NCBI GenBank assembly: GCA_022616555.1
Contig: JAKEEG010000036.1
Location: 1-36,243, forward strand
DNA: 36,243 bases
Direction of reading: 5' to 3'
From: Ignavibacteriota bacterium
GTDB taxonomy: Bacteria; Bacteroidota; Ignavibacteria; UBA10030
The position numbers and the translations under genes are program-made. This document shows positions 1-36,243 of this stretch, in pieces. Below the pieces are notes generated by a model that was not told the DNA's origin, searched no databases, and worked only from the letters and a program-made list of their open reading frames with translations. Position 1 is the first letter of the stretch, and each line of letters begins with the position of its first letter.

Positions 1-99
1 CGTCATCGGAGACACTCGGCGCTCGGATATCACTCGCCGGTTGACTTCGAACAATTACACTCTTAACTTCGTGTCCAACTTTTCGGGGAAAGATCAACA
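1..99 (-). mobile_element. possible terminal inverted repeat of an IS3-family element (partial, off window)
   Basis: Read on the minus strand from 99 leftwards, the sequence starts with TG and contains CCCCGAAAAGTTGGACAC (positions 71-88). This resembles the ends of IS3/IS150-group insertion sequences, which typically start with TG and carry a C-rich/AAGTTGGACAC block. An ATG on the minus strand at 6-4 could be the start of an orfA, but only two codons are visible. No transposase can be read and the other end is outside the window, so target duplications cannot be tested. Bases 100-142 hold nothing I recognise. The assignment rests on recalled family resemblance only. Confidence 0.35.
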
Positions 100-142
100 A
101 CGCACCACGGCAAGGTGTGAGTGCGCCAAGTATCTAACATTC

Positions 143-835
143 TCATTCTGTTGCACCAAAAGGATAACACCGCGGCCAAAGCGGCGAAGGCGGTGCTACA
201 CAGGGTGGGTCACTTAAATACGATTCTGGGCACCAATATCCTTCAACATAACAAATTGGGAATACAACATCTGCCCGAACGGGGGCGCGCTCCTCAAAGA
301 CATACAGTTCTCCTGTGAGAACTAAGTCTTCCGGCGCCGCTCGATAAAAAACAGGGCAACCCGGTTCACAAAAGAAAGTAAACATCTCACCGCGAGGGTC
401 CACCATCCTGTCATCGAGAGAAAGATCCCATATGACCGAAAACACAATCGATTTCCCGGGGTCAAGTGTGAGCCGTTTCGTTATTCCGTTGTAATATTGG
501 GACCCAGATTCCAGCTGACTTGGTCCGATCGAAAACGTTCGTTTGATGTGCGGGACCCTCTGTGATTGTACTACAATCGTGCCATGGAAATTTACCGTGT
601 CATCTAAAGTCTCATCGTACGTATTCGTCACCGCAAAAAAGACAACTAACCAATTTTCGTATACTGTCGGCGTGACAAAATAATGATATAGCCCAGTCAT
701 TTCACCGCTCATGATCTTCTCCGGCTCAATATACGGCGGCAACACCTCGTCGCACGGGCCTAGGGTGAGCATAGCGAAAACAATGACCACATGGAGCGAT
801 ATTTTTGTGTTGTTTGGGCTCAAGCCGTTAATCAA
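143..835 (-). CDS. Cys-rich lipoprotein, paralog 1 of 3 (unknown function)
   Basis: Predicted exported lipoprotein of about 230 residues. I chose the TTG at 835 because GGAG (845-842) sits six bases upstream; TTGs at 847 and 841 are alternatives, and the first ATG (772) would truncate the signal peptide. A hydrophobic stretch ends in a lipobox-like LTLGPC followed by DE. The body shares blocks with the next two genes: SGEM(T/S)GLY near the start, a T-N-x-Y-(D/E)-E-T-L-(D/E)-D-T-V block, PHI-x-(K/R)-T, LDPG-x-SI with WD, and D-D-R-x-V-D-P-R-G-E. Paired cysteines and a Cys-x-PF ending suggest disulfides. A beta-sandwich surface protein is my guess; no known family is recognised. It is the last gene of a run that follows lysS. 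Confidence 0.72.
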   Translation of the reverse strand: MINGLSPNNTKISLHVVIVFAMLTLGPCDEVLPPYIEPEKIMSGEMTGLYHYFVTPTVYENWLVVFFAVTNTYDETLDDTVNFHGTIVVQSQRVPHIKRTFSIGPSQLESGSQYYNGITKRLTLDPGKSIVFSVIWDLSLDDRMVDPRGEMFTFFCEPGCPVFYRAAPEDLVLTGELYVFEERAPVRADVVFPICYVEGYWCPESYLSDPPCVAPPSPLWPRCYPFGATE

Positions 836-853
836 TTTCAACTCCAATTTATA

Positions 854-1534
854 TTATTCATTCCCTCCAAACGGGTTGCACGGATACAAATATGCGCTCG
901 AGTCAGCGCACAAAATATTCTCACTAATAGGGGGACAATTCTCATTAAAAATATCCCCATAAATGTAGCAAGCAGTAAACGTTCCAGTCGTGCGTAAGGG
1001 AGTTTGTTTGACAAACAAAATAACTTCGCCAGTGAGAACGAGTTCTTCCGGCATGGCATAACAGCGGTACTCGCAAACCAATTCGCCAAAGAATATGAAC
1101 AGCTCTCCCCGTGGGTCCACGCCGCGATCATCAACAACAAAATCCCACGTTACCGCAAATGTAATCGACCGACCTGGATCGAGTTTTAAAATTTTTGTAG
1201 CAGGGTCGTAGTACTGTACACCCGCATAAAGTTTATCGGGACTGATGGGGATAGTTCGCCTGATGTGAGGGTTTCGTTGTGAGCGTATCTCAATCGACCC
1301 CACAATATCCACCGTGTCTTCAAGCGTTTCGTCATAGATATTTGTTACGGTGAAAAATGCCGCCATGTTGTTTTCTGCGGCGGGGTTCACCCCAATCTCG
1401 TAGAGCCCGGACATTTCTCCGGAGAGAAGCTGTTCAGGATCATTATACGCAGGGAGTTGCTCATCACATGAGGCAAACATCATGAACATTCCTGCCATAA
1501 CAGCGCTAAAAAAAATTTTAAACCTACGTAACAT
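854..1534 (-). CDS. Cys-rich lipoprotein, paralog 2 of 3 (unknown function)
   Basis: 226 residues, ATG start, signal peptide with hydrophobic core and lipobox MFASC (Cys at about residue 23) followed by D-E, so predicted to be lipid-anchored. It carries the same blocks as its neighbours: SGEMSGLY, T-N-I-Y-D-E-T-L-E-D-T-V, RNPHIRRT, LDPGRSITF with TWDF, and VDDRGVDPRGE. Cysteines recur at matching places (C-x3-C around residue 150, then four near the C-terminus ending CNPFGG). It lies 18 bases upstream of the paralog 1 start in the same direction and 41 bases downstream of paralog 3, consistent with tandem duplication within one transcription unit. The function is unknown. Identity among the three copies looks moderate by eye, so the duplication is not recent. 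Confidence 0.75.
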   Translation of the reverse strand: MLRRFKIFFSAVMAGMFMMFASCDEQLPAYNDPEQLLSGEMSGLYEIGVNPAAENNMAAFFTVTNIYDETLEDTVDIVGSIEIRSQRNPHIRRTIPISPDKLYAGVQYYDPATKILKLDPGRSITFAVTWDFVVDDRGVDPRGELFIFFGELVCEYRCYAMPEELVLTGEVILFVKQTPLRTTGTFTACYIYGDIFNENCPPISENILCADSSAYLYPCNPFGGNE

Positions 1535-1575
1535 GAATCGGCTATTTCATTAGAGCTACGGTTATTGACCTTTCC

Positions 1576-2226
1576 TCAGAATGGGTAACATCGTGCCCAA
1601 GCCGTTTGTGGCGGTTCTACGCACGGTGGGTCTGTAATGATCGAGCTGCAAGCTGGTGGCCCAATATATGGATAAACGTAACAGACCGGAATGACCATCA
1701 TTGCCCTTACGGGTGCACGCTCATCGAAAATAAGTACTTCGCCCGACACGAAAAACTCCTCTTTTGTCGCTCTACACCGACCAACGCATTCAGGGTCGCT
1801 GTAGAATGTAAACAACTCTCCCCTCGGATCAACTTCACGGTCATCAGAAGTAAAGTCCCACACAATTCGGAATGTAATTGATGCCTCCGGGTCTAGTATC
1901 AATTGCCTTGTCAATGGATTGTAATATTGTGTACCGGAATGAAGGCTTGAGGAGGAAAAAGAAATCGTCTTTGTAATATGGGGGAACTTAATGGATTGTA
2001 TCTTGATGGACCCTTGAAAGTTCACTGTGTCATCAAGGGTTTCCTCATAAATATTCGTGATGGTGAAATACGTACTGAGATGATTGCCTCCTCCCAAAAC
2101 ATACAGCCCAGACATTTCACCCTGCAGAAAATCTTCAGGCTCGGTATATGGCGGCAATATCTCATCGCACGGGCCAAGGAGAAACACTAATCCCGCGAGG
2201 TGAACAAACCATCGGTTCGTCTTCAT
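1576..2226 (-). CDS. Cys-rich lipoprotein, paralog 3 of 3 (unknown function)
   Basis: 216 residues, ATG start, signal peptide with lipobox VFLLGPC (Cys at about residue 20) followed by DEILPPY, almost the same as paralog 1 (DEVLPPY). Shared blocks are QGEMSGLY, T-N-I-Y-E-E-T-L-D-D-T-V-N-F-x-G-S-I, FPHITKT, LDPEASITF with WDF, and DDREVDPRGELFTF. Conserved cysteines are in C-x3-C and in a C-terminal cluster ending RCYPF. It starts 38 bases after the lysS stop codon and is probably co-transcribed with it. Unlike the other two it stops directly after CYPF, without the short acidic tail. No enzymatic motif is visible. An outer-membrane or periplasmic structural or adhesion role is only a guess. 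Confidence 0.75.
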   Translation of the reverse strand: MKTNRWFVHLAGLVFLLGPCDEILPPYTEPEDFLQGEMSGLYVLGGGNHLSTYFTITNIYEETLDDTVNFQGSIKIQSIKFPHITKTISFSSSSLHSGTQYYNPLTRQLILDPEASITFRIVWDFTSDDREVDPRGELFTFYSDPECVGRCRATKEEFFVSGEVLIFDERAPVRAMMVIPVCYVYPYIGPPACSSIITDPPCVEPPQTAWARCYPF

Positions 2227-2264
2227 ATATAAGTGGAAAGAAGTAGTATCAATTAATGAATAGG

Positions 2265-3806
2265 TTATTTCTCCGGTTTCATTTGTGGAAAAAATATAAC
2301 ATCTCGAATCGACGTCTGTCCAGTCAACAACATTGTTAATCTGTCAATGCCAATACCGAGCCCTGCTGTGGGCGGCATGCCGTACTCTAACGCACGTAAG
2401 AAATCCTCATCTAAGGGCTGCGCCTCTTCATCGCCGCGGGCGCGGAGTTTTACTTGTTCTTCGAACCTAGCTCGCTGGTCAAGCGGGTCGTTTAATTCGG
2501 AAAATGCATTGCACACCTCTTGACCGTTGGCGAACGCCTCGAATCGCTCAACTAGTCCCTGCTCGCTTCTGTGTTTCTTCGCAAGCGGCGACAACTCAAC
2601 CGGGTAGTCGGTAATGAATATCGGCTGAATTAAATGCGGTTGCACTCTCGCACTGAAAATTTCATCAATGAGTCCACCCACCCCCTGCGCCGCTTCTATC
2701 TCAATATGCAACTCTTTGCAGGTCTTTCGCAAGTCCTCTTCCGATTTCCCCCGTAAATCCCGTCCGGTGTATTCCTTAATGGCTCCGAACATCGTTATCC
2801 GTTTCCAGGGAGGCTTAAAATCAATGGTATGCTCACCTATACTAATGGTCGACGAGCCGTTGACTGCCACGGCCGCCTCATGAACCATACCCTCAGTCAA
2901 TTCCATCATCCAGCGGTAATCCCGGTAGGCAACATACAGCTCCAGCATGGTGAATTCCGGATTATGGTTGCGGTCCATGCCTTCGTTGCGGAAGTCTTTG
3001 GAGATTTCGTACACGCCGTCGTATCCACCTACAATGAGGCGTTTGAGATACAGTTCATCGGCGATACGGAGATACAGCTTCACATCCAGCGCGTTGTGGT
3101 GAGTGACAAACGGCCTTGCAGACGCGCCGCCGTACAACGGCTGAAGTACCGGAGTCTCGACTTCAAGGAAATTTTTTGCATCAAGAAATTTCCTGAATCC
3201 GCTGATGAGCTTTGCGCGCTTGATGAATACCTCGCGCACCTCAGGACTCACCACCAAATCGACATAGCGCTGGCGGTAGCGAAGCTCTTTGTCGGAAAAC
3301 GGATCATAAACCACCTTGTTGCCCTGCTCATCCACTTTCTCCTTCACTACTGGCAACGGCCTTAGTGATTTCGCGAGCAATGTCAGCTTTTGTGCGTGGA
3401 TGGAGACCTCTCCCATTTTCGTACGGAATAAAAATCCCGTTATGCCGATAATATCGCCGATGTCAAACAACTTATAAGCGTCGTAGATCGAGCCAAGGTC
3501 ATCTTTCTTGAGATAGACCTGAATCTTCCCCTGCGAGTCCTGAACATGGCAGAATGATGCTTTGCCCATGCGACGGATAGACATAATGCGGCCCGCAAGC
3601 ATAACAGTACGTTGTGGCGCATCGTCTTTGAACGAATCAATGCTCTCTTTCGAAAAATCCGTTCGGTTAAACTCATGCGGATACGGCTCGACGCCAAGCT
3701 TCTTCAGCTCCTCCAGCTCCTCGCGCCGCCTTTGCATGAGCACGTTGAGGTCTTCGTGTTCGACTTGTGGTTCTTGAACTAGCTTTTGTTTTGTTTTTTC
3801 GCTCAT
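2265..3806 (-). CDS. lysS: lysyl-tRNA synthetase, class II
   Basis: Charges tRNA-Lys with lysine in the cytoplasm. The 513-residue protein has the usual order: a variable N-terminal helix, an OB-fold anticodon-binding domain (about 60-170, containing [25 protein letters not shown]-type sequence), then the class II catalytic core. Motif 1 lies around [11 protein letters not shown], motif 2 around [20 protein letters not shown], and motif 3 is [14 protein letters not shown] near the C-terminus followed by RDVIFFPQM. The length is normal for the bacterial enzyme. The start is the ATG at 3806; no clear Shine-Dalgarno precedes it. It lies downstream of the pseudouridine synthase gene across an 88-base gap filled by a palindromic repeat, and upstream of the three lipoprotein genes. 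Confidence 0.97.
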
Positions 3807-3819
3807 TTTTGTTTCTTGG

Positions 3820-3875
3820 GTAACCGCATCCTTGAGGATGCGCTTCCATTTCGCAGTCTGAAGCCTGCGACTACC
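3820..3875. repeat. intergenic double-hairpin repeat (family D, copy 1)
   Basis: Two adjacent perfect hairpins: CGCATCC-TTGA-GGATGCG (3825-3842) and CGCAG-N8-CTGCG (3852-3869), flanked by GTAACC and GACTACC. A related element with the same (G)GTAG(T/C)CGCAGGCT edge lies at 24915-24972. Elements of this look are dispersed in many bacterial genomes. It sits between the lysS start and the upstream gene and has no T-run after the stems, so I do not call it a terminator. Confidence 0.6.
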
Positions 3876-3894
3876 GATTCATGCACAAAATAAA

Positions 3895-4656
3895 CTATGA
3901 TGCTAACCCCGCCACCTTCTTCAAATGCTCCACTTCCTTGCTTTGCAACTTTCGCCACTTGCCGCGCGGCAAACCTGTTGTAGTAATACCGGCGAACGAG
4001 ATGCGATCGAGCCGCTTCACATCGTACTTCATTGCTTCAAACATCCGGCGCACTTCCCTGTTTCTGCCTTCATGGATCGAAACAAACAGTTCCATCCGTT
4101 TAGTCTTGGGCAACACCTCGGCAAAATTCGCTTGCGCCATGCCGTCTTCCAATCTGATACCCGTTTCCAGCCTGCGGAAATCATCGTCGGAAATCCCCTT
4201 GTCTAGCTTCACATGATAGACTTTCTCGACTTCAAACTTCGGGTGCATAAGCGCGTTGGCAAGCTCGCCGTCGTTCGTGAACAATAATACCCCTGTCGTA
4301 TTGCGGTCTAATCTACCTATCGGATACACGCGCTCTCGCGAACGCACATAATCCATCACCGTCGGGCGGCCCTTTTCATCTTTGACAGTAGTAATGGTGT
4401 CCTTCGGCTTGTTGAGGACGAAATAGACTTGCTTGTGCTCGATAAAAACGGGATTCCCCTGCACGGTCACGCGGTCGCGGCGCGGGTTGACCTTCACGCC
4501 GAATTCTTGTATCACTCGCCCGTTGATTTTTACTGCCCCGGAGAGTATTAACTCGTCGTTGCTACGGCGCGACCCGATGCCCGCTAACGCAAGATATTTG
4601 TTTAACCGAATACTTTCTTCAGGAACCCTTGCACTGTCTCTTTGAGTAGTTGCCAT
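3895..4656 (-). CDS. rluB: RluB/RsuA-type rRNA pseudouridine synthase
   Basis: Converts a specific uridine in rRNA to pseudouridine; RluB-type enzymes act on 23S rRNA. The 253-residue protein has an N-terminal S4 RNA-binding domain (about 15-65, IRLNKYLALAGIGSRR and VKINGRVI) followed by the RsuA-family catalytic domain with the signature YPIGRLDRNTTGVLL, in which Asp117 is the expected catalytic aspartate. The VYHVKL and NREVRRMFEA blocks also fit the family. RluB versus RluE/F/RsuA specificity cannot be settled by eye; presence of S4 and the scpA-scpB-rluB order, common in Firmicutes and many other phyla, favour RluB. The ATG start lies inside the 3' end of scpB, overlapping by 55 bases, so translation of the two is probably coupled. 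Confidence 0.92.
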   Translation of the reverse strand: MATTQRDSARVPEESIRLNKYLALAGIGSRRSNDELILSGAVKINGRVIQEFGVKVNPRRDRVTVQGNPVFIEHKQVYFVLNKPKDTITTVKDEKGRPTVMDYVRSRERVYPIGRLDRNTTGVLLFTNDGELANALMHPKFEVEKVYHVKLDKGISDDDFRRLETGIRLEDGMAQANFAEVLPKTKRMELFVSIHEGRNREVRRMFEAMKYDVKRLDRISFAGITTTGLPRGKWRKLQSKEVEHLKKVAGLAS

Positions 4657-6011
4657 CGGCTCTTTGGTTTAGCTGGTTCGCGCACCTCGTCATCGATTGG
4701 CGCGACAAATGGAGGAACTGCCTCAAGCGCCGCTTCTTGCGCCGCCTCGGCTGTTACACTGTGGGTAGGCTGTTCATCATCTTGCACGGTGGTCTGCTCC
4801 GACTCCGTCGGGGCCTCTTCCACCTGCTCTTTTTCAACCCTGTTCTCTTGAATATCGCTTACTTCGCCTGGAATGACCTGCTCTTCAATAAACTCCTCTG
4901 TTTCTTCTTCCTCCGGGATTAAGTCTTCTGTAATCCGTGCTTCTGTGTCTGGTGTCGACATTTCAATCACCGGCGCCTGAGGCTCTTCCGCTGTCTCGGG
5001 AGCACGGTCTTGAACCTCGATTTCCGGCTCTTCGCTCAGCTCAGTTGCCCCCTCCTCATTCATTTCAATCGGAGAAAGATTCACAGGCATATCGACTGAC
5101 GGTATATCCGATAATTGTATGTCGGAAGTGCTTTCGATAGATTCCTCTAACCCCTTTTCCTGTATAGGTTCTAACTGCTGTGTATCAAGAGTTTCCGACG
5201 TAAGTTGCGAAGCCGCATCTTCTATGGATTCATCCATCTCCCCGTCTTTCTTTACACCCAATTCCCTGCTCTGTTTCTTGGGAACGATCTCCACTGCACC
5301 GTCCATTTCTGCTTTCTTCTTCGGGATATGCGGGAGCCGGGACTTGAAGTCCTCCTCCTCCTGCTTCTTCCTCTCCGCGTCTGCCTGCTCCTGCGCTTCA
5401 AGCATACGGCGCTCTGTCTCATAGCGGCTATCGGCAAGGAGCTCTTCGATTTCGCGTGGCTTCGGCAGGTCCGAGATATCGTTCAACCCGAAATGCTTTA
5501 AAAAGACTTCTGTTGTCCCGTACAGCAACGGACGGCCGGGTGTCGGTGCGCGTCCAGTGATCGTGACCAGCTTCTTCTCAAGCAAAGTACCGAGAACGTA
5601 ATCGCAGTCAACACCACGGATTGCTTCGATATCGGGGCGCGTAATGGGTTGGCGATACGCGATGATGGCGAGCGTCTCCAACGACGACTGCGAGAGCTTT
5701 CGCTTGCCTTGCTCTTTGTATAATTTGCCTACCCACTCCGCATACTCAGGGACGGTCGAATACTGATAGCCGCCGGCAATGCGAACAATTCGATACGGCT
5801 TGTTTGCCTGCTGGTATTCTTCGTTGATCGTATCGACAACCGACTCAACGTTCAACTCGGCGGACTGCCCGCTCTCGGCTAGAATATTCTTGAGCTGTTT
5901 CACCGTCAGTGGGTCGGACGAAGCGAAAATAATCGCCTCAACCAGCTCCTTCACGGTCACAGGAATATTCAGCACACGTTGTTCGGTAGTTACGACTGTC
6001 GTTTCAGGCAT
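4602..6011 (-). CDS. scpB: segregation and condensation protein B with long acidic C-terminal extension
   Basis: Kleisin-associated subunit of the Smc-ScpAB condensin used in chromosome organisation and segregation. Residues about 15-195 form the normal ScpB body of two winged-helix domains (VKELVEAIIFASSDPLTVKQL; QSSLETLAIIAYRQPITRPDIEAIRG; FLKHFGLNDISDLP). ScpB proteins are usually around 180-250 residues; this one has 469. The extra ~270 residues are low-complexity and very rich in Glu, Asp, Pro, Ser and Thr, after a charged helical stretch (200-225, ERRMLEAQEQADAERKKQEEE), and end in a basic/hydrophobic tail (RWQLLKETVQGFLKKVFG) that could be an amphipathic helix. The ATG start is six bases after the scpA stop; the ribosome-binding site GAGGA overlaps the scpA stop codon. 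Confidence 0.95.
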   Translation of the reverse strand: MPETTVVTTEQRVLNIPVTVKELVEAIIFASSDPLTVKQLKNILAESGQSAELNVESVVDTINEEYQQANKPYRIVRIAGGYQYSTVPEYAEWVGKLYKEQGKRKLSQSSLETLAIIAYRQPITRPDIEAIRGVDCDYVLGTLLEKKLVTITGRAPTPGRPLLYGTTEVFLKHFGLNDISDLPKPREIEELLADSRYETERRMLEAQEQADAERKKQEEEDFKSRLPHIPKKKAEMDGAVEIVPKKQSRELGVKKDGEMDESIEDAASQLTSETLDTQQLEPIQEKGLEESIESTSDIQLSDIPSVDMPVNLSPIEMNEEGATELSEEPEIEVQDRAPETAEEPQAPVIEMSTPDTEARITEDLIPEEEETEEFIEEQVIPGEVSDIQENRVEKEQVEEAPTESEQTTVQDDEQPTHSVTAEAAQEAALEAVPPFVAPIDDEVREPAKPKSRWQLLKETVQGFLKKVFG

Positions 6012-6017
6012 AGGTCC

Positions 6018-6734
6018 TCATGTAATATTGCGCATGATGGAAAGTTCGCTGAACGGCTCTGGTTGCCGGACGATAATGTCCTTCGACCGGATAACTTCGA
6101 GTAACGCAATAAATGTTACCACAACGCGTATCTTTTCTTGCATTCCTTCAATCAGCTCGCTGAACGTCGCTTCCGAGCGGCGCGAGAAGAAGTCGCGGAT
6201 GTACGCAATCTGCTCGTCGATAGACACATTGAGGCGCTGAATCTCATGCACGAATTTCTTCGGCATTCGCTGTACGGCAAACTGGAACGATGCAATCAAA
6301 TCGAACAACGATACATCGTTGAGCAACTGTTCGTCATCGTTCTCTTCCATCACCCTCGGGTCGGATTCAGTGTAGCCGCGATAGGCGACTTTCATCTGTG
6401 CATCTTCACGCTCAACAAGGTCTGTTGCGACTTCCTTGAAACGCTTGTATTCAATGAGCCGCTTTACGAGATTCGCGCGTGGGTCATCCTCTTCATCTTG
6501 ACCCGGCTCGGGCGGCAACAACAACTTTGCCTTGATTTCCATCAGCTCAGCCGCCATCACCAGGAAATCTCCGGCAATCTCTAAATCTAATTCCCGCATG
6601 TAATGCAGGTAATCGAAAAATTCTTTTGTCAGTTTCGAGATCGGGATGTTGTAAATATCCAGCTCATCCCGCTTAATGAAAAACAGCAGGAGGTCTAACG
6701 GTCCCTGAAAATCTCGAAGTTTAACGGTATACAT
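6018..6734 (-). CDS. scpA: segregation and condensation protein A (kleisin)
   Basis: Kleisin subunit that bridges Smc heads and binds ScpB. The 238-residue protein begins with the typical FQGPLDLLLFFIKRDELDIYNIPISKLTKEF and continues with the helical LDLEIAGDFLVMAAELMEIKAKLLLP block that contacts the Smc neck. The C-terminal winged helix is represented by ATFSELIEGMQEKIRVVVTFIALLEVIRSKDI. Length is normal. ATG start at 6734; the gene lies 39 bases after the trpS stop and is followed tightly by scpB, so trpS-scpA-scpB-rluB reads as one operon. Confidence 0.96.
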   Translation of the reverse strand: MYTVKLRDFQGPLDLLLFFIKRDELDIYNIPISKLTKEFFDYLHYMRELDLEIAGDFLVMAAELMEIKAKLLLPPEPGQDEEDDPRANLVKRLIEYKRFKEVATDLVEREDAQMKVAYRGYTESDPRVMEENDDEQLLNDVSLFDLIASFQFAVQRMPKKFVHEIQRLNVSIDEQIAYIRDFFSRRSEATFSELIEGMQEKIRVVVTFIALLEVIRSKDIIVRQPEPFSELSIMRNIT

Positions 6735-6773
6735 AGATTTTAAATTCGCAATTCAAAAATTCGCATTTCGAAA

Positions 6774-7754
6774 TTATCCGATTCCCATCGCGCTGTGCAC
6801 TTCAGACATCGTTTGCTGTGCTACCTTCAATGCACGTTGCTCGCCGTCCGCTAAAATATCCGTGACCTCTTCCGGATGTTGTTCATAGTACGCGCGCTTC
6901 TCCCGGTTCGGTGCAAGTGCATCAACAATGTGCTTCGCACAATTCATTTTGCAATCGAGACAGCCGAGAGCGCCGCTTTCGCATCCCGCGCGTATCTCAG
7001 GTACTTCTGCCGGATTAAACTTATTGTGATATGCAAACACCAGACAAATATCCGGTCGGCCCTTATCACCTTTGCGCAACTTTTGCGGGTCTGTCACCGC
7101 AGTTCGCATTTTCTTTGTAATCGCATCCTGGGAACCCGAAAGCAATATCGTATTCCCAACGGACTTACTCATCCGTTTGCCATCGAGTCCGGGTAAACGG
7201 GCGAATTTTGTAATCTTTCCCTCCGGTTCGGGAAACACTGGCTTGTAGAGAGTGTTAAATCTCCGCGCAATCTCACGCGTAATTTCAATGTGCGGCAACT
7301 GGTCTTCACCTACCGGCACGACATCACCTTTGTAGAGCAAAATATCTGCCGCCTGCAGCACGGGATAACCCAAATGCCCGTAAGCGACGTTCTCCATTTC
7401 TAAATCCCTCACCTGCTCCTTCAGCGTCGGATTTCTTTCCAACCGCGCCGTCGTCACCAGCATTGAAAAAATCAAATGCAGCTCTGTGTGCTGCTTAATC
7501 TGCGACTGGCGGAACATCGGGCTTTGCTTCGGGTCAAGCCCTGCGGCAAGCCAATCCACCAGCATATCGATCGAATTCTTATAAATATTCTCCGTGCGCT
7601 GGTCTGTCGTCAACGCATGGTAATCGGCAATAAGATGGTAATTCTGATACTCCCCCTGAAGCGCTACCCAATTTTCCAGTGCGCCGACGAGATGCCCCAG
7701 ATGGAGCTTGCCCGTGGGGCGCATACCGCTGAGAATAACTTTCTTTTTTGCCAA
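6774..7754 (-). CDS. trpS: tryptophanyl-tRNA synthetase
   Basis: Charges tRNA-Trp. The 326-residue class I synthetase shows the HIGH-type motif as PTGKLHLGHLVGALENW at the N-terminus and the KMSKS loop as GKRMSKSVGNTI near residue 200. The DILLYKGDVVPVGEDQLPHIEITREIARRFN block is diagnostic for TrpRS. The start codon is a TTG at 7754; an AAGGAG lies about 12 bases upstream and there is no in-frame ATG or GTG nearby, so the start is somewhat uncertain. It is downstream of the HNH gene (32-base gap) and upstream of scpA, all minus strand. Confidence 0.96.
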   Translation of the reverse strand: MAKKKVILSGMRPTGKLHLGHLVGALENWVALQGEYQNYHLIADYHALTTDQRTENIYKNSIDMLVDWLAAGLDPKQSPMFRQSQIKQHTELHLIFSMLVTTARLERNPTLKEQVRDLEMENVAYGHLGYPVLQAADILLYKGDVVPVGEDQLPHIEITREIARRFNTLYKPVFPEPEGKITKFARLPGLDGKRMSKSVGNTILLSGSQDAITKKMRTAVTDPQKLRKGDKGRPDICLVFAYHNKFNPAEVPEIRAGCESGALGCLDCKMNCAKHIVDALAPNREKRAYYEQHPEEVTDILADGEQRALKVAQQTMSEVHSAMGIG

Positions 7755-7786
7755 AGACGCGTGAAGCTCCTTTCACCGAAAGCGCA

Positions 7787-8365
7787 TCAATTCATAAACA
7801 GGTACGGTTTCCAGACTTCATCCACGCGGCCGACAAAATCGCGCAGGAACATCACATGGTTCGGGCGAATCGGTTTACGCCGCAGCACCATCTCCGCTTC
7901 GTGCGGTGTCCGGTCGCCTTTCTTATTATTACAGCGCACGCAGGCGCAGACGAGGTTCTCCCATGATTCATCTCCGCCACGCGCTTTCGGCAAGATATGG
8001 TCAACCGTCAAGGGCACGTCTGCCCGGCCGCAGTACTGGCAGCGGTGGCTATCTCGGCGAAGAATATTCTTGCGCGAGAGGACAATTCGTTTGTAGGGAA
8101 CACGGACGTAGATACCGAGACGAACGACGCTCGGAAAGGGCATCGTCGCAGAGACAGAATGGAGATGAAGGCCGTCGGCAGCCGCTATCAATTCAGCTTT
8201 CCCGAGGTAAAGAAGAATGATCGCTTTTTTGACGTTGCATACACTCAGTGGCTCGTAATTGTGATTGAGGACGAGCACCTTTCGATTCAACTTCCCGTTC
8301 GAAATTATGACATGCGCTTTTGCACTGAAGACGGACACACCTCCTTGTCTATAACTATACAACAT
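7787..8365 (-). CDS. HNH endonuclease-family protein
   Basis: 192 residues. The C-terminal half is an HNH zinc-finger nuclease domain: C-Q-Y-C (109-112), VDHILPKARGG with the catalytic-type Asp122-His123, N137 in the NLV block, and C-V-R-C-N-N (142-147), so four cysteines would hold a structural zinc. The N-terminal part (KVLVLNHNYEPLSVCNVKKAIILLYLGKAE) is typical of a widespread chromosomal HNH family of unknown biological role, not of homing or restriction enzymes. The ATG at 8365 is taken as start, but a strong AAGGAGGT lies inside the reading frame about 20 bases downstream with no properly spaced start after it, so the true start may differ. A good promoter lies just upstream, and this gene probably heads the trpS-scpAB operon. 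Confidence 0.9.
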   Translation of the reverse strand: MLYSYRQGGVSVFSAKAHVIISNGKLNRKVLVLNHNYEPLSVCNVKKAIILLYLGKAELIAAADGLHLHSVSATMPFPSVVRLGIYVRVPYKRIVLSRKNILRRDSHRCQYCGRADVPLTVDHILPKARGGDESWENLVCACVRCNNKKGDRTPHEAEMVLRRKPIRPNHVMFLRDFVGRVDEVWKPYLFMN

Positions 8366-8418
8366 CTACACCAGCGAATGAAGTTCTTACTTGAGATAGC
8401 GTCGCTTAGGCATTGTAA

Positions 8419-8447
8419 AATATAGCATAACGCTCAGCCAGAGTCAA
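8419..8447 (-). promoter_or_regulatory. sigma70-type promoter for the HNH-trpS-scpAB operon
   Basis: On the minus strand TTGACT (8447-8442) is followed after exactly 17 bases by TATATT (8424-8419), a near-consensus promoter. The predicted start is near 8411, giving a leader of about 45 bases before the HNH ATG. No other promoter this good is seen before lysS, so it may drive the whole block to the lipoprotein genes. Confidence 0.65.
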
Positions 8448-8475
8448 GTCCGAACCATTTCCAAAAAATGAAAAA

Positions 8476-8561
8476 TAGAACACGGAAAAGGCGGATTGGA
8501 CAGATTAACACTGATACAAATCAGTGCATTTTCAGTCTAATTCCGCTGTTACTGTGTTCTA
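8476..8561. repeat. palindromic intergenic element (family E)
   Basis: An 86-base imperfect palindrome. The outer arms are TAGAACAC (8476-8483) and GTGTTCTA (8554-8561), a middle arm pairs GCGGATT with AATTCCGC, and the core is a perfect hairpin CACTGAT-ACAA-ATCAGTG (8509-8526). It lies between the aroC stop (8575) and the HNH promoter. A repeated palindrome of REP type is likely; it could also act as a terminator stem for aroC, but no T-run follows on the minus strand. Confidence 0.6.
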
Positions 8562-8574
8562 TTCTTCTATAAAA

Positions 8575-9753
8575 CTATTGCTTTTTTCTCTTATACCTCG
8601 CCTGTATCTCCTTCATCGAATCCCCGCCATACTTCTCCAAAAATGCATTTGCAAGCACAGGAGCAATGACAGCTTCGGCGATAACTGAGCAAGCCGGGAC
8701 GGCGCAAACATCCGAGCGCTCGTAGCGCGCTTTGACGCTTTTCCTCGCAGCGAGATCGACCGATTGCAACGGGTTAGCAAGAGTCGAAATCGGCTTCATC
8801 GCGCCATGAAGAACGATCATCTCGCCGTTGGTAACGCCTCCTTCCAACCCACCAGCCCGGTCTGTCTTTCTGCTGATCGTTCCACCTTTGACGCTAAATT
8901 CATCATGCACATCCGAGCCGTACTTTCGCGCGTTGGTAAAGCCATCGCCAATCTCTACTCCCTTCACTGCATGAATAGACATGACGGCTTGTGATAACTG
9001 ACCATCTAACTTTCTATCGTACTGCACATAACTTCCAAGACCAATCGGTGCGCCGGTCACCAACACTTCAAACACTCCGCCTAAAGTATCGCCAAGTTTT
9101 TTCGTTTTACGGATTGCGTCGATTGCCTTCCCTTCAATTTTCTTGTCAAGGATTCGCACTTGCGACTTATCGGCTTCCTCTGTGACTTTGTACGCGCCAC
9201 AATTCGCTTTGGTATATTTCCTGATAAGCTTGTCGATATTCGTGCGATTGATAACAGCTGCAGCTCCAATCGAAAGCACGTGACTGCCGATGAATACTCC
9301 AACATCTTCCATCAGTTTGCGTGCGATAGTGCACAGTGCAACACGCATCGCGGTCTCCCGCGCGCTCGAGCGCTCAATGACGTTGCGGATGTCGTCAAAT
9401 CCGTACTTCATCGCCCCTACATAATCAGCATGACCCGGCCGCGGGATGGTGATTTTCTCTACACCTTTCCCATCACTCTCCACTGCCATCCGTTCAGTCC
9501 AATTTCGCCAATCATTGTTGCGGATCACCAGCGCAATCGGTGAGCCGATTGTCTTCCCAAACCTCACGCCGGAGAGAATTTCAACCTTATCCGACTCTAT
9601 GCGCATTCTCCCGCCCCTGCCATATCCCTGCTGTCGCCGCCAGAGCTGGTGATTGATGTATTCTGCCGAAATAGGCAATCCAGCCGGCACACCCTCAATA
9701 ATGCCGACAAGCGCCTGACCGTGCGATTCTCCTGATGTAATATACCGTATCAT
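8575..9753 (-). CDS. aroC: chorismate synthase
   Basis: Last step of the shikimate pathway: converts 5-enolpyruvylshikimate-3-phosphate to chorismate using reduced FMN. The 392-residue protein starts with the family signature MIRYITSGESHGQALVGIIEGVPAGLPI, and shows RIESDKVEILSGVRFGKTIGSPIALVI, PRPGHADYVGAMKYGFDDIRNVIERSSARETAMRVA and the C-terminal GGLEGGVTNGEMIVLHGAMKPI and DVCAVPACSVIAEAVIA blocks. The open frame extends 25 codons further upstream, but those residues do not belong to the family, so the ATG at 9753 is the start. No obvious Shine-Dalgarno is present. It appears to be a single-gene unit flanked by repeats. Confidence 0.97.
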   Translation of the reverse strand: MIRYITSGESHGQALVGIIEGVPAGLPISAEYINHQLWRRQQGYGRGGRMRIESDKVEILSGVRFGKTIGSPIALVIRNNDWRNWTERMAVESDGKGVEKITIPRPGHADYVGAMKYGFDDIRNVIERSSARETAMRVALCTIARKLMEDVGVFIGSHVLSIGAAAVINRTNIDKLIRKYTKANCGAYKVTEEADKSQVRILDKKIEGKAIDAIRKTKKLGDTLGGVFEVLVTGAPIGLGSYVQYDRKLDGQLSQAVMSIHAVKGVEIGDGFTNARKYGSDVHDEFSVKGGTISRKTDRAGGLEGGVTNGEMIVLHGAMKPISTLANPLQSVDLAARKSVKARYERSDVCAVPACSVIAEAVIAPVLANAFLEKYGGDSMKEIQARYKRKKQ

Positions 9754-10017
9754 ATGGTATCGAATAAAACGAATATTTATGCGAGATTCAATAAAATTAG
9801 AAGCAGTTTTAATAATGTAGCAATACAAAAATAGGTATACACGCTATTCTCAGTCCCCCTACCAGGGGGACGCGACGTTTTCTGTCGCAGGGGGTTTGAA
9901 TCTCTGCAATATTTAACCCCCTCGTCCCAAAAAAGCGGGACACTCCTGCTGTTTGGGGGAGAGAAAGCCTTAACGTGAAAGCATCCAAACGTCTGCTATT
10001 GCGAGAATGGAACAAAT
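9754..10017. repeat. gene-free stretch with an inverted pair of palindromic repeats (families A and B)
   Basis: No credible gene. At 9853-9896 is a family A element: hairpin GTCCCCCT/AGGGGGAC (9853-9871), then GCGAC/GTCGC (9872-9888), ending AGGGGGTTT. Starting at about 9915 is a second element in the opposite orientation (AACCCCCTCGTCCC...GCGGGAC...), a degenerate family B copy, so AGGGGGTT (9889-9896) and AACCCCCT (9915-9922) also pair with each other. Related copies occur at 14971-15020, 15044-15097, 18501-18555 and 31025-31072. The part next to aroC is A+T-rich and probably holds its promoter, but no clear boxes stand out. Confidence 0.65.
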
Positions 10018-10050
10018 AAAAAAGGCGTCCCGGTTACCCAAGACGCCTTG
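10018..10050 (-). terminator. intrinsic terminator after the HtrA/Do gene
   Basis: On the minus strand the stem AAGGCGTC / GACGCCTT (arms 10049-10042 and 10029-10022) with a 12-base loop runs into TTTTTT (10023-10018). It lies 20 bases beyond the stop of the serine protease gene. This is a textbook rho-independent terminator and closes the Nudix/pfkB-mtnA-recO-protease block. Confidence 0.85.
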
Positions 10051-10069
10051 AATTCACAACGAGTACAGC

Positions 10070-11599
10070 TTACTTCGGAATCTCTATCGCCACAAACTGA
10101 GTCTGCTTACTCGCTCGCTTCACTCTGAGGAGTACGGCATCGCCCGGCTTTTTGCTTCTAATGATTTCTTCGAATTGCTTCGCCGAGTTAACCTGCACAT
10201 CCCCTGCCGTTAAGATGACATCCCCACGGAACACCGCCCGCTGCGCGGCTTCGCTGAACTGTTCCACTTTCTCAACAAAGACGCCGTTATCAACTTCGTA
10301 CTGCTTCCTGATTTCGGCGTCGATATTCCTCACCGTGAGGCCGATCTTTTCCAATTCAACCGTCGCCGGCTCAGCCTTCTCTGGCTTTGAACCGGTGTCC
10401 TCGCGGTCAACTGCGGGAACAACTGTGTCTTCCTCTGAACGAGCACGTAATGTCACTTTCTTTTCCAACGGCTTTTTGTCGCGTAGTAATTTCAATGTCA
10501 CAACATCACCCGGATGCTTTGCTGCTATCACTGTTTGGAGTTGATTGGCAGTATTCACTTCCTTGCCATCGACAGACAGGATAATGTCGTTCGCCTTCAA
10601 CCCGGCATCTTGAGCCGCGCCGTCCGGACGCACGCTGTTGACCAGCACTCCTTGAGCTCTGCTCAACCCTTGTGCTTTCGCCATTGTCGCATCGATGCTG
10701 CTGATCTCAACGCCAAGGTAGCCACGAAGTACTTTGCCGTACTTAATAATGTCGCCGGCAACTTTCTTCGCAAGGTTAATCGGGATGGCGAAACTGTATC
10801 CTTGGTAGCGTTGGTTGGTTGTTGCAATCGCCGTATTCACGCCGACAACTTCCCCATCCACGTTCACCAACGCGCCGCCGCTATTCCCGGGATTCACTGC
10901 CGCATCGGTCTGAATAAAATTCTCAATTCCATATCCATCATCGTTATCAATAATTCCGATATTGCGGCCGATCGCGCTGACGATGCCTTGCGTCATCGTC
11001 GACGTCAACCCCAACGGATTTCCGAAGGCGAACACGATGTGCCCGACTTCCACTCCATCCGAATCACCGAGCCGCGGGATAGGAAGCTCTTCCGCATCAA
11101 TTTTAATCACGGCTAAATCCGTATAGCGGTCTGTGCCGACAACTTTTGTCGCTTTAAATCGGCGCGTGTCGGATAAGACAACTTCGATCTTATCCGGGTC
11201 GGCGTTATCAACAACATGGTTGTTGGTAAGGATGTAACCGTCCGGTGTGAGAATCACTCCGGAGCCCGCGCCCATTTCACCGTGTGGCTCCTGCGGCTGG
11301 AAATCAGGCCCGAAGAATCTGAAAAAGAATTGGTCGTTTTGACGGGAACTCGACCGTGGTTTCGTCGTCACTTTGATGTACACGACCGCCGGAATAATTT
11401 CTTTCGCCACACTCCGGTAGGCATCGTTTAATGCGTGTAACGATGAACTCGATTTTGTTTGAGTCGTCTGCGAGCCGAGCTGGACGTTCTCTCCCGCGAA
11501 CGACGCATCAACGCCTTTGAAGCTCGATACGAGCGTCACGCCGAAGACAATCCCCAGCGCTATCAACATCACGGCAACAATAACTGACTTCGTTGACAT
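10070..11599 (-). CDS. HtrA/Do-family periplasmic serine protease with two PDZ domains
   Basis: Envelope quality-control protease/chaperone of the DegP/DegQ (S1C) type. I start at the ATG at 11599 (509 residues) because AGGAGG and GAGG precede it; an upstream TTG-type extension overlapping recO is unlikely. An N-terminal hydrophobic segment (VIVAVMLIALGIVFGVTLV) acts as signal or anchor. The trypsin-like domain carries the triad: His128 in TNNHVVD, Asp161 in YTDLAVIKID and Ser240 in NPGNSGGALV. Two PDZ domains follow (about 285-385 and 420-505), joined by a charged linker. It is last in an operon whose neighbours are recO, mtnA and a PfkB kinase, with a 37-base gap after recO. DegP versus DegQ cannot be told apart here. 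Confidence 0.95.
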   Translation of the reverse strand: MSTKSVIVAVMLIALGIVFGVTLVSSFKGVDASFAGENVQLGSQTTQTKSSSSLHALNDAYRSVAKEIIPAVVYIKVTTKPRSSSRQNDQFFFRFFGPDFQPQEPHGEMGAGSGVILTPDGYILTNNHVVDNADPDKIEVVLSDTRRFKATKVVGTDRYTDLAVIKIDAEELPIPRLGDSDGVEVGHIVFAFGNPLGLTSTMTQGIVSAIGRNIGIIDNDDGYGIENFIQTDAAVNPGNSGGALVNVDGEVVGVNTAIATTNQRYQGYSFAIPINLAKKVAGDIIKYGKVLRGYLGVEISSIDATMAKAQGLSRAQGVLVNSVRPDGAAQDAGLKANDIILSVDGKEVNTANQLQTVIAAKHPGDVVTLKLLRDKKPLEKKVTLRARSEEDTVVPAVDREDTGSKPEKAEPATVELEKIGLTVRNIDAEIRKQYEVDNGVFVEKVEQFSEAAQRAVFRGDVILTAGDVQVNSAKQFEEIIRSKKPGDAVLLRVKRASKQTQFVAIEIPK

Positions 11600-11636
11600 T
11601 CCTCTATACCTCCTGTGTTTTTTGTGTTTCAATACC

Positions 11637-12428
11637 TCAAACATGCAAACTTTGAAAAACTTTTGCCGCCTTCAGCGGCTTCAGTCCTTCAATATGATAC
11701 TGCAAGTACAAACGCAAAGTTTCGTTCAGTTCGTTCCCAGCCTCTGTAGTATACTCAAGATTCTGAATATTATCCATGTCGAGATGGTGCAGCAGCTTCA
11801 GGCTTTGTGCCGCCTCAGCCCTGAGACGATATTGAGAGTGACCCTGGGCTCCAAGCTTCCCTGCAGTAGCGGAACATGTCGGACAATATATCCCGCCTTT
11901 GCTCAGATCCAAAATGTAAGCAGTTTTTGCACCGTTTAGCTCTAACTTCCTGCCGCAGGAAATGCAGTTTTCAAGGTGTAAAGCGAAACCGAACAACAAT
12001 GCGAGGCGGATTTCAAACGCAAAAAAATGGCTCTCAAACATCCTTTCAGACTTCTCCAGACAATCGAGTGTCTTCACCAATAATAAAAACAGCGCCAGGT
12101 TCTCCTCCTCGTCATGTGTAAGCTGGTTTATCAGCTCCACAATAGAGAGAGCTACCGCCATCCGCTCCATTTCCGAATGAATGCGCTTGTACGGCTTGAC
12201 AATATCGCACTGGGAAACCAGCTGCAGCTCGCGTTGCTCTTTCTTGTAAATCACCAGCGAGCTGAGCGTCATCGGTTCCAACGCCGCGCCAAATTTGCTC
12301 TTGGAATCCCTTGCGCCTTTCGCGATCGCCTTGATTTTGCCGTACCGACGCGTGTAGAACGTAACAATCTTGCTTGTGTCACGATATCGCATCGACTTGA
12401 GTACTATGGCATCGGTCTTCTCGATCAT
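11637..12428 (-). CDS. recO: DNA repair protein RecO
   Basis: RecFOR-pathway mediator that helps load RecA on SSB-coated gaps and anneals complementary strands. The 263-residue protein has the N-terminal OB-fold (IEKTDAIVLKSMRYRDTSKIVTFYTRRYGKIKAIAKGARDSKSKFGAALEP) and a helical C-terminal domain with a zinc-type knuckle C-I-S-C-G and C-P-T-C (around 155-190), as in other four-cysteine RecO proteins. Length is typical. The ATG start overlaps the mtnA stop in an ATGA, implying translational coupling. Confidence 0.95.
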   Translation of the reverse strand: MIEKTDAIVLKSMRYRDTSKIVTFYTRRYGKIKAIAKGARDSKSKFGAALEPMTLSSLVIYKKEQRELQLVSQCDIVKPYKRIHSEMERMAVALSIVELINQLTHDEEENLALFLLLVKTLDCLEKSERMFESHFFAFEIRLALLFGFALHLENCISCGRKLELNGAKTAYILDLSKGGIYCPTCSATAGKLGAQGHSQYRLRAEAAQSLKLLHHLDMDNIQNLEYTTEAGNELNETLRLYLQYHIEGLKPLKAAKVFQSLHV

Positions 12429-13498
12429 GTCATCGCTCCAACCGAATAAACAGAAGAAGACCGACGCAACTCAGCAAGAGTCTTCGCCGACAGTTCATGA
12501 ATCACCCCTTGCTCCGTAATCAGCGCGGAAACCAATTCGTGAGGCGTTACATCGAACACCAGATTATCGACATCCACTGTACCCCTGCCCGCCTCATTTT
12601 CAAAGAACGATGAAACTTCAGACTGCTTTCTCCGCTCGATAACAATAGATTCGCCTGAAGGCGTTTCAAAATCCAATGTCGAGCTCGGTGCAGCGACATA
12701 AAACGGGACGCCATGATGCTTAGAAAGCACGGCAAGCGAGTACGTCCCAACTTTGTTTGCAACATCTCCGTTCGCCGCTATCCGGTCTGCACCGACAATA
12801 ACAGCGTTGACTTTCCCCTGTTTCATGAGAAATCCCGCAGCACTATCCACGACAAGCGTTGCGGGAATATTCAGCTTGCTGAGTTCCCAAGCCGTCAGCC
12901 GCGCCCCTTGAAGAAGCGGCCTCGTTTCATCAATATAGACGTGTGAAATATTGCTTTGTTCCCATGCAGTTTCAACCACTCCCAGCGCAGTCCCTATGCC
13001 GCCTGTCGCAAGCCTTCCGGTATTGCAATGGGTTAAAACGGTGGAGTGTTTCGGCAACAGCCCTGCCCCGTGCTTGCCGATCATCCTGCACATCTCGGCG
13101 TCTTCCATATGAATGGCAACGGCTTCAGCAAGGAGAGTTTTCCCGAGTGAATCCACGCCCGCGTGTTCATTCCGTTCGAAGACCGTCTGCATTCTCTGCA
13201 ATGACCAGAAAAGATTCACTGCAGTCGGGCGTGTTGATGCAAAAAATGAAACGGCTTTTTGAAAATACGCAGCGCGGCCTACCAGCGTACCGATCTTACT
13301 CGTTGCGAGCGCAACACCGTACGCCGCAGCAATGCCGATGAGCGGCGCGCCGCGTATCGCTAAGCGCCGTATTGCTTCAGCAACTACCCCTGCATCGTCG
13401 GTCTCGATGTAGACTTCTTGTTCTGGAAGGAGTGTCTGATCGAGGAAACGCACCTTCCCATCGTTCCACTGGATGGGCGTGATGTGCTGAACATTCAT
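12425..13498 (-). CDS. mtnA: methylthioribose-1-phosphate isomerase
   Basis: Methionine-salvage enzyme converting 5-methylthioribose-1-phosphate to methylthioribulose-1-phosphate; related proteins in the eIF2B-like family isomerise ribose-1,5-bisphosphate. The 357-residue sequence shows RRLAIRGAPLIGIAAAYGVAL, THCNTGRLATGGIGTALGV with the catalytic-type Cys158, VYIDETRPLLQGARLTAWEL, and VGADRIAANGDVANKVGTY with Asp238. These fit MtnA well. The gene overlaps the upstream PfkB kinase by four bases and recO by four, so the three are probably translated as a coupled unit. No other methionine-salvage genes are in the window. Confidence 0.93.
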   Translation of the reverse strand: MNVQHITPIQWNDGKVRFLDQTLLPEQEVYIETDDAGVVAEAIRRLAIRGAPLIGIAAAYGVALATSKIGTLVGRAAYFQKAVSFFASTRPTAVNLFWSLQRMQTVFERNEHAGVDSLGKTLLAEAVAIHMEDAEMCRMIGKHGAGLLPKHSTVLTHCNTGRLATGGIGTALGVVETAWEQSNISHVYIDETRPLLQGARLTAWELSKLNIPATLVVDSAAGFLMKQGKVNAVIVGADRIAANGDVANKVGTYSLAVLSKHHGVPFYVAAPSSTLDFETPSGESIVIERRKQSEVSSFFENEAGRGTVDVDNLVFDVTPHELVSALITEQGVIHELSAKTLAELRRSSSVYSVGAMT

Positions 13499-14409
13499 TG
13501 CTCGTCAAATTTCGTTAGCTTCATAAATTCGCGAAAACGATCTTGGATTTTCAGCGGAGTTAAATCGTCCAGTCCTTCGACGCTGAACTTCTCGACCGAA
13601 AACGACGCCATCGTATTGCCGTACACCACCGCGCGCTTTAGATTCTCGACAGAGATGTCGTCCGTTTTCGCCAACCAGCCGATGAACCCACCCGCAAACA
13701 CGTCTCCTGCACCGGTCGGGTCTTGTATATTCTCAAGTGGGTACGCCGGCGCCGAGAAAATAACATCGTTGGTGACCAACACCGCGCCGTGTTCGCCTTT
13801 CTTGATGATCACGACACGAGGCCCCATGCCGATGATGCGCTTCGCCCCTTTAATCAAGTTTGGCTCATCGGTCAACTGGCGGGTTTCGGAATCGTTCAAA
13901 ATAATAACATCCATCACCTTGAGCGTTTCCCGCAGCTCGTTCGGTTTATTCCGAATCCAGTAATTCATCGAATCGCCGATCACCAACCGCGGCCGTTCGA
14001 TGCTCTGAACGACTTTCTTCTGCAATACCGGGTCGATATTCCCAAGACAGATGTACGAGCTTTTCTTATACGCCGGTGGGATCACCGGGTCGAATTTCTC
14101 AAATGCGCCTAATTCCGTGTACAGCGTGTCGCGCATGTTCAAATCGTAGTGGTATCGTCCACCCCAACGGAATGTCTTCCCTTCTTCAACGACTTGCAGC
14201 CCGTCGAGGTCTATATTCCGTTTTTCCAGATACTTCATTTCCTTGCGCGGGAAATCTCCTCCGACAACCGCAACCAAGCGTACCGGCGCTGAAAAGTACG
14301 CCGCCGCAAGCGCAATATAAACTGCCGAACCTCCCAAGGCTTCCTCTACCTTACCGAATGGTGTTTCAACCGAATCGAGTGCGACCGAACCGACGACAAG
14401 TATGCCCAA
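13495..14409 (-). CDS. PfkB-family carbohydrate/nucleoside kinase
   Basis: ATP-dependent kinase of the ribokinase/PfkB superfamily, 304 residues, cytoplasmic. The N-terminal GSVALDSVETPFG...LGGSAVYIALAAAYFSAPVRLVAVVGGDFP matches the substrate-binding lobe with its GG switch. The C-terminal signature DPTGAGDVFAGGF (230-242) contains the catalytic base Asp236 and the anion hole. The substrate is not deducible from sequence. Tight coupling to mtnA (four-base overlap) hints at a sugar or nucleoside linked to 5'-methylthioadenosine or ribose-phosphate salvage. The start is a TTG at 14409 with AAAGG eight bases upstream; no ATG fits. It lies 27 bases downstream of the Nudix gene. Confidence 0.9.
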   Translation of the reverse strand: MGILVVGSVALDSVETPFGKVEEALGGSAVYIALAAAYFSAPVRLVAVVGGDFPRKEMKYLEKRNIDLDGLQVVEEGKTFRWGGRYHYDLNMRDTLYTELGAFEKFDPVIPPAYKKSSYICLGNIDPVLQKKVVQSIERPRLVIGDSMNYWIRNKPNELRETLKVMDVIILNDSETRQLTDEPNLIKGAKRIIGMGPRVVIIKKGEHGAVLVTNDVIFSAPAYPLENIQDPTGAGDVFAGGFIGWLAKTDDISVENLKRAVVYGNTMASFSVEKFSVEGLDDLTPLKIQDRFREFMKLTKFDEQ

Positions 14410-14436
14410 GAAATTGACCTTTCGTATTATCGTTCG

Positions 14437-14925
14437 TTATGAGCTTTCGTATTGCGAAAAATCTTTGATTTCAGCCAGTCTGCCGTCTTCCATATCGCCC
14501 ACGATGTTTGTATGTGTATGCGTGACGGCATTTTTTTGCCCGCGCCACACAAGCCGCTCGATGGCACCATCATACGTGAGCCATGCGTACTCCTGATGCT
14601 CGTCAGAAAGCTTCGGCTCGTCGTCCTCTTTCACCTGCGCGGCACATACCGGAGTGAGATTGACATGGTCCGACGCCGCGCTGTAAAAGGTGTCAACATA
14701 CGGCGTCACCCACAAACGCTGCGGACGAAAACCGGTTTCTTCGCGCAGCTCACGCAATGCCGCGGCAACCGTGTGTTCGCTTTCTTCAAGCATGCCGGTG
14801 ACAATCTGCCACACGCCGGGATACAGCGTTTCCTCTGCCGACCGTTTCAACACTAGGTACAACGGCTGTTGTCGAACATATTTAAAAACGCATACCTCAA
14901 CAACGCGCGAAGAAACGTGTGCCAT
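14437..14925 (-). CDS. Nudix hydrolase
   Basis: 162-residue pyrophosphohydrolase of the Nudix family, acting on nucleoside diphosphates linked to another moiety. The Nudix box is perfect at residues 44-66: G-x5-E-x7-R-E-L-x-E-E-x-G-F. The RRSAEETLYPGVWQIVTGMLE-like region and the later WLTYDGAIERLVW resemble NudB-type (dihydroneopterin triphosphate or dNTP) hydrolases, but specificity is uncertain. ATG start at 14925; no good Shine-Dalgarno. It precedes the PfkB-mtnA-recO-protease cluster and may be its first gene. Confidence 0.9.
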   Translation of the reverse strand: MAHVSSRVVEVCVFKYVRQQPLYLVLKRSAEETLYPGVWQIVTGMLEESEHTVAAALRELREETGFRPQRLWVTPYVDTFYSAASDHVNLTPVCAAQVKEDDEPKLSDEHQEYAWLTYDGAIERLVWRGQKNAVTHTHTNIVGDMEDGRLAEIKDFSQYESS

Positions 14926-14970
14926 GAGACTAGTGCTGCATCAAAAAAAACTCGTGGGTTTAGATGAAGG

Positions 14971-15097
14971 AAACCCCCTGCTCACTACGAAACGCTCGCG
15001 TCCCCCTTGGGTAGGGGGACAAAAAGGTTTACGCATCGCTTTTCCCCTCCTAACCAAGGAGGGGTGTCCCGACGTTTTTTGTCGGGACGGGGTGGTT
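14971..15097. repeat. adjacent family A and family B palindromic repeats
   Basis: 14971-15020 is a family A copy in minus orientation: on the minus strand it begins GTCCCCCTACCC, continues with an AGGGGGACGCGA block and ends AGGGGGTTT, matching 9853-9897. 15044-15097 is a family B copy on plus: CCCCTCCT/AGGAGGGG, then GTCCCGAC/GTCGGGAC around a T-run, then GGGGTGGTT. The second is nearly the same as 18501-18555. The cluster fills the gap between the outer-membrane protein gene and the Nudix gene; the paired stems could also terminate transcription. Confidence 0.75.
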
Positions 15098-15143
15098 ACC
15101 TTTATTCCTAGTTCAAACATTGCATTATTTCTTTGAAATGGCG

Positions 15144-15776
15144 CTAGTGGTACTGGAAACCCAGCGTCACCGCGAACCCGGATGGGTTCACGACATAATT
15201 ATACCCGCCGGGGAGGCCGTCTTCTTCCTTCGCAGCGAAGTACACTCGCGGCTCAAGAAAAATCTGCCCAATGAGCACGCGGAAAAATACCGTAGCGAAG
15301 AGATTGCCGCCGTTCTTGGATTCACTACGATTCGCCAACGGATTGAATATCCCTCCGCCCTCCGAGTACTCAACGCTATAAAAATACAAGTAGTACCCAA
15401 GACCAGCTCCAATGTAACCCCGCGAATCCGCGTCGCCAACGTTGAACACCTGGTATCCGACATTTGCATGCAGCGGAATCAAAAACATCGCCTGGGAATA
15501 TCCCGAAGGCGGCGCATTTTTATAAATGTTGAACGTTTGCTTGAGGTACAATTCTGCCGCGCCGCTGATGAAAAAATCATAGTGAATAAATTCCGTGATC
15601 CCATCAACTCCGAACATCAGGCCGTTGTTCAGCCCATCGCTCGGTTTATAGATGCCGAACTTGCCGCTGTAATACTGCCGCAAGTTTGTGCTCTTGGGTT
15701 GCTCGTCTTTTTTCGCCTGCGCAAGCAAGATAACGGGCAACGCCAGAAATGTCAGCGTTAGCAGAAATCTTCTCAT
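15144..15776 (-). CDS. putative outer-membrane beta-barrel protein
   Basis: 210 residues with a clear cleavable signal peptide (MRRFLLTLTFLALPVILLAQA). The mature part has alternating aromatic/hydrophobic strands with Gly-rich turns (GLMFGVDGITEFIHYDFFISGAAELYLKQTF; GYIGAGLGYYLYFYSVEYS; NLFATVFFRVLIGQIFLEPRVYF) and ends in a strand with aromatics (FAVTLGFQYH), as expected for an eight-stranded-type barrel inserted by the Bam complex. No specific family is recognised, so the role is unknown. ATG start at 15776 with GAGGAGG six bases upstream. It follows the DedA/VTT gene by 30 bases on the same strand. Confidence 0.82.
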   Translation of the reverse strand: MRRFLLTLTFLALPVILLAQAKKDEQPKSTNLRQYYSGKFGIYKPSDGLNNGLMFGVDGITEFIHYDFFISGAAELYLKQTFNIYKNAPPSGYSQAMFLIPLHANVGYQVFNVGDADSRGYIGAGLGYYLYFYSVEYSEGGGIFNPLANRSESKNGGNLFATVFFRVLIGQIFLEPRVYFAAKEEDGLPGGYNYVVNPSGFAVTLGFQYH

Positions 15777-15806
15777 AGGTACCTCCTCCTCGGTTAGTGA
15801 ATGGAA

Positions 15807-16406
15807 TTAGACAAGCCACCGGATGGCGATGAAACCCAAAACTCCCAACGCCACAAATCCGACGGTAAACGCTTCAAGATACTTATCGATCAAAGCTTTT
15901 ATGCTGGGTCCGAATGCATAGAATAACGCTGCGACCAAAAAAAATCGTGCCGGCCTGCTGAGCGCCGAAGCTGCGACAAGTGTCGCAAACGGAACTTCAA
16001 ACGCGCCCGCCGCGATGGTAAACACCTTATACGGGATTGGAGTAAAGCCGGCAATCGCGATCGCAGCAAACGCATTTTCCTGATAAAGCTGACGAACCGC
16101 TAAATATTGTTGCTCCAAGCCGTAGAATTCGATAATCGGGCGGCCGACTAAATCGTAGAATTCCAATCCGATAAAATACCCAAACATTCCTCCCAGAACA
16201 GAGCCAACCGAACATACGAGCGCATAACGGAACGATTTCTTCGGAAACGACACTGCCAGTGCAATCAACAATACATCGGGCGGAATCGGGAAAAAGGATG
16301 ATTCAATAAAAGCGATGCCAAAGAGTGACCAATTAGCGCCGGGCTTTTGCGCAAAACCTTCCACCCACGCTTTGAGATTTCTAAGCCAAACCGATATCCT
16401 ACGCAA
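15807..16406 (-). CDS. VTT/DedA-family membrane protein (YqaA-like)
   Basis: 199-residue inner-membrane protein of the VTT (SNARE-associated/DedA) superfamily; members are implicated in lipid scrambling or undecaprenyl-phosphate recycling and envelope homeostasis. Visible family features are the re-entrant loop sequence FIESSFFPIPPDVLLIALAV, the GGMFGYFIGLEFYDLVGR block, and the FTPIPYKVFTIAAGAFEVPFATLVAASALSRPARFF block with its Pro/Arg pattern. About five hydrophobic segments are present. The start is a TTG at 16406, with AAGGA a few bases upstream; no ATG is available at that end. The precise substrate is unknown. Confidence 0.88.
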   Translation of the reverse strand: MRRISVWLRNLKAWVEGFAQKPGANWSLFGIAFIESSFFPIPPDVLLIALAVSFPKKSFRYALVCSVGSVLGGMFGYFIGLEFYDLVGRPIIEFYGLEQQYLAVRQLYQENAFAAIAIAGFTPIPYKVFTIAAGAFEVPFATLVAASALSRPARFFLVAALFYAFGPSIKALIDKYLEAFTVGFVALGVLGFIAIRWLV

Positions 16407-16716
16407 TCAAGTCCTTTCAAAAAGTCAAAAAATTTCAACACCAAGACACAAAGGCACGAAGAACACTATTACTCAGATAAAAAAAACTTCATACGGGTAA
16501 TCAAACACAATGTAACGGGTAGGACAGACCTGCCTGCCGGCAGGCAGGCATTTGCCAAAGGCATCCCTTCGGGGCTTGTCTGTCCTACGAAAAGCTTAAA
16601 CCCTATTCTTTACTTGGTGCCTTCGTGTCTTTTTGGTAACAATGTAATATACGCTGATTTTCCAGAAATGAAAAGAACATCCTCACAAAACGAGTACTTT
16701 TTACTCTCTCGTCTGC
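16407..16716. repeat. gene-free stretch: nested inverted repeats around a 20-bp palindrome (family C/F)
   Basis: The core, 16519-16588, is a hairpin: GTAGGACAGAC (16519-16529) pairs with GTCTGTCCTAC (16578-16588). Inside are the perfect palindrome CCTGCCTGCCGGCAGGCAGG (16529-16548) and a CCC-TTCG-GGG mini-hairpin near 16565. Flanking it are inverted copies of another repeat, CACCAAGACACAAAGGCACGA at 16439-16459 and GGTGCCTTCGTGTCTTTTTGG at 16616-16636, so the whole 16439-16637 segment is an imperfect palindrome of about 200 bases. I see no gene, and no clear promoter for the DedA-like gene beyond the A+T-rich stretch near 16410-16440. Confidence 0.7.
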
Positions 16717-17652
16717 TCATCCTGCCAACCCCGTCACATCGCCGGCGCTTTTCGCAGCCCTCACCGCGCGGCGAATGGCCTCTGCAGTCACGCTCGCCGC
16801 AATTTCCGCGACAAGGTCGAAATCCGCTTTCACCGCGCCGCAGGAAAGCGCAAACGTCGCGTCGCCGTCATATGACGTATGAGCAGGCACAATCGCGCGA
16901 GCCATGCCGTCGTGCATACGCTGTGCGATACGATGCAATTCGATTTTGCCGAAATCCGCGTTCGTCGCCGCAACAACAAGCGTCGTGTTGGTATTCGCGA
17001 TAACCTTTCCCGCTGCAAACGAGCGTAGCGGGTCGGACTCGCCTGCGAATTTCCCATTCTCTGACCTCGCACCGGCGAGAATTCTTCCATCCTCGCCGAT
17101 AATATCTCCGACTGCATTAACCACTGCAACTGCTCCAACAATTATATCGCCTACAGTTTTCGACGCTCCGCCAAAGCCGCCTTTCATCCTCGTGTCCATT
17201 CCTTTCCACTTCCCCACCGTCGCCCCTGTGCCTGCACCAATATTTCCCTCCTCACTTGGGGCACTTGTAGCATTCTCGCACGCGGCGTATCCCGCGTTCG
17301 CATCGGGACGCACCGTACCGTCGCCTATGTTTAAATCAAATATCACCGCCCCGGGCACAATGGGCACTTTAGCCCAGGGAGTTTCGTAACCGATATTGTG
17401 CTCTGAAAGCCATTTCATCACTCCATCCGCGGCGCTTAAGCCGAACGCACTCCCGCCTGTCAAGAGGATCGCATGCACCTCCTGCATCTTTTTCTCCGGC
17501 GAGAGCAACTCTAGTTCGCGGCTGCCCGGCGAAGCTCCGCGCACTTCATAGCTTGCACGCGTCTTGGGCGGACAAAGTATCACCGTGCACCCTGTGAGCG
17601 CCGTCCTGTCTGTGTAATGACCGATTTTAAATCCCGAGACGGCTGTAATCAT
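16717..17652 (-). CDS. P1/DmpA-family self-processing peptidase/amidase (family S58)
   Basis: 311-residue Ntn-like hydrolase of the DmpA/NylC (P1) family; members cleave N-terminal amino acids, beta-peptides or amide oligomers, and mature by autocleavage. Diagnostic blocks are TGCTVILCPP near the N-terminus, AILLTGGSAFGLSAADGVMKWL, VPGAVIFDL, and GATVGKWKGMDTRMKGGFG. The sequence NTTLVVAATNADFGK matches the NylC-like cleavage region, so self-processing is predicted between Asn222 and Thr223, making Thr223 the nucleophile. In DmpA itself the nucleophile is a Ser. There is no signal peptide, so it is probably cytoplasmic. ATG start at 17652. Confidence 0.9.
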   Translation of the reverse strand: MITAVSGFKIGHYTDRTALTGCTVILCPPKTRASYEVRGASPGSRELELLSPEKKMQEVHAILLTGGSAFGLSAADGVMKWLSEHNIGYETPWAKVPIVPGAVIFDLNIGDGTVRPDANAGYAACENATSAPSEEGNIGAGTGATVGKWKGMDTRMKGGFGGASKTVGDIIVGAVAVVNAVGDIIGEDGRILAGARSENGKFAGESDPLRSFAAGKVIANTNTTLVVAATNADFGKIELHRIAQRMHDGMARAIVPAHTSYDGDATFALSCGAVKADFDLVAEIAASVTAEAIRRAVRAAKSAGDVTGLAG

Positions 17653-17665
17653 AAGAAAATTATGT

Positions 17666-17693
17666 GTGGGAGTTCAATATATCGAACCCCTAC
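17666..17693. repeat. GTAGGGG palindromic repeat (family C)
   Basis: On the minus strand this reads GTAGGGGTTCGATATATTGAACTCCCAC in outline: GTAGGG/CTCCCAC edges with a GTTC...GAAC core. It is the same design as 22846-22871 and lies between the SpoU methyltransferase and the P1 peptidase genes, overlapping the peptidase leader. Confidence 0.65.
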
Positions 17694-17701
17694 ATCTCAA
17701 A

Positions 17702-18478
17702 TTATATGTTTCTCATATGCGCCAGCACTATTCCACACGCAACACCGACATTCAGCGACTCTGCCGAGCCATATCGTGGAATGCTCAACACCACATCGGA
17801 AGCCGCACGGACATCCTCACTCACACCATGTGCCTCACTTCCGAAAACCAGAACTGCTGGCTTTTTCAGTGAGCCATTCGTGTAGTTCTCTTTCCCATCG
17901 CCTGAAAGCGTCGCGACAAAATATCCCGCCCGTCGAAATTGCGCGAGCGCGGACTTTAGATCGACATCTTCTACCATCGGCAAATGAAAAATTGAGCCGG
18001 CCGTAGAGCGCAATACCTTCTCGTTATACAATTCAACGTTCCCTTTGCTCAACAGCACAGTGTCAACACCAAACCAGTCGCAACTCCTAATAATCGAGCC
18101 GAGATTGCCGGGGTCGCTCACTGCATCCAATGCGACCACAAGCGAAGGTTTACCGTCCAGCACATTCTCTATACTATACTCATGCTGCCGCACAACCGCA
18201 ACAACGCCTTGAGAATGCACCGTGCTCGAAATTTGCGTTAACTCTTTTTCGGAGATTCCTTTAACGGGAATCGATTTCTTCCTCGCATTGGCGAGGGTTT
18301 TATTCTCTTCCGGATTTCTATGCGCCGTAGAGACTGCTATCATCTCCACAACGAAGTCCGACCCGACCGCTTCTGCCAGCGGCCGCCAGCCTTCGAGGAG
18401 AAATTTCCTCTCCTGCTCACGATATTTTTTCTGCGTGAGAGAGCGAAGATATTTTATTTCAGATTTTGTCAGGCGCAT
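17702..18478 (-). CDS. SpoU/TrmH-family RNA 2'-O-methyltransferase
   Basis: SAM-dependent ribose methyltransferase of the SPOUT superfamily acting on rRNA or tRNA. 258 residues: an N-terminal L30e-like substrate-binding domain (LTQKKYREQERKFLLEGWRPLAEAV) and the C-terminal trefoil-knot domain with motif 1 DPGNLGSIIRSCDWFG, motif 2 VLVFGSEAHGVS, and motif 3 IPRYGSAESLNVGVACGIVLAHM. This layout fits 23S rRNA methyltransferases such as RlmB or the TsnR/AviRb group; the target nucleotide is not deducible. ATG start at 18478; a palindromic repeat separates it from the mutase gene upstream. Confidence 0.92.
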   Translation of the reverse strand: MRLTKSEIKYLRSLTQKKYREQERKFLLEGWRPLAEAVGSDFVVEMIAVSTAHRNPEENKTLANARKKSIPVKGISEKELTQISSTVHSQGVVAVVRQHEYSIENVLDGKPSLVVALDAVSDPGNLGSIIRSCDWFGVDTVLLSKGNVELYNEKVLRSTAGSIFHLPMVEDVDLKSALAQFRRAGYFVATLSGDGKENYTNGSLKKPAVLVFGSEAHGVSEDVRAASDVVLSIPRYGSAESLNVGVACGIVLAHMRNI

Positions 18479-18500
18479 AATTCAGCGTGCTTTATCTTTT

Positions 18501-18555
18501 CCCCTCCTTGCTCAAGGAGGGGTGTCCCGATCCTTTGTATCGGGACGGGGTGGTT
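18501..18555. repeat. family B palindromic repeat, copy 2
   Basis: CCCCTCCTTG-CT-CAAGGAGGGG (18501-18522) followed by TGTCCCGAT...ATCGGGACGGGGTGGTT. It shares its layout and most bases with 15044-15097. It lies just after the methylmalonyl-CoA mutase stop codon on the minus strand, between the mutase and the methyltransferase genes. The strong stem could attenuate transcription between them. Confidence 0.75.
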
Positions 18556-18564
18556 GACCCTTTG

Positions 18565-20208
18565 TTATTCTTGATATTCGCCCCATATGGATCGTAGAGC
18601 GTCTGATATTTCACCAATAGTAGCATAAGATTCAACCGCAGACAATATGTACGGTATCAAATTCTCTTTCGTTCCAGCTGCCTTTTTAATTGCTTCTAAT
18701 TTCTGCGTAACGAGATTTGTATCTCTCTTCTTCCGTACAGTCATCAGTCTGTCGATTTGTTTTACGCGCAGGCTTTCGTCAATGTGCAACAGCTCTGGCT
18801 GTTCCTCATCGGAGTCCTGGAACTGGTTCACGCCCACGATAATCTTCTCCTTCTTCTCTATCGCCATCTGATACTCATACGCGCTCTGGGCGATCTGCGT
18901 TTGGTAATACTGCTGCTCAATGGCTCGCACAGCGCCGCCCATCTCATCGATTTTCTTGATATAATCCCACGCCTTGGCTTCAATCTCATCACAAAGCGCT
19001 TCGACAAAATACGAGCCGCCGAGCGGGTCGATGGTATTTATCACTCCCGATTCATACGCAATCACTTGCTGCGTGCGAAGGGCGAGCCGGGCGGATTGCT
19101 CCGTCGGTAATGCGAGAGCCTCATCGCGCGCGTTGGTATGAAGCGACTGTCCGCCACCCAACACTGCTGCAAGTGCCTGCAGGGTCACTCGCACCACATT
19201 GTTGTCGATTTGTTGAGCAGTGAGTGTCGAACCGCCCGTCTGCGCGTGGAAGCGCAGTTTCATTGAATCGGGATTCTTCGCGCCGAACCGCTCCCTCATA
19301 ATCTTTGCCCAAATGCGCCGCGCGACGCGGAATTTCGCAATCTCCTCGAAAAAATTATTATGCGCATTGAAAAAGAACGAGAGCTGCCCCCCAAACGTAT
19401 CTACATTCAGCCCTGCATCAATCGCCGCTTGCACGTAGGCGATGGCATTCGAGAGTGTAAACGCCACCTCCTGCACTGCCGTCGAACCCGCCTCGCGAAT
19501 ATGGTAGCCGCTGATAGAAATCGTGTTCCACTTCGGCAAGTTCTGGCTGCACCATTGGAACGTATCCGTCACCAGCCGCATCGACGGTCCCGGCGGATAA
19601 ATATGCGTGCCGCGCGCGATGTATTCTTTTAAAATGTCATTCTGCACTGTGCCGGAGATGTTTTTGAGATTTGCACCCTGTTTCCTCGCCACAGCGACAT
19701 ACAGACATAACAATATTGCCGCCGTTGCGTTAATCGTCATCGAAGTTGTAACCTTCTCGAGCTGAATCCCCTCAAAGAGCATCTCCAGATCCGCCAGCGA
19801 ATCGATGGCGACCCCTACCTTCCCCACCTCACCCTCTGCCACCGGGTGGTCGGAGTCGTACCCCATCTGCGTCGGTAAGTCGAACGCTACCGAAAGCCCA
19901 GTGGTGCCCTGCGAGATTAAAAAACGATAGCGCTTGTTCGATTCCTCCGCAGTGCCGAATCCCGCGTACTGTCGCATAGTCCACAATCGACTTCGGTACA
20001 TCGTCGGGTAAATCCCTCGCGTATACGGATACTCGCCCGGAAATCCCAACTTCTCCGTGTATTCGCCGTCGCGCGGCACGTAGAGTCGCTCGACCTCAAT
20101 GTGCGAGTCGGTCTCAAACTTCCCCTGCCGCTCACTCACCTTTTTGAGCGTCGGCTCAACCAGCTCCTTTTCCCACCGGGATTTTTCTTTGTCAATATTG
20201 TTTTTCAC
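18565..20208 (-). CDS. mcmA1: methylmalonyl-CoA mutase, large (catalytic) subunit of the split type
   Basis: Adenosylcobalamin-dependent isomerase interconverting methylmalonyl-CoA and succinyl-CoA. At 547 residues it contains the substrate-binding TIM barrel only; the B12-binding domain must come from a separate small subunit, which is not in this window. The residues that read the carboxylate are present: Tyr81 in [13 protein letters not shown] and Arg199 in [18 protein letters not shown] (positions 89 and 207 of the Propionibacterium enzyme), with Gln189 and His236 (ISGYH) also conserved at the same offset of eight. Isobutyryl- and 2-hydroxyisobutyryl-CoA mutases differ at the first two, so methylmalonyl-CoA is the likely substrate. 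The start is a GTG at 20208. It lies 74 bases downstream of comEC. Confidence 0.93.
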
Positions 20209-20282
20209 TCAACGATTCCCTTGTTCCACTATTCCATCACTCCATCACCCGTTACGCAACTGCTTAACTACTCCATACTCAA
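20209..20282. repeat. degenerate simple-sequence tract
   Basis: On the minus strand the 74 bases between the comEC stop and the mutase start are a run of slightly varied words of the type GGAGTAGTT, GGAGTGATGG and GGAATAGTGGAA. This looks like a decayed short tandem repeat rather than a promoter or terminator. A similar but different simple tract (AGTTGCC, AGTTTCC, GTTCCC words) lies at 23475-23521 just beyond the phosphomutase-like gene. Confidence 0.45.
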
Positions 20283-22709
20283 CTACTCCCCACCCCTCCA
20301 ATCAACAACCCCCCACATCTTACCATCGCTCTCCAACACAATCGCGCCTTCTTTGTCTGTGCGATGGATCTCAACTCCGCGTTGCCGCAACGTCTTCAGC
20401 ACTTCAGGCGACGGGTGGTTGAACTTGTTGTTCTTCCCAACCGATATGACCGCCACCTCCGGCTGAATGGCGCCTATAAACTCTGCGCTTGAGCTTGTGA
20501 TGCTTCCGTGATGCCCCACCTTCAACACCGAACTGCTTAGTGTCCCGCCGTACCGTCCTAGCAATTTTGCTTCGACGCTTTTTTCCGCGTCGCCAACCAG
20601 CAACAGTTCGCACGAGCTGAATATAAGTTTAACAACTAATGACGCATTATTCAAACTCTCAGCGCTATCCTGTTGAAAGAATGGGTGGAGGACATACAGT
20701 CGTATGAATTCATCAATGTTGATGCGGTCTCCCACCTCATACCGAGCAACGGGAATGCCATATTCCACGGCTTTTTGATGGATTTGATTGTACGTATAAC
20801 TCTCTCCCGCCACCGTCGGCTCCACGAGTTGTCGTACATTGAAATGATCGAGAAGGTACGGTACTCCTCCAATGTGATCGCTGTGCGGATGCGATATGAT
20901 AAGTGCGTCCAGTGTGCCGATACCTTTATACTGAAGCAACGGAGCAATTGTCCGCTCTCCCGAATCAAACGTATCCGACCTGCTCCCTGCGTCAAGCAGT
21001 ACATTTTTGCCTGAAGGAAATTCAATGAGAATCGCATCGCCCTGCCATACGTCAATAAAAGTTATCCGGAGCTTCGCTTCCTCCGCGCGCAAAACGGAGG
21101 AATACACAACGGCGTTTCCAATAACAAGAGCAGCAATCAAAAATATTTTTATGAGCGCACGATTCCTAAAGTGTACAGCGCCAATGACCCCCGCATAGTA
21201 CAAAAACGGGAATGAAGCATCCAACCGCGCCGTGCTTACCGAGGCAATCGGCATGCCCGCCGCGAACTTGACAATTTCGAGTAGCCATGAAACGAAAAGG
21301 TCGTTCACCGCTGCGTAATTCTGCGCGAACCATGTCGAGAAAGATGAGAAGACGAGCGTCGTAAAACCGAGCGTTACATTGACTCCCACAACAGGAACCA
21401 CAATCACGTTCGCAAGCAGTGAAACAATTGATACGCGGTCAAAGTAATATGCCGTGAACGGCAGCGTGCCGATCTGCGCCGCCAAGGACACGATAAACAG
21501 TTGCAGCGCCCACTTGACAACCTTCGGTCGTTGCAACCACACTGGGAGCAACTGCGTAGCCCTCATCAGTATCGGATAAAAATATACAATGGAAAGAACA
21601 GCGGCAAATGACAACTGAAACCCCACATTGAACAAATTATTGCTGTTCCACACCAACAAAATAAGCGCCGCAACACTGAGCGATTGATAGATGTCAACCT
21701 TTCGCTCAACGATAAGGCCTATTAAAATGACAATCGCCATGATGGTCGCCCGCACAACCGACGGCGGCGCGCCGACAAGCAGCATATAGAAGAATAGTCC
21801 GGCGATAGTGCAGAATACAATCAATCTCCTCGGTAACCGGATCAACCCAAATACTCCGTAGAAAACGATGGCGATGACTCCGACGTGCAAACCGGATACG
21901 GCAAGCACGTGGATTGTTCCCGTCTCCACAAACGATTGCCTGACTTCGTCTGGCAGCTTACTCCGGTCGGCAAGCAATATCCCTCGCAGGAATGCCGCCG
22001 CTTGTTCGCTGTGCAGGCTATCAACCTGGTTAAGTAAATGTGAACGAAGCCTACCGGGTAAAACACGCCACGAACCTGCTCCTCCTTCAGTAACTCGCAC
22101 TATGCCTGTATCTCTGACCGCCACCACGCCATGCACACCGTTGAGCTCAAGGTAGCGCCCATAATCGAACTCCCCGGGATTTCGTTGCTGAGGATAATCG
22201 TCAATCACGCCTCTGCCATACACGACGGCGCCAAACTTCACATTCTCAAGCATTTCGCCATACACTGCCGGCTTGCCGTACACCAGCACCCTTCTCTCGA
22301 TGGATTGCAGCACCCCCGCTCTCGACAATCGTTCCAGCGAAAGCACGAACTGCACTCTATTTTGCTTGATCGAAGGCTCTTCGACTATTTTTCCTTCAAA
22401 CACAACTTGTTCGCGTTCTTCGACAGGAATAAGTTTCTTGGCAGTAAAATCATCTCTTTGAAATAACTGTAAACACACTCCCAGCGAAACGACAACGAGA
22501 GCAAGAACAGCACCATGGATACCCAACTGAGAGAACCTGTAAGCAAGGATCACTCCGGAGACAAAGAGCGCCGCCGCAACGACAAAAACTGCCGCGGCAT
22601 CGGGCTGAACATACCGCCCAAATAGAATACCCACACAAAGCAACAGCGCGAACCGTAAGGCAGGTCGTCTGGAAAATACCGTCGTTCGTTGTTCCTGAGA
22701 GGCAGTCAT
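20283..22709 (-). CDS. comEC: ComEC/Rec2-family DNA uptake channel protein
   Basis: Inner-membrane channel for transport of single-stranded DNA during natural transformation. The 808-residue protein has the full layout: two or three N-terminal membrane segments, an OB-fold/DUF4131 region (about 100-205, VVFEGKIVEEPS...VVYGRGVIDDYPQQRNPGEFDYGRYLELNGVHG), the multi-pass Competence domain (about 235-520, starting AFLRGILLADRSKLPDEVRQSFVETGTIHVLAVSGLHVGVI), and a C-terminal metallo-beta-lactamase-like nuclease domain (about 550-800, FIDVWQGDAILIEFPSGKNVLLDAG; ISHPHSDHIGG; LKVGHHGSITSSS; HPSPEVLKTL) with its metal-binding histidines intact. ATG start at 22709. No other competence genes are nearby. 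Confidence 0.95.
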   Translation of the reverse strand: MTASQEQRTTVFSRRPALRFALLLCVGILFGRYVQPDAAAVFVVAAALFVSGVILAYRFSQLGIHGAVLALVVVSLGVCLQLFQRDDFTAKKLIPVEEREQVVFEGKIVEEPSIKQNRVQFVLSLERLSRAGVLQSIERRVLVYGKPAVYGEMLENVKFGAVVYGRGVIDDYPQQRNPGEFDYGRYLELNGVHGVVAVRDTGIVRVTEGGAGSWRVLPGRLRSHLLNQVDSLHSEQAAAFLRGILLADRSKLPDEVRQSFVETGTIHVLAVSGLHVGVIAIVFYGVFGLIRLPRRLIVFCTIAGLFFYMLLVGAPPSVVRATIMAIVILIGLIVERKVDIYQSLSVAALILLVWNSNNLFNVGFQLSFAAVLSIVYFYPILMRATQLLPVWLQRPKVVKWALQLFIVSLAAQIGTLPFTAYYFDRVSIVSLLANVIVVPVVGVNVTLGFTTLVFSSFSTWFAQNYAAVNDLFVSWLLEIVKFAAGMPIASVSTARLDASFPFLYYAGVIGAVHFRNRALIKIFLIAALVIGNAVVYSSVLRAEEAKLRITFIDVWQGDAILIEFPSGKNVLLDAGSRSDTFDSGERTIAPLLQYKGIGTLDALIISHPHSDHIGGVPYLLDHFNVRQLVEPTVAGESYTYNQIHQKAVEYGIPVARYEVGDRINIDEFIRLYVLHPFFQQDSAESLNNASLVVKLIFSSCELLLVGDAEKSVEAKLLGRYGGTLSSSVLKVGHHGSITSSSAEFIGAIQPEVAVISVGKNNKFNHPSPEVLKTLRQRGVEIHRTDKEGAIVLESDGKMWGVVDWRGGE

Positions 22710-22774
22710 AATTCAGGCGTACTTATTTTGGCTATACGCATCCGCGTTTTTTCAAAGATATTCTAAAATTCGAG

Positions 22775-22803
22775 TTGACAAACGCTTTTTCTCGATATAT
22801 ATT
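22775..22803 (+). promoter_or_regulatory. strong sigma70-type promoter A (plus strand)
   Basis: TTGACA (22775-22780), exactly 17 bases, then TATATT (22798-22803). The spacer and flanks (AACGC-TTT...CGATATATATTGGT) are strikingly like promoter B at 22936-22964. It points away from comEC into a region with no protein gene, towards the structured RNA element. Confidence 0.7.
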
Positions 22804-22825
22804 GGTATTCATTAAAATTACATTA

Positions 22826-22935
22826 TTGTAAATATTACAAAATTCGTAGGGGCGTTCAATTGAACGCCCACGCATCATTACAAAATTTGTACAATCTTTT
22901 TACAAAAATTGTACAAACAAATTACAAATCTTGTA
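22826..22935. promoter_or_regulatory. operator-like array of TACAA-N3-TTGTA dyads
   Basis: Four dyads of the form TACAA-N3-TTGTA occur at 22836-22848 (one mismatch), 22879-22891, 22901-22913 and 22923-22935. The last three have centres exactly 22 bases apart (22885, 22907, 22929), so a bound protein would sit on one face of the helix. The last abuts the -35 box of promoter B (22936). A further palindrome, TTGTAAATATTACAA, is at 22826-22840. The spacing and dyad symmetry suggest cooperative binding of a dimeric regulator. Plasmid-style iterons of about this length are an alternative reading. No regulator gene lies next to it. Confidence 0.6.
22846..22871. repeat. GTAGGGGCG palindromic repeat (family C)
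   Basis: Contains the perfect 20-bp palindrome GGGCGTTCAATTGAACGCCC (22850-22869) with GTAG and AC at the edges. Same design as 17666-17693 and, in its edges, 22979-23022. It interrupts the dyad array between the first and second operator-like sites. Confidence 0.75.
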
Positions 22936-22964
22936 TTGCGGAACGCGTTTGCCTGATATATATT
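22936..22964 (+). promoter_or_regulatory. sigma70-type promoter B (plus strand), upstream of the structured RNA
   Basis: TTGCGG (22936-22941), exactly 17 bases, then TATATT (22959-22964). The spacer AACGCGTTT...TGATATATATTAGGT is nearly the same as promoter A. The predicted start is near 22971. It directly follows the last TACAA-N3-TTGTA dyad, so it looks repressible or activatable, and the first substantial element downstream is the structured RNA at 23038. Confidence 0.6.
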
Positions 22965-22978
22965 AGGTGAAATTATCG

Positions 22979-23022
22979 GTAGGGGCGACGGCCTGCCTGC
23001 AGGCAGGGCCCGTCGCCCTTAC
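22979..23022. repeat. GTAGGGGCGACGG palindromic repeat (family C)
   Basis: Arms GGGCGACGG (22983-22991) and CCGTCGCCC (23010-23018) enclose the perfect palindrome CCTGCCTGCAGGCAGG (22992-23007). The core is the same CCTGCCTG type as at 16529-16548. It would lie in the leader of any transcript from promoter B. Confidence 0.75.
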
Positions 23023-23037
23023 GCTGATATCATTGTT

Positions 23038-23361
23038 TCCTGAGATTCCGAAGGTGTATGGCCTTGGCAGCCTCCCGACAAGTTCGAGGCGTATCTGCGG
23101 TCGCTCCGCAGAAGGCTCCAAGGTGAATCGCTGAACACACAATAGCTGTTCAAAGCCAAGAAAAAATGTCAGCCTCGCGCCTCGTCACCCGTGCTGCGGG
23201 TACCAAACGGGCTGATGCGTCAATTTGGTGAAGGCGAGGATGTATATCCTCACCTACATCAACGACGGCTCCACCGGACGAAACAGCCGTACCGGTCGAG
23301 CGCTATAGGGCACGTCCCGCATCGGCAACGCGGGAACACCTTCGGTTCTTAGGAGCTTTTT
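23038..23361 (+). ncRNA. candidate novel multi-branched structured RNA
   Basis: A ~315-nt G+C-rich segment in an otherwise A+T-rich gap, with many perfect stems. Closing helix: TCCTGAG (23038-23044) with CTTAGGA (23348-23354, one G-U), then CCGAAGGTGT (23048-23057) with ACACCTTCGG (23336-23345). Inside, in order: CCTTGG-C-AGCCT (23062-23073) with AGGCTCCAAGG (23113-23123), capped by CTGCGG/CCGCAG (23095-23111); TGAACA/TGTTCA (23132-23152); TCAGCC (23169-23174) with GGCTGA (23210-23215), enclosing ACCCG/CGGGT (23187-23201); GAGGAT/ATCCTC (23236-23251); ACGGCT/AGCCGT (23265-23290); TCCCGC/GCGGGA (23315-23335). TTTTT follows at 23357-23361. No credible ORF covers it, and I see no RNase P, tmRNA, SRP or 6S signature. 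Plus orientation is inferred from promoters A and B and the T-run. Confidence 0.7.
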
Positions 23362-23521
23362 AGAATAACGGAGAATCAAAAAAAGAAAACAGAATACACA
23401 AGAAACATATCGCCCTATCAACCGTCAATACGCTCTGAAGTCAAAAAATTCAGAACGATGAAACAGGATTAGTGTTTCCTTTTCAACTGGGAACAGGAAA
23501 CTGGCAACTCGAAACTGTGCT

Positions 23522-24427
23522 TCATCCCAGGATCTCAAGTATTGCCGGCGTTACATGCGTCAAGTTCTTTACGCGCTTCACAAATTCTTTGCGCGCCTTC
23601 CCAATGGCAATACACGGTACGGGGTTGCGCGTGTGTGACTTTGTCGAAAGGTCTTCGATATTTCCGTGGTCACTGATCATCGCAATGAGTGTCGTGTCCA
23701 AATCAACCGTTTCAATCAAGCCTCCGAGGAACTCATCGAACCTTTCCAGCACATTGACAGCTTTCGACATCTCCCTGCTATGCCCCGCATGGTCGGTCAA
23801 CCAATACTCAAACAGTGTAAAATCGTGCCGGCTCGCAATTTCCGCTAGATGTTTGCCGGCTTCGCGCGAAGTAATCGGTTCAATATCCGGGTGGCCTAAT
23901 TCAGCCCAGCGCTCGCGGACAAAATCCGCAGAGACGGCTTTGTTTGCTTTCAAGATGTCGGCAGTCAACAACGGAGTATTTGACATCATGCACGAAAGCG
24001 TGGTCACGGTCAGTCGTCGTGTGCCGGATTCGGTGTACTCAAAAAATTTCTTCGGGAACGCATTAGCAAAGCACACTGATTTCTCCTGTGCTTTCAATTG
24101 CCTGAAGATGTTTTTTTCGTATATCGTCTGCCTCAGTGCTGTGGGCGGGTAGGGACCAAAATGCTTCTTGATGAGTTTCGGTGCATTGACGCCCGTGAAA
24201 ATCGCCGTTTGTCCCGTTCCGCTTTGCGGCAATCCCTCCACGCCCAGCGTGGCATTGGCTGGTGAGAGTTCTGCAAGTTGAGTGGAAATCCGTTTTCGCC
24301 GAAGACTGAATAGCTCCACGCCCAACAACGATTGCAATTCTGGGAGTTTAGCTTGGAAGATGGGGTTGATAGCAGGGTCGGGTTTACCGATACCGACGCC
24401 GTCAAGGAAAAGGAGGATGATCTTCAC
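23522..24427 (-). CDS. alkaline phosphatase-superfamily metalloenzyme (phosphomutase-like)
   Basis: 301-residue protein of the alkaline phosphatase/independent phosphoglycerate mutase superfamily. Metal-binding features are visible in family order: LFLDGVGIG with Asp9, the nucleophile-type loop SGTGQTAIFTG (Thr74 the probable phosphate-accepting residue), DHAGH (212-216), SDHGNIED (252-259) and SHTRNPVP with His265. This set would bind two divalent metals. It lacks the insert domain of full phosphoglycerate mutases and its substrate is unknown. The start is a GTG that overlaps the dtd stop codon (GTGA), so it is translationally coupled to dtd. It has no signal peptide and should be cytoplasmic. 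Confidence 0.85.
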   Translation of the reverse strand: MKIILLFLDGVGIGKPDPAINPIFQAKLPELQSLLGVELFSLRRKRISTQLAELSPANATLGVEGLPQSGTGQTAIFTGVNAPKLIKKHFGPYPPTALRQTIYEKNIFRQLKAQEKSVCFANAFPKKFFEYTESGTRRLTVTTLSCMMSNTPLLTADILKANKAVSADFVRERWAELGHPDIEPITSREAGKHLAEIASRHDFTLFEYWLTDHAGHSREMSKAVNVLERFDEFLGGLIETVDLDTTLIAMISDHGNIEDLSTKSHTRNPVPCIAIGKARKEFVKRVKNLTHVTPAILEILG

Positions 24428-24894
24428 GTTGCGTCCCGGTCGGTGCGAGTTTTGCTTTCCAGCAGGAGGGTTACCGGACCGTCGTTGACAAGCACAACAT
24501 CCATCATCGCCCTGAATACTCCGGACGCGACACGTCCCGAGCCGAGGACGCCCCGGAGATGGTTTGTAAATTCGTCATACAATCGCTCAGCGTCCTGAGG
24601 CGGCGCGGCTTCCGCGTAACTGGGGCGATTGCCCTTTCGCGTGTCACCGTAGAGTGTGAATTGAGAAACAACCATCACAGAACCGCCGGCGTCGCGCACA
24701 GAAAGGTTCATTTTACCGTCCGTATCATCGAAGATGCGGAGATTGAGACAACGCTCGGCAAGATATTGTGCGTCGGTGGAGGTGTCGCCTTGCTTCACGC
24801 CAAGGAGGATCAGCATTCCGGCGCCGATTTCACTGTGCAGCGAACCGTTAATCGTTACCGAACAGCGTTTAACTCGTTGCACTAATGCGCGCAT
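24424..24894 (-). CDS. dtd: D-aminoacyl-tRNA deacylase
   Basis: Removes D-amino acids (and glycine from mischarged tRNA-Ala) from tRNA, enforcing homochirality in translation. 156 residues, a normal length. Signature blocks are MRALVQRVKRCSVTINGS at the N-terminus, SQFTLYGDTRKGNRPSY (77-93) and the Gly139-cisPro140 motif in VNDGPVTLL. The FRAMM segment before it replaces the more common FGA(D/N)M, a small variation. ATG start at 24894. It lies 82 bases downstream of prmC, separated by a palindromic repeat, and overlaps the next gene by four bases. Confidence 0.96.
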   Translation of the reverse strand: MRALVQRVKRCSVTINGSLHSEIGAGMLILLGVKQGDTSTDAQYLAERCLNLRIFDDTDGKMNLSVRDAGGSVMVVSQFTLYGDTRKGNRPSYAEAAPPQDAERLYDEFTNHLRGVLGSGRVASGVFRAMMDVVLVNDGPVTLLLESKTRTDRDAT

Positions 24895-24914
24895 AAAAAA
24901 CTATAAGGAGCTTA

Positions 24915-24972
24915 GGTAGCCGCAGGCTTTGCGCTTTTTGCACCCCGCTTTTGTTTTGCGGGGCAGCCTGTG
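24915..24972. repeat. intergenic nested hairpin repeat (family D, copy 2)
   Basis: An outer stem CAGGCT/AGCCTG encloses an inner perfect hairpin CCCCGC-N9-GCGGGG. The left edge GGTAGCCGCAGGCTT matches the minus-strand edge of 3820-3875. It lies between the prmC and dtd genes in the intergenic gap and could slow or attenuate read-through. Confidence 0.6.
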
Positions 24973-24976
24973 AAAA

Positions 24977-25894
24977 TTAATTTACCGGCACGAGGTTGCG
25001 AACACGAGCACGGCACGAGCCGACCACTACGCGCTCCATGCCTTGCAAATCGTGAGCGGAGGAAAGGTCGTAAAAGCCTCCTTCGTGCATCATGGAAAGC
25101 ACGGTAAAAGCCATGTCATCGCCGACTTCAAATAGCGCGGTGCCTCCCTCGTTGAGCACGTAGGGAGCGATTTCAATCAGCCGGCGGTACAACTCATAGC
25201 CATCCGCCCCATCGGAGGTCGCCTCGCGTGGTTCATAGTCGCGAACTTCTGGACGCAGGAACTCCCATTCATTAATTGAGACGTATGGAGGATTGCTGAC
25301 GATAATATCGAACCGCCGCCGCAATAACTGGTCAACAGGCTCATATACATCCATGTGCTGAAGGATGACGCGCTCCTCAACGCCGTGGTTGACGACGTTC
25401 TGTCTGGCGACCTCGAGCGCCTGCGCGCTGTTGTCAATGCTGGTAACGATGGAACTTTTGACAAACTTCGCTATACTGACGGCGACGTTCCCACTCCCCG
25501 TCCCGATTTCAAGGACGGAGATCATGTTGTTCTCAGTCAAAGTATTACAACGGAACACCGCCTGCTCCACAAGTGTCTCCGTTTCCGGGCGAGGGATGAG
25601 TACGCGACGGTCAACTGCAAACTGCAGGCCCATAAAATGCGCCGAGCCAAGAATATACTGTACTGGTTCAAATGCAAGCCGTCGCTTGAGGAGAGCGCGG
25701 AACGCGGCGATCTCTTCTGTCGAGAGGGGTTTGTCAACGTTCGTGTAGAGTTCGATGCGCTGGCAGTGCAACGCATGCGCAAGCAGCAGCTCGACGTTCA
25801 GCCTTGGTTCGGGAAAATCTTTTTTCTGCAGGTAATCGATCGCCTGCTTCATCAGCGCGCGAAGCCTCCAGACTCGTTTCAGCGACCGCGGCAT
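24977..25894 (-). CDS. prmC: peptide chain release factor N5-glutamine methyltransferase
   Basis: Methylates the GGQ glutamine of release factors RF1 and RF2 using SAM. 305 residues: a helical N-terminal domain (ALMKQAIDYLQKKDFPEPRLNVELLLAHAL) and a Rossmann methyltransferase with EPVQYILGSAHFMGLQFAVDRRVLIPRPETETLVE, the SAM loop VLEIGTGSGNVAVSIA (about 127-142), and the diagnostic NPPY (201-204). Its ATG overlaps the upstream gene's stop as TAATG, so the two are coupled. The first ~14 residues are not typical and the start may be a few codons later. Confidence 0.94.
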   Translation of the reverse strand: MPRSLKRVWRLRALMKQAIDYLQKKDFPEPRLNVELLLAHALHCQRIELYTNVDKPLSTEEIAAFRALLKRRLAFEPVQYILGSAHFMGLQFAVDRRVLIPRPETETLVEQAVFRCNTLTENNMISVLEIGTGSGNVAVSIAKFVKSSIVTSIDNSAQALEVARQNVVNHGVEERVILQHMDVYEPVDQLLRRRFDIIVSNPPYVSINEWEFLRPEVRDYEPREATSDGADGYELYRRLIEIAPYVLNEGGTALFEVGDDMAFTVLSMMHEGGFYDLSSAHDLQGMERVVVGSCRARVRNLVPVN

Positions 25895-26433
25895 TATTTT
25901 CGTTTGCCCTTCTGCTTCTTGCCGGCTGTTGACTTAGACGGCTTTGATTTCTTTTTTGCCGAAGGAGCTTTTGCAGGCTTCATTGCTTTCTTTCGGGGTT
26001 TCTTCTCACCGGGAGGGCCTTCGTCGTGGTCAACCGGCTCGCGGAGCGCAGGCTCATCGGGTTCTTCCGGCATCTCTTCGGCAAGCTCTTCCGAAATCTC
26101 CGCGTTCCTCAAACGCACGCGGTCCTCGGAGTAGAAGCTCATGCGTTCCATCTCGGCGGAGTACTCTTCGTCGTCTTCGTCGTACGCAGGCTCGACGTAC
26201 TCGTCGCCCAGCTCCTCGCCCGCCTGGATGAACTCGAAGCGCTCGTCCGCTTCCAGTAGCGCGCTGAAGTGAATCAACGGCGGCACTTCAAACCGCTGCA
26301 GCTGGCCGAGTTTGGAGACTTCGAGCCAGACTTCTTTGACGGGGACGACAACGTCCTTGTGCGTGGCGAGCGTACGCTCTGCTTCAAGCAGCGAGCGCCC
26401 GTACATCGTTAGTTCACTTGTTGCTTTTGCCAT
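25894..26433 (-). CDS. small protein with predicted winged-helix-like N-terminus, acidic middle and Lys-rich tail (unknown)
   Basis: 179 residues, not recognised. Residues 1-75 look globular and helical (YGRSLLEAERTLATHKDVVVPVKEVWLEVSKLGQLQRFEVPPLIHFSALLEADERFEFI), a pattern reminiscent of winged-helix or HARE-HTH domains, where short helices are followed by ...FSALLEADERF. Residues 76-145 are strongly acidic and Pro/Glu-rich; the last ~35 are Lys/Pro/Ala/Ser-rich like histone H1-type tails. RNA polymerase delta has a similar wing-plus-acid-tail design but no basic end, so homology is only a suggestion. ATG start at 26433; a good promoter lies just upstream with almost no leader. It is coupled to prmC. 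Confidence 0.75.
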   Translation of the reverse strand: MAKATSELTMYGRSLLEAERTLATHKDVVVPVKEVWLEVSKLGQLQRFEVPPLIHFSALLEADERFEFIQAGEELGDEYVEPAYDEDDEEYSAEMERMSFYSEDRVRLRNAEISEELAEEMPEEPDEPALREPVDHDEGPPGEKKPRKKAMKPAKAPSAKKKSKPSKSTAGKKQKGKRK

Positions 26434-26452
26434 AGTTATGTGAGTTTTGCAG

Positions 26453-26481
26453 AATGTATATCAATTTACAGCAAACCGCAA
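26453..26481 (-). promoter_or_regulatory. sigma70-type promoter for the prmC-dtd operon
   Basis: On the minus strand TTGCGG (26481-26476), 17 bases, TACATT (26458-26453). The predicted start near 26446 leaves a leader of only about a dozen bases before the ATG at 26433, and no Shine-Dalgarno is seen, so near-leaderless initiation is possible. Confidence 0.55.
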
Positions 26482-26574
26482 GTTCAGGAAACACTCAATT
26501 TGGGAAGGCAGTGTGTTGTCCCTGTGGGAGCACACGTCGCCTCCGCTCGATAATATGCAACCCGATCACGTCAG

Positions 26575-26592
26575 CCCTGAGCCTGTCGAAGG
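26575..26592. repeat. short dispersed repeat CCCTGAGCCTGTCGAAGG
   Basis: The word CCCTGAGCCTGTCGAAGG is a repeat I have seen dispersed between genes in many unrelated bacterial genomes. Only one copy is visible in this window, in the gap between the prmC-operon promoter and the receiver-domain gene terminator. The rest of 26482-26640 holds nothing else I can name. Confidence 0.4.
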
Positions 26593-26640
26593 TCTGCCAT
26601 TCAGTTTTTGCTCTAGATATAAGTACTAACAATCCAAAAA

Positions 26641-26666
26641 ATAAAAAAGGTCGCCAGAGGCGACCG
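26641..26666 (-). terminator. intrinsic terminator after the receiver-domain gene
   Basis: On the minus strand GGTCGCC-TCT-GGCGACC (26665-26649) runs straight into TTTTTT (26648-26643). It lies 20 bases past the stop codon of the response-regulator gene. Clear rho-independent terminator; it insulates this gene from the prmC operon. Confidence 0.88.
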
Positions 26667-26686
26667 GGGACGTGTACGTAACAATG

Positions 26687-27094
26687 CTATTTCTTCTTCA
26701 TTTTGTCGGCGAACAATTGCGCTACTTTCTCAATATCGTAGCCGACTTTCGGCAGGTACACGCCATGATGTTTTTCCACCATGCCCTTCAGCGTATCGTA
26801 CGCATCGGCACTACAGAAAAAAATCGGCGTGCCGCGGTTGGCGCCCTCGCGTCTCGCCAACTGCAGCAGCGCAATGCCCGGCAAGTGTCCCTTCAAGTTG
26901 TCATCCTTAAAATCGTTATCAAGGATCACCAAATTAAAGGATTCACCCTTCAACTTTTGCCAGGTCTCAACGCTTGTCGCCGTCTCCACAATTTCAATTT
27001 CGTCTTCCACGATTGCGCTTGTGACTTCCAGCGCAAAGCCGTGCGACCTCCGTTGTCCTTCGTCGTCGTCTGCTACAAGTACTTTCAGTGCCAT
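26687..27094 (-). CDS. stand-alone receiver (CheY-like) domain protein
   Basis: 135-residue phosphoacceptor domain with no output domain. The acidic pocket (VLVADDDEG, Asp9-Asp11), the phosphoacceptor Asp59 in LVILDND, Ser95 in FFCSADA and Lys116 in LPKVG are all in the CheY positions. It probably relays a signal to a partner protein or acts in a phosphorelay. No histidine kinase or chemotaxis gene is in the window, so the pathway is unknown. It has its own promoter and terminator, so it is a single-gene unit. ATG start at 27094 with a TAGGA before it. Confidence 0.9.
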   Translation of the reverse strand: MALKVLVADDDEGQRRSHGFALEVTSAIVEDEIEIVETATSVETWQKLKGESFNLVILDNDFKDDNLKGHLPGIALLQLARREGANRGTPIFFCSADAYDTLKGMVEKHHGVYLPKVGYDIEKVAQLFADKMKKK

Positions 27095-27130
27095 TCCTAC
27101 CGATGTGGTTGGTGTAATTTCTACCGCCCA

Positions 27131-27159
27131 AACATAAATATTTTTCTATGGAAAAACAA
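27131..27159 (-). promoter_or_regulatory. putative promoter for the receiver-domain gene
   Basis: On the minus strand TTGTTT (27159-27154), 17 bases, TATGTT (27136-27131), in an A+T-rich leader. A small perfect hairpin, ATTCCG-TCGC-CGGAAT (27174-27189), lies just upstream between it and the amidohydrolase stop codon. Confidence 0.45.
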
Positions 27160-27247
27160 CAACAGAGACGACTATTCCGTCGCCGGAATCCTCATTCCTA
27201 GCAATAAACACACTGGTTTACTATCGCCGAAGTATTCCAATAAATTT

Positions 27248-29023
27248 TCATTCTTGCGAATGTGCTTGCGACGGCATTTTTTCATAGACCGTCTTGCCGC
27301 CGAGGATCGTAAGCACTACGGCTATGTGCGGAATTTGCCGCGCCGGAACATTCATAATATCATCAGACAGGACTATGAAATCTGCCAATTTCCCGGCTTC
27401 GAGAGAACCCTTGAGGTCCTCTTCGAACGACGCGTACGCCGCCCACGAAGTGAACGACCGAAGCGCTTCTTCTCGTGTCATTTTTTGCGAAGCATACCAG
27501 CCATCTGCGAACTGCGCCGGGTCCGTTATCCCTTCGCGTGAGAGTTGGAAGTACTTTCGAATGTCATCCGCATCGTGCGGACGGCCTTCCGCATCTCGTC
27601 GTGTCACTGCGGCATAAATGCCGAGCATCGGATTCGGATGCTCGACGGGAAAGTCGGAACCACCGGGAATAACAACACCGGACTCGAGCAACGAACGCCA
27701 CGCATACGCACCGCGCACTCGCTGCGGACCGAGCCGCGCCTCCGCCCAATACATATCAGACGTGCAGTGTGTCTGTTGCATGCTGGGAATAACATTCAGC
27801 TCTTTGAAGCGTGGAATATCGTTCGGATGCAACACCTGCGCGTGCTCAACGCGAAGCCGTGCATCCGATTGCGGATTTTCGTTCAACGCCGCTTCGTAGG
27901 TATTCAGCACCAGGTTGTTGCCGCGATCCCCGATGGCGTGCGTGCATACTTGGAAACCATGTGCAATGGCTTCATCAACAGTCTTGCGGAATACTTCCTC
28001 TGTTGTCAACGTCAGCCCGCGGTTGCCGGGGTCATCGCTATATGGTTCTATCAGTGCCGCGCCGCGCGAACCGAGCGCGCCGTCCATGTACATCTTAATC
28101 GCTCGCACCGATAACTGATGGTCGCCATAGCTATGCAACGGGCCTTTCTGCAAATATTCGTTCCATGTCTCGCCCACTCCACCGATCGCGGCGTACACAC
28201 GAATCGGGAGTTGTTGGCTGTCGATCATCTTTTGATACACCGCTATTTCTTCACTATCAACGCCCATATCATGGACAGACGTGAGTCCCAAACTGGCGCA
28301 TTCTTGCGCCGCTATCGAAGCGGCTTCTATCAACTCCTCTTCGCTCAGCGGAGGCAGATGTTGTCTGATAAGCTGCATTGCTTCATCAATGAATACTCCC
28401 GTCGGGTTCCCGGCTGCGTCGCGATGGATTTTTCCGCCGGGTGGGTCCGCGGTTTCAGACGTTACCCCGGCGATTTCCAGCGCGCGGGAGTTCACCCAAA
28501 TCGCATGGCCGTCGACGCGCGTCAAGACAACGGGATTATCCGGCGCAACGCGATCAAGCGAAGCACGCGTGGGAAAGTGGCGAGACGCCCAATCGTTCTG
28601 GTCCCAGCCCCTGCCGCGAACCCAAACGTCGGTGTTCTCGACCTGCCTCACTCGCGCTTCTACCCGTTCGGCTGCGTCTCGCTCAGATTGAGAGCCAACC
28701 AAATCGACAGTCAACCGCGCAACACCGAGGCTGACCACGTGCGCGTGCGCATCGATGAGACCCGGGATAACTGTCTTCCCTCCAAGGTCGACAACAGCAT
28801 TAGGGCGGTACTTCTTCTCAAGATCTTCACGTTGTCCAACACCGGCTATGCGGCTGCCGCTGACAGCAAGCGCGTTCGCCGTGCTGTTGTCTTCGTCAAG
28901 CGTATAAATCTTCGCGTTGACGTACAGTGTATCGACTTGTTGAGGGACCAGTTGCATATAAATGAGAAGGCTAATTACTGCCAAGCCAAGGAAGATGAGG
29001 AAAAATTTCAGTTGTGGGTGCAT
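27248..29023 (-). CDS. YtcJ-like metal-dependent amidohydrolase, membrane-anchored or exported
   Basis: 591-residue amidohydrolase family 3 protein (YtcJ/N-substituted formamide deformylase group). An N-terminal hydrophobic helix (FFLIFLGLAVISLLIYM) anchors or exports it. The catalytic TIM barrel shows the metal motif DAHAH (91-95), WVRGRGWDQNDW, the KMYMDGALGSRGA block, THAIGDRG, RVEHAQVL and GSDFPVEHPNP, followed by the small sandwich domain end (GKLADFIVLSDD). These fit YtcJ-type hydrolases, whose natural substrates are mostly unknown. ATG start at 29023. It is 97 bases downstream of a Na+/solute symporter, which may import the substrate or product. Confidence 0.92.
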   Translation of the reverse strand: MHPQLKFFLIFLGLAVISLLIYMQLVPQQVDTLYVNAKIYTLDEDNSTANALAVSGSRIAGVGQREDLEKKYRPNAVVDLGGKTVIPGLIDAHAHVVSLGVARLTVDLVGSQSERDAAERVEARVRQVENTDVWVRGRGWDQNDWASRHFPTRASLDRVAPDNPVVLTRVDGHAIWVNSRALEIAGVTSETADPPGGKIHRDAAGNPTGVFIDEAMQLIRQHLPPLSEEELIEAASIAAQECASLGLTSVHDMGVDSEEIAVYQKMIDSQQLPIRVYAAIGGVGETWNEYLQKGPLHSYGDHQLSVRAIKMYMDGALGSRGAALIEPYSDDPGNRGLTLTTEEVFRKTVDEAIAHGFQVCTHAIGDRGNNLVLNTYEAALNENPQSDARLRVEHAQVLHPNDIPRFKELNVIPSMQQTHCTSDMYWAEARLGPQRVRGAYAWRSLLESGVVIPGGSDFPVEHPNPMLGIYAAVTRRDAEGRPHDADDIRKYFQLSREGITDPAQFADGWYASQKMTREEALRSFTSWAAYASFEEDLKGSLEAGKLADFIVLSDDIMNVPARQIPHIAVVLTILGGKTVYEKMPSQAHSQE

Positions 29024-29069
29024 AATCTTTAGTGTTTACTCTGGAGGAATCTATCGCCGATTTTTAATT

Positions 29070-29102
29070 GGTCTAAAATCTGGCGACCAGAGACTTTAGA
29101 CC
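29070..29102. terminator. strong hairpin after the symporter gene (possible terminator)
   Basis: GGTCTAAA (29070-29077) pairs with TTTAGACC (29095-29102), and inside TCTGG-CGA-CCAGA (29079-29091) forms a second stem. It lies 18 bases beyond the symporter stop on the minus strand. An A/T-rich stretch follows but there is no clean T-run, so termination is plausible rather than certain; it may instead be a repeat element. Confidence 0.5.
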
Positions 29103-29120
29103 TGAGATTTTAAACTTACA

Positions 29121-30881
29121 TCATTCAACAATCTTTGCAAATCCGCGCTTCGATAAATCGCGGTAAATCACTCCGGCAGAGGCAAGCCCAACAACAATAA
29201 ATATGAGCCCAGAACTGGTGTCACCGAGAATCAACTTGCCGACTCCGAATAACATAGAATACACGAGGATAATTCCGGCAATCCAATCTATCAATAACCG
29301 TAAATACGCTGAATCGCCCTGGACTTCCGGCAACGATGCGGCGATGCGTTTCCATCCTGCACCTCCGGGATGAACGCGGCGGTAAAAGTTCTTGAGCGTT
29401 TCGTCATCCGTCGGCTTCGTCATGAATGTTACAATAAGCCAAATGACGGTCGTCGAGGAAACAATATAATAGAGGGAATCCGGAAATTGAATACCGGCGA
29501 TATAACGCACAATATAAAATACCATCAGCGGCGCTACCATAGCGGAAATCTCACTCCATGCGTTTACGCGCCACCAGAACCACCGGAGTATCAGTACAAG
29601 GCCAAGCCCTGCGCTGGCTTCGAGTATAAACTCCCAAGCCTGTTTTATTGACTCCAGTTGAAATGTGATAATGACAGAGCAAACCATAATCAACATTGTC
29701 GCTAAGCGCGAAACATTAACAAGCTGTTGTTGGTGTGAGTTTGGTCGTATAAAGCGTTTATAAAAATCATTAATAATATAAGAAGTGCCCCAATTCAGCT
29801 GTGTGGCAATGGTGGACATATACGCTGCAAAAAACGATGCAACAAGCATACCTTTTAACCCGGAAGGTAAAAAATCGCGCATCGCATATACATATCCGAG
29901 TCGCTTATTTTTAAAATCGAGTTCGGGATACAGTACCAGAGTCACCAAACCTACGATAATCCATGGCCAGGGACGCACACAATAATGCGCTACAGTAAAC
30001 CAAAGCGTTGCAAAGAGCGAATGTTTTTCGTCTTTTGCAGACATCATCCTCTGCGCTATGTAACCGCCGCCCCCGGGTTCTGCTCCCGGATACCAAGACG
30101 ACCACCATTGGACGCCTATAAACGCGAGGAATGCACTTACAGTCATTGCCAAAGCTCCAACGACGCCTTGTGGACTGCCTGTTTCACCTACTGTCGGAGT
30201 AAATTGCAATGCCCATTCGGGCAGCTTCTCTCGCAAGCCCGCGATGCCTCCGACTTCGGGCAAGTCCAGCACAACAAATGCAAGCACGGTTGTTCCGACC
30301 ATGGCAAGGAGAAATTGAAATGCATCCGTAACGGCGACACCCCACAACCCGGAGAGCGCCGCGTATACTGCCGTAATGATAAGAGCCGCGCCCACGTACC
30401 ACATCACCTGCTCGCGGGGGATGTCGAACATCCCTTCGAGCACGGCAGCCATCGCAAGATTCACCCACGCCATGATGATGCAGTTCATGAAGATGCCAAG
30501 ATAGATCGAGCGAAAGCCTCGGAGGAACGCTGCTGCCTTGCCGGAGTAGCGAAACTCGACAAACTCAACATCAGTCATAATCCCGGCACGACGCCACAAG
30601 CGGGCAAAGAAAAACACGGTGAGCATGCCACCTATGGCACCGTTCCACCACAGCCAGTTGCCCGCAATACCATTCTGACCTACCATCTCGGTAACGGCAA
30701 GCGGCGTATCGGCGGCAAATGTAGTAGCTACCATCGAGGTGCCCGCAAGCCACCACGGAAGATTTCTGCCGGAAAGGAAGAATTCATTGATGTTGCTACC
30801 AGCACGCTTAGTATAATACAGCCCTATGCCGATGCTGGCGGCAAAATAGAGAGCAACGATAATCCAGTCAATGAACTGCAT
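29121..30881 (-). CDS. sodium/solute symporter (SSS family)
   Basis: 586-residue inner-membrane transporter of the SSS/SLC5 family, coupling substrate uptake to the sodium gradient. It starts with IDWIIVALYFAASIGIGLYYTKRAGSNINEFFLSGRNLPWWLAGTSMVATTFAADTPLAVTEMVG, the typical first-helix and broken-helix region, and shows MSTIATQLNWGTSYIINDFYKRF, the family signature around the sodium site. About 13-14 hydrophobic helices can be counted. The substrate cannot be told. ATG start at 30881. The amidohydrolase downstream on the same strand, and the divergent GH38 gene, suggest a catabolic neighbourhood, but no link is proven. Confidence 0.94.
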   Translation of the reverse strand: MQFIDWIIVALYFAASIGIGLYYTKRAGSNINEFFLSGRNLPWWLAGTSMVATTFAADTPLAVTEMVGQNGIAGNWLWWNGAIGGMLTVFFFARLWRRAGIMTDVEFVEFRYSGKAAAFLRGFRSIYLGIFMNCIIMAWVNLAMAAVLEGMFDIPREQVMWYVGAALIITAVYAALSGLWGVAVTDAFQFLLAMVGTTVLAFVVLDLPEVGGIAGLREKLPEWALQFTPTVGETGSPQGVVGALAMTVSAFLAFIGVQWWSSWYPGAEPGGGGYIAQRMMSAKDEKHSLFATLWFTVAHYCVRPWPWIIVGLVTLVLYPELDFKNKRLGYVYAMRDFLPSGLKGMLVASFFAAYMSTIATQLNWGTSYIINDFYKRFIRPNSHQQQLVNVSRLATMLIMVCSVIITFQLESIKQAWEFILEASAGLGLVLILRWFWWRVNAWSEISAMVAPLMVFYIVRYIAGIQFPDSLYYIVSSTTVIWLIVTFMTKPTDDETLKNFYRRVHPGGAGWKRIAASLPEVQGDSAYLRLLIDWIAGIILVYSMLFGVGKLILGDTSSGLIFIVVGLASAGVIYRDLSKRGFAKIVE

Positions 30882-30928
30882 AATGGGAATACCCTAGTCC
30901 CGAGAGACTTTTACTCGGAAAGCTTGCC

Positions 30929-30957
30929 TAATGTATGTGTTGTATCAGGAAATTGCA
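30929..30957 (-). promoter_or_regulatory. putative promoter for the symporter gene
   Basis: On the minus strand TTGCAA (30957-30952), 17 bases, TACATT (30934-30929). The predicted start near 30922 leaves a leader of about 40 bases. It lies in the divergent 241-base gap to the GH38 gene. Confidence 0.5.
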
Positions 30958-31024
30958 AAGGTTTTTTCACAAGAAGTGTTTAATTAGGGCTATGACTGGA
31001 AACTAGTGCAGTTTCAATTTGTCC

Positions 31025-31072
31025 CTTTACCTAAGGGGGACGCGGCTCGTTTTTTTAAGTCGCTGGGGGTTT
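31025..31072. repeat. family A palindromic repeat, copy 3
   Basis: Begins GTCCCTTTACC, continues with AAGGGGGACGCGGC and ends GCTGGGGGTTT, with a GTTTTTTT run between short arms. It matches the layout of 9853-9897 and 14971-15020. It lies in the divergent gap upstream of the GH38 gene and leaves little room for a conventional promoter; I see no clear plus-strand -35/-10 pair between it and 31123. Confidence 0.7.
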
Positions 31073-31122
31073 CTCTTAACTAATAACTACAAGATTACTT
31101 TTGTGAAGCCGCACTAAAGCCA

Positions 31123-34100
31123 ATGACAATCATGATAAAAATCCTAAAAGTTCTCTTGCTCCTTTCTCTACAAATCCCTATCTTCCCGTCGCTCGAAAAC
31201 CAATGGCTGGAGTGCACTGACGAAATGACGCTTGACTTACTGGACGAAACCCTCCCCCACATACAAAACCATATTTATCCCAGGAAAATCGCCCTAAACG
31301 AGTGGAAATATAAAGACGGCGACGTCCCGGGAGCGGCTGCAGACAAGTTCAACGACAAGTCGTGGAGGTCAGTCCAACTCCCATTCCAATGGGGTGGATA
31401 CGATAAATTCGCCTGGTTTCGGACCGAGGCAGCCATCCCGCAGGAGTTCTCCGGGCAACCCCTCGCTCTCGTGATCGACCTGCCGGAATCTCTCCTCTAC
31501 CTCAATGGCAGTGCCTATCAAGGAATCGATGGGACACACCAAGAAGTCTTTCTCACAGCCAAAGCGCGAGGAAATCAAAAATACAGCATCGCAATCCAAT
31601 CGTATAACGGAAGGAAGGTCGCACCGAGCACATTCCAATTCGCTCATCTCGCCGTTGTGTACGCTCCGGCGAGGTCATTGTATTTCGCTCTCAAAACCCT
31701 GCGAGACCTCTCCAACGCGTACGGGAATCAAGCTGTCGAAAGCAAAGATATACGCGAAATTATTCGCCGCACGCTTATTTACTTGAAATATTTCAAGCCC
31801 GAAGGAGAAGAGTATCCGAATGCCATCGGTAGAGCGCTTAATTTTCTCCTGGGGGCGTTGGGAACGGAATTTACGACGCAAGTTCCCGGGCTCGCTCATC
31901 TGATCGGCAGCTCGCGCCTCTCCCCCGCCTTGCAGTGGACAACGAGAGCGGTGCCTCGAAAAACCGCTCAGACATTCTCCAATGCATTCCGCTTGATGGA
32001 AGAATATCCGGAGTTTGTCTTCGGTCAGCCTCAAGCGTACTTGTATTCCACGCTTGAACAACGATTCCCGGACGTGTTTAAAGGAGTTCGGCAACGAGTA
32101 ACAGAAGGGCGTTGGGAACCCCTCGGCGGCATGTGGGTTGAACCGGACTGCAACATCCCTAACGGCGAATCGCTTGTGCGCCAGATTCTCTATGGGAAGC
32201 GGTTCTTTAAACAAGCGTTCGACCGTGATATTGAAGTGGCATGGCTCCCCGGGTCGTATGGCTTCAACGCCAACTTGCCTCAGCTTCTCGCGAAATCCGG
32301 CTTTAAGTACATGCTCGCGTCGAAGTTGTTACTAAACGATACGAACCCCTTCCCGTTCAATACGTTTTGGTGGCAGGGACTCGACCGCTCGAAAATCTTA
32401 ACATACATCCCGCCGATACAGTTCGAGAGCTTAACAACTATTAAAGATTTAAAACGAAGCTGGGACGCCTTTCTCCAAAAGGAAACAACACAGGATTATT
32501 TGTTGGCGTACGGCTACGGCGACAACAGAATCGGTCCTTCCAAAGAGCAGTTGGAAGTCCTGCACCTGTTCAAAAACATCCCGGGCTTGCCGAAAACGCG
32601 GTCTTCCGCCGCGCTCGAATTTTTCAAACAAGCCGCACTCCAAACACAGGATATCCAAACATGGAACGGCGAGCTCTATCTCGAAAAACATCGTGGCACC
32701 TACACAAGCAATGCTCCGGTTAAGAGAAGAAATCGTGAGAGTGAAACACTCCTATACAACGCGGAAATCCTCGCTACACTCACAGCGCTTGCAGGAGCGC
32801 CAAAGGGTAAACGGAAATACCCGCACGAGGATATCCAGAATGCATGGAAACGCTTACTCACCCTGCAGGACAGGAATATCCTGACGGGAACTTCAATAGC
32901 CGACGCGTATGAGGAAGTCCGGAAGTCGTTTGAAAAGCTTCGCGTCGACACAGAGCGGATGATTTCCCGCTCTGCTGAGGCTCTCACGGACGCAGCGAAA
33001 CGGAAAGGCAAGGAAGCGCCGTTCGCCATTTTCAACCCGTTGAGCTGGGAGCGAAACGAATACGTGCTTCTCTCATTGAAATCAAACGAAAAGAATTTCA
33101 CCGTACTAGACGAAAAAGGTTCTGAAATAGAGCATCAAATTGTCGAGAACGCAAAGGGGAAAGTAACGCTGTTGTGTTTCGTGGAACACCTCCTCCCTCT
33201 TTCGTTCGCAACGCTAACGGTGTATCCCGGTTCGGGCAAACCGACAAAGACGAACGGCTGGAAAATCAATCAGCGCGCAATTGAAACACCGTTTTATCGA
33301 ATACGCTTGGACAACAAAGGCGGCATCAGTTCGTTGTATGACAAACAACAGCGACGTGAATTGATCAAATCGAGCCGGCGCGGTAACCTGTTGCAGACAT
33401 TCATTGATAAACCGAAGCAGTGGGAAGCATGGGATTTGGATCCAGAATACCATTCGAAGCAATCGCATTTGTTGAACGTAAAATCTATCAAAGTAGTGGA
33501 GGAAGGCCCGTTGCGCGTTGTAGTGCGTTTTGAATACCGCACAGCGGGACCTACGCGACTCGTACAGGACATGATCCTCTATCATAAGTTGCGCCGCATA
33601 GATTTTGCCACACACACCCGTTGGTTCGAAAAGCAAACCCTGCTCAAGGCTTCGTTCCCGTTTGAGATAAAATCGCGCATGCCGACGTACGAAATCCCAT
33701 TCGGCGCGCTCGAACGAAGCTCGAAACCGACAGCGTCGCAGGACAAGGCAAAGTTTGAAGTCCCGGCACAACGATGGGCCGACCTTTCCGACGCGAAGGG
33801 CGGCGTCAGTCTGCTCAATGATTCTAAATACGGCTACAATACCGATGAAACCACTATGCGCTTGAGCCTGCTGCGCTCACCGCATTTCGCCCATCCCCTC
33901 GACCCGGCAAAGCTGGCCGATAATAGAGTAAGCGACCAAGGCGAGCACCAATTTACGTACGCTCTGCTCCCGCATGTCGGCGATTGGCGCAAAGGACAAA
34001 CGGTGAAACACGCACGCGAGCTCAACAGCCCTGTTGTCGTTGTTCCCAACCGAGTCTCGCGCAGGATTCCCCCGCTGGTTTCCGCTTCGCACTCGAATAT

Positions 34101-34347
34101 TATTATCGACTCGATCAAAAAGGCCGAAGATTCCGACGATCTGATCCTTCGCCTCTACGAAACCCACGGCGAACAGCGAGAAACAACGCTTGAATTCGGT
34201 TTCTCCATTCAGAAGGCATTCGAATGCGACCTGCTGGAAAACGTCATCAATAATCTGAAGACGTCGAAAACAAAGTTCAAAATTAAGCTAAAGCCGTTTG
34301 AGGTCAAGACGCTGAAGGTTGCGGTAAAGCCGCTTCCCGCCCGCTAG
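31123..34347 (+). CDS. secreted GH38 (alpha-mannosidase-like) protein with degenerate active site
   Basis: 1074 residues, signal peptide about 4-22 (MIKILKVLLLLSLQIPIFPS). A galactose-binding-like N-terminal sandwich (about 55-180) precedes a GH38 catalytic-type domain and the C-terminal beta domains. Family matches are strong: RKTAQTFSNAFRLMEEYPEFVFGQPQAYLY, EGRWEPLGGMWVEPDCNIPNGESLVRQILYGKRFF, NDTNPFPFNTFWWQGLD, and WNGELYLEKHRGTYTSNAPVKRRNRESETLL. However, the zinc motif normally G-H-x-H-I-D-x-A-W-L-W reads G-S-S-R-L-S-P-A-L-Q-W (262-272), and the nucleophile block normally W-L-P-D-x-F-G reads W-L-P-G-S-Y-G (374-380). The metal His and Asp and the catalytic Asp are therefore missing. The open frame is intact, so this looks like a maintained pseudoenzyme or changed activity. 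ATG at 31132 is an alternative start. Confidence 0.9.
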   Translation: MTIMIKILKVLLLLSLQIPIFPSLENQWLECTDEMTLDLLDETLPHIQNHIYPRKIALNEWKYKDGDVPGAAADKFNDKSWRSVQLPFQWGGYDKFAWFRTEAAIPQEFSGQPLALVIDLPESLLYLNGSAYQGIDGTHQEVFLTAKARGNQKYSIAIQSYNGRKVAPSTFQFAHLAVVYAPARSLYFALKTLRDLSNAYGNQAVESKDIREIIRRTLIYLKYFKPEGEEYPNAIGRALNFLLGALGTEFTTQVPGLAHLIGSSRLSPALQWTTRAVPRKTAQTFSNAFRLMEEYPEFVFGQPQAYLYSTLEQRFPDVFKGVRQRVTEGRWEPLGGMWVEPDCNIPNGESLVRQILYGKRFFKQAFDRDIEVAWLPGSYGFNANLPQLLAKSGFKYMLASKLLLNDTNPFPFNTFWWQGLDRSKILTYIPPIQFESLTTIKDLKRSWDAFLQKETTQDYLLAYGYGDNRIGPSKEQLEVLHLFKNIPGLPKTRSSAALEFFKQAALQTQDIQTWNGELYLEKHRGTYTSNAPVKRRNRESETLLYNAEILATLTALAGAPKGKRKYPHEDIQNAWKRLLTLQDRNILTGTSIADAYEEVRKSFEKLRVDTERMISRSAEALTDAAKRKGKEAPFAIFNPLSWERNEYVLLSLKSNEKNFTVLDEKGSEIEHQIVENAKGKVTLLCFVEHLLPLSFATLTVYPGSGKPTKTNGWKINQRAIETPFYRIRLDNKGGISSLYDKQQRRELIKSSRRGNLLQTFIDKPKQWEAWDLDPEYHSKQSHLLNVKSIKVVEEGPLRVVVRFEYRTAGPTRLVQDMILYHKLRRIDFATHTRWFEKQTLLKASFPFEIKSRMPTYEIPFGALERSSKPTASQDKAKFEVPAQRWADLSDAKGGVSLLNDSKYGYNTDETTMRLSLLRSPHFAHPLDPAKLADNRVSDQGEHQFTYALLPHVGDWRKGQTVKHARELNSPVVVVPNRVSRRIPPLVSASHSNIIIDSIKKAEDSDDLILRLYETHGEQRETTLEFGFSIQKAFECDLLENVINNLKTSKTKFKIKLKPFEVKTLKVAVKPLPAR

Positions 34348-34429
34348 TAACTTTTTGATCGCTCATTCGTTTATACTGCCATAACTGCGTTGAATTCGAA
34401 ACACCCAAACTTACATGAGGAGAATCGTG

Positions 34430-36243
34430 ATGAAACACATTGCCATTGTTACCACTGTTTCGTTGCTCCTAGCCGCCTGCTCCGCGAGCAGGCCACAGGA
34501 TGCAGGACAACAGCCGTCCGGCCGCCCATCTGCGGGTATCAAACCGTACAGCGAAATTATTACGAAAGAGGCAAAAACCGATTCGGGACTCTTCATTGGC
34601 CACCGTATTAAAGACAAACTCTTCTTCGAGATTCCGAAAAAAGAGATCAACAAGGATTTTCTCTTCGTTAGCCGGCAGGCAAAAACCCAGGCGGGGTTTG
34701 GGTACGGCGGTGACGAAATCAATAGCCAGGTTGTGCGCTGGGAGTTAAACGGCGAGAAAGTTTTCCTTCGCGCCGTGTACTATGCCGCCGTCGCTGCCGA
34801 TACACTTCCGGTCGCCGAGGCAGTGCGCAAGGCGAACCTCCCGCCCATCCTAGCCGCGTTCGAGATCAAGGCATTCAACAAAGACAGCTCCACCGTTGTC
34901 ATCGAAGTAACGGAGCTCTTTACAACAGACATTGCGGAACTAGGAATGGGAAAGGCTCAACGCGAGCGCTTGCGCGTCCGCCGCTTGGATTCTAAGCGCT
35001 CATTCGTGGAGTATTCAAAATCGTTCCCGGATAACGTCGAGACGGAAGCGACAATTACATACGAAGCCGGCGGAACCATTCCCGTGGATAATTCACTCTC
35101 CACAATTTCTCTGACCATGCACCATTCAATGGTGCGGTTACCCGAGAACAAAATGTCTGCCCGGCTGTACGACGCGCGTGTGGGATTCTTCGGCGTCTCG
35201 CAGTACGATTACGGTTACGAAGGTCAACGAGCTGAACAGCGCCGCTTTATCGCGCGATGGCGGCTCGAACCGAAAGACCCTGACGCCATCAAACGCGGCG
35301 AATTAAGCGAACCGGTAAAACCGATCGTATTCTACATTGATCGCAGCACTCCGGAAAAATGGAAACCGTGGCTGAAAAAAGGCGTCGATGACTGGCAGGT
35401 GGCATTCGAGAAAGCCGGATTCAAAGACGCCATCATGGGCGTGTACGCTCGGAGCGAAGCCGATGACCCGGATTGGAGCTCGGAAGACGCGCGATACTCG
35501 ACGATCCGCTGGCTGCCCTCTGAGATTCAGAACGCGTACGGCCCGCACATCAGTGACCCCCGCACTGGGGAAATTCTCGACGCGGATATCGGCTTCTTCC
35601 ACAACGTGATGAACCTTTGCCGCAATTGGTATTTTATCCAAGCGAGCAACGTCGACCCGGACGCAGCCAAACTTCCTTTGCCGGATAGCCTTATGGGCGA
35701 GCTGTTACGGTACGTCACCGCGCATGAAGTCGGGCACTCACTCGGCTACCCTCATAACATGAAAGCAACATCGTCCTATCCGGTCGATAGCTTGCGCAGC
35801 TGGACCTTCACGTCGCAGTACGGCACTGAAGCGTCGATTATGGACTACGGGCGCTTCAATTATATCGCTCAGCCCGGCGACAAAGTCCGTACAATTCCGA
35901 TGATCGGACCATACGATAAATTTGTGACCGAATGGGGATATAAGCCGATTCTCGGTGCAAAAAACCCCGACGAGGAAAAAGCAGAGCTACAACGAATCGC
36001 CGCGCGTCAGGAAACCGAGCCGTACTTGCGCTTCGGCAACGCCGATGGAATCGACCCGACTGCGCAAACAGAAGATTTGGGCGATGATCCCATTAAAGCT
36101 ACTGCATACGGGTTGAAAAACCTCGTGCGTGTAACCGACCGTCTTATCCAAGCGACAACGATCTCTGGCGAAAACTATGACAATCTACGCGAAATGTATG
36201 GGCAGGTATTCGGACAGCGCAACCGCGAGCTTGGACACGTCGC
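34430..36243 (+). CDS. zinc-dependent metalloprotease lipoprotein (DUF5117/DUF4953 type), 3' end off window
   Basis: At least 604 residues, continuing past the window end. The start is the ATG at 34430, preceded by GAGGAG; the in-frame ATG at 34415 overlaps that site and is less likely. The signal peptide ends in the lipobox LLAAC (Cys17), so the protein is lipid-anchored. The N-terminal half has the DUF5117-like pattern (FLFVSRQAKTQAGFGYGGDEINSQVVRWE). The metzincin zinc site HEVGHSLGYPH gives ligands His432, His436 and His442 with Glu433 as base, and the Met-turn is SIMDYG (Met471). It probably degrades or processes proteins at the cell surface. It lies 82 bases downstream of the GH38-like gene on the same strand, with no terminator seen between. 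Confidence 0.93.
   Translation, partial: MKHIAIVTTVSLLLAACSASRPQDAGQQPSGRPSAGIKPYSEIITKEAKTDSGLFIGHRIKDKLFFEIPKKEINKDFLFVSRQAKTQAGFGYGGDEINSQVVRWELNGEKVFLRAVYYAAVAADTLPVAEAVRKANLPPILAAFEIKAFNKDSSTVVIEVTELFTTDIAELGMGKAQRERLRVRRLDSKRSFVEYSKSFPDNVETEATITYEAGGTIPVDNSLSTISLTMHHSMVRLPENKMSARLYDARVGFFGVSQYDYGYEGQRAEQRRFIARWRLEPKDPDAIKRGELSEPVKPIVFYIDRSTPEKWKPWLKKGVDDWQVAFEKAGFKDAIMGVYARSEADDPDWSSEDARYSTIRWLPSEIQNAYGPHISDPRTGEILDADIGFFHNVMNLCRNWYFIQASNVDPDAAKLPLPDSLMGELLRYVTAHEVGHSLGYPHNMKATSSYPVDSLRSWTFTSQYGTEASIMDYGRFNYIAQPGDKVRTIPMIGPYDKFVTEWGYKPILGAKNPDEEKAELQRIAARQETEPYLRFGNADGIDPTAQTEDLGDDPIKATAYGLKNLVRVTDRLIQATTISGENYDNLREMYGQVFGQRNRELGHV

Follow-up and report, generated by a model that had tools for sequence, protein, structure and literature searches.

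A multicopy family of probable structured noncoding RNAs with unlike cores in one Ignavibacteriota genome

What is the G+C-rich segment that lies between two genes of an Ignavibacteriota bacterium, and does it represent a known class of RNA? It is found in the window, by which we mean the whole stretch of 36,243 nucleotides that was analysed, in a gap of 812 bp that separates a comEC-like gene (20283-22709, minus strand) from a gene of the metalloenzyme superfamily (23522-24427, minus strand). An earlier note, made from the sequence alone, had described it as a multibranched structured RNA of about 315 nt, and folding bears this out: the plus strand of 23038-23361 has a minimum free energy (MFE) of -145.3 kcal/mol versus -106.2 +/- 5.2 for 100 dinucleotide shuffles (z -7.55), none of which was as good. 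The minus strand also folds well (z -5.45, no shuffle as good). The perfect closing helix of 10 bp, CCGAAGGTGT at 23048-23057 with ACACCTTCGG at 23336-23345, is present in both the sequence and the fold, and its outward extension by 7 bp (TCCTGAG/CTTAGGA, one G-U pair) was likewise read correctly, as was the contrast in composition, with a G+C content of 0.53-0.62 in 100-nt windows over the core versus 0.23-0.40 in windows of the 250 nt upstream. The lack of a coding pattern also holds, since the ORFs that overlap the core (12 of at least 20 aa with alternative starts allowed, the longest of 59 aa) are short and on inspection none appears convincingly coding. Finally, no Rfam 15 family reached its gathering threshold anywhere in the window, in agreement with the absence of a recognised family in the note. 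A lax Rfam search of 22730-23540 (E<=5) gave four matches, none of them near its gathering score, and one of 20 loci of the family described below (E<=1) gave five below-gathering matches; the best, whalefall-1 (E 0.018), is in L108 but not within the core. A tRNA/tmRNA scan of the window found none. The parts of this copy and of its surroundings are as follows.

22775..22803, plus strand: promoter-like TTGACA-17-TATATT, 11/12, not above chance on its own
22834..22935, plus strand: four operator-like repeats resembling TTACAAAATTTGTA, their starts 43, 22 and 22 nt apart, located between promoter and core
22936..22964, plus strand: weak second promoter-like site TTGCGG-17-TATATT, 8/12, read by eye
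23038..23354, plus strand: structured RNA core closed by terminal helix P1 (z -7.55; 28 loci in the genome)
23038..23057, plus strand: P1 5' strand TCCTGAGATTCCGAAGGTGT; P1 is in the separately computed MFE folds of 9/9 superfamily I copies
23060..23125, plus strand: P2 domain, a three-way junction with outer helix CCTTGG 23062-23067/CCAAGG 23118-23123
23130..23134, plus strand: P3 5' strand GCTGA, whose conserved pairing is with TCAGC 23169-23173, a pairing absent from the MFE fold of the window copy
23145..23150, plus strand: GCTGTT, possible loop-loop partner of AACAGC 23282-23287, in 9/9 superfamily I copies
23169..23173, plus strand: P3 3' strand TCAGC, which the MFE fold of the window copy pairs with a downstream GGCTGA
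23176..23181, plus strand: P4 5' strand CGCGCC, partner GGCACG, with one C-A mismatch in the window copy
23233..23254, plus strand: hairpin GGCGAGGATGTATATCCTCACC, a separate short repeat also present elsewhere in the genome; in L001-L003, not in L004-L007
23274..23295, plus strand: P5 hairpin CCGGACG-AAACAGC-CGTACCGG, covariation weak
23309..23314, plus strand: P4 3' strand GGCACG, from the duplex comparison between copies
23316..23334, plus strand: P6 hairpin CCCGC...GCGGG, covariation weak
23336..23354, plus strand: P1 3' strand ACACCTTCGGTTCTTAGGA, from sequence, duplex energies and MFE folds
23405..23412, plus strand: trailer motif ACATATCG after an A/G-rich stretch, in 19/25 copies

The earlier note had missed that this segment belongs to a multicopy family. 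At least 28 loci in the source genome (2.99 Mb, about 98% complete) were collected by BLAST, covariance models, a pattern of the ends and shared flanks. BLAST within the genome returned four more near-full-length copies at 83-88% identity and two further matches of about 80 nt at 82-84% identity, both of which are parts of full-length subfamily B members that are 94% identical to each other; 14 of its 23 rows fall within query positions 191-229, the region of the short-repeat hairpin, some of them reporting a single place once on each strand. R1, a covariance model built on the 5' P2 domain, added an eighth copy, L028 (37.6 bits); it has ends of this kind too and aligns over 140-153 nt at about 65-68%. 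Common promoter and downstream modules led to L036 and L040, which have similar ends and very different cores, and the end pattern revealed a second core type, subfamily C, to which L036 belongs. With a second covariance model, R2, built from five C cores, 19 places in the genome received scores: 12 C copies, six copies of subfamily E, and L111, a match of 33.8 bits at a contig end that was judged coding by eye and discarded. Superfamily I, which has the core type of the window, comprises nine loci (five of subfamily A, two of B, L028 and L040), and superfamily II, with the other core, comprises 18 (12 of C, two of them identical, and six of E). A minimal-core member on contig C59, found by eye, has similar ends, trailer and promoter module, and the list of subfamilies may be incomplete. 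L095, which goes with L094, is counted as a locus and not as a distinct sequence (the 3-kb counterparts L078/L079 are identical), and the minimal member was left out of the statistics on 26 copies. L094 (C31:24933) and L095 (C31:100208) lie on one contig in opposite orientation, reflecting a large inverted duplication or an assembly fault.

The cores are roughly 120-390 nt long, are closed by the long terminal helix P1 and have similar ends: TCCTAA is present at the 5' end of 20/26 copies and TTAGG at the 3' end of 24/26, while AAGGYG, found in 13/26, is absent from subfamily E and part of C. In superfamily II this likeness arises partly by construction, because both R2 and the end pattern used the ends; the copies found by BLAST are exempt from this. 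The paralogs are otherwise well diverged, with a mean column identity of 54% in the alignment of C and E.

Such divergence allows the fold to be examined by covariation, which the earlier note had proposed as a check, and compensatory changes are indeed present between copies. Double-sided changes occur in 12 of 63 consensus pairs among the five C cores and, in an alignment of 17 C and E cores made by MAFFT without structure, in 10 of 37 pairs (5.7 in shuffles, 5/500 as high). In the latter alignment, standard pairs fill 94.9% of 626 cells versus 89.1% when shuffled and 37-53% when slid, the outer helix is paired in 95.1% of cells of the 17 copies, and 42 cells carry double changes versus 11.8 +/- 3.8 in shuffles (0/500 as high); further pair types are just weakly above shuffles (32 versus 28.6, 23/500 as high). 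The covariation of C and E is strong, although not a formal probability, as the shuffle control leaves relatedness in, and relatedness inflates the signal because all of it comes from paralogs of one genome.

In superfamily I, six hand-picked helices were compared by duplex energy with their own partner and with that of another subfamily. The own pairing is the better one for P1 (-25.6 versus -19.1), P2 (-7.5 versus -1.2), P3 (-6.3 versus -3.0) and P4 (-11.6 versus -4.6), and P5 and P6 barely covary (-7.9 versus -7.5 and -9.3 versus -7.9). Hand-picking favours own pairs, but it could not easily yield differing complementary spellings of one helix among subfamilies, such as CCTTGG/CCAAGG, ACTTCCGG/CCGGAGT and CGTCGATG/CATCGACG for the outer helix of P2, GCTGA/TCAGC, GCCGA/TCGGC and GCCGAGC/GCTCGGC for P3, and CGTGCCT/AGGCACG, CGTGGCT/AGCCACG, CTTGGCTGC/GCAGCCAAG and CTTGCCTG/CAGGCAAG for P4. 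Moreover, P1 and P2 are present in the separately computed MFE folds of all nine copies and P4 in eight, the window copy being the exception. Strands of 3 nt (P4 of L001, P3 of L006/L007, P5 of most copies) and the 4-nt P2 strands of L006/L007, where chance matches are possible, were set aside in this check.

The middle of the window copy is off-type, as its MFE fold replaces the conserved P3 by TCAGCC/GGCTGA. The earlier note had listed this stem, which does exist in the MFE fold of the window copy, but in the other copies the partner of TCAGC, or of its counterpart, is a GCTGA-like strand lying upstream, and the note had overlooked that the middle of its fold is not conserved. When forced into the conserved P4, the window copy folds 2.5 kcal/mol worse than its MFE.

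The plus strand is the RNA strand, since the alignment of C and E has 70 G-U cells versus 8 A-C cells, and on the minus strand those 70 would be mismatches. The mean fold z over 26 copies is -4.78 on the plus and -3.84 on the minus strand (30 shuffles each), and the plus strand folds relatively better in 21/26 copies.

Are these structures parts of transcription units? A near-consensus sigma-70 promoter lies 63-289 nt upstream of the core on the plus strand in 23/26 copies, versus 5/26 on the minus strand and 99/1040 shuffles, the scan covering 320 nt of upstream sequence and asking for a -35/-10 pair of at least 10/12 with a spacing of 16-18 nt. Two of the misses, L094 and L097, have TTGACT-17-TACATT (9/12), and the third, L006, has a TTGACA/TATATT pair seen by eye at the very edge of the scanned stretch. 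This enrichment belongs to the family; the window region by itself has one promoter-like match versus a shuffle mean of 1.4, which is not above chance. Of the two upstream promoters claimed for the window copy, that at 22775-22803 is near consensus and that at 22936-22964 reaches just 8/12; paralogs L002 and L004 have TTGACG-18-TATATT. The operator-like repeats of the window are part of a promoter module common to L002, L004, L036 and other loci, and the module is also found at C90 (L044), where it is followed by ORFs that by eye we take to be phage-terminase-like.

Downstream, ACATATCG with at most one mismatch occurs within 160 nt in 19/25 copies versus 25/1000 shuffles, preceded by sequence whose A+G fraction is 0.44-0.80; L107, where the contig ends, was left out of the trailer counts and of the loop-trailer pairing given below. 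The T-run at 23356-23361 is real in the window copy but is not conserved, as at least 5 T in the 10 nt after P1 are found in only 5/26 copies, all of superfamily I, and a scan for terminator-like sites in the window region gave none (shuffle mean 1.3). The transcribed unit is probably longer than the 315 nt first described. The ORFs adjoining the copies run in both directions, so the family is not simply a leader of the next gene; by eye, some of them presumably correspond to groEL, dnaG and thyA. After the C-type copy L096 (C49), an ORF (2009-3187, reverse-complemented locus) has what we take to be a resemblance to a three-Cys-motif partner protein, and a second ORF overlaps it.

Some leaders contain palindromes. 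Those of the window, at 22979-23022 and 22848-22871, are of the types GTAGGGGCGA...TCGCCCTTAC and TAGGGGCGTTCAATTGAACGCCC, and L004 and L036 have leaders with GGGGCG palindromes like them, as seen by eye. When GC-rich palindromes of 8 nt or more are counted, 13/26 leaders have one versus 1315/5200 shuffles, an enrichment of about twofold; some lie within small inserted palindromes. Hairpins whose loops are self-complementary, for example GTGGCCAC and AGAGCTCT, were noticed in the leaders of L096, L100, L103, L106, L107 and L109, and such loops are possible kissing-loop dimer sites.

Homologs of the segment were thus found as paralogs, and only inside the source genome. BLAST in 60 relatives, R1 in 31 other genomes of the taxonomic family (best candidates scored, up to 141 per genome) and R2 in 97 other genomes of the order (best candidates scored, up to 26 per genome) gave no homolog. 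Model R3 gave none among the best eight candidates per genome in 293 other genomes of the class, a weak search given that scoring, as the source genome itself yielded eight of its 18 loci. The end pattern, drawn from the source genome, has 23 matches there and 17 in 12 of the 31 other genomes of the family, with at most two each and never two on one contig, so that no inverted pair was seen. The 32 family genomes searched include the source genome as the one representative of its genus, and homologs in other genera may lie beyond the reach of these searches, given the divergence of the paralogs. Exact patterns had no match in viral contigs, and three queries (the window core, a C core and an E core) gave nothing when compared with phages and plasmids by distant blastn. 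An exact-pattern scan of genome contigs gave a single match, in a Rhizobium stretch, which was judged to be chance. No description recognised as this RNA family was found in the open-licence literature searched. The family is real and, as far as Rfam 15 and that literature show, undescribed.

What could such RNAs do? Some internal stretches are constant or nearly so. In subfamily C, UAUUUGUCGUCAAC (14 nt) is invariant in the loop of 11/11 distinct copies and is followed in all of them by 8 nt that are entirely pyrimidine, although their letters vary. UGUCGU in the C loop has a complement, ACGACA, that is also present in the C cores, and the E cores are without UGUCGU. In superfamily I, GCUGUU is present in 9/9 copies and AACAGC in 7/9 (absent in L006 and L007), which gives partial support to the earlier hint of switching or pseudoknots in the form of the complementarity between GCTGTT 23145-23150 and AACAGC 23282-23287; no seed comparable to UAUUUGUCGUCAAC was seen in this superfamily. 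The invariant stretches suggest contact with another RNA, with a protein or within the molecule, and the C loop with its pyrimidines could suit an RNA that regulates translation starts by base pairing. Pairing between loop and trailer in superfamily II is unsupported (own -10.87, swapped -10.96, shuffled -10.50 in 16 copies).

Taken as sequence evidence, these features very probably reflect a family of expressed structured noncoding RNAs, and we think it likely, with somewhat more reserve, that they form a lineage-restricted, dispersed multigene family that is driven by promoters and acts in trans. A job as trans-acting base-pairing regulators is a tentative proposal. A typical unit would comprise a sigma-70-type promoter, a leader of about 60-290 nt, the P1-closed core, a purine-rich trailer and ACATATCG. 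Once transcribed, the long P1 helix would bring the ends of the core together and, judging from the length of P1 alone, might be a substrate for RNase III or another nuclease of double strands, whose cut would release the core; the released core would then act in trans, with its invariant loops exposed to a partner RNA or protein. Action in trans is favoured because the invariant stretches suggest contacts; the FopS family, considered below, is the nearest functional parallel.

A different origin would be a selfish, MITE-like repeat in which P1 represents terminal inverted repeats for a transposase, folding is a by-product and promoters were carried along. The many copies in one genome with none found in relatives would fit this, as would the inverted repeats themselves, whose strands pair in 9/9 superfamily I copies, and the similar end letters (TCCTAA, TTAGG) around cores that are unlike inside. 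Six short elements, which we call D (L063, L069, L076, L077, L082 and L088), could point the same way: they are end-pattern matches consisting of palindromes of about 70 nt or apparent halves, begin similarly by eye with CCTAAY..AAGGCGTC.CGCCGAG or the like, and two of the six, L063 and L076, can be aligned to the 3' end of C-type cores, with several mismatches in about 26 nt. However, internal helices covary, G-U exceeds A-C, subfamily C has an invariant internal loop, and no target-site duplication was recognised by eye. In addition, promoter and trailer lie outside P1 and accompany most copies, and common sequence extends beyond both sides in many copies, so that P1 probably does not bound the duplicated unit. 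On balance we regard the selfish repeat as unlikely.

It is also doubtful that the RNAs serve as a ribonucleoprotein or RNA-only scaffold in the manner of OLE, ROOL and GOLLD, with self-complementary loops of cores or leader hairpins joining copies. Their size, the multibranched closed fold, the possible GCUGUU/AACAGC loop-loop contact and the GC-rich leader palindromes are compatible with a scaffold, but Rfam gives no match, the palindrome enrichment is modest and there is no known partner protein. A retron, a retrotransposed element or a Ro-bound Y RNA could share the terminal helix formed from the RNA ends and the many copies; yet neither PF00078 (reverse transcriptase) nor PF05731 (TROVE) has a match in the genome at E<=0.001 (in controls, PF00078 matches 3/14 genomes and PF05731 1/14), and in a genome about 98% complete this argues against retrons, copying by a resident reverse transcriptase and Y RNAs, which we consider extremely improbable. 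Hardly more credit is due to the idea of a remnant of coding sequence or of a leader that acts in cis on the downstream gene: short ORFs overlap the core and many copies stand upstream of an ORF in the same direction, but none of these short ORFs looks coding and the downstream gene is on the opposite strand in the window and in several other copies.

The trans-acting RNA family that we favour has partial counterparts in the literature. The FopS family, as described in PMC11697453, consists of 14 paralogous sRNAs in Bacteroides thetaiotaomicron, is conserved in Bacteroidaceae and has a consensus of a single-stranded 5' stretch and a terminator hairpin. It resembles the present family in that one genome contains several noncoding paralogs, which have promoters of their own (here promoter-like sites, in 23/26 copies) and a conserved unpaired stretch. 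In contrast to FopS so described, the cores here are large, multibranched, closed by P1 and found in one genome only, and in place of an unpaired 5' seed with a terminator we find multibranched cores and, in the window region, no terminator-like site. OLE, ROOL and GOLLD, presented in PMC12286853 as large branched structured bacterial noncoding RNAs of mostly unknown role, are comparable in being large, branched and structured, whereas our family has no Rfam match, many copies in one genome and no match in phages or, by exact pattern, in viral contigs. Pneumococcus (PMC3049150) and Coxiella (PMC5896051) have repeats and MITEs that are likewise small and dispersed, with complementary ends in the MITEs; unlike these repeats, going by their descriptions, the cores are mostly accompanied by a promoter and trailer outside the ends, and their helices covary. 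This is a structured bacterial noncoding RNA that is unusual in its copy number and in its unlike cores within a common frame.

If expressed, the family would mean that a 3-Mb genome gives about 28 loci, mostly with promoter-like sites, to an undescribed structured RNA, which is twice the number of FopS paralogs reported for B. thetaiotaomicron (PMC11697453). Since the paralogs keep their pairs despite their divergence, the fold is testable at once, and intragenomic covariation can find a lineage-restricted RNA family in one genome where searches between species see nothing. The presence of two core types in a common frame raises the question of how an RNA family exchanges its core. We speculate, with little confidence, that this is a modular RNA gene system, in which a standard frame made of promoter, leader hairpin, P1 ends, purine-rich trailer and ACATATCG would carry exchangeable structured cores (at least two unlike folds and a minimal core) at about 28 loci in a single lineage; if true, it would be an RNA counterpart of cassette-based diversification.

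Small hairpin repeats were also observed within some copies. In L102 (minus strand of the locus), a hairpin repeat CCTGCCTGCCG...GTAGGCA seems to interrupt the 5' strand of P1, and palindromes like this one are found in hairpins of L002 and L003.
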